Positions 1-64,000 are shown, counted from the stretch's first letter. The stretch: 64,000 bases of DNA from Candidatus Altimarinota bacterium (GCA_028697205.1 JAQVFO010000001.1:133086-197085); one strand, 5' to 3'. Notes: generated from the letters alone by a model not told the origin. Numbers and translations: made by a program.

Positions 1-1122
1 ATTACAGATAAAAAATGAAAACTATTTAATTGAAATACTCCATATCCAATAAATTTTATAGTTGATTCATCTGTACTTGATGTATTTCCAAATAAGTTTT
101 TCAACTTTACAGACTGAAAAAGAGAAATAACATTAACTTGAAAAAAGACTTGAAATACTACATTGTACGTAAAAATGTGAAATGAAACATTACAAAGTTT
201 TAATGTAACAGCATATAATTCTTCTAAAAATATATATGCGAAATCAAGTATAAATTTAGTAAAATCAAATGTAGTATTATGAGATACAAATCTTTGAGCA
301 ATAATGTTTAAAGATGAAAAATGAACAAGATTATTAAATGTAAAATATGCTTGACAATATGTTATAAAAACTGAATGAAATGCTAAAATATGTGTTAAAT
401 CGTGAAATGTAAGTAATATAAAAAGTATAATGAATACTAATTGTAGTGATGATGAATATGTATCTAGTAAAACAATTACATATGATGATACAATATCTTG
501 AATATTACTATTTAACTATAAAGTATTTGATAAACAAGCAAAAATAAAAGTATATTCATATAATGATAAAAAAGACTTAGTTGCATTAAATGTTAAAACT
601 ACTGCTCCAAAATGATTAACTGAAACTTATGCATACTATGATGATGTAATGAATATGCTTGAAAGCTGAATTGCTTCATCTTCTCTAAATCAATGATACT
701 TTTTAGAAAAAAGATCATTATCTGAAAAGGATGCAAATGAATGGATAAAAAATACTTTGCTTACAATTAAATCTAATACAGTTGATAGAAATATTCTAGC
801 AGTAATAAATTCAAATATTGATATGTTAAACAATGAATGACCTCCATGATATACTTACATAACTAGAAAAGATTTCTTAGATAAAGTTTACAAATACTTG
901 GTATTTAATAAAACCTCGGAGGTCTCGATTAAATACAGAGATTTACCAACAGTTGATAATATAAAAGCAAATTCAATTTTTGATAAAACAAATACATGGA
1001 AAGATAGATTTTGAGATAATTATTATCAACCAACACAACAAATTACAAGATGAGAATGAGCTTATGTTCTATCTCTTGCAATTGACAAAACAAAGAATTT
1101 AACACTTACAATTAATAAATAA
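1..1122 (+). CDS. C-terminal part of a secreted/surface protein with an SLH-like C terminus (5' end outside window)
   Basis: The frame is open from base 1 and ends at TAA 1120-1122, with TGA read as Gly; 373 residues are visible. The first half is Asn/Ser/Thr/Val-rich and looks like beta-rich surface material. The last 65 residues have a charged, aromatic region followed by QPTQQITRGEGAYVLSLA, which resembles the end of an S-layer-homology (SLH) domain, where the usual form is P..xITRaEfa.ml. Only one such repeat is visible. SLH domains normally anchor proteins to the cell wall or envelope polymer. The N terminus, and so any signal peptide, lies outside the window. The SLH assignment is by eye and moderate; the rest of the protein is unrecognised. 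Confidence 0.7.
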
Positions 1123-1177
1123 TAAAAAAGGAAAATTTAAAAAAATAAAAACAAATTTAATTTTATAATAAAAAAAT

Positions 1178-1525
1178 ATGAGAACAAGAGAAGTAATTAA
1201 TACTTCAAGTGAAGTATTAAAAACACAAGAAAAAACATTATCTAAAGCAGTTATGTCTGCTATGAAAGAATTTGGTAATAGAGAAAATAATTTAATTGAT
1301 AATCCTTTTGCAGAATATTGAATAGAAGTTAATGATATTCTAACATTATCAAATACTTCTTCTGCAGAAGAAACTACATATAAACTTTGAAAATTATTTT
1401 GAGTAACATCAATTAATTTAAGAAAAATTATTGAAAGAGATAGAGATGATTTACAAGTATTAAATATGTTAAGACAAGTATGATTAGGAAATATGAGTTT
1501 ACCTAAATTTGAGAAAAGAAGATAG
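1178..1525 (+). CDS. Small hypothetical protein, 115 aa
   Basis: ATG 1178 to TAG 1523-1525, six internal TGA read as Gly. The protein is soluble, charged and probably all-helical, with a basic tail (PKFEKRR) and a middle segment rich in Ser, Thr and Glu. I do not recognise a family. It sits 55 nt after the SLH-like gene and is followed by a strong terminator, so it is probably the last gene of that unit. No signal peptide or membrane segment is visible. Confidence 0.8.
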
Positions 1526-1543
1526 TTTAATTATTTGTTACAT

Positions 1544-1592
1544 AAAAGATCAGTATAAAATCGCTTTTATAACTGGTCTTTTTTAGTTTTTT
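1544..1592 (+). terminator. Intrinsic terminator after the 115-aa gene
   Basis: A long, A/T-rich hairpin begins 18 nt after the stop codon. The left arm is AAAAGATCAGTATAAAA and the right arm TTTTATAACTGGTCTTTT, with a TCGC loop, and it runs straight into a T tract. It separates the preceding gene from ftsK. Confidence 0.85.
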
Positions 1593-1650
1593 TTGATTTA
1601 TTAAAATAAGTTAATATAATTTAATTAATTAATTATTAGTATAAGCCAAT

Positions 1651-3846
1651 ATGTGAAGAAGAAAACAAGTTAATTTACCTCCAGAGTTAAATAAGATTGT
1701 ATTTTGAATCTTTTTTTTGATTTTTTGAGCTGCAACTATATTTGCAGATACAAACTCAGTTTTTTGATATTATCTTTCGTTAAGTTTCTCAACACTTGTT
1801 TGAGAGTATTTTAAATGGATTGTTTCACCAGCATTTTTGTTATTTTCATTTTTACTTTTTAAAAACTGAATAAATTTCAATTTCAATATTTATAGAGCAT
1901 TTTGATTTTTATTTTATTTTTCATCTATTTGTACTGTTATTTGATATTTTACTGATTATCAGGCAATTTTTAATTTATATCCTGCATTAAAATCTTTTTT
2001 ATGAACTCAAACAACTTTACTAGTTTTTTCTATTTTATTTATTGTTTCTCTTGTGATACTTTTTAGATTTTCACCAAGAGTTTTACTTGAAAGAGCTGTT
2101 TCTATGAAACCAGATATTTCAAAAATTAAAGATAATTTTACTCGTGAAGCTACTAATGAATTAAAAGATACAAAAGAAGATGCAAGAAAAACAAAAAAAG
2201 AAGAGGAGTTAGAAAAAAAGAAAAGAGATTTAGATGATGCACTTGCTATGCTTAAAAAAGAAAAAGATGAAATAAATTCTCGTCAGCAAAAGATTCCTTT
2301 AGAAAAATCATTTCCTAAGAAAATTAAAGTAGAAAAAATTGAAAAACTATGAGAAAGTGTAGCAGATTTCTTTGGGAAAAAAGATAAAAAAGTCGAAGAA
2401 AAAGAATTTAAAGAACCAGATTTTGGTAAATGGGTATTACCAAGAATAACTTTACTTGATGATAGATGAAGTGAAATAAAAGTAGATGAAAATGAAGTAA
2501 AAAGAAAAGAAATTGAAATAGAAGAAAAATTACTTCAATTCAAAATTGAAGTTGATATGGAGTGATACAAAGTTTGACCAACTGTAACACAGTATAGACT
2601 TAAACCAGCGGAGTGAGTAAAACTTCAAAAAATTGAAAATTTAAAAAAAGATTTAACTCTTGCTCTACATGCAAAATCTATTCGTATACAAGCACCTATA
2701 CCATGACTTGGTGTTGTATGAATTGAAACTCCAAATAGTGAGAGAAGTACTGTTTGACTTAGAGAAGTTCTTGAAAATCCACTTTATAAATCTCCAAAAT
2801 TTGATATACCAATTGCAGTTTGAAAAGATGTAAATGGTGATGTTATTTTATGAGATTTAACTAAGATGCCACATTTACTTGTAGCATGACAAACAGCATC
2901 ATGAAAATCTGTTTGAGTAAATTGATTTATACTTAGTATGCTTTTTAAATTTTCCCCTTCAGAACTTAAATTTATAATGGTAGATCCTAAAAGAGTTGAA
3001 TTATCAATTTATAACTGAATCCCACATTTATTAACACCTGTTATAACAAATCCTGATAAAGCTGTAAATGCTTTAAAATGGTGAGTTGCTGAAATGCTTA
3101 GAAGATATGATTTAGCAACTGCAGTAAATGCAAAAAATATAAAAGAATATAATGAAAAAGTAGATAAGTCTAAAAAATGGCCATATATAGTTATAATTAT
3201 TGATGAACTTGCAGACTTAATGATGAGTTGAATGAAAAAAGAAGTTGAATGAAGTATAGCTCGTCTTGCACAGATGGCTCGTGCTGTTGGTATGCATTTA
3301 ATAGTTGCAACTCAAAGACCATCAGTTGATGTTATTACATGATTAATCAAGGCAAATATTCCAAGCCGTATTGCATTTACTGTTGCTTCACAAGTTGATA
3401 GTAGAACAGTAATTGATAAAGCTTGAGCTGAAGACTTACTTGGTAGATGAGATATGCTTTATAGTCCAACTTGAACTATTGAGCCTGAAAGAGTTCAATG
3501 AGTATTTGTTGATACTGATGAGATAGAAGCTGTAGTAAATCAAATAAAACTTACAGTAGATCCAGATGTTATAGAAAATATGTATGATCCAAATATTGTT
3601 AATTGAAGAACAACAACAGAATGAAGTATAATGGAAAAATATGAATGAGATCAAGATGAAAATCCAGAAATAGTAGAAAAAGCTATTCAAGTTGTAAAAG
3701 AAGCAAAAAAAGCTTCTACTTCACTTATACAAAGAAAATTAGGGCTGTGATATGCTCGTGCTGCAAAAGTACTTGATATTCTTGAAGAACTTTGAGTAGT
3801 TTGACCAAGTAATGGAAGTAAACCAAGAGAAGTATATGTAGATTAG
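1651..3846 (+). CDS. ftsK: DNA translocase FtsK/SpoIIIE, 731 aa
   Basis: Double-stranded-DNA motor that pumps chromosome ends through the division septum. The N-terminal ~150 residues hold about four hydrophobic membrane segments. A Lys/Glu-rich linker follows (about 155-240), then the RecA-like motor. Walker A is GQTASGKS at residues 413-420 (Lys419), two of whose glycines are TGA codons. Walker B is IVIIIDE at 513-519. The last ~65 residues form the gamma winged-helix domain (start [22 protein letters not shown] in two pieces), which in the family reads chromosome polarity sequences. The overall order (membrane, linker, motor, gamma) is complete and the length is typical of a short FtsK. 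The ATG at 1651 is the first in frame after the upstream terminator. Confidence 0.97.
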
Positions 3847-3847
3847 A

Positions 3848-3869
3848 GGCTCATAGAGTCTTTTTTTTA
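3848..3869 (+). terminator. Weak terminator-like hairpin after ftsK
   Basis: Short stem GGCTC/GAGTC (one G-T pair) with a three-base loop, followed directly by eight T. It lies 1 nt after the ftsK stop and before the MazG-like gene. Its strength is doubtful. Confidence 0.4.
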
Positions 3870-3890
3870 GAAGTTAATAAAATAGTAAAA

Positions 3891-4325
3891 ATGAAAACTT
3901 TATTTCAAAAAATCCTAGATCTTTCTGAATCACGTATTTCTGAATTTGAGGAAGATATAAGGAAACCAGATAGTTTACATAAAGAGTTTTACATATGATT
4001 TGAAACATATTTGAGATGATTAGCAGAAGAAATAGAGGAAACTAAAGATGAGATAAAGTACAATAATTCTGTATATCTTGAAGATGAACTTTGAGATGTT
4101 TTTTGGGATTATATGTGTTTATTACAGTCTCTTCAAAAAAGGTGATATATTTCATCAGTTGAGAAAGTATTTGAAAGATCATATAAAAAATTTAGTGAAA
4201 GAATTGAAGCAAATAGACAAACTACTTGATGTAAAAGTGAATGTTGGAAAGATATAAAAAGAAAACAAAAAGAAGAACTTAAAACAGAACAAGATAAAAT
4301 TAATAATAATTTTGCAAATTCATAA
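3891..4325 (+). CDS. MazG-like all-alpha NTP pyrophosphohydrolase, 144 aa
   Basis: Predicted all-helical protein with the metal-binding pattern of MazG/all-alpha NTP-PPases: EEIEETKDE near residue 46, followed about 15 residues later by EDELGDVFWD. In this family the acidic residues bind Mg2+ and the enzyme hydrolyses nucleoside triphosphates to the monophosphate, usually to clear damaged nucleotides. Only one MazG unit is present, so it resembles the short form. The C-terminal third is Lys/Glu-rich with two Cys (GCKSEC) and is not recognised. The exact substrate cannot be inferred. Confidence 0.75.
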
Positions 4326-4340
4326 TTTAATGATATACTA

Positions 4341-4374
4341 TTTATAGTTTACTATAAACTATCAACTATAAACT
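4341..4374. promoter_or_regulatory. Inverted and direct repeats directly upstream of the HTH-phosphoribosyltransferase gene
   Basis: Eight-base arms TTTATAGT and ACTATAAA are separated by two bases (4341-4358), and a further copy of the AACTATAAACT half is at 4365-4375, running into the ATG at 4375. The downstream protein begins with a winged helix, so this could be its own operator; that is inference. It could also be a simple hairpin. Confidence 0.4.
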
Positions 4375-5355
4375 ATGAAAACAACTACAAAAAATGATAT
4401 AGTAGAGTACATAAGAGCTAATGCTCCTGTTTCTATTAATATGATTAAAGAAAAGTTTAATCTATCAAATCAGATAATTCACAGACATATTAAAAGCCTA
4501 ATTGAACAGGGAAGTATTTATAAAGTATGAACGCCTCCAAAAGTTTTTTATTTTGCATTTTCAAATGAAATAATTTCATTTACAAATTGACAATTAGTAA
4601 CAGATAATTCATTTCTTGATGAAAATTTTGTTTTTTTCTGACCTGATTGATCTTTGAAGTATTGAAAAGATTGATTTATATTTTGGTGTCAAAGACATAA
4701 TCTTGATTATACTAAAGAATATGAAATATATAAACATACTATAAAAAAGTATTTAGAATATAAAGATAAAAATTGATTTATAGACTGACTTACAAAAATG
4801 AAAGCAACTTTTTGAGAAGTTTACCTTGATAAAGTATTTTATCTTGATTTTTATAGTATAGAAAAGTATTGAAAAACTATGCTTTGAAATCTTATGCTTT
4901 ATGCTAAACAAACTTGAAGTAAAGAGTTAGCAATGAAAATCCTTGAAAAAATCAAAGAACCAATATATAAACTTATAGAAATAGAATGAATTGATTCTTA
5001 TGCTTTTATTCCTCCAAGTATTGATAGAAAAGTTCAGCTTATGGATTTACTTAAGAAATGACTTTGACTTCCTTTTAAAGAACTTAAATTGATGAAAATA
5101 TTTAAAAATACTCCTGTCCCTCAAAAAAGTTTAAGTAAAGCAGAAGATAGAGTTATAAATGCTAGAGATACAATTTATGTAAAAGATAGGGATTTTTTAT
5201 CTGATACTATTTTGCTCATTGATGATGCTGTATGAAGCTGAGCAACTCTTAATGAAACTGCAAAAAAAATAAAGGAACAAAAAATAGCTAAACATGTAAT
5301 ATGACTAGCTATAGTTTGAAGTTTTAAATGATTTGAAGTTATTTCAGAGGTTTAA
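4375..5355 (+). CDS. ComF-like phosphoribosyltransferase with N-terminal winged helix, 326 aa
   Basis: Residues 1-60 look like a winged helix: a helix-turn-helix around INMIKEKFNLSNQIIHRHIKSL, split here by its turn, followed by a short wing. The middle (about 65-150) is aromatic and Lys-rich and is unassigned. The C-terminal half is a type I phosphoribosyltransferase: LPFKELKL and TPVPQKSLSKAEDRV match ComF-type spacing, and the PRPP loop is LLIDDAVGSGATLNETA. Type I PRTases transfer a phosphoribosyl group or sense nucleotides. Fused to an HTH, the protein could be a PurR-like regulator or a DNA-uptake factor. It ends 4 bp inside the convergent gene on the other strand. Confidence 0.75.
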
Positions 5356-5732
5356 TTTACTTGTTTATATCATTTATTTTCTAATAAATATGTTATAAAT
5401 AGGTTAACTAAATTTTTAATTGTATATATATTTTCTCATCACATAGCTTTTGAATATGCTTTTATTAATATTTCATCTGTAAGATGTTCTATTCTAGATA
5501 ATTCTCATTTTAGAGCAATTTCTGATGATATTATTGAAGTTACATTAATATCTGATATTTTACGAGATTCTTTAATTATATCTCTTTTTCATATCATTGT
5601 ACTTTCCAAGCTTTCACTAATTAATAAACTTAAAACTCAATTTTGTACACTAATAATTGTTTCAATAGTTTTTTCTTTTAATTGTTCTACTTTTTTAATT
5701 TCTATATTATTTAAACTATTTATTTCTGTCAT
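5352..5732 (-). CDS. Small hypothetical helical protein, 126 aa
   Basis: ATG at 5732, stop TAA at 5354-5352. The protein is soluble and rich in Ile, Glu, Lys and Ser, with long predicted helices and no Cys. I do not recognise it. Its stop shares the TTAA core with the stop of the convergent phosphoribosyltransferase gene. A divergent promoter region lies upstream. Confidence 0.7.
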
Positions 5733-5877
5733 ATTTTGAATTTAATTTTTAAAAACTGAATATTAAGTATCTAACTTGTTTTGTCAAATTAATTTTTGAC
5801 ATTTTTTAAAATGAAAATTTAATTGATTTTTATTTTCTTTTATTTACAATAACTAAGCTAATTAATAAAAATTATTT
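5733..5877. promoter_or_regulatory. Divergent promoter region with a 7-bp inverted repeat
   Basis: The arms TGTCAAA (5782-5788) and TTTGACA (5795-5801) flank TTAATT. Each arm contains a consensus -35 (TTGACA) facing outwards. Leftwards the spacing to AATATT (5759-5764) is 17 nt. Rightwards the spacing to TTTAAT (5818-5823) is 16 nt. It would serve the minus-strand small gene and the plus-strand HD gene. Whether the palindrome also binds a protein is unknown. Confidence 0.55.
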
Positions 5878-7014
5878 ATGATTTGAACGCTTCTAAAATT
5901 GATGCTTACATCTGGTATTTCTATGAAAAGATGGAATAATTTTCCTAGAATTGAAGATATAAGTCATCTTGATAATGTTTGATTCACACTTCATATTGCT
6001 ATGTTTCTTTCATTTCTTGAAGAGCAAAGTTGAAAAGTAGTTGATAAAGAATTTATTATTAAAAAAATTATTTTTAACTCAATAAAAATTTTAGTCTTAT
6101 CTGATATAAATTCATGAACTAGAAATTATATAGAAAAAGTTAATAAAGATATATTTATAAAATTAGAACAAAAAGTTTATGATTATATTTTTTCTTTTGA
6201 TGCCCCAGATTATTTAAAAGATGATATAATTCAAACTATTCACAATAAGGATAAACTTTTAGAATTATCTATTATTGAATCATCTAAAAGATATGCAGGA
6301 TATAAAGAATGTCTTGTAAACAGGGAAGTATTTGCAGATATGTATGAAGTTCCATATAAAGATATAATGACACAATTAGATGAAAAAAGAAAGGATTTAA
6401 AAAGTCTTGATATGCTTTTAAAAAATCCAAATTATGAAAAATATCTTTCAAATATCAGAAAACTTTCTCATTCTTTAAGATGGAACCAACAAAAAAGAAT
6501 GTTTCCAATTTCAGTAATGTCACACTTAGTTTTGATAACTTTTTTATCATATGTTCTTTGAACTATTGAAAATCATAAAAACTGAAAGAATTTAAACATA
6601 TTTGAACTTATGTTTAAAGCTTTGTATCATGATATACCTGAAGCAATAACTTGAGATATAATCACACCTACAAAAAAAGCTATTCATTGATTTGAAGAGA
6701 TTCTAGAGGAAGTAGAAAGAGATATGCTTGAGGATTATTTATTTTACTATGTTTGAGATGAATATGAAGCCTATGTAAAAGATTATATGTTAAATCCTTG
6801 GACTTGAGAAGAATGACCATATGTAAAAGCTGCTGATATTATTAGTGCTTTATTTGAAGCTAAAATTGAAGTAAATTATTGAAGTACAAATTTTATAGAA
6901 ATATATAGAAATATAAAAAGAAAAGTAAATACTTTTGAGTACGTAAGTGTTGAATACATACTTAAACATGTTGTAGATAGTTTTGATAATAGTGATGATG
7001 ATTTACATCTATAA
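5878..7014 (+). CDS. HD-domain phosphohydrolase with two HD-like halves, 378 aa
   Basis: The C-terminal half carries a good HD signature: H216 in MSHLVLI and H251-D252 in ALYHDIPEAITGD, followed by a helical acidic segment ending KAADIISALFEAK. This is the layout of the YfbR-like HD hydrolases, which dephosphorylate deoxynucleoside monophosphates. The N-terminal part (about 10-80) repeats the pattern weakly: ISHLDNVGFTLHIA then LVLSDINSG, with the metal-binding residues partly lost, so it may be a decayed duplicate. It lies at the head of a plus-strand run with rlmE and a membrane protein, spaced 15-16 nt apart. The substrate is not known. Confidence 0.8.
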
Positions 7015-7029
7015 AATAAAAATTAAAAA

Positions 7030-7650
7030 ATGAGAGTAAAGAAAAAAGTAAAACCATATATAGTTCAAGATGCTTATTTTCAGAAGGCAAAAAAAGAATG
7101 ATATAGAGCTAGGAGTGTTTATAAATTAATAGAAATTCAGGAAAAATTTTGACTTATACAAGAGTGAATGAATATATGTGATGTTTGAGCTGCTCCTGGT
7201 AGCTTTATACAATATACAAAGAGAATCATTAAAGACACTTGAAATATAGTCTGAATTGATATAAAACCAATTGATAAATATAGTCAAAAAAACATACATA
7301 CTATTGTTCATTCTATTTTTGAATTTGATACTTTAAAGCCAAAAGTTGAAGAGTTTATATGAGAATGAAATAAATTTGATTTGATTTTATCAGATATTGC
7401 TCCAAATACAACTTGAAACAGAGATATAGATCAATATGCAAGTGTAGAATTAAATATTGAGATTCTAAAATTTGCAGATGTTTTTTTAAAAAAATGATGA
7501 AATTTACTTTTAAAAGTTTTCAAATGAGAAGATTTCTTTGATTTATCAAATGCTATTAAACCTAGATTTGAAAGTTTTAAAGAATTTAAACCTAATGCGT
7601 GTAGAGATAGAAGTTTTGAAGAATATGTTATTTGTTTAAAAAAGAAATAA
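7030..7650 (+). CDS. rlmE: 23S rRNA 2'-O-methyltransferase RlmE/FtsJ family, 206 aa
   Basis: SAM-dependent methyltransferase of the FtsJ family, which methylates the ribose of a uridine in 23S rRNA. The N-terminal basic helix with YRARSVYKL is characteristic. The SAM-binding loop is DVGAAPGSF, the catalytic Asp lies in LSDIAPNTTG, and the catalytic Lys and Glu are in LLLKVFKGEDF and RSFEEYVIC. The length (206) fits the family, and the four K-D-K-E residues all appear present. Two of the glycines in the loops are TGA codons. Confidence 0.93.
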
Positions 7651-7666
7651 TTTTTAATTTTACTTT

Positions 7667-8320
7667 ATGAGCTTATTATCACTAACAAATACAGATTACT
7701 TTATCCTAGTTTTATCACTTTTATCAGGACTTTTTTTTATTTTTTTATGACTAGAAAAATTACATAGGTTTTATTTTGGTATAATAATATGATTTATACT
7801 ATTTATTACTATGAATTTACATATTAAATTACTTATTTTACCAAATGTAGTTTTAAAAGATATAATAATTCCAGACTCATGATTTTTACTTGAAAATAAG
7901 AAATTTATACTAAGCTTCTTAACATCTTTTATTCCTATTTTTGGTATTATACTTCTTCTTACTGATTTTATAAGCTTTAAAGTATATGATAATAAAATAG
8001 CATCATTTATTTTTTGACTTTTATTCCCATTTTTCTTTTTATCTATTTTATCTTATATTCATTTAAATTCTGCTATCGATATTAGTTTTATTAAAGATTT
8101 TTTTGTATTTTCAGATTCTTCGTTTATTATTAGTTATTTTGATGAAAGAGCTTATTTAGCTTTATATTTATTATTTTTTCTAATATTTTTTAGATTAATT
8201 TTTTGGTTTATTGTAAGTTTTATTATTTATATATCTAAACAGTTTTATTCTTCTTATAAAACAGATTCTAACGATAGTCACTCAGAGCATACTGAAGTTC
8301 ATGAAGAACATCATCATTAA
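7667..8320 (+). CDS. Membrane protein with histidine-rich tail, 217 aa
   Basis: About five to six hydrophobic segments cover residues 10-200, and the C terminus is a hydrophilic tail HSEHTEVHEEHHH. The tail could bind metal, but this is only composition. I do not recognise a family. It is the last gene of the run and is followed immediately by a strong terminator. Confidence 0.8.
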
Positions 8321-8351
8321 AAAAATAGAACTTAAAAAGTTCTATTTTTTT
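8321..8351. terminator. Bidirectional terminator between convergent genes
   Basis: Perfect arms AAAAATAGAAC / GTTCTATTTTT with a seven-base loop, flanked by A on the left and T on the right. It can terminate both the membrane-protein gene (+) and the mscS-family gene (-), whose stop lies inside the right arm. Confidence 0.85.
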
Positions 8352-9469
8352 AATCTTATTTCTTGAGTTGGGAATGCCATTTCAAGTCATTCTTTTTCAA
8401 ATAATCTCTTTATTTCAAGATTTATTTCCTCTTTTTGTTTAATATATGCTTTATAATCATCATTTAAAAGTGAGAAATAAGTTCAATTTATATTTAATGA
8501 TGAATCTCAAAAATTATCAAAATTTACCCTATATGATTCTAAAGTTCAATTTTTTACATATTTTTCAAGTATATCTTCAAGTATTTTTATAGCTTTTTTT
8601 AGTTTTTCTAAGCTTGTTTCATAAACTAATCATATTATAAAATCATTTCTTCTGTTGTCTCTTTGTGTAAGATTTTCAATAGATGTAGAAATAAGAGTTT
8701 CATTTGGAATAAGAATTTTATTTCAAGTTGTATCTCTAAGTTCTAGGTATGTTAATCAGATCTCTTTTACTGTTCAAGTAAATCAATTTATTCTAACAAA
8801 TTCTCAAACTTTAAAAGGTTTATTAATTATAATTGAAAGTGCTCAAAATATATTTGATACAGATTTTTGTGCTGCAAGAGCTATTGCAATTCATCATACT
8901 CATGCTCAAGTTATAAGTGCAGATATATTATATCATAGATTTCAAAGTATTGTTAATCATCAGACTATCCATATAAATATAATTATAAATCTACTTAATA
9001 TTGGGAAAACTTGTTTAGATAAATCATTTCATTCTTTTCATTTTGATATTCATTTAAGAATTGAACTTACAAGTGAGTTTGAAAGAATAATAATTGCAAT
9101 AATAAATGAAACTTTAAAAAATTTATTTATTATTTCATTTAATTCACTTGGAATTATAGCTAATTTTATTCACAAATATATTGCAATTATATATTTTGAA
9201 ATACTAATAAATTTTATTATTGCATCTCATACTAGATTTAAAGTTTTGTTTTTTTTGAAATACTTATTTAAAAGTTTTTCAAGATATTTAGTAAATAATC
9301 AAATACCTCAAATTGATGTAATTACTGCAATAATTGCATTAAAATATGAAAGTATTTCAACAGAATAGTTTACATTATTTAAAAATGAATTTATACTTGT
9401 AAAATCTTTTAAAAGATAAAATAATACAAAATATGAAATTCAAAGAATTATATATAAATAGTTGCTCAT
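8342..9469 (-). CDS. MscS-family mechanosensitive channel, 375 aa
   Basis: Start ATG 9469, stop TAG 8344-8342. Several hydrophobic segments fill the first ~200 residues. The pore helix is Gly/Ala-rich (GIAIALAAQKSVSN), and the following beta domain has the family signature NKPFKVGEFVRINGFTG and GNKILIPNETLIS. MscS channels open under membrane tension and let solutes out during osmotic downshock. Many pore glycines are TGA codons, so the gene is invisible under the standard code. Residues after ~310 form a charged cytoplasmic tail. It is the last gene of a three-gene minus-strand operon after the U32 peptidase. Confidence 0.92.
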
Positions 9470-9486
9470 AAATTATATATTAAAAA

Positions 9487-9930
9487 TTAAGAATGGTTAA
9501 TTTTATCTAATTTATCAAGTGCAATTCAAATAATTTCATTATAAATCATTATAACTTCAATATCTGATTTACCAACTCATAATCTTTCAAAGTATTCAAT
9601 ATTTTCTGTTCTATAAAGTTCTCTTGTAAAGATTTCAGATAAATCTAATACTGTTAATCTTCAAGGTGTAAAATTGAATCTTTGTCAAAATGATAAATCT
9701 ACTATAAAAGCTCAGTTATTTACTCTTGTATATGCTGTTGGTGATGTTAAAGTATATCTTATTTCATTACATTCACTTATAATTGATATTATATATTCCT
9801 TAAATAATTCTATTGCTTTTCTAGTTGTTTCTGATTGAACTTCTTGATTTGCACATTTAATTGTTGAATTTATAACATCTAATAATTCATATGGAATTAA
9901 TGAAACTCTTTGGCTTAAAGTATTACTCAT
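9487..9930 (-). CDS. Hypothetical protein, 147 aa
   Basis: Starts 1 nt after the stop of the U32 peptidase gene and ends 17 nt before the mscS-family start, so it is certainly co-transcribed. The first half looks helical (ELLDVINSTIKCANQEVQSE). A segment NNGAFIVDLSFGQRFNFTPG lies in the middle, and the C terminus is helical again. No signal peptide or membrane segment. I do not recognise the family. Confidence 0.75.
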
Positions 9931-9931
9931 A

Positions 9932-11329
9932 TTATTCTTTAAAATCTAAATTTTCTCCTTCTTTTATATCTTTCCTAATTATAGAAAATTCTCATGGGTT
10001 TTCTTTACAATTTATCCATACTTCATAACCTCATCAGTGAGCTGTTTCTTCTGAACTTGTATATTCTTCTTCATATTTATCATTTATAAATAGCTCTTTT
10101 CAAGTACTATGGTTTACATTAGTTATTTTGTAAATTTTTTCAACTTTTTCTTTCCATCTTTTTTTTGGATTAATAAACTCAATTTCATCATTTAGATTAA
10201 ATCTATTTTTAACTTCAATTCTTGCAAGTTTTTCATTTTCATCATATCATCTAATTATTCAACAAAATGCTTTTGTTCCAAATGTTCAATTTTTTTCATA
10301 AAATTGTGCATTTTGATTTGGGTTTCACGCAAGAAATCCTGGAATATATCATCTATTTGCAATTGAAAATAATTCTTCAGCTAGAGCTTTGCTATCATAT
10401 TCTTTTCAGTTCTCAATTGCATCAAGTGCTTGTCTATATGCACTTCAAACTGAAGCTAAATAATTTACAGTTTTATTTCTTCATTCTACCTTAAAACTTA
10501 TAATTCAAGCATCTTTTAATTCTTTTATGTAATCAATTGCCATTAGATCACGGGAATTCATAAGATAAGTTCCATATTGATCTTCATCAATTTCCATCAT
10601 ATCTCAAGGTCTTTCTCTTTCTTCTAAATAAAAATTTCAAGTTAATTCTTCATAATCTTCAGGTCTTCAAGTTGCTATTTCAAGTTCTGCTTCTGATTTA
10701 TCATCTTTAAATACTTTGTATTCCCAACGACAAGAGTGGCTACATGTTCATTGATTTGGATCTCTGTTTGATAAATAATTTGATATAAGACATCTTCAAC
10801 TATAGGCCATACAAATAGCTCAGTGAACAAATGCTTCAAGTTCTATGTCTGGTACAGCTTCATGAATTTCTTTCATTTCTTTTATACTTATTTCACGACT
10901 TAAAATTATTCTTTTTACTCACATACTTTTCCAGAATTCTACTTGTGCCCAGTTTGTATTGTTTGCTTGTACTGATAAGTGAATAACAGCATCAGGAAAT
11001 TCTTTTCTGACTAGATAAATAAGTCATGGATCAGCCATAATAAATGCGTCTGGTTTCATTTCATACATTTTTTTGAATTGTGCTAGAAATGGTTTAATTT
11101 TAAGGTTGTGTGCATATATATTTGCTGTAAAATATATTTTCTTATCTCAAGGTAAATTTTTTGTGTAATTTACAGCTTCTTGTAATGAATCTAGAGTAAA
11201 AGCATTAGTTCTTGCACGAAGTGAAAACATTGGTGCTCAAACATACACAGCATCAGCTCAATATGCAAATGCATATTTTAGCTTTTCCATGCTTCAAGCA
11301 GGCATTAAAAGTTCTAGTTTTTTTTGCAT
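9932..11329 (-). CDS. Peptidase U32 family protein, 465 aa
   Basis: N terminus KLELLMPAGSMEKLKYAF followed by GADAVYVGAPMFSLRART is the classic start of the U32 family. The family Cys-rich region is present: CMAYSGRCLISNY and GTCSHSCRWEY. U32 members include collagenase-like proteases and, more often, RNA hydroxylation (TrhP/RlhA) enzymes with an Fe-S site. A C-terminal beta domain (EVKNRFNLNDEIEFINP) fits the TrhP-type length. It heads the operon with the 147-aa protein and the MscS channel. I would not choose between protease and tRNA/rRNA hydroxylase without a search, but the Cys set favours the RNA enzyme. Confidence 0.9.
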
Positions 11330-11443
11330 AAAGGTTTATTATATGGTAAACTATTTCCAAGATAGTTACTTTTTTGGATATTTGATTTATCTTAAAAAGT
11401 TTATAAAATATATAAATATTTTTAATTTTTACAAGTTTAAATT

Positions 11444-12853
11444 ATGTGAAATTTAATTTGAAATTTTGGCTCTTGGCTTTGAAATCCTACAGTTGATAAA
11501 GATCACAACTATCATTGATTTTGTGATAATGATGATGCAGCGCTATTAAATAAAGAAATATTGTTATGAGATGCTATTGAAATGAATTGAGATGTTATAA
11601 CAAAAATGGATGTTTTTAGTATAAAATGATTAAATGATAAAAAGATAGAGGAATTTATCTTTGATAATACATGAATTGATATAAACACAAAAGATTGAAT
11701 TAAAAGAATTAATGAAGTTTTTTTAGAATCAATAAGGTATTATGAAGAGTACCTTTTTAGAAGGTTATCAAAAAATTTTAAAGAAAATTATAAATCATGA
11801 TTTAAAACTAAAAAGGATGTAATAGACTTTTTAAAAAAAACCTTATCTTGTGGGGCTGATAAACAGATTTTTTGTAGTATAGCAAAGGTTGTTTATGCAA
11901 TGAATGATTTATTAAATAATTCTACATTGATTGATTTAGATAAAAAGGCAAGAAGGTTTATAAAAAAATCATTTAGATGATTACAAATATATGATGTAGA
12001 TTTTCCTGATTTAGTTGATGAAACGTGATGAGTTTTTACAAAAAAAATGAAATCATGAGAATACAGAACAATTTCATTTAATTTAAATTTTAGGTGAAAA
12101 TCTGAAGATAGTGCAATTTTAAAGTTAATAAATGAACCAAAGGAAAGACTTCAGGAAGTAATAAAAGATAATATATGAATTCAATTTGAAGTACATAATA
12201 AAGAAGATGCAGTTTTTTTACTTGAGTATATATTTGTACATATTTTTAACAAAGATATAAAAGAATTTAGACAAAAGAAATTTTTTGAAGAAGAAGAAAA
12301 ATGACTTATATATAAAAAGTATTGAGATGATTTAGATCCAGATTTTTTAGATGCTTTACTTTGATTGCAATGCGAAAGTAAAGCAAAAAATAATCAAAAC
12401 TATAGTGATATAAAATTTAATTGAGATATAGTTATAAAGGATAGTGACGATGAAAGATCAGTGTCAAGAGTCTACTGAGCAGAAATTAGATGTGTACTTG
12501 TTGATAATAATAATGAATCATGATTATCAGATCATAGAATACTTGATTGATTAAAAAAAATATTTGCACTTATAAGATTACAATGATATGTATCAGAACC
12601 TTATATTTTTAGAGTTTCAAAAAAAATAATTGAAGATTCAGAGCAAAATAAGAATGAAGATAAAATAAATATTTCTCAGGAAAGAATTTTTAATTATTAT
12701 ATATCAAAATTATATAAATTAGTAACTTGAACTAAAATACCATTTTATACTACACCAAATAGATGGAATGCACTTTCATGAACTTCAATTTATCCAAATA
12801 ATATTCATTTTGCTAAATCAGTTGAGTGAGAAGTTTCAAAAATTAAAAAATAA
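11444..12853 (+). CDS. Unassigned 469-aa protein, possibly RelA/SpoT-like nucleotidyltransferase
   Basis: Start ATG 11444 and stop TAA 12851-12853. It is hydrophilic throughout, with no membrane segments. Residues ~200-270 contain EYRTISFNLNFRG, then ERLQEVIKDNIGIQFEVHNK and EDAVFLLEYIF, which recalls the conserved part of RelA/SpoT synthetase domains (D.xGiRi.v.n..D...l). A later segment SRVYGAEIRCVLVD could match their conserved EiQ strand. The typical catalytic Asp/Lys/Arg set is not clearly preserved, so the match is weak. Alternatively it is a lineage-specific protein. Confidence 0.6.
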
Positions 12854-12861
12854 AAAAACTT

Positions 12862-12889
12862 TTGACAAAATATTTTATTTGACTATAAC
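12862..12889 (+). promoter_or_regulatory. Sigma-70-type promoter for the structured RNA
   Basis: TTGACA at 12862-12867 and TATAACT at 12884-12890 are separated by 16 nt. The expected start of transcription is near 12896, just before the GC-richer RNA segment. Confidence 0.7.
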
Positions 12890-12895
12890 TTTAAA

Positions 12896-13245
12896 AGCTT
12901 CACACGGAAAGGGGGTGAAAACCTTGTTCCGAGTTGACGGGCTCGGGGTTATAATTTTACTCTAAACTTACGAGAAAGGAGATAAAAAAGTTTAGATGAA
13001 GTTGTTGCTCTTTGCACAATCTGAAGTTATGCTCTTCCTGATGAACTTTCGAGTGAGCTGTTGTAGTTATGTCCTATAATTTCTTGAGGGTTGCTTCGCA
13101 ACCGAGAACCTCAGGTCTTGAGGGATAGCCCTACATGGCTTTAAAGATTTTCATCATAGAGTTGGCAACTCGTACGCCTCGAGATTTAGGGTAATGTACC
13201 ACATTATCCTCAAAATAGGACCGGCTTTAGCCGGTCCTTCCTAAT
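12896..13245 (+). ncRNA. Structured non-coding RNA of about 350 nt, family unknown
   Basis: This stretch is far richer in G and C than any coding region of the window. It has its own promoter and a strong terminator, and no convincing ORF. Visible stems: CGGAA 12905-12909 with TTCCG 12927-12931; CTAAACTT 12962-12969 with AAGTTTAG 12988-12995, whose loop exposes GAAAGGAG; GGTTGC 13089-13094 with GCAACC 13098-13103; GAGTT 13159-13163 with AACTC 13167-13171; GGGTAATG with CATTATCC around 13189-13209. Size and layout would fit RNase P RNA or tmRNA, but I could not find the conserved P4 sequences of RNase P nor the T-loop, tag or CCA end of tmRNA. A covariance-model search would settle it. Confidence 0.7.
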
Positions 13246-13248
13246 TTT
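13217..13248 (+). terminator. Strong GC-rich terminator of the structured RNA
   Basis: Perfect stem AGGACCGGC / GCCGGTCCT with a TTTA loop, followed by TCCTAATTTT. It is the most GC-rich hairpin of the window. Confidence 0.85.
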
Positions 13249-13260
13249 AAGTATTAAATA

Positions 13261-13911
13261 TTATAAATCTATCTCGAATCTATCTTCATTTCAATTAATT
13301 ATATTTTTAACAACTTCTAGTATATCTTCTAAAGTTGTTTTTTTATAATTTGAAAAGTGTTCAAAATTGTTTTTAAGTGTTATTTCATTATTTTGCATTC
13401 TAAGTTCTATATTTTTTTCTACGATACTTGGATTTATTAATTGTATTTTTATTCATTTAAGTTCATTTTTTAACTGCATAGCAAATCATCTAAGTCAAAA
13501 CTTGCTTGCAGCATAAGAACTTCAGTAATGTAAACTTTTTTTTCAGGCTATACTTCACATAAATATAATTCATTTTTTTACCTTATTTTTTTCTAAAAGT
13601 AATTGAAGTAATAGAATAGGTGAAATCAAATTTGTTTCTATTGTTTCTTTATGTTTTTTAATTCATATTTTCTCAAATTTATCAAAATATCAAACTCAGG
13701 CATTTATAATCACATAATCAAAATAATCACTAGATTCTTCTATATTTTGAAGAGTTTTAATTGTATTTAAATCTCATTTTATATAAGTTATTCAATCAAT
13801 ATTATTTTCTCATCTTCAACTTCATATTATTTTATTATTTTTTAATAATTTTTTAGCTAAATAGTTTCAAATTCAAGAATTTGTTCAAGTTATAAGTATT
13901 TTGTTTGACAT
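13261..13911 (-). CDS. Short-chain dehydrogenase/reductase (SDR), 216 aa
   Basis: Classic SDR: cofactor loop TGTNSGIGNYLAK at residues 8-20, NAGVG motif after the fourth strand, and catalytic MGSIAG...YAASKFG (Ser-Tyr-Lys). It is a little shorter than usual (216 vs ~250), lacking part of the C-terminal substrate region. SDRs oxidise or reduce alcohols, ketones or sugars with NAD(P)H; the substrate is not deducible. Almost all glycines of the cofactor loop are TGA. It stands alone, convergent with the structured RNA. Confidence 0.9.
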
Positions 13912-13974
13912 TATTATGAATTTAAGTATAAATCTAATTAGGAATTTATATTGATTATATAATTAATTATTTTT

Positions 13975-14790
13975 ATGGCAAATTGAAATGTTATAGATTT
14001 TAGAAACTCTTCAGGGTATAAATGAGATTTAATAAAACAACATTTTAATATTTCAGATTTGATTGATTCTACTTCTTCTCAAGTTGCTTTAGCTCTTATA
14101 AAGAGGCAGTGAATGGAAAATATAGTATTAAAATATATTCATGTATCGTATCCATGACTTAAGGATATAGTAAAATCATTAAATGATATTAGAATTGTAT
14201 CATATGAACCTGATAGATTCCAATTACTATTTGAAATTAATTGAATATTAAAACATGTAATCTTAACAAATACTGAGAAATTTTTAAGCGAATCAAAGAG
14301 AAGAGAAAAATTATGATATTTTTTATGAAATAATTGAACTAATATATTATCTCATTTTGATGAATTAACATGGTTTGATTTGTGGAAAATTGATGATTTT
14401 TCTATAAGAGATTCAATTATTTATTTTTCTTTATATTGATATGACTTTGCATGTTATAATTGACATAACAGAGAAATAATTGAACTTTTATTAAGCCAAT
14501 GAGTTAGATTACCAAAAAATGTAATTGAAGAACAAAAAATTGAAGCTGAGAAAAATATGGAAATTGATTATTTAAAAGAGAAAGAAAGATGTATCAGTAT
14601 TATTGAGACTTGGTTTCCAAATATTAATTTAGATAATATTACAGATATAGCTTTCCCAAATAGAGATAATGAAATGATTTATTTTTCATATTTATGAACA
14701 TTATATAGTGTATTAGGATATCCTAAACATGAAGTAGATGAAGATTTCTATTGAGTGACTCCTTATCCTCATTTATATAGAATAAAATAA
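13975..14790 (+). CDS. Hypothetical protein, 271 aa
   Basis: ATG 13975 to TAA 14788-14790. It is soluble, with a mixed alpha/beta composition. Segment IVLKYIHVSYPGLKDIV lies near residue 45, a charged helix EEQKIEAEKNMEIDYL near residue 190, and the C terminus is rich in Tyr, Pro and Gly. The second half contains GHNREIIELLLSQGVRLP, similar to an ankyrin repeat unit, but I see only one. I do not recognise a family. It is divergent from the SDR gene, with 63 nt between starts. Confidence 0.7.
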
Positions 14791-14792
14791 AA

Positions 14793-14819
14793 TTGACTAA
14801 AAAATAAAAACTATATAAT
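14793..14819 (+). promoter_or_regulatory. Probable promoter for ndk
   Basis: TTGACT (14793-14798) and TATAAT (14814-14819), spacing 15 nt, which is short but the -10 is perfect. The ndk ATG follows 77 nt downstream. Confidence 0.5.
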
Positions 14820-14895
14820 GTGTGGGATTAAATAAAAAGGGATTTTTTTCTCTTATATTTAACATATAAAATTTATAATTTAAAATTTCAATATT

Positions 14896-15339
14896 ATGCA
14901 ACAAACATTAGTTTTGCTTAAACCTGATTGTATACTTAGAGGATTAGTTGGTGAAGTAGTTTCAAGATTTGAAAAAAAATGACTTAAGATTAAAGCTATG
15001 AAAATGATGAATTTATCAACTGATTTATTAAAAGATCATTATGGACATTTAGCTTCTAAACCTTTTTTCCCTGAAATAGTTGAGTATATGCAATTATCTC
15101 CAGTTGTTGCATTGATTCTTGAATGACCTGAAGCAATAGTTGGTATGAGAAATCTTTGTGGAGCTACAAATCCTATGGAGTCTGCAATGGGTACAGTTAG
15201 ATGAGATTTTGCATTAACTATTAGATATAACATAATTCATGCTTCTGATAGTGAAGAAAATGCAAAAGCTGAAATTGCTAGATTTTTTAAAGCTGATGAA
15301 ATATTTGCATATAATAAACCAGCTTCAGAATTACTATAA
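14896..15339 (+). CDS. ndk: Nucleoside diphosphate kinase, 147 aa
   Basis: Transfers the gamma phosphate of ATP to NDPs through a phospho-histidine. The family start [19 protein letters not shown] is present (usual form TLvivKPDav.r). The active-site His is H115 in NIIHASDS, and [18 protein letters not shown] precedes it as usual. The length is typical (140-150). It is monocistronic, between its own promoter and a strong terminator. Confidence 0.97.
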
Positions 15340-15351
15340 ATAATAATATTT

Positions 15352-15389
15352 AATAAATCCTTTCTGTTAAGAAGGATTTATTTTTTTTG
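15352..15389 (+). terminator. Intrinsic terminator after ndk
   Basis: Arms AATAAATCCTT and AAGGATTTATT around a short loop, followed by eight T. Confidence 0.9.
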
Positions 15390-15449
15390 ATATTTTCCTA
15401 AAACTAGCTATACTTTTTATAATTCTATCTTCTAAACTTCTATACTATT

Positions 15450-16910
15450 ATGCCACAAATTTATGATACAATTCTTGGTGAATACATAAAAAATCCTTGA
15501 GCTAGATGACTTTCACTTGATGATTTAGCTTTGAGAGATATGGATTATAAGATGATAAGTTATGATGAGGTTACTGGAAGAAAGAAACTTAACTTTAAAG
15601 ATGTTGATTTACAAAGTGCCTCTATTTATAGTGCTGAAGATGTATATATAACTTGGGAACTTTATAAAAAACAAGAGAAAGATAATATAGTATCAAATAA
15701 AGTATTAATAGATATTGAAATACCACTTGTTGATGTCCTAAAAGATATGGAAATAACTTGAGTAAAAATTGATAGAGATAAGTTAAAATGAATTTGAATA
15801 TTACTCGAATCTGAAATTACAAAACTTGAAAAAGAAATCTATTCTTTAGCTTGAGAAGAATTTAATATAAAGTCTCCATCACAAGTTGCAAAGATTCTTT
15901 TTGAAAAACTTCAATTAAAATCTGGTAAAAAAACAAAAACTTGATTTTCAGTAGATAGTGAAGTTTTGGAAGAATTAGCTAAAAATCATGAAATAGCTAG
16001 AAAATTAATTGATTATAGAACTTATACTAAACTACTTTCAAATTATGTAGAATGATTATTAGCTGAACTTGATGACAATGATTTAATTCATACTAATTAT
16101 AATCAAACTATTGCAAGTACTGGTAGACTTAGTAGTACAAATCCAAATTTACAAAATATTCCAACATGAAAAGGTATATCATGAGAGATAAGAAATGCAT
16201 TTATTCCTTTAAATAATGATGAAGTTATAATGGCATTTGATTATTCTCAAGTTGAAGTAAGAGTTTTGGCAATTATGTCCTGAGACCAAAATTTATTAAA
16301 CGCATTTAAAAATAATATTGATATTCATTACAATACTGCAAAATTTATTTTTTGAAAAGATGATATATCTAAAAATAAAAGAAAGGTTGCAAAATCAGTT
16401 AATTTTTGAGTAATTTATTGAATAAGTGCTTTTTGACTTAGTAAAATGATAGATGCTTCAATTGCTGATTGTAAAAAGTACATAGATAAGTTTTATGAAA
16501 ATTATCCACAAGTTCGTGAATTCTTTGATGCAGTTGTTGATAATTGTAAAAAAACATGATATGTTGAGACTATGTTTTGAAGAAGAAGATTAATACCATG
16601 AATAAACGATTCTAATAGAATAATTGCTGAAGCAGCAAAAAGAGAAGCAATAAATATGCCAATTCAATGAACTGCAGCAGATATAATTAAACTTGCAATG
16701 ATAAAAATAGATAAGTTTATTAAATCTAATAAAATGAATTCAAAACTTATTATGCAAGTTCATGATGAATTAGTTTTTACTGTAAAAAAATCTGAAAAAG
16801 AAAAACTTGAAAAAGAAGTAAAAAATATTATGGAGTCAGTTTTAGTTGATAAACCTATAAAATTGATTGTTGATGTATGACATTGAAAGAGTTGGGGGGA
16901 AGCTAAATAA
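15450..16910 (+). CDS. polA: DNA polymerase I, polymerase domain with a truncated 3'-5' exonuclease region, 486 aa
   Basis: Family A polymerase. Fingers and palm are complete: TGRLSSTNPNLQNIP, motif A DYSQVEVR (Asp264), motif B KRKVAKSVNFGVIYG, EAAKREAINMPIQGTAAD and motif C VHDE (His438, Asp439). The N terminus begins inside the 3'-5' exonuclease fold, at YDTILGEYIKNPGARGLSLDDLA, here cited in part: the Asp equivalent to Klenow D424 and the Tyr/Asp of YSAEDVYIT are kept, but the first DxE metal pair and the whole 5' nuclease domain are missing. No start or coding frame precedes it, only the ndk terminator. It is either a genuinely short Pol I or half of a split gene. Confidence 0.93.
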
Positions 16911-17541
16911 AGTTAATTACTCAATTATAAATTTGAGGAAATTCTTTTCAAAATGTTTTTAATTCTTTTGTTTTTTCATTAATGAATCATTGATAATTAT
17001 AGATAAAGTCAAATAATTCCTCTCTAGTGTTGATTTTTATAAACTTTCCATTCATACTACTGTAGTCTTGAAAAGTACAAGGTAATTTACATATTAGTAG
17101 TCTTTTACTTTCATCACAAAAAGTTTTTTTGAGTTCATCATAGGTTCATATAAAAATATCTGGATATTCAATAAATTGTCATAATGTTGCATCTATTATT
17201 ATGTCATCCTTATTTCTGCTATATGTTCTAATTAGTAAAAATGCATGAAATAAAGTTCATCATCTTATATAATTTACTATAATTCATATATCATTTAAAT
17301 ATCAACATATTTCACTAGTATATTGTGCACAAGTTCAAGAAAGTTTATTGATTGTTTGTCATCTACTTTCAATTACTTTAATTACCATATTACTAGTTAA
17401 AATTGATTGTAAATTAATTCATGGATTACGTATATTTTCTTTATTTCTAGATTCTAAAAAATCTGATATGATTTTTTTTAGTTCTGATGAATTCATTGGA
17501 TTTAATTTTTGCATTTCTATATTTACTTGAGGTTTGTTCAT
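16903..17541 (-). CDS. Hypothetical protein with a possible Cys-His-Asp triad, 212 aa
   Basis: Start ATG 17541, stop TAG 16905-16903, overlapping the 3' end of polA by 8 bp. Three residues fall in the order and spacing of a transglutaminase/papain-like site: Cys71 in SGTCAQYTS, His99 in TLFHAFLLI and Asp117 in IIIDATLGQF. The His and Asp lie at the end of predicted strands, as in that fold. This is an eye-level inference. There is no signal peptide. It is translated 2 nt after the stop of the multi-pass membrane protein gene, so the two probably work together. Confidence 0.65.
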
Positions 17542-17543
17542 TT

Positions 17544-18710
17544 TTATTTTCCTAAATTATTAATTTTAAAACTTTCTTCCTTTACTGTATTTTTTATTTC
17601 TTTTGCTTTTGCTTTTAGATTTAATGTTTTATTTTTTAATAATATTAAGCTGTTAAATACATGAAATATAAATGGCATTTTGTACGTTAAATCAGATTTT
17701 ATATAACCTAATCAAAAACAAATAGGGAATAATAGTAAATAATAAACATCACTATATCAATAGATTATAAATAAAATTATTGTGATAATTGTTAATGATA
17801 GTCAGTTTATAATATGATTTTTGTATTTTGTATCAATATAAAATATGTAAACCAAGTTTAAAAATGGTATATAGATTAAACTTTTTGTTAATTTAGTGTC
17901 TTTTAATCAATTAATTAATTCAACTTCTTTTTTTCTAGATTCTATATTTTGTATTCTATATTCTCAAATAATTGCTTGTATAGATTTAAAATTTCACTTT
18001 ATATAATTTCTTAGATAAACAATTCAAGATTTAACTAATATTTCACTGTCTTTTACTCTAGGTAAAAAACTTAGATTAAATGAGATTACCTCACTTTTTA
18101 ATATTATGTTTATTCAAGCATATACTATAAAAATAATATATAAAAGTATAAAAAATGTTGCTAATGAATGATTTCAAATAATATAAATAAAAGTTATTAA
18201 CAATGATGCAAAAAAGTTTAATTTAATTGTATCTCTAACTCATCTATTATCTTCAAAATTTGGATAAATTATGTATGATATGAATGGGATATAAGCTAAA
18301 ATAGCAGTTAATTTATCTTTTTCATCTAAAGTTTTGTTGTTTGAAATATCAACTATTTTTTCACTTTTTACTATTTTAAATATTTCTCATACTTTAAATG
18401 TTTGTTCATTACTTGCTCTATAAATTCAATATATTAACAATCAAAAAGTTAATATAAAAAGAGTACTTACTATTAATGTATTAAATGAATATCAAAAAAA
18501 TATTATAGAATTAAATAATCAATAATGAATAAATACTAAATAAATAAAAAGAAAAATAAGATGTATAAAAAAGGCAGTTTTAGTATGATTTTTTACAAAA
18601 TCATTATTTAGATAAGGATTTGTTTTGTTAAAAAGGAAAAAAACTGAAATAAAAAGCATAAAATATGCACTAACTGCATTTGCCTTGATTTTTGGATGAA
18701 TATTTTCCAT
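17544..18710 (-). CDS. Multi-pass membrane protein, 388 aa
   Basis: I start it at ATG 18710; an upstream in-frame TTG at 18743 would add 11 residues. About eight hydrophobic segments occur in two blocks (roughly 10-100 and 150-200, then 270-330), separated by charged loops rich in Lys and Glu. The two blocks share a pattern, KLTAILAYIPFISYIIYP and TKSLIYIPFLNLVYIF, as if a small four-helix unit had been duplicated. No family is recognised. It is co-transcribed with the Cys-His-Asp protein immediately downstream. Confidence 0.75.
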
Positions 18711-18822
18711 AAATTTATTAGTAAATATGTATATAATTTGCAAATTTTTGTTCTATCTATATTATACAGCATATCTTTTTAAAAAGCAAAAAACACCTAT
18801 AATCCATAAACAAAATTTTTAA

Positions 18823-19413
18823 ATGAAAATAACAGAAGTAAAATTTATAAAATCTATAAGTATAAAAAGTGAAGAAGTTCTCTTTGAGCAATCAAAACCT
18901 GAGATAGTTTTTGTAGGTAGATCAAATGTATGAAAATCAAGTTTAATGAATGCTATTTTTTGAACTAAAGATTTAGTAAAAACAAGTTCTGTGCCAGGTA
19001 AAACAAGGACAGCAAATTTATTTCTTTTAAATAAAAAATATTATTTTACTGATTTACCAGGTTATTGATTTGCTAAACTTTGACAAGATTTAAAAAAGGA
19101 TTTAGATAGTTTGATAAGTTGGTATATAGAAGAAAGAAAAAATTCAATTAAATGTGTTGTTATTTTGCTTGATACAAAGATTTGACCTCAGGAAACAGAT
19201 ATTGATATGTATAATTATTTACATGAATTATGACTTCCTATGGTTTTTGTTCTTACTAAAACTGATAGACTTTGAAATAATGATATTAAAAAATCAGTTC
19301 TTTTTACTGAAGGGAAATTTTTCTGACAAAAAATTTTTCCTGTATCTTCAGCGAAAAATATATGAATAAGAGAATTATTTAATTTTTTATCTGAAAAGTT
19401 AACTGCTAAATAA
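18823..19413 (+). CDS. engB: Ribosome biogenesis GTPase EngB (YihA/YsxC), 196 aa
   Basis: Small TRAFAC GTPase needed for large-subunit assembly. G1 is GRSNVGKSS, G2 region [11 protein letters not shown]3 DLPGYGFA, G4 TKTD, and G5 SSAK. The length (196) and the N-terminal leader before G1 are typical. It is alone on the plus strand, between the divergent membrane-protein gene and a strong terminator. Confidence 0.97.
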
Positions 19414-19448
19414 TAAAAAAAGAAAAATCATATGATTTTTCTTTTTTT
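19414..19448. terminator. Bidirectional terminator between engB and lemA
   Basis: Perfect arms AAAAAAAGAAAAATCA / TGATTTTTCTTTTTTT with a minimal loop. It serves both convergent genes. Confidence 0.85.
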
Positions 19449-19460
19449 ATTATTTAAGTT

Positions 19461-20048
19461 TTAATTAAAGTTAACATTTGGTGCTACGTTTGCTCAAGAA
19501 TTACTTTCAAATAAATTCTTTTTTTCAAATCAAAACATAGATGCAACTATATTATTAGGAAATTGTCTTATATAAATATTGAAATTTTGAACTGCTTCAT
19601 TATATCTCATTCTTTCAGTAGAAATTCTATTTTCTGTTCATTCAAGTTCTACTCTTAAATCAGCAAATCATTGATTAGCTTTTAAATTTGGATAATTTTC
19701 TGTAACCATAAGAAGTCTAGACAATGCTTGAGAAATTCAAGTTTGTTCTTTTTGAAATTCTGCCATTTCTTGAGCGTCATTTAAATTTATAGTAGTTTTT
19801 GTTGCTGAAGCTCTTGCACTTATTACTGCTTCAAGTGTAGACTTTTCAAAGTTTGCTTCTCATTTTACAGTATTTACTATATTTGGGATTAAGTCATATC
19901 TCCTTTGATATTGATTTTCTACTTGTGACCAAGCAGTTTTTACTCATTCTTCCATTGATACAAAAGTATTATATTTACCAAAAAAAGAACCAATAATACT
20001 TATTAGGACTAGAGCTATTACTCATATTGTAATCCATTTTTTATTCAT
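19461..20048 (-). CDS. lemA: LemA family protein, 195 aa
   Basis: N-terminal membrane anchor (ITIGVIALVLISIIGSF), then the LemA signature: YNTFVSMEEGVKTAWSQVE, NQYQRRYDLIPNIVNTVKG, and ARASATKT. Then LLMVTENYPNLKANQGFADL and the conserved tail ENRISTERMRYNEAVQNFN. LemA proteins form a helical bundle outside or under the membrane, and often co-occur with TPM-domain proteins, as here: the gene follows the TPM gene by 47 nt. Function is not established. Confidence 0.95.
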
Positions 20049-20095
20049 ATAATTTATATTAAGAATTAAAATTTAAGCATTTTTATATTTATTTT

Positions 20096-20950
20096 TTACC
20101 ATTTTCATGAGCTTCATCCTCAACCAAATCATCATCCTCAGAATCATCAAAATCAACCTCATCATCTACTTCATCAAGAACTAGTATATCCTCATTTTCA
20201 AAGTTTTCAAATAATTCATAAAATAGATCATACAACCCACATTATAAAATTTACTATTATTGAATAAAATCAAATAAATATGTATACAAAAGGCAAGGTA
20301 AGTAAATATGCAATTAAAAAATATAAAAGAAATTTTTTATAATTTTTCTTATGTAAAATTGGTTTAAAAAATATTGAAGATACAAATATCGCAATAAACA
20401 CAATTATAATCCATAATTGATCTTCTTCGTTATTTGAATTTTTTGTATCTGAAATTATACTTTTATCTCATGAAAAAGCTTTATCAAAATCTCACAATGC
20501 TCACATTATTCAATCATAATATTTAGCTTCTTTAAATAAAATAAAGTTTTTTTCTCAGATTCTTTTGGTAAGTAAATCTGGTAATACTCATTCTACTCAA
20601 TATCAAGTTGCTATACTCCAAGATCTCTCATTAAACGCTAATAATATTACAACTCAATTATCTTTATCGGATTTTCAAACTCAAACTTTTTGTCATATCT
20701 CAGTAGCTATACTTGATATCTCTTCTCAATTTGTTGTAGGAATAACAACAATAAGTATTTCAGTTGTATATTTGTCTCTAAGTTCTTGTATTTTTGCTTC
20801 AATTAATGCTTTTTCTTCATAATTTAAAATTCATACTTTATCTATAACAGATGAATTTATAGGTCAAAGCGACGATATATCAAAAGCATTAGTTGATATA
20901 CAAACTAATGATAATGATAAAAAAATGAAGATTTTTGATATTATTTTCAT
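20096..20950 (-). CDS. TPM-domain (YgcG-like) membrane protein with Gly-rich tail, 284 aa
   Basis: Signal peptide (FIFLSLSLVCISTNA), then the TPM fold: GILNYEEKALIEAKIQEL, YTTEILIVVIPTTNGEEI and NGVVILLAFNERSWSIATG, each typical of the family. Two or three membrane segments follow (~195-260), and the last 25 residues are mostly Gly and Phe with Ser, a common end for YgcG proteins. The glycine tail is coded almost wholly by TGA and is a striking test of the code. It is next to lemA, the usual partner, and downstream of dnaN. Confidence 0.9.
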
Positions 20951-20977
20951 AATTAATTAATATTAATTTAAAAATAA

Positions 20978-22093
20978 TTATATTTTTAATGGCATTATGA
21001 TATGTTTAAATTCACTATTTTTCTTTTCTTCATCAAGTGGTCTAATTAAAACTGGAGAAAGAGGACTTTCAAAACTTATACTTATATGTGTTGATTCAAT
21101 TACTCATAATACTTCAAGAAAGTAAGTTGAATTTATACCAATTATATTTTGTTCTCATTCAACTGTTGCTACTAGTTTAACTTCTCATTCTCAGATTTGT
21201 GATTCTCAAGTTTCAAGAAGAATCTCTTGTCAGTGAAAACTCATTTTTATACTATAATTATTTTCTTTGCTTATTAGATTTATCTTTTTAAGTGCTTGAA
21301 TTAAATCAACTCTATTAACTTCAGCTTTTGTTGAATATGTTGTAGGAAAAAAGTTTGTATAATCTGGAAATTTACCATTTAATAATCTAGAGTAAACTTT
21401 TGTGTTTCAGAAGAAAAATCATATTTGATTTTCTCATGAAATAATTTTAACATCTTCTTCATCTTTTATTATGCTTCTAATTTCATATGCTGTTCTACTT
21501 GGAATAATTTGAGAAAAATTTACAGGAGCATTTTCTGTAAGTTTTGATTTAAATTCAGAAAGTCTAAAACTATCTGTTGATGCAAAAATTACATTATCAT
21601 CTTTTATGTTTACGTAAAGTCAAGCAAGAGTTGGTCTTATATTTCATTCTGCACTTGAAAATATAGTTTTTTCAATTGATTTTTTTAATATATTTCATTT
21701 AAGTGATAAACTTGTTTCTTCTTTTATATTTGGGATTAATGGAAAATCAGAAGCATCAATTCATTTAATTTTAGTTTTTTCACTTTCTGTTTTGATTTGT
21801 AAATTATTTCATCAAATAAGCTCAATTCAAATTTGTTCATCATCAATTAAGCTTACTAAACTTGTAAAAAGCTTACTAGGAACTGCAAAACTTCATTCAG
21901 ATAATATTTCTATATTATCTTTAATTATGTATTCAATTGCCATTTCTAGATTATTTGATACCAAAACTATATTTCAATAATTAACTTTTAATAAAATTGT
22001 TTCTAAAATAGGAGTTGTTGTAATATTTGCTACTGCATGATTTACTGTATTTAATCATTCTTTTAATGTGCTTGTTTTTATTAGGAATTTCAT
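20978..22093 (-). CDS. dnaN: DNA polymerase III beta subunit (sliding clamp), 371 aa
   Basis: Ring-shaped processivity clamp. N terminus MKFLIKTSTLKEGLNTVNHAV matches the family start. Further conserved segments are NIRPTLAGLYVNIK, ASTDSFRLSEFK and the C-terminal IRPLDEEKKNSEFKHIIMPLKI, split here to its key part HIIMPLK (usual form y.imPmr.). Length is normal (~370). It lies 27 nt upstream of the TPM gene and downstream of the priA-like gene. Confidence 0.96.
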
Positions 22094-22193
22094 AAATTAG
22101 AGAAAAAGGTTAAAGAAAAAAGTAAAAAGCTTTAATTTATTTTACATTTTTTAGTAGATTTTCAAGTGATTATAAAATTTAGTGTTAAAAACT

Positions 22194-23183
22194 TTATTCA
22201 AAGCTTAAACTTAATTTAGGGTTTCTAATTATTTCATATCTTATATTTTCAAGAAAATCTCTTAAATTAGCTCATTTTAAGATAATTTTATGGTGAAATT
22301 GGTTATTTTTTCTAAATCATTTTGAGTTAAGTATTATTTCGAAGTCATTTTTAGAATTAATTATGTCTAATTTATTTTTCAAAATCTTACAAAAATTTAG
22401 TGATTTTTCTTCGCTTGGATCTCTATATTCCAAAATTGCAAAATCATTAAAAGGAGGGTATCAAAATAATTTTCTTTCTTCTATTGTTTTTTTAAAAAAA
22501 TCTTTGTAATTGTCTTCACATATAGATTTTATAGTTTCATTGTTATTTAAAAATGTTTGAATAATTATCTCTTTATCATCAATATTTCTTCATCTTCAAA
22601 TTAATTGCTTTATATTGTTATAAGTTATTTCTTCTATATTATATTTTGGTATTACAAGTTCTTGCTCAAGTAATATAACAGCAATTAAATCTACATCTTG
22701 AAAGTCAAATCAAGTAGTTATCATTTTTGTTCAGATTATTATTTGAGAGTTATATAATTTATTTAAAGCATTATTTTTATCAGTTTTGTTTTTTATTGAG
22801 TCTGTATCAAGTCTAAATATGCTAATATTAGGAAATATTTTTTTTAAAGAATTTTCGATTTGTTCAGTTCAAACTCATGCAAAATCTAAATTTGTACTAG
22901 AACATTTTTCACAACGTAAATCAATATCTTTTGTAAATCAACAAATATGACAAACAAGTTTTTTTGGGTTATTATGAACTGAAATTGAAATGTCACAATT
23001 TAAACATTTATATAAATGCTGACAATCTTTACAAAATAAACAATTAAATTCTCATCTACGATTAATATAAATTATTGTTTTTTTTCATTTCTTAATATTT
23101 TCATCAATTTTTTGAAGTAAAGTATTTGATAAATATTTGTTTTGTTTACTTCAATCTTGTGTTAAATTTATTATGTAATACAT
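22194..23183 (-). CDS. priA: C-terminal half of primosomal helicase PriA, 329 aa
   Basis: It begins at the level of the PriA zinc-binding region and lacks the DNA-binding domain and the first helicase lobe with Walker A. The zinc Cys pairs are present: CKDC, CLNC, CHIC and CEKC. The second lobe follows with GVGTEQIENSLKKIFP (family GtExveelL...fP), LIGTKMITTGFDFQDV as the motif V region, and a motif VI-like QLIGRGRN. The C-terminal domain matches ERKLFGYPPFNDFA. An in-frame stop lies just upstream of the ATG, so this is not a hidden longer gene. No N-terminal half is seen nearby. It cannot hydrolyse ATP alone. Confidence 0.85.
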
Positions 23184-23336
23184 AAAAAGTAGATAGTGAA
23201 TAGTTATAAGTTTAGTTTATATGTAAATGATTATTTTGCAATAAAAATTATTAGATATATTTTCTTTTAGTCAATATGAAAAATTTGCAATAAATTTTAT
23301 TAAAGTTAATATCTATAATATTTTTAATTAAATTTT

Positions 23337-23702
23337 ATGATTGAAAAAAAGAATTTAACTCCGGAGGAAAAACTTGAGTATATTTATGAGTATGTAAAAA
23401 GTGAGAAAAAAAATAATATAATAAAATTAATTGTAAAATCAATTTTTCGGTTATTTTTACTATTATATTTCCTTTATACTTATTTTATTTTATGGCCAGA
23501 GGTAAAAACTAATTATATAGAACCAATTTTGAAGCCATTTTGAATTCAAAGCTTTTCAGTTCCTGAGTTTAAAAAGTTTTTCTCAAATTTTTCTAGTTCT
23601 ACATGAACAAAATCAAATGAAGATTGAATACAAATTTGAGATACTTGAATTAAATTAGATCAATCAAAGATAGATCAAATTAAAAAACTTATTTGAAAAT
23701 AA
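23337..23702 (+). CDS. Small membrane protein with one segment, 121 aa
   Basis: Acidic N-terminal region (LTPEEKLEYIYEYVKSEKK), one membrane segment (residues ~33-55, LFLLLYFLYTYFILW) and a Ser/Lys-rich C-terminal domain. I do not recognise it. The same upstream strand carries another small membrane protein 20 nt downstream, and the two probably form an operon. Confidence 0.75.
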
Positions 23703-23722
23703 TTATATTTTAAAGTTTATAT

Positions 23723-23950
23723 ATGGAAATAATAGTAAAAATTTTTTATTCAGTTCTTTTAATCTGATTCTGATATTTATTAATTAGGTATAGAAGAAAT
23801 GTTCATAGTTGGACAGGGAATTGGGTATGGGCAGAAAAGTATTTATGATCTTGAGGAACTTATGTAGCTTTAACTTTTTTTTGACTTTTTTTAATTTTTT
23901 TGTGAGCAATATATCCTTTTTGATGATTAGCTTTACTAAGTTGAAAATAA
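23723..23950 (+). CDS. Small membrane protein, 75 aa
   Basis: Two hydrophobic segments flank a short Trp/Gly-rich loop (HSWTGNWVWAEKYLGSGGTY). The second half is a continuous apolar helix ending GGLALLSGK. I do not recognise it. It is too short under the standard code because TGA interrupts it nine times. Confidence 0.7.
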
Positions 23951-24060
23951 ACCTATTTTTAACATATTTAATTAATAAGTAAATTAAAAAATTTAAATTT
24001 ATTAGTTTTTTATGTTTTTTTGTATAAAATTTCCTAAATTTAATATTAACAAAGATTTAT

Positions 24061-25635
24061 ATGAATTTTAAAAGAATTTTAGCATTTTTTTTAGTTACTT
24101 ATAGTTGTTTTTGATTTTTTGTAAATACTTATGCTTTAGAAATTAATGTATCTCCTTCACTTACTGGTATTTCTACTACTATTTGACAAGATAGTGAAAT
24201 TACAAGGAAAGATTTTTTCTTATTTTTATCAAATTATTTTAAAGCTGGTGTTCCTAAAACTTATTCTTACATTGATTTAAATTTTAAAGACGTTTGATTA
24301 GATAAAGATTTAAAAGAATCATTACAAATTCTTGTTTATTTAGATATTATTGAAAATAAAGATATAAAAATATTTCCTTCTAGACCTTTAAATGCAAATG
24401 TTTTTTATAATTTTATAGATAGTAAATTTGATGTTTATGCAAATCCAGACTCTGAAACTGAAAATCAACTTAAACAAAGAAACACAAAAGAGTCTGATTT
24501 AACAAATGCTAAATATACAATTGAACAATTACAAGCTTATTTAGATAGTCAAAAACAAGCAAAAGTTTTATCAACAAAACAAAAAATATTTACAGATGTT
24601 TATGAAACGCTTTTAACATCTCATTATGACAAGGATAAATTATCTGAGGATAAACTTATAGATTCTGCAATTGATGGGTTAACAAAATGAACAAATGATA
24701 AATTTACTACTTATTTTCCACCAACTGAAAGCAAAACTTTTGAAGAAGATTTAAATGGTAAATATGAGTGAATCTGAGCATATGTTGATATGGAAGTGCC
24801 TTGAGAGTTTAAAATAATTTCACCTATTTCTTGAACTCCTGCAGAATTATCATGATTAAAATGATGAGATATAGTTTTATCAGTTGACTGAAAAGAAGTT
24901 ACAAAAGAAAATACATTAAAAGAGGTTGTTTCATGGGTAAAATGACCTGCATGAACTAAAGTTGTATTAAAAGTAAAAAGATGAGAAGAAATTTTAAATA
25001 TTGAAATTACTAGAGCAAGAATTGTTATTAAAGAAGTTGAGTATAAAGAAATGGATTGAAATATTTTTTATATTCAAATAAAAACTTTTTGAGATACAGT
25101 TAAATCAGAATTTGTTGATGCAATTGATAAATTAAAAGAAGACTGAAATGTTAAAACAATTATTTTGGATTTAAGAAATAATCCTTGAGGATACCTTGAT
25201 CAAGTAACTGATATGCTTTCATATTTTGTTCCACTTGATATGCCTACAGCAGTTGTAAAATATAGAGATTATCAAGTTGCTTATAAATCTAGATGATATG
25301 ATTTAATTGATTTTTCTAAATATAAAATAATTATTTTACAAAATTGATGAACTGCCTCTGCTTCAGAAATAATGATTTGAACTATAAAAGATTATTATCC
25401 AAATGTTATATTAGTTTGAGAAAAAACATACTGAAAATGATCTGTTCAAACTATAAAACCTTATACAGATGGTTCAGCTTTGAAATATACTATTGCTAAA
25501 TGGTTTACTTGAAAAACTGAAACGTGAATTGATGCGATTGGTATTAGTCCAACAGTTGAAGAAGTAATAAGTGAAGAAAAATTCAAGGAATGAATTGATA
25601 CTCAAATGCAAAAAGCACTTGAATTAGCTAAATAA
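24061..25635 (+). CDS. S41 family C-terminal processing protease, 524 aa
   Basis: Secreted serine protease. Signal peptide 1-22 ends at NTYA. Residues ~75-210 are an unusual N-terminal helical region, followed by a PDZ domain (YEGIGAYVDME, SGLKGGDIVLSVDGKEV). The S41 catalytic core has DLRNNPGGYL, the active-site Ser in GGTASASEI (429-437) and the catalytic Lys in EKTYGKGSVQT (Lys459). CtpA-type enzymes cut C-terminal regions of envelope proteins. It is followed 22 nt later by a secreted transglutaminase-like protein, so the two are likely co-expressed. Confidence 0.93.
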
Positions 25636-25657
25636 GTTTTAAAAATTATAAAAAATC

Positions 25658-27448
25658 ATGTTTAAAAAAATTATTTTAATACCTTTTTTGTTTTCTTTAG
25701 TTTTTTTTACAAATTATTCATATGCTTTAGATACTAGCACTTGAGCTGTATTAAATGCATATAATAGTTTTATTTTAAAAATTGAAAGTAAACTAAATTT
25801 AAATTCTCAACTTGATTTACTTGAAAAATTGTCACTTAAACTTGAAGATATTTTAAAATCAAAATCATTAACAACAAAATCAATAATATTATTACAAGAA
25901 TTAGATAAATTAAATGATTCTAAACTTAAAGAAATAAAAACAAAACTTAATATTGAACCATATATTGATGTTGCTCAATTAGAAATTGAAGATAAAGAGA
26001 AACAGAAATTTAAAGATCTTAAAGATATAGCAGTTTTACCAAAATATGTATCAGATCTTTTGTGATATAATAGAAAGTATATTTATGTTATTTTTTCAGA
26101 AAATAGTCAATCATTTGAGTTTTTATCTAGTGATAATAATATAAAAAGAATTATTTTTTCAAAATATTATGAGCTAAATGATTGAAACTTTAATTATATT
26201 AAATCAAAACCATGAATTATATTTTTATATAATTGAAATTATGTTTTTGTTGATGATTACAAAGAAGAAGAAAAAATACCATATTCACAATCTAAAGATT
26301 ATTTTAAATGAGTTATTTTAACTCCAAATTTTAATATTTTTGAAAAAAATTGAAATTATTATTTCTATAAAATTACACAATTTAATTATATAAAAGATTC
26401 TTATTGATTTTATCTAAAAACTTTTGAAAAACTTTGATATAATACAAAAGATTTAATTGTTTATAAAAATAATTGAGTTTATACTTTTTCTTCTAGTTTT
26501 CAAGAACAAAAACTTATTAGCTCTGATATTATACAAAATATAGTTGATAAAAGTAAATTTCTAAGTTATGTTAGTAGTGATAAAAGAGATTTGAATTATG
26601 ATACTGATTCATATTTTAAAAGCCTAAAAAATATTTCTATAAATTTAACAGAATGATTAACTAAAGAAAATAAGATTAAGGCTATATATTGACGGATATT
26701 AAATAATATTACATATACTAATCCAATTGATTTAAATAAAAAAGAAATATTTTCTTGAATTGATACATTTAAAAATAAAGATTGAGTTTGTGAATGATAT
26801 GTAAAACTAATGGCTTATATGCTTATGTTTTCTTGAATTGAAGATATTGATGTAATTTTATGATATGTAATTAATGCATCAGATTTTCCTGAGTTATGAC
26901 ATGCTTGGGTAAAAATATGAACTTATTACTATGATCCTACATTTGATGATCCAATATGAAATGTTCAAGCAAAATCATTTGAAAATTATTCATATTATAA
27001 ACTTCCAGCTGATTTATTTTATACAAATAGATATGATATTTGAGATTTACCTGAAGAATTAAAAACTAAATCAAAAGATGAGTTAAATAATATTGTCTAT
27101 AAAAACTTATTTAATTTGATATGAAAATATGGTAATTCAAACTATAATTTGATGAAATATCCTTTATTCTTACATAATAATTGATTGAATTATGATGTAA
27201 AAGTAACACTAGCTAAGTTGGAAGACATTCTTACAACATATTATGTTAATTGACCTGATATGAGTTATATCTATAACTGAAAAAAATACTTAATTAAGAA
27301 AATGAAATTTTTTACAATAAATGATGAGAATATAAATAATGTTTTATATTCTATAAACTATGATTTGAATTGAAAATATTTTTTAAAATGGGATTTATGA
27401 AATTGAAATATTGAATATAGATTAGCATATGATTTTGAAACATTTTAG
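25658..27448 (+). CDS. Secreted transglutaminase-like protein, 596 aa
   Basis: Signal peptide (FKKIILIPFLFSLVFFTNYSYA), a Lys/Leu-rich helical region to ~130, then a long Tyr/Phe/Asn-rich beta region. The transglutaminase core carries the catalytic triad: Cys378 in KDGVCEGYVKLMAY, His415 in GHAWVKIG and Asp426 in YYYDPTFDD. The motif is typical of bacterial TGc domains, which include peptidases and cross-linkers acting outside the cell. It is the last gene after the S41 protease. Its stop overlaps the convergent gene by 4 bp. Confidence 0.88.
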
Positions 27449-27693
27449 TTTCTTTTTGGGCTTGCAAGTTTTTCTAAAAGTTTCCTTGTTTCTAAACTAA
27501 TGGAAACTTTTTTTAATACTATATCATGATATAATCATTCATAGATTGATGAAAAGTATTCATAAGCTTTCGTTTCTGATGATTCAGGATATTTTTCTTT
27601 TATTTCTTGTAATAATCTATAAATAAAATCTTGAGAGTCATATTGATTTTTAATCTGTTTAACTGAACTTTCTATAGAGAAAATATCACTCAT
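27445..27693 (-). CDS. Small hypothetical protein, 82 aa
   Basis: ATG 27693, TAA 27447-27445. It is highly charged and probably all-helical (SVKQIKNQYDSQDFIYRLL). It has no glycine-rich loops and only one TGA codon. No family recognised. It ends in the tail of the transglutaminase gene. Confidence 0.6.
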
Positions 27694-27759
27694 ATATTTA
27701 TATTATAAAATTAAGTAATTATATATTATAAATATATGAAAAGACAAAAACTGAAAAAA

Positions 27760-29547
27760 TTAAGACAATTTATTAATAATGTTAATTTTCAGATTACTAT
27801 CATTAATTTTTAGATAAAAATTTGTTATACTTCACTTACAAATCAAAGGAAATCTTATCTTTTTCTTTTCCTCAATTAGTTTTACTAATGGAATTATAAT
27901 TTTTCAAAGCATTTCATTTTTGTTTGAGGTATAACTTGAAATAGGAAATTCAGTTGAGCAAATATCTTTTCACTTGTTTTCTAAAAGAATTTCAAGAATA
28001 TCAATAGTTGTATTTTGACTATGTAATTCCTTTGAAGTTAATTTTTCTCAGTCTAGAAATATTTTTCTGTTAATTAAATCAAGAGTCAATCATTCTGGTA
28101 AATTATCTTCAATTTTTGTTATATCATTGATTATACTACTTCATTTATTTGTTTTAAGAATATAACTGCTTTTTGATATAAATTCGGAATAAACATTGTT
28201 TTCTATATCTTGTTCGACTTTTAGTCATTTGCTTTCTATTCAGTCAATCCAATTTGCATAAATCAATTTTACTCAAGAAACTTCATCTTTTGCTTTATCT
28301 ATAGAAACTAGTAAGTTTTTTCTAAATCATTCTAATGGTAAAGTAAATATAACAGTTCATCACATAACAGATGTATCACTTGGGGCTATTCATATAGATT
28401 TACTTTTTCAACTAAAAATTTGAAGTAAATTATCTATAAATTTTGCAAAAGTTGATGATCTTTTTCTTGTTATATAGTTTCAAAATCTTACTTTATTTAT
28501 CACATCTATAAAGTTTTTCATTGTACTTTCTGTATATGAAGATGAATATAATCTAATCATTATGTTTAACATCTCTAAACTAAGAGCTCACATAAGTTTT
28601 CAATATGTTTCTTTAAATTCATCTTCTACTCATTCTTTTACAAAAGTTTTATAAAATATTGGCTTTCTAATTGGAAGAGTGTTTTCTAAATCTTTTTCAA
28701 AATAGCTAACTAATTTATCTTTTATTTCTTCTGTCCAATTATATGAATTTTCATTTGTATCAATTATATGATCTGTTAAGACTGGAGAACCTGAGTAAAT
28801 AACTCAGTAATCAATTGGTATAAAAGGAACTGAAGGTAAAGTTTTATCTAATGTATTTAATCTATATCAATAGTACTTAATTTTATCTATATCTAGATTC
28901 TGTAAATCATCTTCTATGTCTTCAGTAAATGAAACAATAGGATAATATGAATCAAAAAAAGAAGCTATTTGATTTTCTATTTTATTTACTCTTTTTCATA
29001 AATCTTTGTTTAATTTAAGTGTTTTTCTAAATAATTTATCAACATTTGTATTTGCATTTAAAAAGTCATTTATATCTATATTTTCAGAGTTTACATAAGT
29101 ATTTCATGAATAATACTTTTCAAGTCAAATAATTATAAGAAGTGTAACAACTGATGAAAATCATAATCAAATTCATCTAGATAATTCAGTTAAAATATTT
29201 ATTTCTATTCATCATTTTTTTTGTATTTCTTTAAAATATTCTTTGTTGAAATAATCACTATATTGCTGAAAAAATGGTGCATATTCAACTATTTTACTAT
29301 TTATAAATTTATCATCATTTATATCTAGATAAGATATTTTATTAAAGTTTATTTTTTTATCACTTATCTTATTTACTCAAAGATATATTCTTAGAGGTAA
29401 TTTTTGTTTAATTCTTATTCACTTATAGTTTGAAAATACATCTCAAGCCCAATTTAAAATTAGAGGTAAAGAAATAACAGAATTGTTTTTTCTGTAGAAA
29501 TTCTCATAATTTTCTTTAAACTGAAATTTTAGTTTTGAGGATTTCAT
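27760..29547 (-). CDS. GHMP-kinase-like protein with conserved C-terminal domain, 595 aa
   Basis: The N terminus has ISLPLILNWAGDVFSNYKG, similar to the GHMP start (aPgrv...GeH.dy..G), and then the phosphate loop ELSRGIGLGFSSVVTLL. DTSVMGGTVIFTLP near residue 410 fits the GHMP C-terminal Gly motif. The last ~110 residues are the domain shared with the plus-strand paralog at 30998: DGEKLTSKELHSQNTTIDIL, SYTSNKNEMLGKIIIPL, CKGSITNFYLKI. These ends are about two-thirds identical in my alignment, whereas the kinase parts barely align, so the C-terminal domain is under stronger constraint. It lies 24 nt after a PLP enzyme of the threonine-synthase type, as homoserine kinase often does. Substrate unknown. 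Confidence 0.7.
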
Positions 29548-29571
29548 ATTTCTTTATTTAAATAATAAATA

Positions 29572-30672
29572 TTAATTTTCAAGTCACTTTCAAGTTGAAA
29601 TTATTATTATTTTTGAATTTAAATTTATATTTGGTCTATTATTTGAAATAAAAGTAGCAAAAGTAACTGCAGCAGAGTTTTCACATCTAACTCAAAATTT
29701 TTCAATTATATTTTTTACTTTTGAAATATCTTCATTTCATACTTCTGTATATATGTTTCACTGTTCTGTAAATATTTTGTATAGAATTGGTAAAACAGCA
29801 GTAAAAGGTGTAGTTAACTTTTCAGCTAAACTATTTTCTTCATAATTTTTAATCTGATATTCATCAACTCAGTATTTTAGTGCATATGCTAATGGATGTT
29901 CTTTTTCAGGTGCCACTGCAATTATTTTTGTTTTCATTCAAAGTTCTTTTATAGCTAACCAAATTCAAATAATTATATCTCAACTACCACAAGGGACAAC
30001 AACATAATCGGGATTTTCATCTTTCATTTCATAGAATAATTCCTTATAAGCATTAATACTTACAGGTTCAAAACTATTTGTAACTGCCCAAGTATGCTTC
30101 CAATTTTTTAGTCTTTCATATTTGTCATATTCTTCAACTATTTGTTTGAAATCTCTAGGTCTTAGTATTCAATTAAATCTAGATCAATCAATTGATATAA
30201 CTTCTCACCATTCTTTAAGTGAACTTTTTCTTTCTTTTGATACCCAAGGAAAAATTAGGCTTGTATAATCAATTCAGGCTCTACTACAATATCTTCATAA
30301 ACTATATCAAGCATTTCAAGCAGTTAGACAAACTATTTTATCTACATTATTTTCTATTGCTACATTTATTATATATTCACTTCTTCTATCCTTGTGAGTT
30401 CAGTATGGATTGTATGATTCATCTTTTATCAACATATTTCATAATCATAAAATTGAAGCAACCTCTTTGTTTTCAATTAATGGAGTTTTTCAAGCTCAAT
30501 AAGATATATGTACTTTTTTAAATGGTACTAAACTTTCAAATCATTCGACTTTATATCATCATTCTAAAACTAAATTGCTATATTTTGAATCATTAGCTTC
30601 AGGATTACTAAAAACATTTAGTCAAAAAGGAAATTCTTTTCATGTTTTTACACATTTTAATATCATTGTCAT
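29572..30672 (-). CDS. Threonine-synthase-like PLP-dependent enzyme (fold type II), 366 aa
   Basis: Contains the lysine that binds pyridoxal phosphate in DESYNPYGTHKDRRSEY, then TAGNAGYSLGRYCSRAG (the substrate-binding Asn loop), and CGSGDIIIGIWLAIKEL for phosphate. These fit threonine synthase, threonine dehydratase or cysteine synthase; THKDR resembles threonine synthase (family form ..SFKDR). The N terminus begins TMILKCVKTGKEFPFG, with one Cys, and no zinc set is seen. It is the first gene of the operon with the GHMP-like protein, which would make homoserine kinase plus threonine synthase a natural guess, but the kinase is too diverged to assert it. Confidence 0.8.
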
Positions 30673-30693
30673 ATATTCTTAATTAAAGAAATA

Positions 30694-30742
30694 AAAAAAA
30701 GAGTTAAAAACATTAGGTATTGATATTTTTCACTCTTTTTTT
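30694..30742 (-). terminator. Terminator-like hairpin in the leader of the PLP-enzyme operon
   Basis: Arms AAAAAAAAGAGTTAAAAA and ATTTTTCACTCTTTTTTT form a long stem with flanking U tract on the minus transcript, ending only ~20 nt before the ATG at 30672. No gene ends here, so it must act either on the minus-strand leader (attenuation) or on the opposite strand. A short ORF overlaps it. Confidence 0.6.
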
Positions 30743-30820
30743 AATAGTATTGTATAAAAAGTTTGTACAAAAGGCGGATATTTCAAAAATTAAATTGGCT
30801 TGTAATAGCGATATTCGCAT
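30713..30820 (-). CDS. Possible 35-residue leader peptide overlapping the hairpin
   Basis: ATG 30820 to TAA 30715-30713, stopping in the loop of the hairpin. Its codons include CGA, TCG, GCC and TCC, unlike ordinary genes of the window, so the segment could equally be structured RNA. The peptide has five Ile and three Thr, not enough to prove a thr-type leader. There is no visible Shine-Dalgarno site. A small RNA is a fair alternative. The region 30743-30997 otherwise holds only A/T-rich upstream sequence and no other gene. Confidence 0.3.
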   Translation of the reverse strand: MRISLLQANLIFEISAFCTNFLYNTIKKRVKNINT

Positions 30821-30997
30821 ATTTTTTAATTTTAAAAATTAAATTATTATATTATATATTTATTTTTGATTAAAAGTCAAATTGAAAATCATATAATAAA
30901 ATTACATTAGTCAAGAGTAAAATTTTATATATTTATTTTTTGCAATTAATCATTTAATTACTATATTATTTATAGTTTTATAATTCAAATTATTAAT

Positions 30998-32734
30998 ATG
31001 ACAAGAATTGAAATGAACTCGTTATCATTACAAAAACACTTTTCAGAAGTATATAGAGATTTCTTTGCAAGAAATGACTTAGTTTTGAGTTGATGTTTCA
31101 ATTTTCCTTGGGGATATGAGTCATGAAATAACTCAGAAACATATATTAGAATGAAATCTGCATTGCCATTGAGATATTATGTTTGAATTAAGTTAAAAAA
31201 TGATTTAAAAGTAAAATTTAATAATATAAGTTTTTTTGATATATTATGAAAAAAATTTGAAGTAACTAAATATATAAACGTAAATAAGGAAGAAAAATTA
31301 ATTTCAGAACTATTACAAAATGAATTAAATAAATTATGATTAAAAACATGAATTGAAATTGAATTATTATCTGAAACATCTAGAGGTCATTCATTTTGAT
31401 TTTCTTGAACATCTGCAGCAATAATTTCATACTGAATATATAAAATTTTTGATTTTTTAAATTGAAAATCTTTTATTAAGAATGCAGATTTCTTAGAAAC
31501 TAATTTTAAGAAAATTTTTTCACTTGCTTGAAAAATTGATTATATATCAAGATACTGAGATACTTATGGACACAATTCGATTTTTACATTAAAACCAAGT
31601 AATTGAATATCATTTCTTTTAACAAATAAAATTGATTTTGATGAAGAATTTATTGATAAAATTGATAAAATACCTTTTGAATATAAAAGTATAGAAAATA
31701 ATGATATAGATTTACCATTTGATTACTTTATTATATTTTCATGATTGCCAACAGATACAAAGCAGGTAGAATATTATAAGAAATTAGAACTAAGTGAAAA
31801 TGATTTATCAGAATTTGTTAAAAATGATTTAAAAAATATTGATGATTATACTATAAATAAATTTAAAGATAATTATGTTATTAATTCTACAAAATTTGAT
31901 ATTATAAATATTGAAAATTTAAAAACTTTGAATTATTTTTTTAAAATTTATAAAAAACCTTATAATGAAAATTTAATTAATAGTTTTATAGAAAGTATTA
32001 ATAATCGTAGATGAGTTATTTGATTACTTGAAAAGCAAAGTTGATTTGCAGATGATTTTAATCATTTTTTTAGAAATAATAGATCAAATTATAATGAAAT
32101 AATGTGAATTTCTCCTGCTTATTCATGAAAATTATGATGAGGGTATATAGTTGTAACAAAATCTTGATTATCTAGAAATACAATTTTAAAAACAATTAAT
32201 GATTTAAAGTTAGCTTACCCAAATGTTGAAATTGAATATTGTTCATATATAGATTGACCTTCAAATGATTGAGTATTAGTAGAACAATTTATATCAAATG
32301 AAATTTATTCAAAATATATTGATAAAAATAAGATTCAATATAAAGATAATAAATGAAATAATTATTTATGAGATTACTCAGATTTAATAGAAAAACAAAA
32401 TAACTGACTGCTTTTTGATATGATTAATAATAAAATTTATTTAAATTGAGAGAAACTTACATCAAAAGATATTCATTCACAAAATACAACAATTGAGATT
32501 GTTACAAAACTTTTAGAAAATATTTGAGAAGAAATTTCAAATAAAGAATTTTCTGTATCAAGTTATTCAACTAATAAAAATGAAATGCTTTGAAAAATAA
32601 TTTTACCACTTATTAAATTAATAGAAGAAAAAACTTGAGAAAAATTATCTTTAGTTTGTAAATGAAGTATAACAGATTTTTATGTAAAAATGTGAGAAAT
32701 AAATTTAACTATATGAATAATTAAAAAACTATAG
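30998..32734 (+). CDS. GHMP-kinase-like protein with conserved C-terminal domain, 578 aa (paralog of 27760-29547)
   Basis: Start ATG 30998, divergent from the PLP-enzyme operon. The GHMP phosphate loop is RGHSFGFSGTSAAIISY (129-145). A C-terminal GHMP glycine motif YSGKLGGGYIVV is present. The last ~105 residues, from about 474, are nearly the same as in the minus-strand paralog: LNGEKLTSKDIHSQNTTIEI, NEMLGKIILPLIKLIEE, CKGSITDFYVKM. The domain pattern (short strand, helix, helix, Gly-rich hairpin) resembles an OmpR-type winged helix, so a regulatory role is conceivable. It is followed by a terminator directly before the NACHT gene. Confidence 0.7.
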
Positions 32735-32754
32735 ACAATTTTTGATAAAAAAGG

Positions 32755-32796
32755 AAAAAAGAGGTATAATTAATATGTAATTAACCTCTTTTTTAA
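32755..32796 (+). terminator. Terminator between the GHMP-like gene and the NACHT gene
   Basis: Arms AAAAAAGAGGT and ACCTCTTTTTT with further A/T pairs (AATTA / TAATT) and a small loop. It ends 2 nt before the ATG at 32797, so it can also occlude the NACHT start and set its expression low. Confidence 0.8.
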
Positions 32797-35742
32797 ATGA
32801 ATAGAGAAAAAGATAAATTGTTAGAGAATGAAAATCAAATAAATAAAAAAAAGAGATCTCAAAGAAATGAGGTATCTATTACTGTGCAAGAAACAAAAAC
32901 TGATATAAAAAAGAAACTAGATAAAACATTTGTAGAAAAAATAACTGACCAAGAAATAGATGAAGTATTATGAGATAAAAGAGTAAAACAAAGAATTACA
33001 TTACTTAGACATTATCCATACAACGATGAAACAGAAGTAAATAAAAAAATTATTGAAGAATATAATAGATTGTTATTAAGAAAATTAAGGCAAGACAAGC
33101 TTTCAGAAAATGAAATTGAAAAATTAATATTATTAGAAAAACAAGTTGATGCTTTAGTATATAATAGTTTTTCAGATATACCAGAAAAATACTTAAACTA
33201 TAAAAGAAGTGTAGAAAACATATTTAAAAGTTGATGAAGAATATTATTAGTTTACCCAAAAGATTGAAAAACAAGAGTTAAAAAATCTTGAGAAGATTTA
33301 AAAAAACAATTTTGATTTGATAATACAAGTGATATATGACTTAAATGATCTGATAAAAAACAAACACTATGAAAGATATATGTAGATATGGCTACAAACT
33401 TTGCAGAAGAACTAAATAAATTATTAAAAGAAAATAAGTGACAATATGAGAATATAGTAATAGTATGAAATAGATCATATTCATTTAGTTTTAATTTGTG
33501 TACTACATGAGACAGAGAAATATCAATAAGACAAAGTGAAGAAAACTTTGAAAGTGATTGATATAATTTTACTGACTACGTAAGTGAAAAGGGTACTTTA
33601 CCAAAAGATTATCAGTACATCATAGTTACACATGAAAACTATAATAATTTAAAAAAACTATTCCCAGAAATCGAACATAATTCTATAATTGATTTTCAAA
33701 ATAAATTAAATGTTTATTTTTTAAAGAATCCTGAACTAAATCATAGGTATGAGTATTTATATAGTGATATAGAAGAACTTAGAGTTTATTGTTTACTAAA
33801 CTTAATTAAATTTAAAAAAGTCGAAACACTAAATAAGCTATTTAAAGATAAAGAATTTAGAATTTTAGTAGAAAAAGTTAATTTTGAAAAGTTGCTTAAT
33901 AATCAAGAAAAAAGTATAATACATTATTACCTACAAGTGTATCCAAAGGTACTAGAAGTTAAGGTAAGATCACTTGATTTAAGAATAAAAAATTGAGAGG
34001 ATATAGAACCACATTTTAATTTTGATGATAAGAATTATGAAGATAATAATTTACAATTAATTAAATCATGAAAGCCAATTAAATACATAGAGTGAAAAGC
34101 TTGAGCATGAAAATCATTTTTACTATCACATTTAGTTGAGTTATCACAAAAAGAAAACTTTAAAAATAATTGAGATAATAAACCATATTATCCAATTTAT
34201 TTTAGTTTATCAAGTAAAAATCTAAATGATTTAAAAAGTTTTTTAGATAGGGAATTAGATAATATAGAAAATAAGAGTGATTATGAAATAGTGTTTTTAT
34301 TTGATTCAATTGACGAAAGTACAATAAATTGAGAAGAAAGAAAAGATCTAGATAAAATACTATTAAACTTATCTGAAAAATGAAAAGTAATTATTACCTC
34401 TAGAAATGGGTATTTATATAATTACAATTTAAGAAATGAGGATGAATTAGAACAAAAAAGTAATTTAAATTTAAAACAAGAAATTATAGAAATTAAAGAT
34501 TTTACTGAAGACGATATAAAATGATATTTGGAAAAATATTTTCCATATGATGATAAGAAAAGAAATGATGTTTTATCTATATTAACCAAACTTAACTGAG
34601 CCTGAAATAACCCACTTATATTAAGCATGGTTTGTGAGATAGTTAAGGATTGAAAATTAAACCTTAAGACATGAGAAAAAATAGATCTAGTAAATATTAA
34701 TATAGTAGATATTTATAATGAAATAGTAAGAATTAGATTATTTGATAATAGTGAAAAACCAGAAAGAAGATGACACAAAAATGATTTATTAGATGAAATG
34801 TCACTACTTAATACAAAGAAAGAATTTTTAGCTAAACTTGCATATGAATTTTTATATAATAATGTAATTTTAACTGAGGAATATTTGCATAAGTTTATTT
34901 TAACTAATAAATATGGTGTTTATATAAAAAAAGATTTAGAATCTTTAAATTTAATTTTTAGAAGAAGTGAAGATTGAAAGTATTTCTTTGTTCACCATTC
35001 TTTTTTTGAATATTTTGTTGCATATTATATATTTAATTTAATTAATAAAATAAGTGAGGAAGAATGATGAGCACTTCCTTATCTTTTAGATATATATTCA
35101 TTAAAAGGTTATAGTTATGATATACTTGAAAAATTACTTTACTTTATTAAGTGAGAGAGTAATTTTAAAGAAAAAGTAATAAAAGATATAATTGATAAAT
35201 TAGTTAATAATAATAGTATAGATTCATCGAAAGAAATATATATATTATCTATTTTGAATAAAAATTTAGCAAATACCATTTTTAATAAATATGTAATTAC
35301 CTATAAAACAAGCTATAAAGATTTAGTTTTTATTGAGTGAATTATTCGTTCTAATGTTAAATGATTAACAAAGTACATAGTTTATTTATTATCAAAAATT
35401 AACTTTGATTTGAAAAAGAATAGTTGAGGTATTTGACAAATATTAATATACTTTAATGATATAGTAAAGTTAATGACAAGAAGTGGATTATGAAAAAATT
35501 TATATAAATACCTGTATAATGAAATTTATATAAAATGAGAAAAATACTTACTTACTCCATATACATTTAATATTTTATATGATAATTCAGAAAATAAAGA
35601 TGTTCTTATAAAAATCACAAAAAATTATATAAATAAAAGACTTAATTTTTTTAGATGGTATTGACATTATTATTGATGAGATATAAATTCATTTTTTTGA
35701 GAAATTTTATACTGTGAATATGATCCTAAAAAGAAATATTAA
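32797..35742 (+). CDS. NACHT/STAND NTPase, 981 aa
   Basis: Large signalling-type ATPase. Walker A is EGKAGAGKSFLL (Lys439) and Walker B EIVFLFDSIDES (Asp503). The arginine-bearing sensor segment KVIITSRNGYLYNYN follows. Further on, a helical winged-helix region ends with FFVHHSFFEYFVAYYIF (730-746), a NACHT hallmark. The C-terminal ~240 residues are Leu/Ile-rich helical repeats. The N-terminal ~425 residues, with GNRSYSFSFNL and several helices, match no effector I know. STAND proteins of this layout act as ligand-gated switches, in bacteria often in antiphage defence. It is preceded by a terminator, followed by two small genes. Function here is inference. Confidence 0.88.
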
Positions 35743-35777
35743 CTTTTTCTTAACTTTTTCAGTATTTTTCTTTTTTA
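35741..35777 (+). repeat. 3' repeat element, copy 1
   Basis: T/C-rich element starting in or just after the stop codon: TTTTTCTTAACTTTTTC, then (A/C)AGTATTTTTCTTTTTT. Similar copies follow genes at 36136, 39760 and 43483. It lies just before a terminator. Confidence 0.6.
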
Positions 35778-35808
35778 TACCTTGTACTATGTGCAAGGTA
35801 TTTTTTTA
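35777..35808 (+). terminator. Intrinsic terminator after the NACHT gene
   Basis: Arms ATACCTTG / CAAGGTAT with a nine-base loop, then seven T. Confidence 0.9.
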
Positions 35809-35834
35809 TTTGCTAAATCTACCAAAATATACAG

Positions 35835-36137
35835 ATGAAAACTATTGCTGAACTAAATAATTATAGAATAAAAATTCTTCTTTTGCTTAAAAATAATGAT
35901 GAATTAATCGCTAAAAATATTATTTTTTGAATAGCAAATGATGAATTTATGCAAAATTGAGATTATAAATGAATGTATAATTTTTTTAGTCCTATTTATG
36001 ATGAACTTTTTTATGAACTTGTAACCGAGAAACTAAAACTTTCTAGAGAAACAAGGAATCTTCTTGAAACTTTGTCTTTGCCTTATTTTAAGATGGATAA
36101 ATCTAAAAAAGACAAACTTTTAAAAAGGCTAAAATAA
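35835..36137 (+). CDS. Small hypothetical protein, 100 aa
   Basis: ATG 35835, TAA 36135-36137. Helical, Leu/Lys-rich (KTIAELNNYRIKILLLLK) with a C-terminal basic end KKDKLLKRLK. No family recognised. It stands between the NACHT gene and the 65-aa gene, and its 3' end carries another copy of the 3' repeat element. Confidence 0.65.
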
Positions 36138-36171
36138 TTTTTCTTAATTTTTTCAATATTTTTCTTTTTTG
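36136..36171 (+). repeat. 3' repeat element, copy 2
   Basis: Stop-proximal sequence TTTTTCTTAATTTTTTC, then AATATTTTTCTTTTTT. Same layout as the copy at 35741, differing by a few bases. Confidence 0.6.
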
Positions 36172-36218
36172 GAAAATGTATAAGTTGGGTACTTTAATTT
36201 TTAAAATAACTTAATTAT

Positions 36219-36416
36219 ATGGAAATAATATTACCAAATAGTAGTTCAGAAATACTTTTACTTAGCAAAGAAGAAGTAAACAATACACTAAAAGTTATAA
36301 AATGAGAATTTAGTGGCTTAGTATCTCAATCTTTAAAATCTTTATGATCAAATGATAATAGATTTAAATTATGAATTATTTTACCTTCATCAGAGATTAT
36401 AACAGATATTTCATAA
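36219..36416 (+). CDS. Small hypothetical protein, 65 aa
   Basis: ATG 36219 to TAA 36414-36416. The protein begins EIILPNSSSEILLLSKEEV and is Ser/Leu-rich. It has no membrane segment. No family recognised. It is the gene just before the epimerase-acetyltransferase fusion, 40 nt away. Confidence 0.55.
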
Positions 36417-36456
36417 CTTTTTTTGAAACTTTTTAATTATTATTTAATTTTATAAT

Positions 36457-37986
36457 ATGAATAACAAACTGCCAGAGTTTATTTGAGACGACTTAGTTTC
36501 AAAGTGAAAAATTGGGAATTCAGATGTTTTATGACAAGTTGATAATTCTAAAGTTTCTATTAATAGATTAATAGAAATTGATAATATTAGCAACTTACTT
36601 AGTTTTGATATATATAGTCCTTGATGAAACATAACATGTTTAATTGAGTCTGATTTAACAAATCCATTTATAAAAAAACTAGTTAATCAACAAGTAATAA
36701 GATCTTGTGACTCTGTAGAGCAAGTTTGATTTATAAATTTAGATTCAGTTCCTCCAAAACTTGAAATGGCATGATGAGAATTTTGTTGAAATGCAACAAG
36801 AAGTTTAATTTATAAATATTTTTGATGAAAAAAGTGAGAGTGAGAATTTCAAGTTTCATGAGTTGAAAGAAACTTAAAGTGATGAATAGATGAAAATTTA
36901 GAAGTTTGGACAGAAATGCCAATTTTTTCTGACATTAATAAGATTACTCAAATTTGAAAAAATGAATATTTAGTTGAAATGGAATGAATTGTTCATTTAA
37001 TAAAATATCTAGAATCAAAAATATATTTAGATGGTTGAATTGAAAAAGAATCTGAGGTTAAGCAAAATTCACTAAATTTAATTAATAGAAATTGATTAGA
37101 TAAATATCCTGCAGCTTGAGTAATTTATGTTTCAAAAATATGAAATAAATTGCAAATTCAACCTTTTGTATTCGTAAGAGATTTAGATCAAATTTTTGCA
37201 GAAACTGCTTGTTGAAGCTGAAGTACAGCTCTATGACTTGTTGAAGCTTTAAAATTAAGATCTAGTATAACTGATTTAGAAGTTTTACAACCATCTTGAG
37301 ATATCATAAAAGTAACTGCTGATTATAATAATAACGAAAATATATTTAATTGAGCATCTATTAAATGAAAGGTAAAAAAAATACTATCTTGAAAATTACC
37401 ATTAAAACCTACTAAATATAAATGAGAATATTTTTATACAAATGAAATTAATAATTTAGAGTCATTATGAGAAACATTAAATAATTGATTGATTGAATTA
37501 TATAAAAAATGCTTTGAATGAGAACCATATAATGAACTTTTTTCAGATGAAGATGTTCGTGAAATTTTTTTAAGATATTTTAAATTTTGACAAATAAATA
37601 TATCAAAACAAAAAAATAAAATTATATGATTTTCAAGCATTGTACCATTGTTAATTGAGATTGATGTTTTATCTTCATTAATGTGATTCATAAAGGAAAA
37701 ATGACTTGATATTAATATGTGTAAATATGTTGCAGACTTGTGAGTTGATAAATCATTTAGAAAAAATTGAATATGAATAAATATGATATTAGATTTTATT
37801 AATATAGCAAAACCATGAGAAGTATTATTTATGAGGACATCAGAAAAAAATATTGCATCATGGAATTTATTTAGAAGTTTATGATTTATTGAATTAACAT
37901 GAATAGATCAACAAACTGAATCATTAAGACAAGATTGAGAGCTAAAAAGTGATAGAAGAATTTTTTCATATTTTATAAAAAAATAA
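36457..37986 (+). CDS. DapF-like epimerase/racemase fused to a GNAT acetyltransferase, 509 aa
   Basis: Two domains. Residues ~60-320 are a diaminopimelate-epimerase fold: catalytic Cys110 in GGEFCGNATRS and Cys252 in ETACGSGSTA, the pair that takes and gives the alpha proton in PLP-independent amino-acid racemases. Residues ~345-509 are a GNAT acetyltransferase, with ADLGVDKSFRKNGIGINMI as the acetyl-CoA loop and SEKNIASWNLFRSLGF as the usual following helix. Histidine racemases also belong to the DapF fold, which is notable beside hisD and hisS, but the substrate is not proven. Probably one protein makes and acetylates a D-amino acid or modified amino acid. It lies just upstream of a TrpR-like gene. 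Confidence 0.85.
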
Positions 37987-37990
37987 TTAT

Positions 37991-38047
37991 TTGACTTTTT
38001 ACTTTATTTAAATAAAGTGTTTATATATTACTTTACTTAAATAAAGT
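37991..38047 (+). promoter_or_regulatory. Promoter with two palindromic operators for the TrpR-like gene
   Basis: The perfect palindrome ACTTTATTTAAATAAAGT is at 38001-38018 and the near-perfect ACTTTACTTAAATAAAGT at 38030-38047, with centres 29 bp apart. Between them lies TATATT (38024-38029), a -10, and TTGACT (37991-37996) precedes the first site. The second site ends 6 nt before the ATG. This is the layout of autorepression by a dimeric TrpR/YerC-type regulator. Confidence 0.75.
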
Positions 38048-38053
38048 GTAATT

Positions 38054-38374
38054 ATGGAAGATAATGAACTAAAAAGAATTTTTAAAGATATTGTAACATA
38101 TTTATCAATTACAAATAATAATGAAAAAATATTTAATTTTCTAAGAGATTTACTCTCTGAAAGTGAAATAATAGAATTTTCTAAAAGATTTGAGGTAGCA
38201 AGAATGCTTGATGAAAAAAAATCATATAAAGAAATTGAATTAAACACAGGTATGAGTTCTACAACTATTGCAAGGATTTCAAAGTTTTTATCTTGAGAAA
38301 ACAGAGGGTATAAAGAAGCTATTATAACCTTAAAGTCAGCTCAATCTAATCATCATGTAGGCCATCAATCTTAG
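38054..38374 (+). CDS. TrpR/YerC-family transcription regulator, 106 aa
   Basis: Small all-helical DNA-binding protein. The helix-turn-helix is SYKEIELNTGMSSTTIARIS at residues ~56-75, with the preceding LLSESEIIEFSKRFEVARML typical of TrpR/YerC (TrpR-like) proteins. TrpR-type proteins bind an amino acid or similar effector as a dimer. The two palindromes overlapping its own promoter suggest autorepression. It lies between the epimerase fusion and hisD; a hairpin separates it from hisD, so it may regulate one or both. The C-terminal tail KSAQSNHHVGHQS contains three His. Confidence 0.88.
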
Positions 38375-38399
38375 AATGGTGTTTTTTACAATATTTTTT

Positions 38400-38431
38400 A
38401 CCACTTCTAGGATTATCTAAAAGTGGTTTTT
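38400..38431 (+). terminator. Hairpin between the TrpR-like gene and hisD
   Basis: Arms ACCACTT / AAGTGGT, loop of 14 nt, followed by TTTTTATTTATTTA. It could be a terminator or an attenuator for hisD, whose ATG is 21 nt downstream. Confidence 0.6.
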
Positions 38432-38451
38432 ATTTATTTAATATTAGAATT

Positions 38452-39768
38452 ATGTTATATATAAAATGATTAACATCAAATAAAGATGAATTTAATGAAT
38501 TTAATAGTTCATTTACTTTAAATTCTTTACTTGCACGTCCAGCACAATCAAAAGAATATGTTGAAAATGTTGTAAGTTTAATAGAAAATGATGTTTTATT
38601 ATATTGAGATGATGCAATAAAGGAATTAACTAAAAAATTTGATTTAGTTGATCTTGATAATTTTTTAGTTTCAAAAAATGAATTTGAGGAAGCTATAAAA
38701 GAAGTTGATGATAAACTTAAAAAAGCAATTGGAATTTCAAAAAATAATATTGAAAAATTCCACAAAAGACAAAAGGTGAAAAATTTAGAACCTGAAGAAA
38801 CTTCACCTTGAGTATTTTGTTGGAGAGAGTTTAGAGCCATTGAAAGTGTTTGACTTTATATTCCTTGATGAACTGCAAGTTTATTTTCAAGCGTTCTTAT
38901 GTTATGAATTCCTGCAAATTTGGCTTGATGTAAAGATATTCAAATTTGTACTCCGGTTAATAAAGAGTGAAAGATTTCCCCCGAAATACTTTATACTGCA
39001 AATATTCTTTGAATAAATAAAGTTTATAAAATTGGTTGAGCTCAAGCAATTTTTGCAATGGCATATTGAACAAAACAGGTATCAAAAGTTGATAAAATTT
39101 TTTGACCTTGAAATGCATTTGTAACTGAAGCTAAATTAAAAGTTTCAAAATTTTGTTCAATTGATATGCCAGCATGACCTAGTGAAGTTTTAATTATTGC
39201 AGATGAATTTTCAAATCCTAAGTTTATTGCTGCTGACCTGATTTCTCAAGCTGAGCACTGAAAAGACTCACAGTGTGTACTTTTATCAACATCAACTCAA
39301 AAAATAAAAGAAGTTCTTTTTGAGTGTAAAAATCAGCTTATAGATTTTCCTAGACAAGAAATAGCTATAAAAGCTTTAGAAAATAGTTTTGCTATATTTG
39401 TTGATACATTAGAGCAAGCAATAATTATTTCAAATCAATATGCTCCTGAACATTTAATTCTTCAAGTAAAAGATTGGAACATATATTTAAATAATATTAT
39501 TAATGCTTGAAGTGTATTTTGTTGAAGTTATTCACCTGAATCAGTTTGAGATTATTCAAGTTGAACAAATCATACACTTCCTACAAATTGATTTGCAAAA
39601 TCATATTCTTGAATTTGACTTGAAAGTTTTTGAAAACGGATAACGTTTCAAGAGGTTACAAAGAATTGATTACAAACTCTAAAAAATACTGTAGAAGATA
39701 TGTCTTTAAAAGAATGATTATTTGGGCATAAAAATGCTGTTTCTATAAGATTTAAAAATTTTTCTTAA
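38452..39768 (+). CDS. hisD: Histidinol dehydrogenase, 438 aa
   Basis: Last step of histidine synthesis: histidinol to histidine, NAD+ dependent, zinc enzyme. Diagnostic parts are VGLYIPGGTASLFSSVLMLG, VDKIFGPGNAFVTEAK, MPAGPSEVLIIAD, SQAEHGKDSQCVLLS (zinc ligands Gln and His), YAPEHLIL, SVGDYSSGTNHTLPT (Asp ligand) and a C-terminal LFGHKNAVSIR (His ligand). The length fits the family. No other his gene is seen here, so either the pathway is elsewhere or the enzyme is used for another reaction. It is followed by hisS-like genes. Confidence 0.95.
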
Positions 39769-39796
39769 CTTTTTCAATATTTTTCTTTTTTAAAAA
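39760..39796 (+). repeat. 3' repeat element, copy 3
   Basis: TTTTTCTTAACTTTTTC then AATATTTTTCTTTTTT, overlapping the hisD stop, as at 35741 and 36136. Confidence 0.6.
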
Positions 39797-39835
39797 TATT
39801 ATAAATTAATTACTTTTATTTTTTTATTTTAATTT

Positions 39836-41182
39836 ATGGCAAAATTACTTCCTTGATGATTTGGAGAACTCACTCCAGATAAACAAAAAATTCAAAATGT
39901 TATGAAAGATATAATTGTAAAAAATTATGAGTCATTTTGATATGTAAATATTGAAACTCCAGCAGTTGAACTAAATGAGGTTTTAACTTCAAAGTGATGA
40001 GAAGAAGTGTGAAAACAAATTTTTTGATTGTATTGATTGAAACAATGACCATCTGATTTAAAACCTTATTCACTACATTTTGATCTTACTGTTCCTTTTG
40101 CAAGATATGTTGTTGATAATGAATCAATTCTTAAATTTCCGTTTAAAAGATATCAAATACAAAAAGTTTGGAGATGAGAAAGACAACAAAGATGAAGGTT
40201 TAAAGAATTTATACAAGCTGATATTGATTTAGTATGAACAAAGTTACCTTTAAATTATGATAGCGAGGTTATACTAACACTTTATAGAACTTTGGAAGAA
40301 ATATTTGAATTTTTAAAAGTTTGAAAGTGAGTTGAAATTCACTTAAATAATAAAAAATTTATTGAATGAATTTGTAATATGTATGAAATATTTTGAGATG
40401 ATAAAATAAAGATTTTCTGACTTCTAGATTGATTTTATAAAGCTACACCTGAAGAATTTTTAAGAAAGCTTGAAGATCTTGTATGAGATAAATTTCTTGA
40501 AATAAATAAAATTATAAATACTTCTATTGATGAGTTAGATGAATCTAACAAATTTATATGAGAGTGAGTAAAAGAATTAAAACAAGTTTATAATTCATTA
40601 AGAGACAGATGAGTAAATGTTATGTTTGATCCATATATTACTAGAGGGTTAGATTATTATACATGAACTGTTTTTGAAACTTTTATTAGTAATTATGATA
40701 ATTTTTGAAGCATATGTAGTTGATGAAGATATGATAATCTTGTAGAGTCAATTAGAAAAGTATCAAATTGATGAAAAACTTCGAGACAGCAAGCTAATTA
40801 TGAGTGAGTATGATGATCTATTTGACTTTCTAGATTATTTTGATGACTTGATGAAACATGAATGATAAATAAGCAACTTCCTCTTACTCAAGCAATTATA
40901 TTTAATACTATATGATCAAACTTATGATATAGAGAAAGAGTTTGAGAAATATTAAGATCAAATTGAATTTCAACTGATATTTATTATTCCGATGATAAAC
41001 TTCAGAAACAATTTACATATGCTGAAAGTAAAAATACAATTTTTTGAATATTTGCTTGAACTGATGAACAGTCAAAAAATGAAGTAATTGTAAGAAATCT
41101 TTATTCAAGAGAACAAGAAAATGTATTAGTTTCTAACTTAGTTAATTATATAAATATAAAGCTAAAAGAGACTTTAAAATAA
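39836..41182 (+). CDS. hisS: Histidyl-tRNA synthetase, copy 1, 448 aa
   Basis: Class II synthetase. Start [18 protein letters not shown], motif 1 [20 protein letters not shown], motif 2 [19 protein letters not shown], the histidine-binding RGLDYYTGTVFE, SGGRYDNL, and motif 3 VGGSIGLSRLF. The C-terminal anticodon domain begins GSNLGYRERVGEILRSNG and ends in LVNYINIKL. Length is normal. Copy 2 lies 1 kb downstream. Both have Gln instead of the usual Pro in ER(P/Q)Q. Confidence 0.95.
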
Positions 41183-41205
41183 TTTAATTTTTAATTTTAA
41201 AAAAT

Positions 41206-41643
41206 ATGGAATCAATAGAAAACAATGGTAATAATTTTTTACCAAACAGTACTCAATTTTTTTATGCATTGTGAGAAGTAAAATCTAACTTTGAGTGAGT
41301 AATGAAAATAGAAAATATTAAAAAAATAAATGATAATTTATATGAAGTAGAAATCGATTGACTAAAATATTATGTTTCTTATATAACAAGAAAATATAAT
41401 TTTGATTCTGGATATGATAAAGAAAATAAATTTGTTATGGATGCGTCAGTAATTATGTGAGTTGTTGATGTTGATAAATCAACAAAATCATCATGAGTTG
41501 TATTTGTTAGTAGTGATAATAATGTTACTTATTTACAATTTGCATATTATGATAGCGAAGTTGATAAAGTATTAATTAATTGATATAACAATAATTTAGA
41601 AATTGCATTTAATGCAGTTGAAAAATATAAATGAGTAGAATAA
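41206..41643 (+). CDS. Small hypothetical protein, paralog 1, 145 aa
   Basis: Shares with the next gene: YYVSYITRKYNFD, SSGVVFVSSDNNVTYLQFAY, YDSEVDKVLIN and AFNAVEKYKG. Its composition suggests a small beta-sheet fold. No family recognised. It lies between the two hisS genes, 23 nt after the first stop. Confidence 0.7.
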
Positions 41644-41670
41644 TTTTTAATATATTATTAATTTTAAAAC

Positions 41671-42099
41671 ATGGATAAGTTTGATGATAATTATGATTGA
41701 ATTCCTCAAAAACAAAATCAATCTCTTGAGGAATCATTAGATAATACAAAGTCTGATGTTAATTCAATAATGTATAAAAAAACTTTTTATGATAAGTTAT
41801 ATATATTAGAAGTAGATTGAATGAAATGTTATGTTACTTATATACCAGTAAGATTTGATTTTAAGCTTTTGGAAGATCAAAAAAAAATTTCTGATTATGT
41901 TTGTGAAATTTTAGTAGTAAATAACCCTTCATGAATTTATGAATCTTCATGATTTGTATTTGTTTGCAAAAATAAAGATTTTACAAGTATCCAATTAGCA
42001 TATTATGATAGTGAATTTGAACAAATATTAATTAATTATTTTAGTGAGAGTTTACTAGAAGCATTTTTTGCCGTTGAAAAATTTAAAAATCCAAATTAA
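41671..42099 (+). CDS. Small hypothetical protein, paralog 2, 142 aa
   Basis: Same fold as 41206-41643: CYVTYIPVRFDFK, SSGFVFVCKNKDFTSIQLAY, YDSEFEQILIN and AFFAVEKFK. The N-terminal 45 residues are low-complexity and differ. Together they are a tandem duplication of unknown function between the two histidyl-tRNA synthetase genes. Confidence 0.7.
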
Positions 42100-42162
42100 C
42101 TTCCCCTTGCTCAAATCTCAAAAAAACATATAATACATAAAATAATTACTAATCTATTTTAT

Positions 42163-43476
42163 ATGTACAAAGTTTGATGATTTGCAGAACTTACTCCTGA
42201 ATATAAGATTCTAGAAGAAAAAATGTTAAATATAATAAAGAAAAACTACAGACAATATGGATATACACCAATTGAAACTCCAGCAGTTGAGAAAACTGAA
42301 GTTTTGACAGCAAAATGATGATGAGAAGTAAAAAATCAGATATTTTGAGTTTATGGTTTAGCTCAGGGGAGTGAAGATATGAAAGATTATAGTCTACACT
42401 TTGATTTAACTGTTCCATTTTCACGTTATGTTCTTGATTATAGATGAGAGTTAGCTTTTCCTTTTAAGAGATCACAAATCCAAAAAGTATGGAGATGAGA
42501 AAGACAACAAAGATGAAGAAGTAAAGAATTTTATCAAGCTGATATAGATGTAATTTGGGAAGAAAATACATGAAATGATTATTTGTTTTATGATGCTGAA
42601 GTTGTATCAGTTGCTTACAATACGTATTTAGAAATATTTAAAGAATTTTGACTTGAAACAAAAATCAAGGTAAATCTAAATAATAGAAAAATTATTTCAG
42701 GATTTATTGATAGTTTGTGATTAGCAAATAAATTAACAGAAATCTCAATAATTATAGATAAAATAGATAAAATTTCAGCCCAAAAATTTTTAGAAGAATT
42801 AAATGAAATAGTAAACAATGATGAAATAACTCAAAAAATACTTAAATTTTGTAGATATAATGCAACTTATGATAACTTAAATAATATCTGAATAGAATTA
42901 CAAATAGATAATGAGGAATTCAAAAAGTGAATATATGAGTTAAAAGAAGTATTATCATTTATGTACAAACTTTGACTTGAAAAAGATAAAGTTATAGTGA
43001 ATTTATCTATTATCAGATGACTAGCATACTACACTTGAACAGTTTTCGAAACATTTGTAGAATGAGATAGAAACTTGGGTTCAATTGGTTCTGGTTGAAG
43101 ATATGAGAAATTAACAAGTTATATAGATCCAAAAACTGCTTTTTCATGAGTTTGATTTTCTATTTGAGTAACTCGTATGGAAGAATATTTATTTGAAAAA
43201 ATAGATAAATCAACTCTTCAAAAAACTACTTCTGATTTCCTGATTATAAATTTTGAAGAAACACAAAATGAGAGTTTGAAACTTTATAACAAACTTATAA
43301 ATGAATGAAAAAATGTAGAGTTTTATCCAGAGAGTGATAAACTTGCAAAACAATTTAAATATGCAGATAAGAAGTGAATTAGATATTGTTTAATTATGTG
43401 AGAACAAGAATTAAATAGTTGAGTTTATGTAATTAAAGATCTTAAATCAGGAGAGAGTAGAGAGATAAGACTTTAA
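42163..43476 (+). CDS. hisS: Histidyl-tRNA synthetase, copy 2, 437 aa
   Basis: Complete second paralog. Start MYKVGGFAELTPEYKIL, YTPIETPAVEKTEVLTAKGG, motif 2 VWRGERQQRGRSKEFYQAD, RGLAYYTGTVFE (Asp replaced by Ala compared with copy 1), SGGRYEKL and motif 3-type VGFSIGVTRME. The anticodon domain is present to the end (LKSGESREIRL). The D-to-A change lies in the usual histidine-binding loop, so the substrate may differ, or the protein may have become regulatory, as in HisZ. Confidence 0.93.
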
Positions 43477-43482
43477 TTGTCC

Positions 43483-43510
43483 TAAGTTTTTCTTAACTTT
43501 TTCTTTTACA
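43483..43510 (+). repeat. 3' repeat element, copy 4 (short)
   Basis: AGTTTTTCTTAACTTTTTC, then TTTTACAAA, about 7 nt after the hisS stop. It keeps the first half of the shared element only. Confidence 0.5.
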
Positions 43511-43562
43511 AATTTACTTTTAAAAATATTATGTGATTATATTAATTACATAATATTTTTTT

Positions 43563-44534
43563 ATGTCTCAAATAAGTATAAAAAACCTAGAAAAAGTTTT
43601 CAAAGTTGAAATCAAAAAATCATGATTCAAAAACAGAATTAAATCAATTTTTAATCCTGAGTATAAAGACATATTAGCTGTTTCAGATATAAATTTAACA
43701 ATTAATGCTTGAGAAAAAATTGCATTTATATGACCAAATTGAGCAGGGAAGTCTACTACTATTAAGATGTTAACTTGAATCTTAACTAAAACAGATTGAA
43801 AAATAGAAGTACTTTGACTTGATCCTACAAAAGATAGAGAAAAATTAGTTTATCAAATTTGAGCTGTTTTTTGACAGACTTCTAGACTTTGGTATCATTT
43901 AACTGCAAAAGATACATTTTGGTTATTTTGAAAATTGTTTGATATAAAAAAAGATGATTATGAAAAGAGATTAAATTACCTAGTTTGAGAATTTGATATA
44001 AATGATTTCTTAAATACTCCTGTTAGAAAACTTTCACTAGGGCAAAGAATGAGATGTGAAGTTGTTGCAAGTCTTATTCACAAACCAAAAATACTTTTTC
44101 TTGATGAACCTACTATTTGATTGGATATAGTTGCAAAACAGAAGTTAAGAGATGTAATAAACAAGATAAATAAGGAAGAAAATACAACTATATTTTTAAC
44201 TTCTCATGATATCTGAGATATAGAGGAAATTTGTAATAGAGTTGTAGTTATAAATCATTGAAAAGTAATTTATGATTGAGATATAAAAGAATTGAAAAAA
44301 AAGCATATAAAAACAAAGATAATCAAAGTTAAATTTGAAAAAACTTATGAAACTTATGATTTATGAGAAAATGTAAAAATATTAAATAATACTTGAAACT
44401 ACCTAGAATTTGAAATAGAAAATGATAAAAAAACTCTTCAAAATGTTATAGAAATACTTACTAATAAATATCCATTTGAAGATATAAATATCACAGAGCC
44501 AAGTATGGAAAATATAATTAAAACCTTTTATTAA
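43563..44534 (+). CDS. ABC transporter ATP-binding protein, 323 aa
   Basis: Walker A is GPNGAGKST (Lys63), signature LSLGQRMRCEV, Walker B ILFLDEPTIGLD and the H-loop His in TSHD. An extra N-terminal segment before Walker A and the WYHLTAKDTFWLFGKLF region match the exporters whose two permeases are DUF990-type. The C-terminal ~80 residues are an additional regulatory-looking domain. It is followed by two permease genes in the same operon, so it energises an exporter. Confidence 0.95.
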
Positions 44535-44545
44535 TTACAATTTTT

Positions 44546-45337
44546 ATGAATAAAACACTATCAATTCTAATAACTACATACAAAAATCATATTGTTTATC
44601 TTGCTGATATAATTGGGATAAACATAATTTTTGTGCTTAGAATAATAGTTATAATTACTTTATACAAATACCTTTATAGCAACTTCTGAGTAAATGATAT
44701 GATAAATTGATTTACATTAGCTCAAATAACTTTTGCAGTAATTGTAGCGCAAGCTGTTTCAACTGCAAAACCAAAAATAGTTGATGAGATAAATTTAGAT
44801 GTTAAATCAGGTAAAATCTGAGTTTATCTTTTAAACCCAATTAATTATTTACATTATAAATTTATAGAATTTTTCCCAGTATTTTTACATAATTTAGTAA
44901 TCTGAATTACTATTTGATTTACTCTTTGATATATTTTACTTTGAGTATTTCCAATAACTATTGCTTGATTTATAGCGTGAATTTTTCTTTTGTTTCTTTC
45001 TATGATTACAGTTTTTTTCTGATATATGAGTATTTGATTGCTAGCTTTTTATACAGAAGATGTTGAAGCATTTAGATATATTTATTCTAAACTTGATATG
45101 ATTTTATGATGAAATCTTATCCCAATTCCATTTTTACCTCAAATACTTCAAACTATAGCTTTTTTATCACCATTTGCATATTTTTGATATACTTCATGAC
45201 TAGTTTTTTCAAATTTTGAAATTATAACTTTTATAAAATATTTTTTAATACAACTATTTTGGATAATTATAAATATTTGATTATGTGTGTTTATCTACAA
45301 AAAAGCAAAATATAAACTTACAATTAATTGAGGATAG
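44546..45337 (+). CDS. ABC-2 type permease, 263 aa (first of pair)
   Basis: About six membrane segments. LSILITTYKNHIVYLADIIG at the start and VYLLNPINYLHYKFIEFFP in the middle are like ABC2_membrane_6/DUF990 permeases. It begins 11 nt after the ATPase gene and ends 2 nt before the second permease, which is typical of this exporter type. Confidence 0.85.
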
Positions 45338-45339
45338 AT

Positions 45340-46116
45340 ATGAAAACACTACTTTATCTTTGGAAATTGAATCTCTTGTCACTTATGGAATACAAACTTA
45401 GCTTTTTTCTGCAAGTTTGATTTATGATTGTAAATGATTTTTTATTTGCATTTTTATGGTATCTTTTTTTCTTGAAATTCAAAACAATTTGATGACTTAT
45501 ATTTAATGATTTTTTACTTTTATTTTCTATTATGACTATGGTTTTTTGACTTATGCATGTATTTTTTTGATGATTTAATAAAATCTGAATAATGATAGAA
45601 GAGTGAAAACTTGATTCTCAGATGCTTTTACCTAAAAATCTTTTTTTTAGATTACTTGCATGATCTATGATGACAGCAGCTATCTGAGATATATTTTTTT
45701 CTTTTATACTTATGACTATGATTGAATGAATTAATATTTATATGATTTTTAAAATCCTTATATTATCATTAATTTGAGTTGCTGTATTTCTATGATTTAT
45801 GATGATTTTTGTTTCACTTTCATTTTTTATCTGATCAAGTAAAAGTATAGTAAAATGAGTATTTGAGGCTATACTTTGACCAACACACTATCCACCAGGA
45901 ATATTTGAATGAACTTTTTTAAAATTTGTATTTATGACGGTTATTCCAGCATTTTATATAGTATTTTTACCTTTTGAACTCATTAAAAATTTTTCTTTAA
46001 ATTGATTTTTACAACTATTACTTTGAAGTATTATTTTTTTCTGATTAGGTTATTTTACTTTTTATAAGTGATTAAAAAGGTATGAAAGTGGAAATATGAT
46101 TAATATAAATATCTAA
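45340..46116 (+). CDS. ABC-2 type permease, 258 aa (second of pair)
   Basis: About six membrane segments (LFFLKFKTIGGLIFNDFLLL, SLSFFIGSS, PPGIFEGTF). Begins 2 nt after the first permease stop. The two permeases are different proteins, so the exporter is a heterodimer with the single ATPase. Substrate unknown. Confidence 0.85.
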
Positions 46117-46128
46117 AAATAGCAATAT

Positions 46129-46157
46129 TTGACATAGTAATAAATAATGTGTATAAT
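46129..46157 (+). promoter_or_regulatory. Consensus sigma-70 promoter
   Basis: TTGACA at 46129-46134 and TATAAT at 46152-46157 with a 17-nt spacer, both perfect. It serves the 78-aa gene at 46187. Confidence 0.85.
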
Positions 46158-46186
46158 TATATAGATTATTAATAACTCATTTAATT

Positions 46187-46423
46187 ATGCCTAGAAAAAT
46201 ATGAGCAGAAAAAACTACTCTTGAAAAATACAATGAAACAAAAACAGATATTATTCCAGAATGAATTATTCTTAGAATAAAAGAATTATGAAATCTTTTA
46301 AATATTTTTTTTGATAAAGCTTTTTTTACAATAAACAATAAGATAGAAATAAGTGAACTAAAAGTTTCAATTAAAAAATCTTTTCCAACAGTAGTTAAAT
46401 TGAGAGATATATTCAAGAAATAA
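46187..46423 (+). CDS. Small hypothetical protein, 78 aa
   Basis: ATG 46187, TAA 46421-46423. Lys-rich and probably helical (KTDIIPEGIILRIKELGNLL) with no membrane segment. It starts just after a consensus promoter and precedes the repeat-protein family. No family recognised. The fact that it has a perfect promoter suggests strong expression. Confidence 0.65.
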
Positions 46424-46484
46424 TCATTACTTGAATTTTTTAATAAAATATATATAATTCAAATATAAATAATTTATAATAATT

Positions 46485-47072
46485 ATGTCAATTACTTCAA
46501 AGTTAAATCAACAGATTCAGTATGAACAACAAGAATCTTGAAATGCTCAAGTATTACCAGAATGAGTTAAAAATGAAATTACTAAAAATCAATGATATTT
46601 ATCATGGTTTTTTGACTCAAAAAGCCTTTCATTAGAAACAAAAAAGTTACTTTGATGATTATGATTAGCAATCTGAACAGTTTTATGAATAAATAATGCC
46701 GTAGCAGATGAATTAGATGAATTAAAACAATTGTATGAACAACCAACAAAAGAGTTATTAACAAAATGTGATTGAATAGATAGACAATGAATAATTCATC
46801 AAGACCAAAAAGATTGAAAAATAGCTTGATTTGCAGAAAAACAATGTGTAAGACAACACCAAATAGCAAAAGGAAAAGAAGATTTAAAAGTATATGAACA
46901 AATGTTAGCATTATTAGATAGAAATCAGGTAATAAAGGCAATTAAGGAGGAGATAAAAAATAGAGAACAACAATTACTAAAAGAAAAGGATGAGGATAAT
47001 AGAAAAAAACTTATTTACGAAATATGAATTTTAAAAAAGAAATTAAAAGAATTAGAGTGAAATGTTGCATAG
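46485..47072 (+). CDS. Coiled-coil/membrane-associated protein, 195 aa (paralog A)
   Basis: Residues 1-45 are a Gln-rich tail with SGNAQVLPEGVKNEI and FFDSKSLSL. Then a Gly-rich hydrophobic segment LLGGLGLAIGTVLGINNAVA (~57-76), maybe membrane-inserting. The rest is a charged coiled coil with IAKGKEDLKVYEQMLALLD once and EIKNREQQLLKEKDEDNRKK. Paralog B at 47206 has the same ends but six copies of the heptad. No family recognised. Confidence 0.75.
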
Positions 47073-47140
47073 AAAAAGTTAATATGAGATTTTTCTGAAT
47101 TACAAAAATAATGAATTAATATATACCATAAATTAATCCT

Positions 47141-47169
47141 TTGACATTTTTACTATAAATTGGTATAAT
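47141..47169 (+). promoter_or_regulatory. Consensus sigma-70 promoter
   Basis: TTGACA at 47141-47146, a 17-nt spacer, and TATAAT at 47164-47169: both boxes perfect. It lies 37 nt before the ATG of paralog B, so paralog B has its own strong promoter. Confidence 0.85.
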
Positions 47170-47205
47170 ACTAAAAATTAGATTTATATCTTAAATTATA
47201 AACCT

Positions 47206-47877
47206 ATGTCAAAATTAAATCAACCAGTTCAAGTTCAACTTGAACAACAAGATTCTTGAAATGCTCAAGTATTACCAGAATGAGTTAAAAATGAAATTAC
47301 TAAAAACCAATGACTGTTATCATATTTTTTTGATTCAAAAAGCCTTTCATTAGATACAAAAAAGTTACTTTGATGATTATGATTAGCAATCTGAACAGTA
47401 TTATGAATAAATAATGCGATTGCAGATGAATTAGAACAACAACCATCAAAAGAATTGTTAGATAAATGTGATTGAATAGATAGACAATGAGTTATTCACC
47501 AAGAACAAAAAGATTGAAAAATAAGTTGATTTGCAGAAAAAAAATGTAAACTTGATTTTGAAATAGCAAAAGGAAAAGAGGAATTAGCAAAAGGAAAAGA
47601 GGAATTAGCAAAAGGAAAAGAGGAATTAGCAAAAGGAAAAGAGGAATTAGCAAAAGGAAAAGAGGAATTAGCAAAAGGAAAAGAAGATTTAAAAGTATAT
47701 GAGCAAATGCTAGCATTATTAGATAGAAATAAGGTAATAAAGGCAATTAAGGAAGAAATAAAAAATAGAGAACAACAATTACTAAAAGAAAAGGATGAGG
47801 ATAATAGAAAAAAACTTATTTACGAAATATGAATTTTAAAAAAGAAATTAAAAGAATTAGAGTGAAATGTTGCTTAG
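47206..47877 (+). CDS. Coiled-coil/membrane-associated protein with AKGKEEL heptads, 223 aa (paralog B)
   Basis: Nearly identical to paralog A in the ends (VLPEGVKNEITKNQG and the last 60 residues), with the same hydrophobic LLGGLGLAIGTVLGINNA. The middle contains six AKGKE heptads from 21-bp repeats, whereas A has only one. The repeat keeps frame, so it changes coiled-coil length without breaking the gene. Promoter is consensus. It lies between A and the larger 539-aa repeat protein. Confidence 0.8.
47560..47685 (+). repeat. Six 21-bp tandem repeats (AKGKEEL heptad)
   Basis: Unit GAATTAGCAAAAGGAAAAG plus AG, six copies with small differences in the first and last. Being 21 bp, slippage would change the protein by seven residues with no frameshift. 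Confidence 0.9.
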
Positions 47878-47894
47878 AAAAAGTTAATATGATA

Positions 47895-47931
47895 AAATAT
47901 TATAGAATAAATTATTCTATAATATTTTTTT
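47895..47931 (+). terminator. Hairpin terminator before the 539-aa gene
   Basis: Long A/T stem AAATATTATAGAATAA / TTATTCTATAATATTT followed by TTTT. It ends directly before the ATG at 47932. Confidence 0.75.
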
Positions 47932-49551
47932 ATGTCCTCAGTGGAATTTTGATGAGATAATAATATAGAAAATCAGATTAATCAACCTGTTCAAAAAACA
48001 GGTAATTCAGAGTCAAATAATTATCAAAATCAATCTAATACTTTAAAAGATATCAAAAAAAGAGAAATTATTGATAACTGATTAGATAAAAGTAGTGTTA
48101 TAAAAGAAGAAAGAGAAAAAGTAATTGATTATATATTAAAAAATTATGAAGATACAGATTATCAAAAGATTATTTCTCAAATTATAGAATGAGAAGCAAC
48201 AACACTAGAAGAAATAAATATTATTTTATCTAAATACACAGATAAAGAAGAAGTAAGTCAAGATGTTAAAGAAGTAAGTCAAGATGTTAAAGAAGTAAAT
48301 CAAGATGTTAAAGAAGTAAATCAAGATGTTAAAGAAGTAAATCAAGATGTTAAAGAAGTAAATGATAATAAAAATATTTATATAAACTTACTTAAACAAC
48401 AACTTAGTTGACTTAAATCTGAAAAAAGTAAAGAAGTTTTATGACTATTAGATAATAATCCTGAAAAAGCATTACAAGAATTAAAAAATCAAGTTACATT
48501 TAATTCAATAGCAACAGAACTTAAACAAAAAGATCCACAAAAATTTGAAGAATTTGCAAAAACATTATTAGCAATTGATAAAAAAACTTTTACTCCAATA
48601 ATTGATAAATTTAGATTAGAAACATTAGATAATACAGCCAAACTTAAACTTTGAACAGATAACTTATCATGAGTTGATTTATCAAAAAATACACTTACAA
48701 AAAAAACTGATGATTGATTTACTATAGAAGCAGGGAAAAGTGATAGAAAACTTTTTTTAACATGAAGTGAGTATAAATTAGATTGAAAATTAAACAATTA
48801 TGAAATTGAAAAACAATTTAAAGAAATTAACAAAAAAACTGAGGAAGAATTAAAACCATTAAATGAAATAATAAGTTCAGTACAAAAGATTTTAGATTAT
48901 TTAGAAAAAGCAATTTTAAATAAGGTTGATATAAAAGAAGTAAAAGAAACAATAAAAAAATCAAATTTATCTTTATATAATGAATTAAATCTAGAAAATA
49001 TAACTTCATTAGAACAAATTAAACAAATATTAACTGGATTTTTAAAAAAGAGTGAAGAAGAAAAAGAAGAAAAAATTAAAGAAGCAAAAAAGAAAATTAG
49101 TGAATTAATTATGCTAAATTCTAGAAAAGCAAAAGAAAAAGATATAAAAACAAGACAAACCCTATCTTTCCTCCACGAAATCTGATTTGATTTACTACCA
49201 CAATCAGCAACAGATTATGTTATAAATCAAATAAATTCAAATCCAAATATGATGTGATTATTTACAAGTCCAATAGATCTAAAAAATTGAGAACTTTGAA
49301 ACACTACACTTTGATGATGATTATCAGTTGAATCAAAAGTAAAATTTACAGATTTTTTAAGTAAAATACTTTGATTAGAATGAAATGATAGCCTAAATTA
49401 CTACAAAATTCAAAAATGATACTTTTGAGCAAAAGTTGAGTGATTTTGAGTTTGAATAAGTTGATTAAAAAATTATATAAATAATACTTATTGAGCAGAC
49501 TGAATTATTACTTGACCTGAACTTTGGTCAAAACTTGTTTCAAAAAACTAA
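47932..49551 (+). CDS. Large repeat-containing helical protein, 539 aa
   Basis: N-terminal ~100 residues are polar and helical. Residues 107-141 are five EVxQDVK heptads coded by 21-bp tandem repeats. The middle is Lys/Glu-rich and coiled-coil-like. The C-terminal ~150 residues change: LPQSATDYVINQINSNPNM, then several Gly-rich short segments (FGAKVEGFGVGISG) and DGIITGPELWSKLV, perhaps a globular domain. There is no clear signal peptide, and I do not recognise a family. It is the third and largest member of the cluster with paralogs A and B and stops before a terminator. Confidence 0.8.
48250..48354 (+). repeat. Five 21-bp tandem repeats (EVNQDVK heptad)
   Basis: Unit GAAGTAAATCAAGATGTTAAA or the AGT form; the first two have Ser and the last three Asn. 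Same 21-bp length as in the neighbouring gene, but an unrelated sequence. Confidence 0.9.
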
Positions 49552-49578
49552 TCACTAAAATGATTAGTTATTTTTTAT
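49548..49578 (+). terminator. Intrinsic terminator after the 539-aa gene
   Basis: CTAATCA / TGATTAG, six-base loop, then TTATTTTTTA. Overlaps the stop codon. Confidence 0.8.
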
Positions 49579-49588
49579 AGAAAATAAT

Positions 49589-49616
49589 TTGACAATTTCG
49601 ATTTTATAGTTATATT
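49589..49616 (+). promoter_or_regulatory. Promoter for the Tat lipoprotein gene
   Basis: TTGACA at 49589-49594 and TATATT at 49611-49616, 16-nt spacer. Confidence 0.6.
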
Positions 49617-49648
49617 GACATTGTTTTAATTTTTAATTATTATTAAAT

Positions 49649-50728
49649 ATGTGATTAAATAATTGAGGTGATAAATTGGATGAGAAATCAAATAAATGAT
49701 GAATGAGTAGAAGAGAGTTCTTATCATGAATTACTGCACTTTTTGCTTGAGCTGCTATTTCTACTTTACCTTGATGTTGATGAGGTGGTGGTTGATCTCC
49801 TGAAACTCAAACTGATTCACCAGAAACAGTAAATCTTCCAAATTTAATGTGAGTTACATATAGTTCTATTACAGCTCAACCATGAAATGTTACTGATAAT
49901 GATTGAGTAATATGAACTCCTGTAGTAGCTATTTATTATTCAGATCCAAATACAAATCCTTCAGCAGTTAGATTAGATGCATATAATACTTCTTGAGTTT
50001 TTTCAGGTTTAAATGCAAGTACAACATATTATTTAGTTACTCTTGCAACTGTTATAGATTGAACTACTAAAAATTCAAAGCAAGTTATGTCAAGCACATT
50101 AGAAGCTACTACAAATGCTGCTCCTACAGATGCAGAGACTATAACTTCTGCACCAACTTTAGTTTCAGTTACAAGTTCTAGTGCAATTGTTCAACCTTGA
50201 GAATTTAGTGATGCAAACTGAGTACAAAATGTATGAGTTAAAGTATATTATGAATCAACATTAGTAAATGAAATTCCAAATCTTACAATTACTCAATTAT
50301 CAGATTGAAATTATCAAATTGATTGATTAAGTGCTTGATCTACTGTATATGTTGCTATGGTTTGAGAAGCAAAAAATTGAATAAATGAACAATGGGAAAT
50401 TAAAAAATCATTACCATTAGAAGTAACATTAAATGTATGAAATCAAGCTCCTGTTGCTAGTGATTGAAACTATGATGCATGATTTAATCCATCAATAACT
50501 ATAGATTTTTCACCATTAGTTAGTGATGATCATGATAGTGATAGTCAATTAACTTTTGAAGTTGTAAGTAATCCTGTTAATCTTACAATTACATGAGCTT
50601 TCCCAAATCTTACTTTTACAGCTCCACAATATCGGACTTGAGATTCTATTGTAACTTATAGAGTAAAAGACACAAGTTGAGTATATAGTAATGTCTGAAC
50701 TATAAGCATTTTAGCATTATCAAATTAG
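49649..50728 (+). CDS. Predicted Tat-exported lipoprotein with Fn3-like domains, 359 aa
   Basis: The N-terminal signal has SRREFL (twin-arginine, residues 21-26), a hydrophobic stretch and the lipobox LPGC followed by Gly-rich GGGGG, a textbook Tat lipoprotein. The exported part has two fibronectin-III/Ig-like beta domains: VTYSSITAQPGNVT, TSGVFSGLNASTTYYLVTL and VTSSSAIVQPGEF, SAGSTVYVAMVGEA. The C-terminal domain FSPLVSDDHDSDSQLTFEV, then ITGAFPNLTFTAPQY, resembles a cadherin-like or tandem Ig repeat. It has its own promoter. It lies beside two pilin-like surface proteins. Confidence 0.8.
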
Positions 50729-50740
50729 TTTTAAACTAAT

Positions 50741-50776
50741 AAAAAAGCTTCTTAAAATATCAGAAGCTTTTTTATT
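50741..50776. terminator. Bidirectional terminator between convergent genes
   Basis: Perfect arms AAAAAAGCTTCT / AGAAGCTTTTTT around a nine-base loop. Serves the lipoprotein (+) and the pilin-like protein (-). Confidence 0.9.
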
Positions 50777-50779
50777 TTA

Positions 50780-53038
50780 TTACTTTTTATAAATTTTTAT
50801 ATAATCTATTATGTCATCCCATTGATTTAAATTAGTAGGAGTTTCTCATATATTTAAATAATTTCATAGTCATAAACTTCAAGAAAGGGATGTTGTTCAA
50901 GTAGAAGTTCAATTTATATTTAAATTTCAATTATTTAAATCTTTTTTATAAATAAGTTTATAAAAAGAATTATCATTTAATGCTGAAACTGAGAAATAAG
51001 AAGTAGTAGTATTTATTTTAGATAAATTAGACTCTTTTAACAAAAATCTTTCTCATCAAGAATTCGCCATAAAAAAATTATAATTATCACTAAAAAATAA
51101 ATAGAAAGTTGGTGCTGGCATTCATCAAATGTTTCTTTTTAAAGCTCAACCTCTAACTCCCATCTCCACAGCAAAACTATCTCATAATCCTAAACTAGAC
51201 ATATCATATTTCAAATAATCAGGAGTAGTTCATCAACTTCATATAAAAATTCATTTTACTCAATCTTTATCATAAAAAGAGTATGTACTATTATAATAAT
51301 CTGGGGAATCATTTACTCAAGATATACTACTATCAGAATCAATAGATTGGTCCATAGGTTTTGTTTCATCAGGAATAATTCAATCAGAATTATAAGGTAA
51401 AGGTTTTCATTCACTTGTATACATGTTTATATCTCATTGTTTATCATATGGGGCATAGGCAACAAGTGTATATCAACTTAAACTTAAATCTTTTGATATA
51501 CATCAAAATTGTCAAAAATCATCACACATTCAAACTGATTTTAATGTATCAGTGTTTTCGAAATTTCATGCATTTAGATTAAGTGAAAAATCTTTAGTAC
51601 ATCTAATTTGTTCCATATCAGAACAAATTTTTATTGAATAATATGAATCTGTTAATCATTTTAAAATAAGTATATTTTTATCCCAAATTCATGATTGAGT
51701 AATATTTTCAGCATAATTAAATATAAATTTGTTAGATCATGAAAAAGTAGTTGGGAATCAAATCTTTGCTTCTCAATTTCAAATAGAAAGTAGTGTCATA
51801 ATTATATTTGAAAGTCAATCATTATCTGTAAGAATAGGATAATTCCATCAAGTATTAGTATGGATATATTGAGAATATACAATTGTTTCAATTAATGTTC
51901 AAGATGAAAACATACTTGCAGATCAATCAGGATTAATTACTATATTTGGATCTGTTGTTCATGTATTCTCAAATGAAACCGAAGAGATAGTATTTCAATT
52001 TTTTAAATCATTAACTAATCAGTCATATGTAATATTTTTTGATATATCTAATCTTACAATGTTTACACTTCAAGTTTCTACTGAAACTTTTGTCATTGGT
52101 GCTGAATTATTGTCTTTACTAACTCAAAATATAGTTCATCTAACTGCTGCTTCAGTATCGGTTGTGTAAACTTCAAAATTTGAATTTGGATCTAGTTTTG
52201 AAGTTTTTATCCATATACTACCATAATTCAATGCTAGTTGTATTTTTGTAAATAAATTATTTTCTTCTTTATATTTCATATTTGCAAGTGTAAGTACACT
52301 ATTTCTCAATTCATCTCAAAGATAAGATTTACTTCAGTCACTATAATAAATTTCAGCCATTCATCAAGTACTTACATTTATTATATCTCAGCTTGTTAGT
52401 TCATTATTTTTAATCCAAGAATTATTAATTGGGGCTCAATTAACAATTACAAATCAACTAAAAGTTCATATTTTTGCCTTTAATAGTCTTTCGTCAGGAT
52501 TGTAAGGAAAATTTGTTCTTGATTTATCAAAAACAAAATCTGGTCAATTATACTCCCTTATTAAGTTATATGGTCAAGTTTCTCAACTATAATCACCAAC
52601 TACTTTTGATTCATAATTTCAATTTATTTTATTAACTCAAGCAATTTCAAAATACATTGATCAAGTTAAAGTTTTACCATATGCATAGTACTGATTTGTT
52701 CTTGGGTCTAAAAGTAAATTATCAAGATATTTTTTTGGAATTGTATCTCAAGTTATATAACCATTTACTCAAAATGCTGTTGGATCATCATAGTGAACAT
52801 AGTTTGATGAATTATCAAAAAATTTTTGATTTCACTTTGGCATTGGTAATGTCTTATTATCATTTCTATATGATTCTATAGAATTTTTAAGTGTTAGTAC
52901 ATCGCTTGTTATTCTACTATTTTTTGATTTTTCAGTATAATTGCTATTAATACTTAGTCATATTACCGATATAAGAGCAATTATCGATATAACAATTATA
53001 AGTTCTATAAATGAAAATCAATATAGATTTTTTCTCAT
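50780..53038 (-). CDS. Large pilin-like surface protein A, 752 aa
   Basis: N-terminal type IV pilin-like sequence: short basic leader RKNLYG, then FSFIELIIVISIIALISVIG, with the conserved Glu5 and cleavage after Gly. The following ~270 residues parallel the neighbour 53066-54814 (DPRTNQYYAYGKT, YNLIREYNGPDFV, KAKI). The long C-terminal part, about 450 residues, is Asn/Ser/Gly-rich with WNYPILTDNDG, CSDMEQIRCTK, and GDSFAVEMGVRG and LSGSLGLGNYLNI, the last like a lectin-type jelly roll. An outward-facing adhesin on a pilus-like thread is a reasonable guess. It is downstream of the related gene on the minus strand. Confidence 0.85.
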
Positions 53039-53065
53039 AGTTAAATAATTAAATAATAAATTTTT

Positions 53066-54814
53066 TTATTTAGAAGGAGTATAAGTTCATGACCAATTAA
53101 GTTTAGTCCGTCAATTACACTTAGAAAAAGTTCATCAAGTTTTATGTTCAATTTCACACATAACATCTTTTCATTCATTTGATTTTACATAATAACAATA
53201 TTTTGCTGAAATATTTCATTTTCATAATCAACATGAATCATCTGTATTTTTAGAATAATCTCATTCAGGACATTGTGTACATCAATTTCAATTTAATAGC
53301 GTTGGGGCTGGTTGACAAGTGTTTCATCATACATTTTCATATCATGTATTACATTTAAATTGACATGTATTTACAAGCGGAAGATCTGAATATCAAGCAA
53401 TAATAGCATCTGTACTAGGTTCCCATGTGCTTCAAGTCCATGATTGCTCTATTGAATAATTTATATCATTGTTATAATAAGTTGCATTTGTAGGAATATT
53501 TGAACAATTACTTGATTGTATATTTGAAACACAAATTGTTCAATCAATATGAAATCAATCTCAACATAATATTTCAGGAGTTTTTGAAGATTCAACAATT
53601 GTATTTCAAAGATATGGTGTAAAAATATCAGGTATACTATAAGTAATATTCTTTCAATCTGCTAGTTCACTTGAAACTTCGACACTAGTTCAATCTTTTA
53701 TTCAAACCTCATTTTTTCAATCAATTATAATGTTTTCATAAGTACTTGGTGATAGTCATGTAACAGGATTTTTAGGGATATCCATATTACCTATTAATCT
53801 ATTTAATAAGTCGCTATATCAACTAACTAATAATTTATTTATTGAAACTAATCATTTAATAACAGTAACAATAGTATTTGAAGATCATAATTTTTTTGTA
53901 ACTATAAATATAGTTCCTCTAACAGATGCTTCAGTATCAGAAGTATATATATCAAAACTTGATTCAGTACTTAATTTTGAAGCTTTTACTAAAATACTTC
54001 AGAAATTTAGAGCAAGATTAACTCTAGTAAATAAATTATTATTTTTTGGATACATTAAATTTGCTAATGTTAGTTCAGTTGGACTATCTGAATCTCATAA
54101 ATAAATAATACTTCAATCAGAAATATAGATAGTTGCAATAGATCAAGCTGGTAAACTTAATTTATCTCATTCAACTAAATCTCTTGATAGAAGTATGTTT
54201 TTATCAGTAATTGAATCATTTAGCGTTAAAGATCAGGTAAAATCATTGATTTTTGCTTTTAAAATTCTTTCATTTGGATCATATGGAAATCTTGATTTAG
54301 ATTTATCATATACAAATCATGGTCAATTATATTCTCTTACAAGGTTATAAAGTGATTCTGTTCAATAATAATTTGACTTAACTATTGATTCATATTCACC
54401 ATTATTAGATAAGACTGCTGCAACTTCAAAAGATCATCAAACAATAGTTTTTCCATAGGCATAATATTGATTTGTATTTGGATCTAGAGGAGTAACATTT
54501 ATGTATCTTTTTGGGAAAGTTTTTTCAGTTATAGATCAATCAACTCAAAATGATTCAGTTTCATCGTGAGCATATCATCAATTATTAGTAAAGTATTTAA
54601 GATTTCATCATGGATCTGGTAAATTTCAAATTTCTTGTTTATATGTTCTTATAGTACTTTCAATTGTATTTAAATCTGCAGTTATTTTTGCATTTCAAGT
54701 TCTTTCTTTATATGAGCTATTCATTGATATCCAAACAGATCACAAGATTACTAAAATTGTTATAACTACAAGTAATTCTATTAAAGAAAATGCATTCTTA
54801 TTTGATTGTTTCAT
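53066..54814 (-). CDS. Large pilin-like surface protein B, 582 aa
   Basis: N terminus KQSNKNAFSLIELLVVITIL is a clear prepilin motif with Glu5, though the residue before the Phe is Ala, not Gly. Next, GNLPDPGGNLKYFTNNGGYA, DPNTNQYYAYGKTIV and SLYNLVREYNGPGFVYDK parallel protein A. The last ~130 residues are Cys-rich: CQFKCNTGYENVGGNTCQ, NGCTQCPEG and GKGNISAKYCYY, as an EGF-like or knotted end. It is the first gene of the two, 28 nt before A, so both are one operon. Confidence 0.85.
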
Positions 54815-54944
54815 ATAAATAATAATAAGCTAAAATTACTTAGATTATATATTTTTTTTGTTAATTACAAATGTTATAACTAAATAAGGGTTTACAATTT
54901 AAACTTTTTCTATATTCTTTATATGTTTATTTAAATTTAAATTT

Positions 54945-55460
54945 ATGTTATATATAATTCCAACTGATACTTGTTTTTGAATTGCTTGTAGTATAGATGA
55001 TAATGACTGATATAAAAGAATTTATGAAGTTAAATGAAGATATTTTAATAAACCTCTAGCAATTATGGTAAATAATTATTCTTTATTTGAAAATTTATTA
55101 AGTAATCAGCAAATAAACTTTTTAAAAAATTATTATAGACCTTGGACTCTATTACTTGATACTAATAAGTATGAACTGCCTACTATTTTTAAGAAAGATA
55201 CTAGTACATATGTTGCAATAAGGATAGCAGACAACCATATAGAAAAAGAGTTGATAAATGAAATTTGACCTATATTTCTTACATCAGCTAATTTATCATG
55301 AGAAAAAGAAATTTATAAAATAAGTGAATTAAATAATCTTTTTTGAAATATAATTGATATAAAAATATTAGCAAAAAAAGACTTAGAAAATGTAAGTCCT
55401 TCAGATATATTTGAGTTTATTTGAGATAGTATTGAAATTAAATATTTTAGAAAAAACTAA
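54945..55460 (+). CDS. tsaC: Threonylcarbamoyl-AMP synthase TsaC/YrdC-like, 171 aa
   Basis: First step of the universal t6A modification of tRNA. IIPTDTCFGIACSID, KRIYEVKGR, FNKPLAIMV and FLTSANLSG are all family signatures. The length is close to TsaC (about 180-190), without the Sua5 C-terminal domain. A short upstream A/T-rich region (54815-54944) holds nothing else. Its stop shares bases with the rsmG stop. Confidence 0.93.
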
Positions 55461-56146
55461 ATAATTGGTTTTTTTAATGGCAATCATGCATTTCTTGGAT
55501 ACTTTTTATCTGTATTTCATTCTTTTTTTACAAAAACAAGCATTCTATCTTGTCATCAAAGTGAATATTTTTTAGTATCAATAATTTTACAATTTAGCTC
55601 TTCAAGAGCTTTTTTTCATTCATTAACCTCATCAATATTATCAAGCTTATATGCAATAAAAATTCATCATACTTTTAAAAGTGGAATTGCATATTCTAGA
55701 AGTGTAGGGAAGTATGCTGTTGCACGAGAAACAACATAATCAAAACTTTCCCTATATTTTTTATCATTTCATATATCTTCAAATCTAGAATGAATCGTTT
55801 GAACATTTTCAAGTCAAAGATTTATTACAAATTCATTTATTGCTTTTAGTTTTTTTCAAACTGAATCAATTCAAGTAAAATAAGCATCATTATTTAGGAT
55901 TGCTAATGGTAAAAGTGGAAATCATCATCAAGTTCATATATCAGCAACCTTACCTTCTAAGTTAAAAAATTTAGTTAACATTAAACTATCTATAAAATGT
56001 TTTTCTATAATAGAATGATTATCTCTTAAACTTGATAAATTTATTTGTGAATTTTTTTCTTTAAACAATTCTAAAAATCTCTCATATTTAGAAATAGTTT
56101 CATCATCAAATTGGAAATCATATAATTCAAAGAGTTGTCTAAGCAT
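55457..56146 (-). CDS. rsmG: 16S rRNA m7G527 methyltransferase RsmG, 229 aa
   Basis: SAM methyltransferase of the small subunit. N-terminal FELFKEKNSQINLSSLRD (family NL...rd.....kH..DSL), here with KHFIDSLML, then SAM loop DIGTGGGFPLLPLAI, and SRATAYFPTLLEYAIPLLK. The C terminus is KKYPRNAGLPLKKPII, usual for RsmG. It overlaps the tsaC stop by 4 bp and lies 28 nt downstream of the PEBP gene. Confidence 0.95.
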
Positions 56147-56174
56147 AATTAATTATAAAAATATAGTAATTTAT

Positions 56175-56741
56175 TTATCTTTTAAAAAGTCATACAATTT
56201 CTCAATATGATAAAGTATGTTGTGAAATAATACTTAATAATTTATCTTTTGTACTTCATTCAGGTAGATTTATTGACTCAATGTTCAATGCATAAATCTT
56301 AAAAAAATATCTATGAACTCAACTTCACAAAGGAGGACAAGGTCATCACCGATTTAATCTTTTAAAACTATTTGTTCATTTTATCATTCCTGTAAAGCTA
56401 TCTATATGATTTTCAAATAATTTCAACTCTTTGTTTCAGTTTGTTTTTATATCCCATCATAAAAAATGAACCCAAGTTCAAGATGGAGCATCTGGATCAT
56501 CTATTACTATTGCAAGACTTTTTGTGTTATCAGGAATATTTGATATATTAATTTCTGGAATTAAATCTCATCATCAATCAAGACAACTAAATAAATCGCC
56601 AAGATATTGATTAGATTGAAAATCATTTGAAGTTATAATTAAATTTCACATATTTTTATTATTTAAAGTTATAAAATAAGTTCATAATAACAAAACTATA
56701 AAGATTCAAATTATAAACGAAATAACAAAATATTTTTTCAT
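56175..56741 (-). CDS. YbhB/PEBP-family protein with N-terminal membrane anchor, 188 aa
   Basis: Residues 5-28 form a signal anchor. The phosphatidylethanolamine-binding-protein fold then has SLAIVIDDPDAPSGTWVHFL (ligand-site DPD..P), GTNSFKRLNRGGPCPPLGSG and VHRYFFKIYALN, all typical. PEBP proteins bind phosphorylated ligands; the bacterial role is uncertain. It is the first gene of the minus run with rsmG. Confidence 0.92.
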
Positions 56742-56855
56742 AAAAAATAATTTAGAAAAAAATAACAGTTCTATTATATTTCCAGATTTAAAAAAGTAAA
56801 ATTTGATGTTTATTGTTTTTTTTGTAAAATAAGAAAAAATTTTAAAACAAATTTT

Positions 56856-58862
56856 ATGACAAAAGTTAGCTTAACTAAATCTCTTCTTCATACAACAGAT
56901 AATTATATAAAAGCTTTGGAAAAAGCTTGAATTAAGTATGTATCTGATTTGATAAATCATTATCCTAGAGATTATGAAGATAGAACCAATGTTCTTGATA
57001 CTTTTTCATATATAAATTTAAAAGAAAAAAATACTATTTTAGTTACTTTAATTTCTCTTGACACTACAAGAACATGAAATTGAAAATTATTAACTAAAGC
57101 AGTATTAGAAGATAAATCAGGTTTTATGGCTGAAGCAGTCTGGTTTAATAAAAAATATTTTTGAGCAAATGTTCTTTCTTCAAGATGAAAAAAAGTAATC
57201 ATAACATGAAAAGTAAAATACGAATATTGAAAGGTTACTTTTATGTCACCAGATATAGAAACAGATTTAACAAAACTTGAATGAGAAATAGTGCCTATTT
57301 ATCCAGATATAAATTATATACCTTGAAATTGGATTGCAACAAAGATTCCATTACTAAAAGAATATTTTGAAGATATAAAAGAAGTTTTACCATCAAAAAT
57401 TGTTGAAAAATATAAGTTTATAGATAGAAAAAATGCACTTTTAAAGCTTCATTTTCCAAAAAGTAAACAAGATATAGAAGTTGCTAAATTTAGACTCGCT
57501 TATGAAGAGTTGTTTGAAATAAATTATAAAACATTATCAAAAAAGTTTGAAAGTTTTAGAGAAACAGAAGGAAAATCACTTGCAATTCCACTTAATTCAG
57601 ATTTAATCAAAGAAATACTTTCTTATCTTCCTTTTTCGTTAACTAATTGACAAAAAGTTTCGCTTTTTCAGATACTTAAAGATATGGAAAAAAATCATGC
57701 TATGCAAAGATTACTTGAATGAGATGTATGAACATGAAAAACTATTATTGCGTTGATTGTTGCAATACATAGCATTATAGAGAGTAGGAAAATATCAAAT
57801 AATTCAATTCAAGTTGCATTAATGGTACCAACAGAAATTTTAGCACGTCAACATTTTGAGTCAATTCAAGATTTACTTTTTAAATACTGATTATCATCTG
57901 AACTACTTGTTTGAAGTACTACAGAAAAACAAAAAGAATCAATTAAACAAAAATTATCTACATGAAATGTGGATATAATTGTTTGAACACATGCTCTTAT
58001 ACAAGAAACAGTGATTTTTAATAATCTTTGATTTGTAATAGTTGATGAACAACATAGATTTTGAGTTAAACAAAGAGAAATACTTGAGTCTTGACTTTGA
58101 AATAGAAGTTGACTTATTCCTCATAATTTAAATATGACAGCTACTCCTATTCCTCGTACTCTAGCTTTGACTCTATATTGAGATCAAGATTTATCAGTTA
58201 TAAAAGAATATCCAGCTTGAAGAAAGACTATTTTTACTAAAGTAGCAAAAAATGAAGAAGAAAGACAACAAATAGAACTTTTTGTAAGAAATCAAATTGA
58301 AGCATGAAGACAAGTTTTTTGGATTTCTCCATTAGTTGAAGAATCAGAAAAGATAGATTTAGCAAATGCAATATCAACTTTTGAAACATTACAAGCTATT
58401 TATGAGCCATTTAAAGTTTGATTATTACACGGTAAAATGAAACCAAAAGAAAAAGACTCTATAATGAAAGATTTTAGTGAAAATAACATTTCAATATTAT
58501 CTAGTACTTCAGTAGTTGAAGTTTGAGTAAATATCCCTAATGCAACAATTATGTGTATAGAATGAGCTGAAAGATTTGGATTAAGTCAATTACATCAATT
58601 TAGATGAAGAGTTTGAAGATGAGAATATCAATCATATTGTTATTTATTTCCTAGTAAATGAAATTATACTGATAGACTAAAAGCTATGGAAATGACAAAT
58701 AATTGATTTGAACTTGCTGAAATAGACTTAGAATTAAGATGACCTTGAGAAGTTTACTGAGTAAGACAAAGTTGATTACCTGACTTAAAAATAGCTGATT
58801 TAAAAGATTTAGAATTAGTTAGTCAAATAAGAGAAGATATAGAAGATTTATTTTCTAAATAA
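56856..58862 (+). CDS. recG: ATP-dependent DNA helicase RecG, 668 aa
   Basis: Branch-migration and fork-reversal helicase. N-terminal OB/wedge region YVSDLINHYPRDYEDRT and FMAEAVWFNKKYF. Helicase motifs: Walker A LLEGDVGTGKT (Lys295), MVPTEILARQHF, THALIQE, DEQHRFGVKQR, MTATPIPRTLALTLYGD, LLHGKMKPKEKD, STSVVEVGVNIPNA and QFRGRVGRG. The length is near the usual ~680. It has its own upstream region and no partner gene downstream in the same run. Confidence 0.97.
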
Positions 58863-58952
58863 ATAATTTTATATTCATTAAATCAAAACTTTTGACATAC
58901 TAAATAAAAACTTTAAACTTTTACAAAATTTATAACATAAAATCAAAAAAAT

Positions 58953-59984
58953 ATGAGTCTATTGCAGATTTTTTTTATAGTTTCATGAATTATAATTTTT
59001 CTTTTATCAATTGATATTGCAAGAAGACAAAAATTTAATGCACTACATTTTATAGTATTTATATTTGTTTGAGCATGACTTCTAGTTTTTTCATTTTTTC
59101 CATATATTTTAGATTCACTTTGAAATATATTTTGATTACAAAGATGAGCTGATTTACTAGTTTATACATCAATTATTTTTCTTTTTTATTTTTCATTATT
59201 ATTACTTAGAAAAGTAGAGTGAAATAGTTCAGATCTAACAAAATTTATAAGAGAATTTGCAATTCAAAATTGACCTAAAGAAAAATTGCATTGAGAAATT
59301 GCTTTTGTAATACCTGCATACAATGAATGAAAAGTTATTAAAGATACAATTGAAAATGTAATTAATCACTGATATAAAAACATAATTGTTATAAATGATT
59401 GATCTCGTGATGACACATTGGATGTTTTAAAAGAATTTAATGATAAAGTTATAGTTTTGACGCACTATAAAAATAGATGACAATGAGCAGCAATAGAAAC
59501 TTGATTTGAATATCTTAGAAGATATTGAAAAAAAGTAGATTACATATGTACTTATGATTCAGATTGACAACATGATATAAATGACCTAGAAAAGTTTATA
59601 AAAATTTTAGAGAAAAATAAAAGTATTGATGTAGTTTTAGGTTCTAGATTTATAACAAAAACAAATACTAATGTATCATTTTCAAGAAAGATTATATTAA
59701 AATTAGCTATTTTATTTACATTTTTTTTAAGCAATATAAAACTTACTGATGCTCATAATTGATATAGAGTTTTTAGAAATGAAATTTTAGATATTATTAC
59801 TCTTACAATTGATTGAATGTGACATGCTTCTGAATTTGTTGATATAATTGCAACAAAAAATTTAAAATATATGGAAGTACCAGTAAATATAAAATACACT
59901 CCATATAGTTTGGCAAAATGACAAAAATCTAGCAATGCTATAAATATTGCACTGAAGTTTATTTGGAATAAATTTTTTAAATAA
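58953..59984 (+). CDS. DUF2304-type membrane region fused to a GT2 glycosyltransferase, 343 aa
   Basis: Residues 1-90 hold about three membrane helices, with ARRQKFNALHFIVFIFVG and PYILDSLGNIFGLQRGADLL as in DUF2304 small membrane proteins. Then a GT2 domain: AFVIPAYNEGKVIKDTIEN, VINDGSRDDT, GQGAAIETG, DSDGQHD and SRFITKTN. Such fusions are dolichol-phosphate-mannose-synthase-like and load sugars to lipid carriers. Its stop overlaps the start of galE by one base (TAATG). Confidence 0.88.
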
Positions 59985-61012
59985 TGAAAAAAAATGTATT
60001 AATAACTTGATGACTTGGATATATTGGTTCTCATGCTGTTGTTGAATTTGAAAAAAATTGATATAAAACTGTTATTGTTGATAATCTATCAAATTCTTCA
60101 ATCGAAGCACTTATATGAATAGAAAAAATTTTAGGTTATAAACCTGATTTTTTTGAAGTTGATATAAGAGATAAAAACAAACTTGAAGAGATTTTTAAAA
60201 AATATAATTTTGATTGAGTGATTCATTTTGCATGATTAAAAGCAGTTTGAGAATCTTGCTTAAAACCTTTAGATTATCATGATAATAATATACTTTGAAG
60301 CATAAGATTATTTGAATTAATGGATAAATATAATGTAAAAAATATTATATTTTCAAGTAGTGCAACAGTTTATAAAGAAAAATTTGTTGATAAGAATTTT
60401 AATTGATATACTGAAAATGATTTAACTTGAGACTGTACAAATCCATATTGAACTACTAAATTTATTTTAGAACAAATTTTAAGAGATTTATCAATTCATT
60501 TGAAATTTAGAGTGATGAACTTAAGATATTTTAATCCTATTTGAGCACATACAAGTTGATACATTTGAGAAGATCCAAATTGAATTCCAAATAACTTATT
60601 ACCATATATTATGAAAGTAGCTATTTGAGAACTTCCTTATTTAAATATTTTTTGAAATGATTATTCTACAATTGACTGAACTTGAGTTAGGGATTATATA
60701 GATGTAAATGATTTAATTGAATGACATATAAAAGCTTTTCAATATATAGAAAAAAATAATATAGATTTATGATTTTTTAATATATATAACCTTTGAACTT
60801 GAAAATGAGTATCAGTATTAGAAATATTGAAAACAACTGAAAAAGTAATTTGAAAAGAAATTCCTTATAAATTTGTATGAAGAAGAGATTGAGATTTAGC
60901 AGAAGTATATTGTAATAGAGAAAAAGCATATAAAGAACTTTGATTTAAAACTAAAATAAGTTTAGAGGAAAGCTTAAGAAATAGTTGGAAATTTTATAAT
61001 AATAACAAATAA
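59984..61012 (+). CDS. galE: UDP-glucose 4-epimerase GalE, 342 aa
   Basis: Extended SDR. NAD loop TGGLGYIGSHAVVEF, HFAGLKAVGES, SSSATVYK, YGTTKFILEQ (Tyr-Lys), RYFNPIGAH, PYIMKVA, GTGVRDYIDVNDL and NLGTGKGVSVLE all fit the family, and the length is typical. It interconverts UDP-glucose and UDP-galactose for surface glycans and is second in the polysaccharide operon. Confidence 0.95.
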
Positions 61013-61020
61013 TAATATTT

Positions 61021-61764
61021 ATGTTTAAGATGATTGTTTTTGATATGGATTGAACTCTTACATTGAGTAGGGGAGATATGCAACCAACTATGATTTCATT
61101 ATTTAAAGAATTACTTACAAAATATAAAGTTTGAGTTATTTCATGATGAGATTTTTGCCAATTTGAAACACAAATATTAAAATTCATATGAAATAATGAA
61201 GACTTATTAAAAAATTTATATATTTGTCCAACTTGTAGCACTAAAATGTATATATTTAAAGATAAATCTTGGCAAAAATTATATTGAATAGATTTTACAA
61301 ATGATGAAAAATTACATATTATTTCTGTTTTAGAAAACGCTATAAATAAATTATGATTAAAACCAGAGAAAACTTATTGAGAATTAATTGAAGATAGATG
61401 AACACAAATTAGCTATGCTGCTATATGACAACAGGCACCACATGAAGTTAAATCAATTTATGATCCAGACTTTAAAAAAAGATTAAAAATAAGAGATTAT
61501 ATTAAAGATGATTTAAAATGATTTGAAGTTTTAGTTGCATGAAGATCTACAATTGATATAACAAGAGAATGAGTTGATAAGGCATATTGAGTACAAAAAC
61601 TTATGGATGTTACATGAATAAATAAAAATGAAATTATTTTTGTTTGAGATGCAGTTTTCCCATGATGAAATGATTATCCACCATTAGATAAACTTTGAAT
61701 TACAACAAAAAAGGTTTTTGAATTAAATGATACTGAAGAGTTTATTAGAGAATTGATAAAATAA
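61021..61764 (+). CDS. HAD phosphomannomutase (PMM-type), 247 aa
   Basis: HAD fold: FDMDGTLT (motif 1 with Asp nucleophile), SGGDFCQFET, QISYAAIGQQAP, and GDAVFPGGNDYPPLD as motif 3/4. The GGND form and length fit the eukaryote-like phosphomannomutase that makes mannose-1-phosphate. It follows galE by 8 nt, again in a surface-polysaccharide context. Motif 3 residues should be compared with Mg-dependent PMMs before claiming activity. Confidence 0.85.
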
Positions 61765-61766
61765 TT

Positions 61767-62945
61767 ATGCAAAAAATAAATATAATTCAATTTTTACCAT
61801 ATTTTTCACCTCATAAATGATGAGTAGAAAATGTTGCTGAAGAATTTTCTAGTTTTTATGTTTTAAAATGATTTTGAGAGGTTATAAATGTAGTTTTTGA
61901 TATTTGACAGAAAGAAAAAATTTCTTCTCTGTTATCATCTGACATAATTTATTGATCAGATAAAAAAACTCCTATTTGATATAAACAAAAATGATATACA
62001 GTTTATTTACTTCCTGCTTTTGATTTAATACATAATTTTCCTTTTCCAAAATTTTGGGAAAAAAAGTTTTGGGAGATTTTAAGATTAACTGAATTAAAAA
62101 CTTGAATTATACAAACACATACTAGATTTTTTTTATCAAGTTTTTTAGGTTGATTATTTGCAAAACACTATAAATTGAATTGGGTTCATATAGAGCATTG
62201 AAGTGATTATGTTAAACTTTGAAGTAAGTTTAAATCAAAAATAGCTTATATATATGATAAAATTATTTGAAAATGGATATTTAAAAAGGCTAATAAATTA
62301 GTTGCAATTAGTGAATGAGTAAATAATTTTATAAAATGCGAATTTATCTGATTAAAAAATATAAATATAATTTACAACTGAATTGATTTTATTTCTTGAG
62401 ATAGATTAGATAATTGAGAAAATATAAATATATGATTTGCATGAAGAATAGTAAATTTAAAGTGAATAAATTTATTAATTGATGTTGTTAAAGATTTATC
62501 AGAAAATCATAAAAATATAAAATTATTTATTGTTTGAGACTGAGATGATAAAGTAAATCTTGAAAAGTATATAAAAGATAATAACATAAAAAATATTAAA
62601 TTTTTATGACCTAAAAATAGGGAATACATAGCAAAAGATTTTTTACCAAAGATTGATATTTTAGTTAATCCAAGCTATCAAGAATGACTTCCTACAACAG
62701 TTTTGGAGTGATTAATTTCCTGATGTGTAGTTGTTGCAACTGATGTTTGATGAACAAAAGAGATATCAAACAAAGATGACTTGATAATAATTGAAAAATG
62801 AAAAAAATCAGAGCTTAAAAAATGATTAGAAAAAGCTATTTTAAATTATAAAGTTTTATGATGAAAATCTAGTGCTTATGTAAAAGAAAAATTTAATTGG
62901 GATATTGTTATTGATAATTATTTTAATTTGTATAAAAGTTTATAG
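61767..62945 (+). CDS. GT4-family glycosyltransferase, 392 aa
   Basis: GT-B fold. N-terminal FLPYFSPHKGGVENVAEEFS, middle GFAGRIVNLKGINLLIDVVKD, FLGPKNREYIAKDF, and NPSYQEGLPTTVLEGLISG, then ATDVGGTKEI. These are the conserved GT4 motifs for sugar-nucleotide binding. It begins 2 nt after the PMM gene and ends 1 base before the next glycosyltransferase start. Confidence 0.93.
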
Positions 62946-64000
62946 ATGAAGAAAATCTTTTTTTTAATAAATTCTTTAGAGTGATGATGAGCAGAAAGAG
63001 TTATAGTAAATATTTCTGAAAAGCTATCTGAGACTTATGATATTACAATTATAACATTAAAAAATACAAATTTTTTTGAATTATCATCTTGAGTTAAACA
63101 TATAGCTTTATCCAACATTAAAAATAATTTTTTAATGTTTTTACTAATTCCATTTTATATTTACAAATTTAAAAAATTATTAAAAAAAGAAAAGTTTGTA
63201 ACTTGAATGAGTTCATTAGAAATATCAAATTTTGTAAATATATTATCAAATAAAAATGCAATAATTGCTTTTGAAACTAATATATGATTTTTTCAATCAA
63301 TTACATGATATATATATAAGCTTTTAATTAAAGTTTTATATCCAATAGCAAAAAAAATAAAAGTAAATAGTGAAGAAAATAAATATCACTTAGCAGAATA
63401 TTTAAATATAGAATTAGATAAAATTTTTACAATTTATAATCCAATTGACATAGAAAAAATAGAAAAATTAAAAAATGAAGTTATAGAAGAGGACTTACTT
63501 AACAAAATTAAATGAAAACAAGTTTTTATAACAGTTTGAAGATTAATTAAATCAAAATATCATAAAAGGATAATAAATTCTTTCTCAAAAATAAAAGGAA
63601 AAAATTGGATTTATTTAATTATATGAGATTGATTAGAAAGAAAGAAACTAGAAGAACTAGTCAATAAATTATGATTAGAAAAAAAAATAATATTTTTATG
63701 ATCTAAAAAAAATGTATTTAAATATCTAAATATCTCTAATTTTTTTCTTTATGCATCAAAAATAGAATGATTTCCAAATGTTTTATGAGAAGCAATGGCA
63801 TGTAATTTGCCAATTATTACAAGTAATTTTGTTTCTTGAGCAACTGAGATAATAATATGAAGTTATTCTAATAAGTTGAAAAATATTAAATATCCTTATT
63901 ATTGAGATAACTGAGTTTTAATTGATTTAGACAACTATGAAAATTATTTTTTAGAAATTTATAATAATTTAAACAAAATTAAGCAAATTAAAACTTGATT
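62946..64000 (+). CDS. GT4-family glycosyltransferase, 3' end outside window
   Basis: N-terminal INSLEGGGAERVIVNISEKL, then VGRLIKSKYHKRIINSFSKI, GDGLERKKLEELVNKLGL, and ASKIEGFPNVLGEAMACN, the GT4 signature ending E..a.g...i.t. The last ~50 residues are cut. It starts directly after the previous gene's stop, with one base between them. It completes the surface-polysaccharide run as far as visible. Confidence 0.93.

What the first reader, a model, noticed from the sequence alone, without database searches (positions are those of the whole stretch)
27760..32734. Two GHMP-kinase paralogs with a highly conserved extra C-terminal domain flank a threonine-synthase-like enzyme
The C-terminal ~105 residues are about two-thirds identical by eye, while the kinase domains barely align. 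So the extra domain is what evolution holds fixed. Its pattern suggests a winged helix. Divergent orientation around the shared intergenic region suggests joint control. A kinase carrying a DNA- or ligand-binding end is unusual.
Basis: partly seen in the sequence, partly recalled or inferred. Interest (0 to 1): 0.65.

Follow-up and report, generated by a model that had tools for sequence, protein, structure and literature searches.

The report
Kinase-fold gene regulators sharing one operator
Two related bacterial proteins look like metabolite-sensing kinases rebuilt into gene switches: each ends in the same winged-helix domain of the type that grips DNA, and a short repeated DNA signal near genes turns up mainly in genomes that carry this family, which would explain why that end of the protein is so conserved.

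Summary
Genes A (27760-29547, -) and B (30998-32734, +), read with code 25, are end-to-end paralogs (BLASTP E=7e-83). Identity is 63% over the last 110 residues and 25% over the GHMP part. Models give a GHMP-kinase fold plus a separate C-terminal winged helix of OmpR/PhoB topology. The kinase motifs are eroded, and absent in some relatives. The family was found only in Patescibacteria: 33 copies in 25 of 77 genomes of the order and a few elsewhere. The C-terminal domain always sits behind the GHMP part. The A/PALP/B trio is two independent modules side by side: PALP occurs only beside A-type members (4/4 genomes), a NACHT-type gene only beside B-type members (11/11). 'Joint control' from the shared intergenic region is not supported. 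New: a 28-bp element with three TTTC-like repeats at 11/10 bp, usually 11 nt before a TATA[AG] -10 box, tracks the family: 12/12 carrier and 1/36 non-carrier genomes of the window's taxonomic family. Four copies lie within 12 kb in this window. Most likely these are one-component regulators with different sensors reading one shared operator. DNA binding is inferred, not shown.

The parts
27760..29547 (-). Gene A, 595 aa: GHMP-like fold plus C-terminal winged helix (PALP-linked clade)
27763..28095 (-). C-terminal winged-helix domain of A (last ~111 residues)
   Evidence: 63% identical to B; fold by homology to the B model
29572..30672 (-). PALP: PLP-dependent, threonine-synthase-like enzyme, upstream of A with a 24-nt gap
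   Evidence: PF00291 E=3.5e-42; found only beside A-type genes in the order, 4/4
30998..32734 (+). Gene B, 578 aa: GHMP-like fold plus C-terminal winged helix (NACHT-linked group)
32405..32731 (+). C-terminal winged-helix domain of B (residues ~470-578; model strands begin near residue 446)
   Evidence: AF2 pLDDT 92, Foldseek OmpR/PhoB-type hits, profile match
32742..32770 (+). Promoter-like TTGATA-17-TATAAT before the NACHT gene, its -10 inside an inverted repeat
   Evidence: exact inverted-repeat pattern once in the genome
32797..35742 (+). NACHT (STAND) NTPase, 981 aa, partner of B
   Evidence: PF05729 E=1.6e-9; its N-terminal domain occurs only beside this family in the order, 11/11
27445..27693 (-). 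Small c2-family protein, 82 aa, with a box upstream
35835..36137 (+). Small c2-family protein, 100 aa, with a box upstream
27740..27767 (-). Tandem-repeat box, candidate operator, between A and the small gene; overlaps the end of A
35746..35773 (+). Tandem-repeat box after the NACHT gene, before the second small gene
36140..36167 (+). Tandem-repeat box with TATAA at +11, before a 65-aa ORF and the racemase-GNAT gene
39761..39788 (+). Tandem-repeat box with TATAA at +11, before a HisRS gene

Best explanation
A and B belong to a Patescibacterial family of one-component transcription regulators. The N-terminal ~430 residues are a GHMP-kinase fold used to sense a small ligand, with kinase activity reduced or lost. 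The C-terminal ~110-140 residues are an OmpR/PhoB-type winged helix. Paralogs have diverged in the sensor and in the partner gene beside them (PALP, NACHT, or an HD-GYP-like/histidine-phosphatase protein) but keep one DNA-reading head, because most of them read one shared operator: a 28-bp box, TKTCTTnnnTTTTTCArTwTTTkTCTTT, with three TTTC-like repeats at 11/10 bp and in most copies a TATA[AG] -10 element 11 nt downstream. A protein bound there would cover the -35 region, as class II activators of the OmpR/PhoB family do. In this window A and B would converge on the same four boxes under different signals. Shown: paralogy, conservation asymmetry, predicted fold, exclusive gene partnership, existence of the box, its promoter geometry and its co-occurrence with the family. 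Inferred: ligand sensing, loss of catalysis, DNA binding, and that this family rather than another regulator reads the box.
For: Conservation split 63% against 25%, general in the family. GHMP fold of B. C-terminal model with OmpR/PhoB strand-helix order and BaeR/AdeR DNA-binding domains as top Foldseek hits; profile-profile score 27.8 against at most 21.6 in 200 column shuffles. Glycine-rich loop lost in relatives with an intact C-terminal domain. Partner genes exclusive to the family and following its tree. Box: present at <=1 mismatch in 12/12 carriers and 1/36 non-carriers of the taxonomic family, 18/25 against 4/52 in the order; still significant for sites far from the family genes (6/12 against 1/36, p=5e-4); TATA[AG] at exactly +11 in 28 of 54 sites, not used in the search; box upstream of family genes or operons in L038, L042, L220.
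Against: No binding data. Foldseek E-values for the C-terminal domain exceed 0.1 and hhalign's probability is only 30%. The motif was first found beside these genes. Outside the window's taxonomic family the association alone is not significant (6/13 against 3/16, p=0.23). Four non-carrier genomes have a box. Seven carriers have none at <=1 mismatch. The genome has three ordinary OmpR-type response regulators that could read the box. The association is not corrected for phylogeny.
Confidence: 0.5

Rival explanations
1. The family are active small-molecule kinases of accessory metabolic or defence modules. The conserved C-terminal winged helix is a protein-interaction or oligomerisation domain held fixed by a common partner, and the box belongs to one of the ordinary two-component response regulators.
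For: A recognisable glycine-rich loop persists in A and B. Three OmpR-type response regulators are present. The most conserved residues include the putative recognition helix in all paralogs, which a protein interface would also explain. Nudix and PALP enzymes beside the genes suggest metabolism.
Against: The loop is lost in L037, L040, L055, L056 with the C-terminal domain kept. The box tracks the family across genomes.
Confidence: 0.25
2. The family are local regulators, each controlling only its neighbouring partner gene through promoter-proximal inverted repeats (such as the one over the NACHT -10). The tandem box is a promoter element of an unrelated regulator that is co-inherited.
For: Exclusive adjacency to partner genes. 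Inverted repeats over or near a -10 in several B-NACHT gaps; the exact W pattern occurs once in the genome.
Against: Similar hairpins occur in other gaps of the window. The inverted repeats differ between loci. A shared DNA-reading head across paralogs is not predicted.
Confidence: 0.15
3. A and PALP are a homoserine kinase and threonine synthase, a threonine pathway pair, and B is a spare copy.
For: PALP is closest to threonine synthase models. The only PDB sequence hit of B is a homoserine kinase, at E=0.38.
Against: NCBIfam hits are far below cut-off (92 of 421 bits at best). No profile match to E. coli ThrB. Fold hits are led by galactokinases. Most family members have no PALP.
Confidence: 0.05

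Closest known systems
OmpR/PhoB-family DNA-binding domain (Pfam Trans_reg_C, PF00486)
   Same: strand-helix order, profile register over ~93 columns, tandem direct repeats at 10-11 bp as candidate site
   Different: no Pfam match; fused behind a GHMP fold and not to a receiver domain; recognition helix nearly invariant across paralogs
GHMP kinase superfamily (galactokinase, mevalonate kinase, heptokinase WcbL)
   Same: overall fold of residues ~1-430; remnants of the glycine-rich motif
   Different: catalytic motifs eroded or missing; extra C-terminal domain
ROK-family regulators and yeast Gal3/Gal1 co-inducers
   Same: a sugar-kinase-like fold reused in gene regulation (ROK: PMC4856308 abstract; Gal3/Gal1: PMC3048525 abstract)
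   Different: from my own knowledge, ROK proteins use another kinase fold with an N-terminal HTH, and Gal3 has no DNA-binding domain
Bacterial NACHT/STAND proteins (for example bNACHT25, PMC12169576)
   Same: NACHT domain in B's partner
   Different: no PADLOC match; different N-terminal domain; anti-phage role untested

Membership tests
GHMP kinase superfamily | GHMP fold | tested here: met
   Foldseek, galactokinase E=9e-13, probability 1.00
GHMP kinase superfamily | Pfam GHMP_kinases_N above the curated cut-off | tested here: not met
   A 16.7 bits against 22.3; B none
GHMP kinase superfamily | intact ATP-binding glycine-rich motif and catalytic residues | tested here: inconclusive
   glycine motif altered in A and B and lost in four relatives; catalytic Asp not seen by eye, no formal alignment covers it
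GHMP kinase superfamily | phosphotransfer activity | not testable with these tools
   needs an enzyme assay
OmpR/PhoB-type winged helix | four-strand sheet, three helices, C-terminal hairpin | tested here: met
   AF2 model secondary structure, pLDDT 92
OmpR/PhoB-type winged helix | structural or profile similarity to known members | tested here: inconclusive
   top Foldseek hits are members but E>0.1; profile score above 200 shuffles, hhalign probability 30%
OmpR/PhoB-type winged helix | binds DNA | not testable with these tools
   only a candidate operator was found
Two-component response regulator | receiver domain | tested here: not met
   N-terminal part is a GHMP fold
Histidine phosphatase (N-domain of the NACHT protein) | similarity to His_Phos_1 | tested here: not met
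   only an RH motif; no Pfam, PDB or profile support
Threonine synthase (PALP) | NCBIfam equivalog cut-off | tested here: not met
   best 92 bits against 421; PALP fold itself met, PF00291 E=3.5e-42

The most novel reading that the evidence does not exclude
A Patescibacteria-specific class of one-component activators in which a retired GHMP kinase is the sensor and an OmpR/PhoB-type head is the output. Several paralogs with different sensors feed one shared box regulon that includes STAND/NACHT loci, a small partner protein, aminoacyl-tRNA synthetases, amino-acid enzymes and large surface proteins.
Probability: 0.4. Interest if true: 0.75.

Novelty: new variant of a known kind. Interest (0 to 1): 0.6.

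Why it matters
Gene regulation in these tiny, mostly uncultured host-dependent bacteria is little charted. If right, this gives a new sensor class (GHMP fold), a new regulator architecture, and a concrete operator with predicted targets that can be tested in vitro without culturing the organism. It also offers a general reason why a DNA-reading domain can be more conserved than its sensor: many inputs, one address.

Tried and rejected
Threonine pathway (homoserine kinase plus threonine synthase): motif, profile and partner evidence fail; the other threonine genes of the genome were not searched. Histidine-phosphatase identity of the NACHT N-domain: motif only, no statistical support. Standalone C-terminal domains: apparent short hits proved to be full-length genes with diverged GHMP parts. 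Known RNA element in the region: no Rfam match. Phage link: no match in phage records or viral contigs; plasmids not searched. Generic promoter scan: total count not above shuffles (99 against 92 plus or minus 9), so not used as evidence. The inverted repeat over the NACHT -10 as the family's operator: similar hairpins occur elsewhere, kept only as a rival. Literature: no held paper joins 'GHMP kinase' with 'winged helix'.

Full report
Observation. Under code 25 (TGA=Gly) A (27760-29547, -, 595 aa) and B (30998-32734, +, 578 aa) are intact and flank a PLP enzyme (29572-30672, -). The one named relative found in the genome collection is a Gracilibacteria MAG. BLASTP aligns A and B end to end (33%, E=7e-83), so the first halves do align; but identity is 63% over the last 110 residues and 25% over the GHMP part, and 27 relatives show the same split (50% against 25%).

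Folds. AF2 of B on a 27-row alignment gives pLDDT 88, and Foldseek puts it with the GHMP kinases (galactokinase E 9e-13, then mevalonate kinase and WcbL), although Pfam is sub-threshold. The last 139 residues modelled alone reach pLDDT 92 with the strand/helix order of an OmpR/PhoB winged helix. The best structural hits are BaeR and the AdeR DNA-binding domain, at E>0.1. A profile-profile test against ten OmpR-type domains (seven from E. coli, three from this genome) scores 27.8; 200 column shuffles reach at most 21.6, and windows of the GHMP part 8-14. hhalign's own probability is only 30%, so this is good but not overwhelming support.

Kinase state. The glycine-rich loop is recognisable in A (SRGIGLGFSS) and B (RGHSFGFSG) and is missing in L037, L056, L040 and L055, whose C-terminal domains are intact. 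The loop that carries the catalytic Asp in galactokinase reads Ser or Asn by eye; no formal alignment covers it. I infer a sensor with reduced or lost catalysis.

Distribution and partners. The family occurs in 25 of 77 genomes of the order (33 copies) and in 8 of the 379 other genomes sampled across the phylum, where motif 1 and the glycine loop look more canonical. In every copy read in full the C-terminal domain sits behind a GHMP part. Three gene families occur in the order only beside it: the N-domain of the NACHT protein (11/11 genomes), PALP (4/4) and an HD-GYP-like/His-phosphatase protein (7/7, within about 4 kb). Partner type follows the tree; the PALP type is one clade, and A and B are old paralogs. 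G001 has A-PALP followed directly by the TrpR-HisD-HisRS genes, without B, NACHT and the racemase gene (L049). The trio in the window is therefore two modules side by side, not one jointly controlled unit. Nudix genes lead the family gene in L035, L038, L039 and L042, and lie between it and the NACHT gene in L036.

Box. A k-mer search of regulatory gaps led to a 28-bp element, TKTCTTnnnTTTTTCArTwTTTkTCTTT, with three TTTC-like repeats 11 and 10 bp apart (an autocorrelation of the weight matrix did not single out one period, so the repeat reading rests on inspection). Genome-wide scans find sites with at most 1 mismatch in 12/12 carrier and 1/36 non-carrier genomes of the window's taxonomic family, and in 18/25 against 4/52 in the order. 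Counting only sites on other contigs or more than 20 kb away, it is 6/12 against 1/36 (p=5e-4) and 10/25 against 4/52 (p=1e-3). The near/far split was made by hand from the coordinates. TATA[AG] starts exactly 11 nt after the box in 28 of 54 distinct sites (36 of 54 within 9-13 nt, 7% in shuffles), which was not a search criterion. So the box looks like a real promoter element. In G000 its four close copies all lie at 27740-39788 of this window. It precedes family genes or their operons in L038, L042 and L220, and in weaker form in L039 and L053, and every c2 small gene examined (9/9 by inspection, some with weaker boxes). Other targets by inspection of the translations include HisRS-, TyrRS- and LysRS-like genes, a PLP decarboxylase, a ComM-like gene, ThiF-like operons and large surface proteins; apart from HisRS these names were not checked with a family library.

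Reading. A constant head, variable sensors and one operator fit one-component regulators that bring several signals to one regulon. Limits: binding is inferred; the motif was found beside these genes; outside the window's taxonomic family the association alone is not significant (p=0.23); four non-carriers have a box; carriers with only the HisPhos type have none, which fits their altered wing (CSG for CKG; genomes with a CKG member 15/15 with a box against 3/10 without) but is confounded by phylogeny, and the wing comparison was made after seeing the counts. Three response regulators of the genome are alternative readers.

Novelty. Kinase folds reused as regulators are known (ROK, Gal3). I found no held paper on a GHMP fold fused to a winged helix, and no phage or viral-contig relatives. 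I rate it a new variant of a known kind.

Noticed in passing
36457-37986: A histidine-racemase-like (CntK, sub-cut-off, E=2.7e-27) domain fused to a GNAT acetyltransferase domain, in a cluster with a Trp-repressor-family gene, HisD and two HisRS-like genes.
   Followed up: partly
39836-41182 and 42163-43476: Two HisRS-like genes close together; the first has the tandem box and a TATAA upstream.
   Followed up: no
32797-35742, residues ~60-310: N-terminal domain of the NACHT protein has invariant R, RH, R and R residues across eight loci, no known family, and in L053 and L118 seems to be fused to an S4-like domain instead of NACHT.
   Followed up: partly
30691-30745 (- strand leader of PALP): Conserved A/T-rich hairpin followed by a U-run just before the PALP start in W and L049; possible attenuator.
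   Followed up: partly
L217 3701-13790 and L219 6398-12200: Box-preceded gene arrays in two genomes, each with a large membrane-like protein and a ThiF-like protein.
   Followed up: no
L182-L184, L186: Box upstream of very large, related, probably surface-exposed proteins in G033 and G008.
   Followed up: no
L044, L045, L047, L048, L050: A conserved 146-218 aa protein (c5); in four loci its gene ends on the stop codon of the family gene (convergent), in L050 it lies between the family gene and c3.
   Followed up: no
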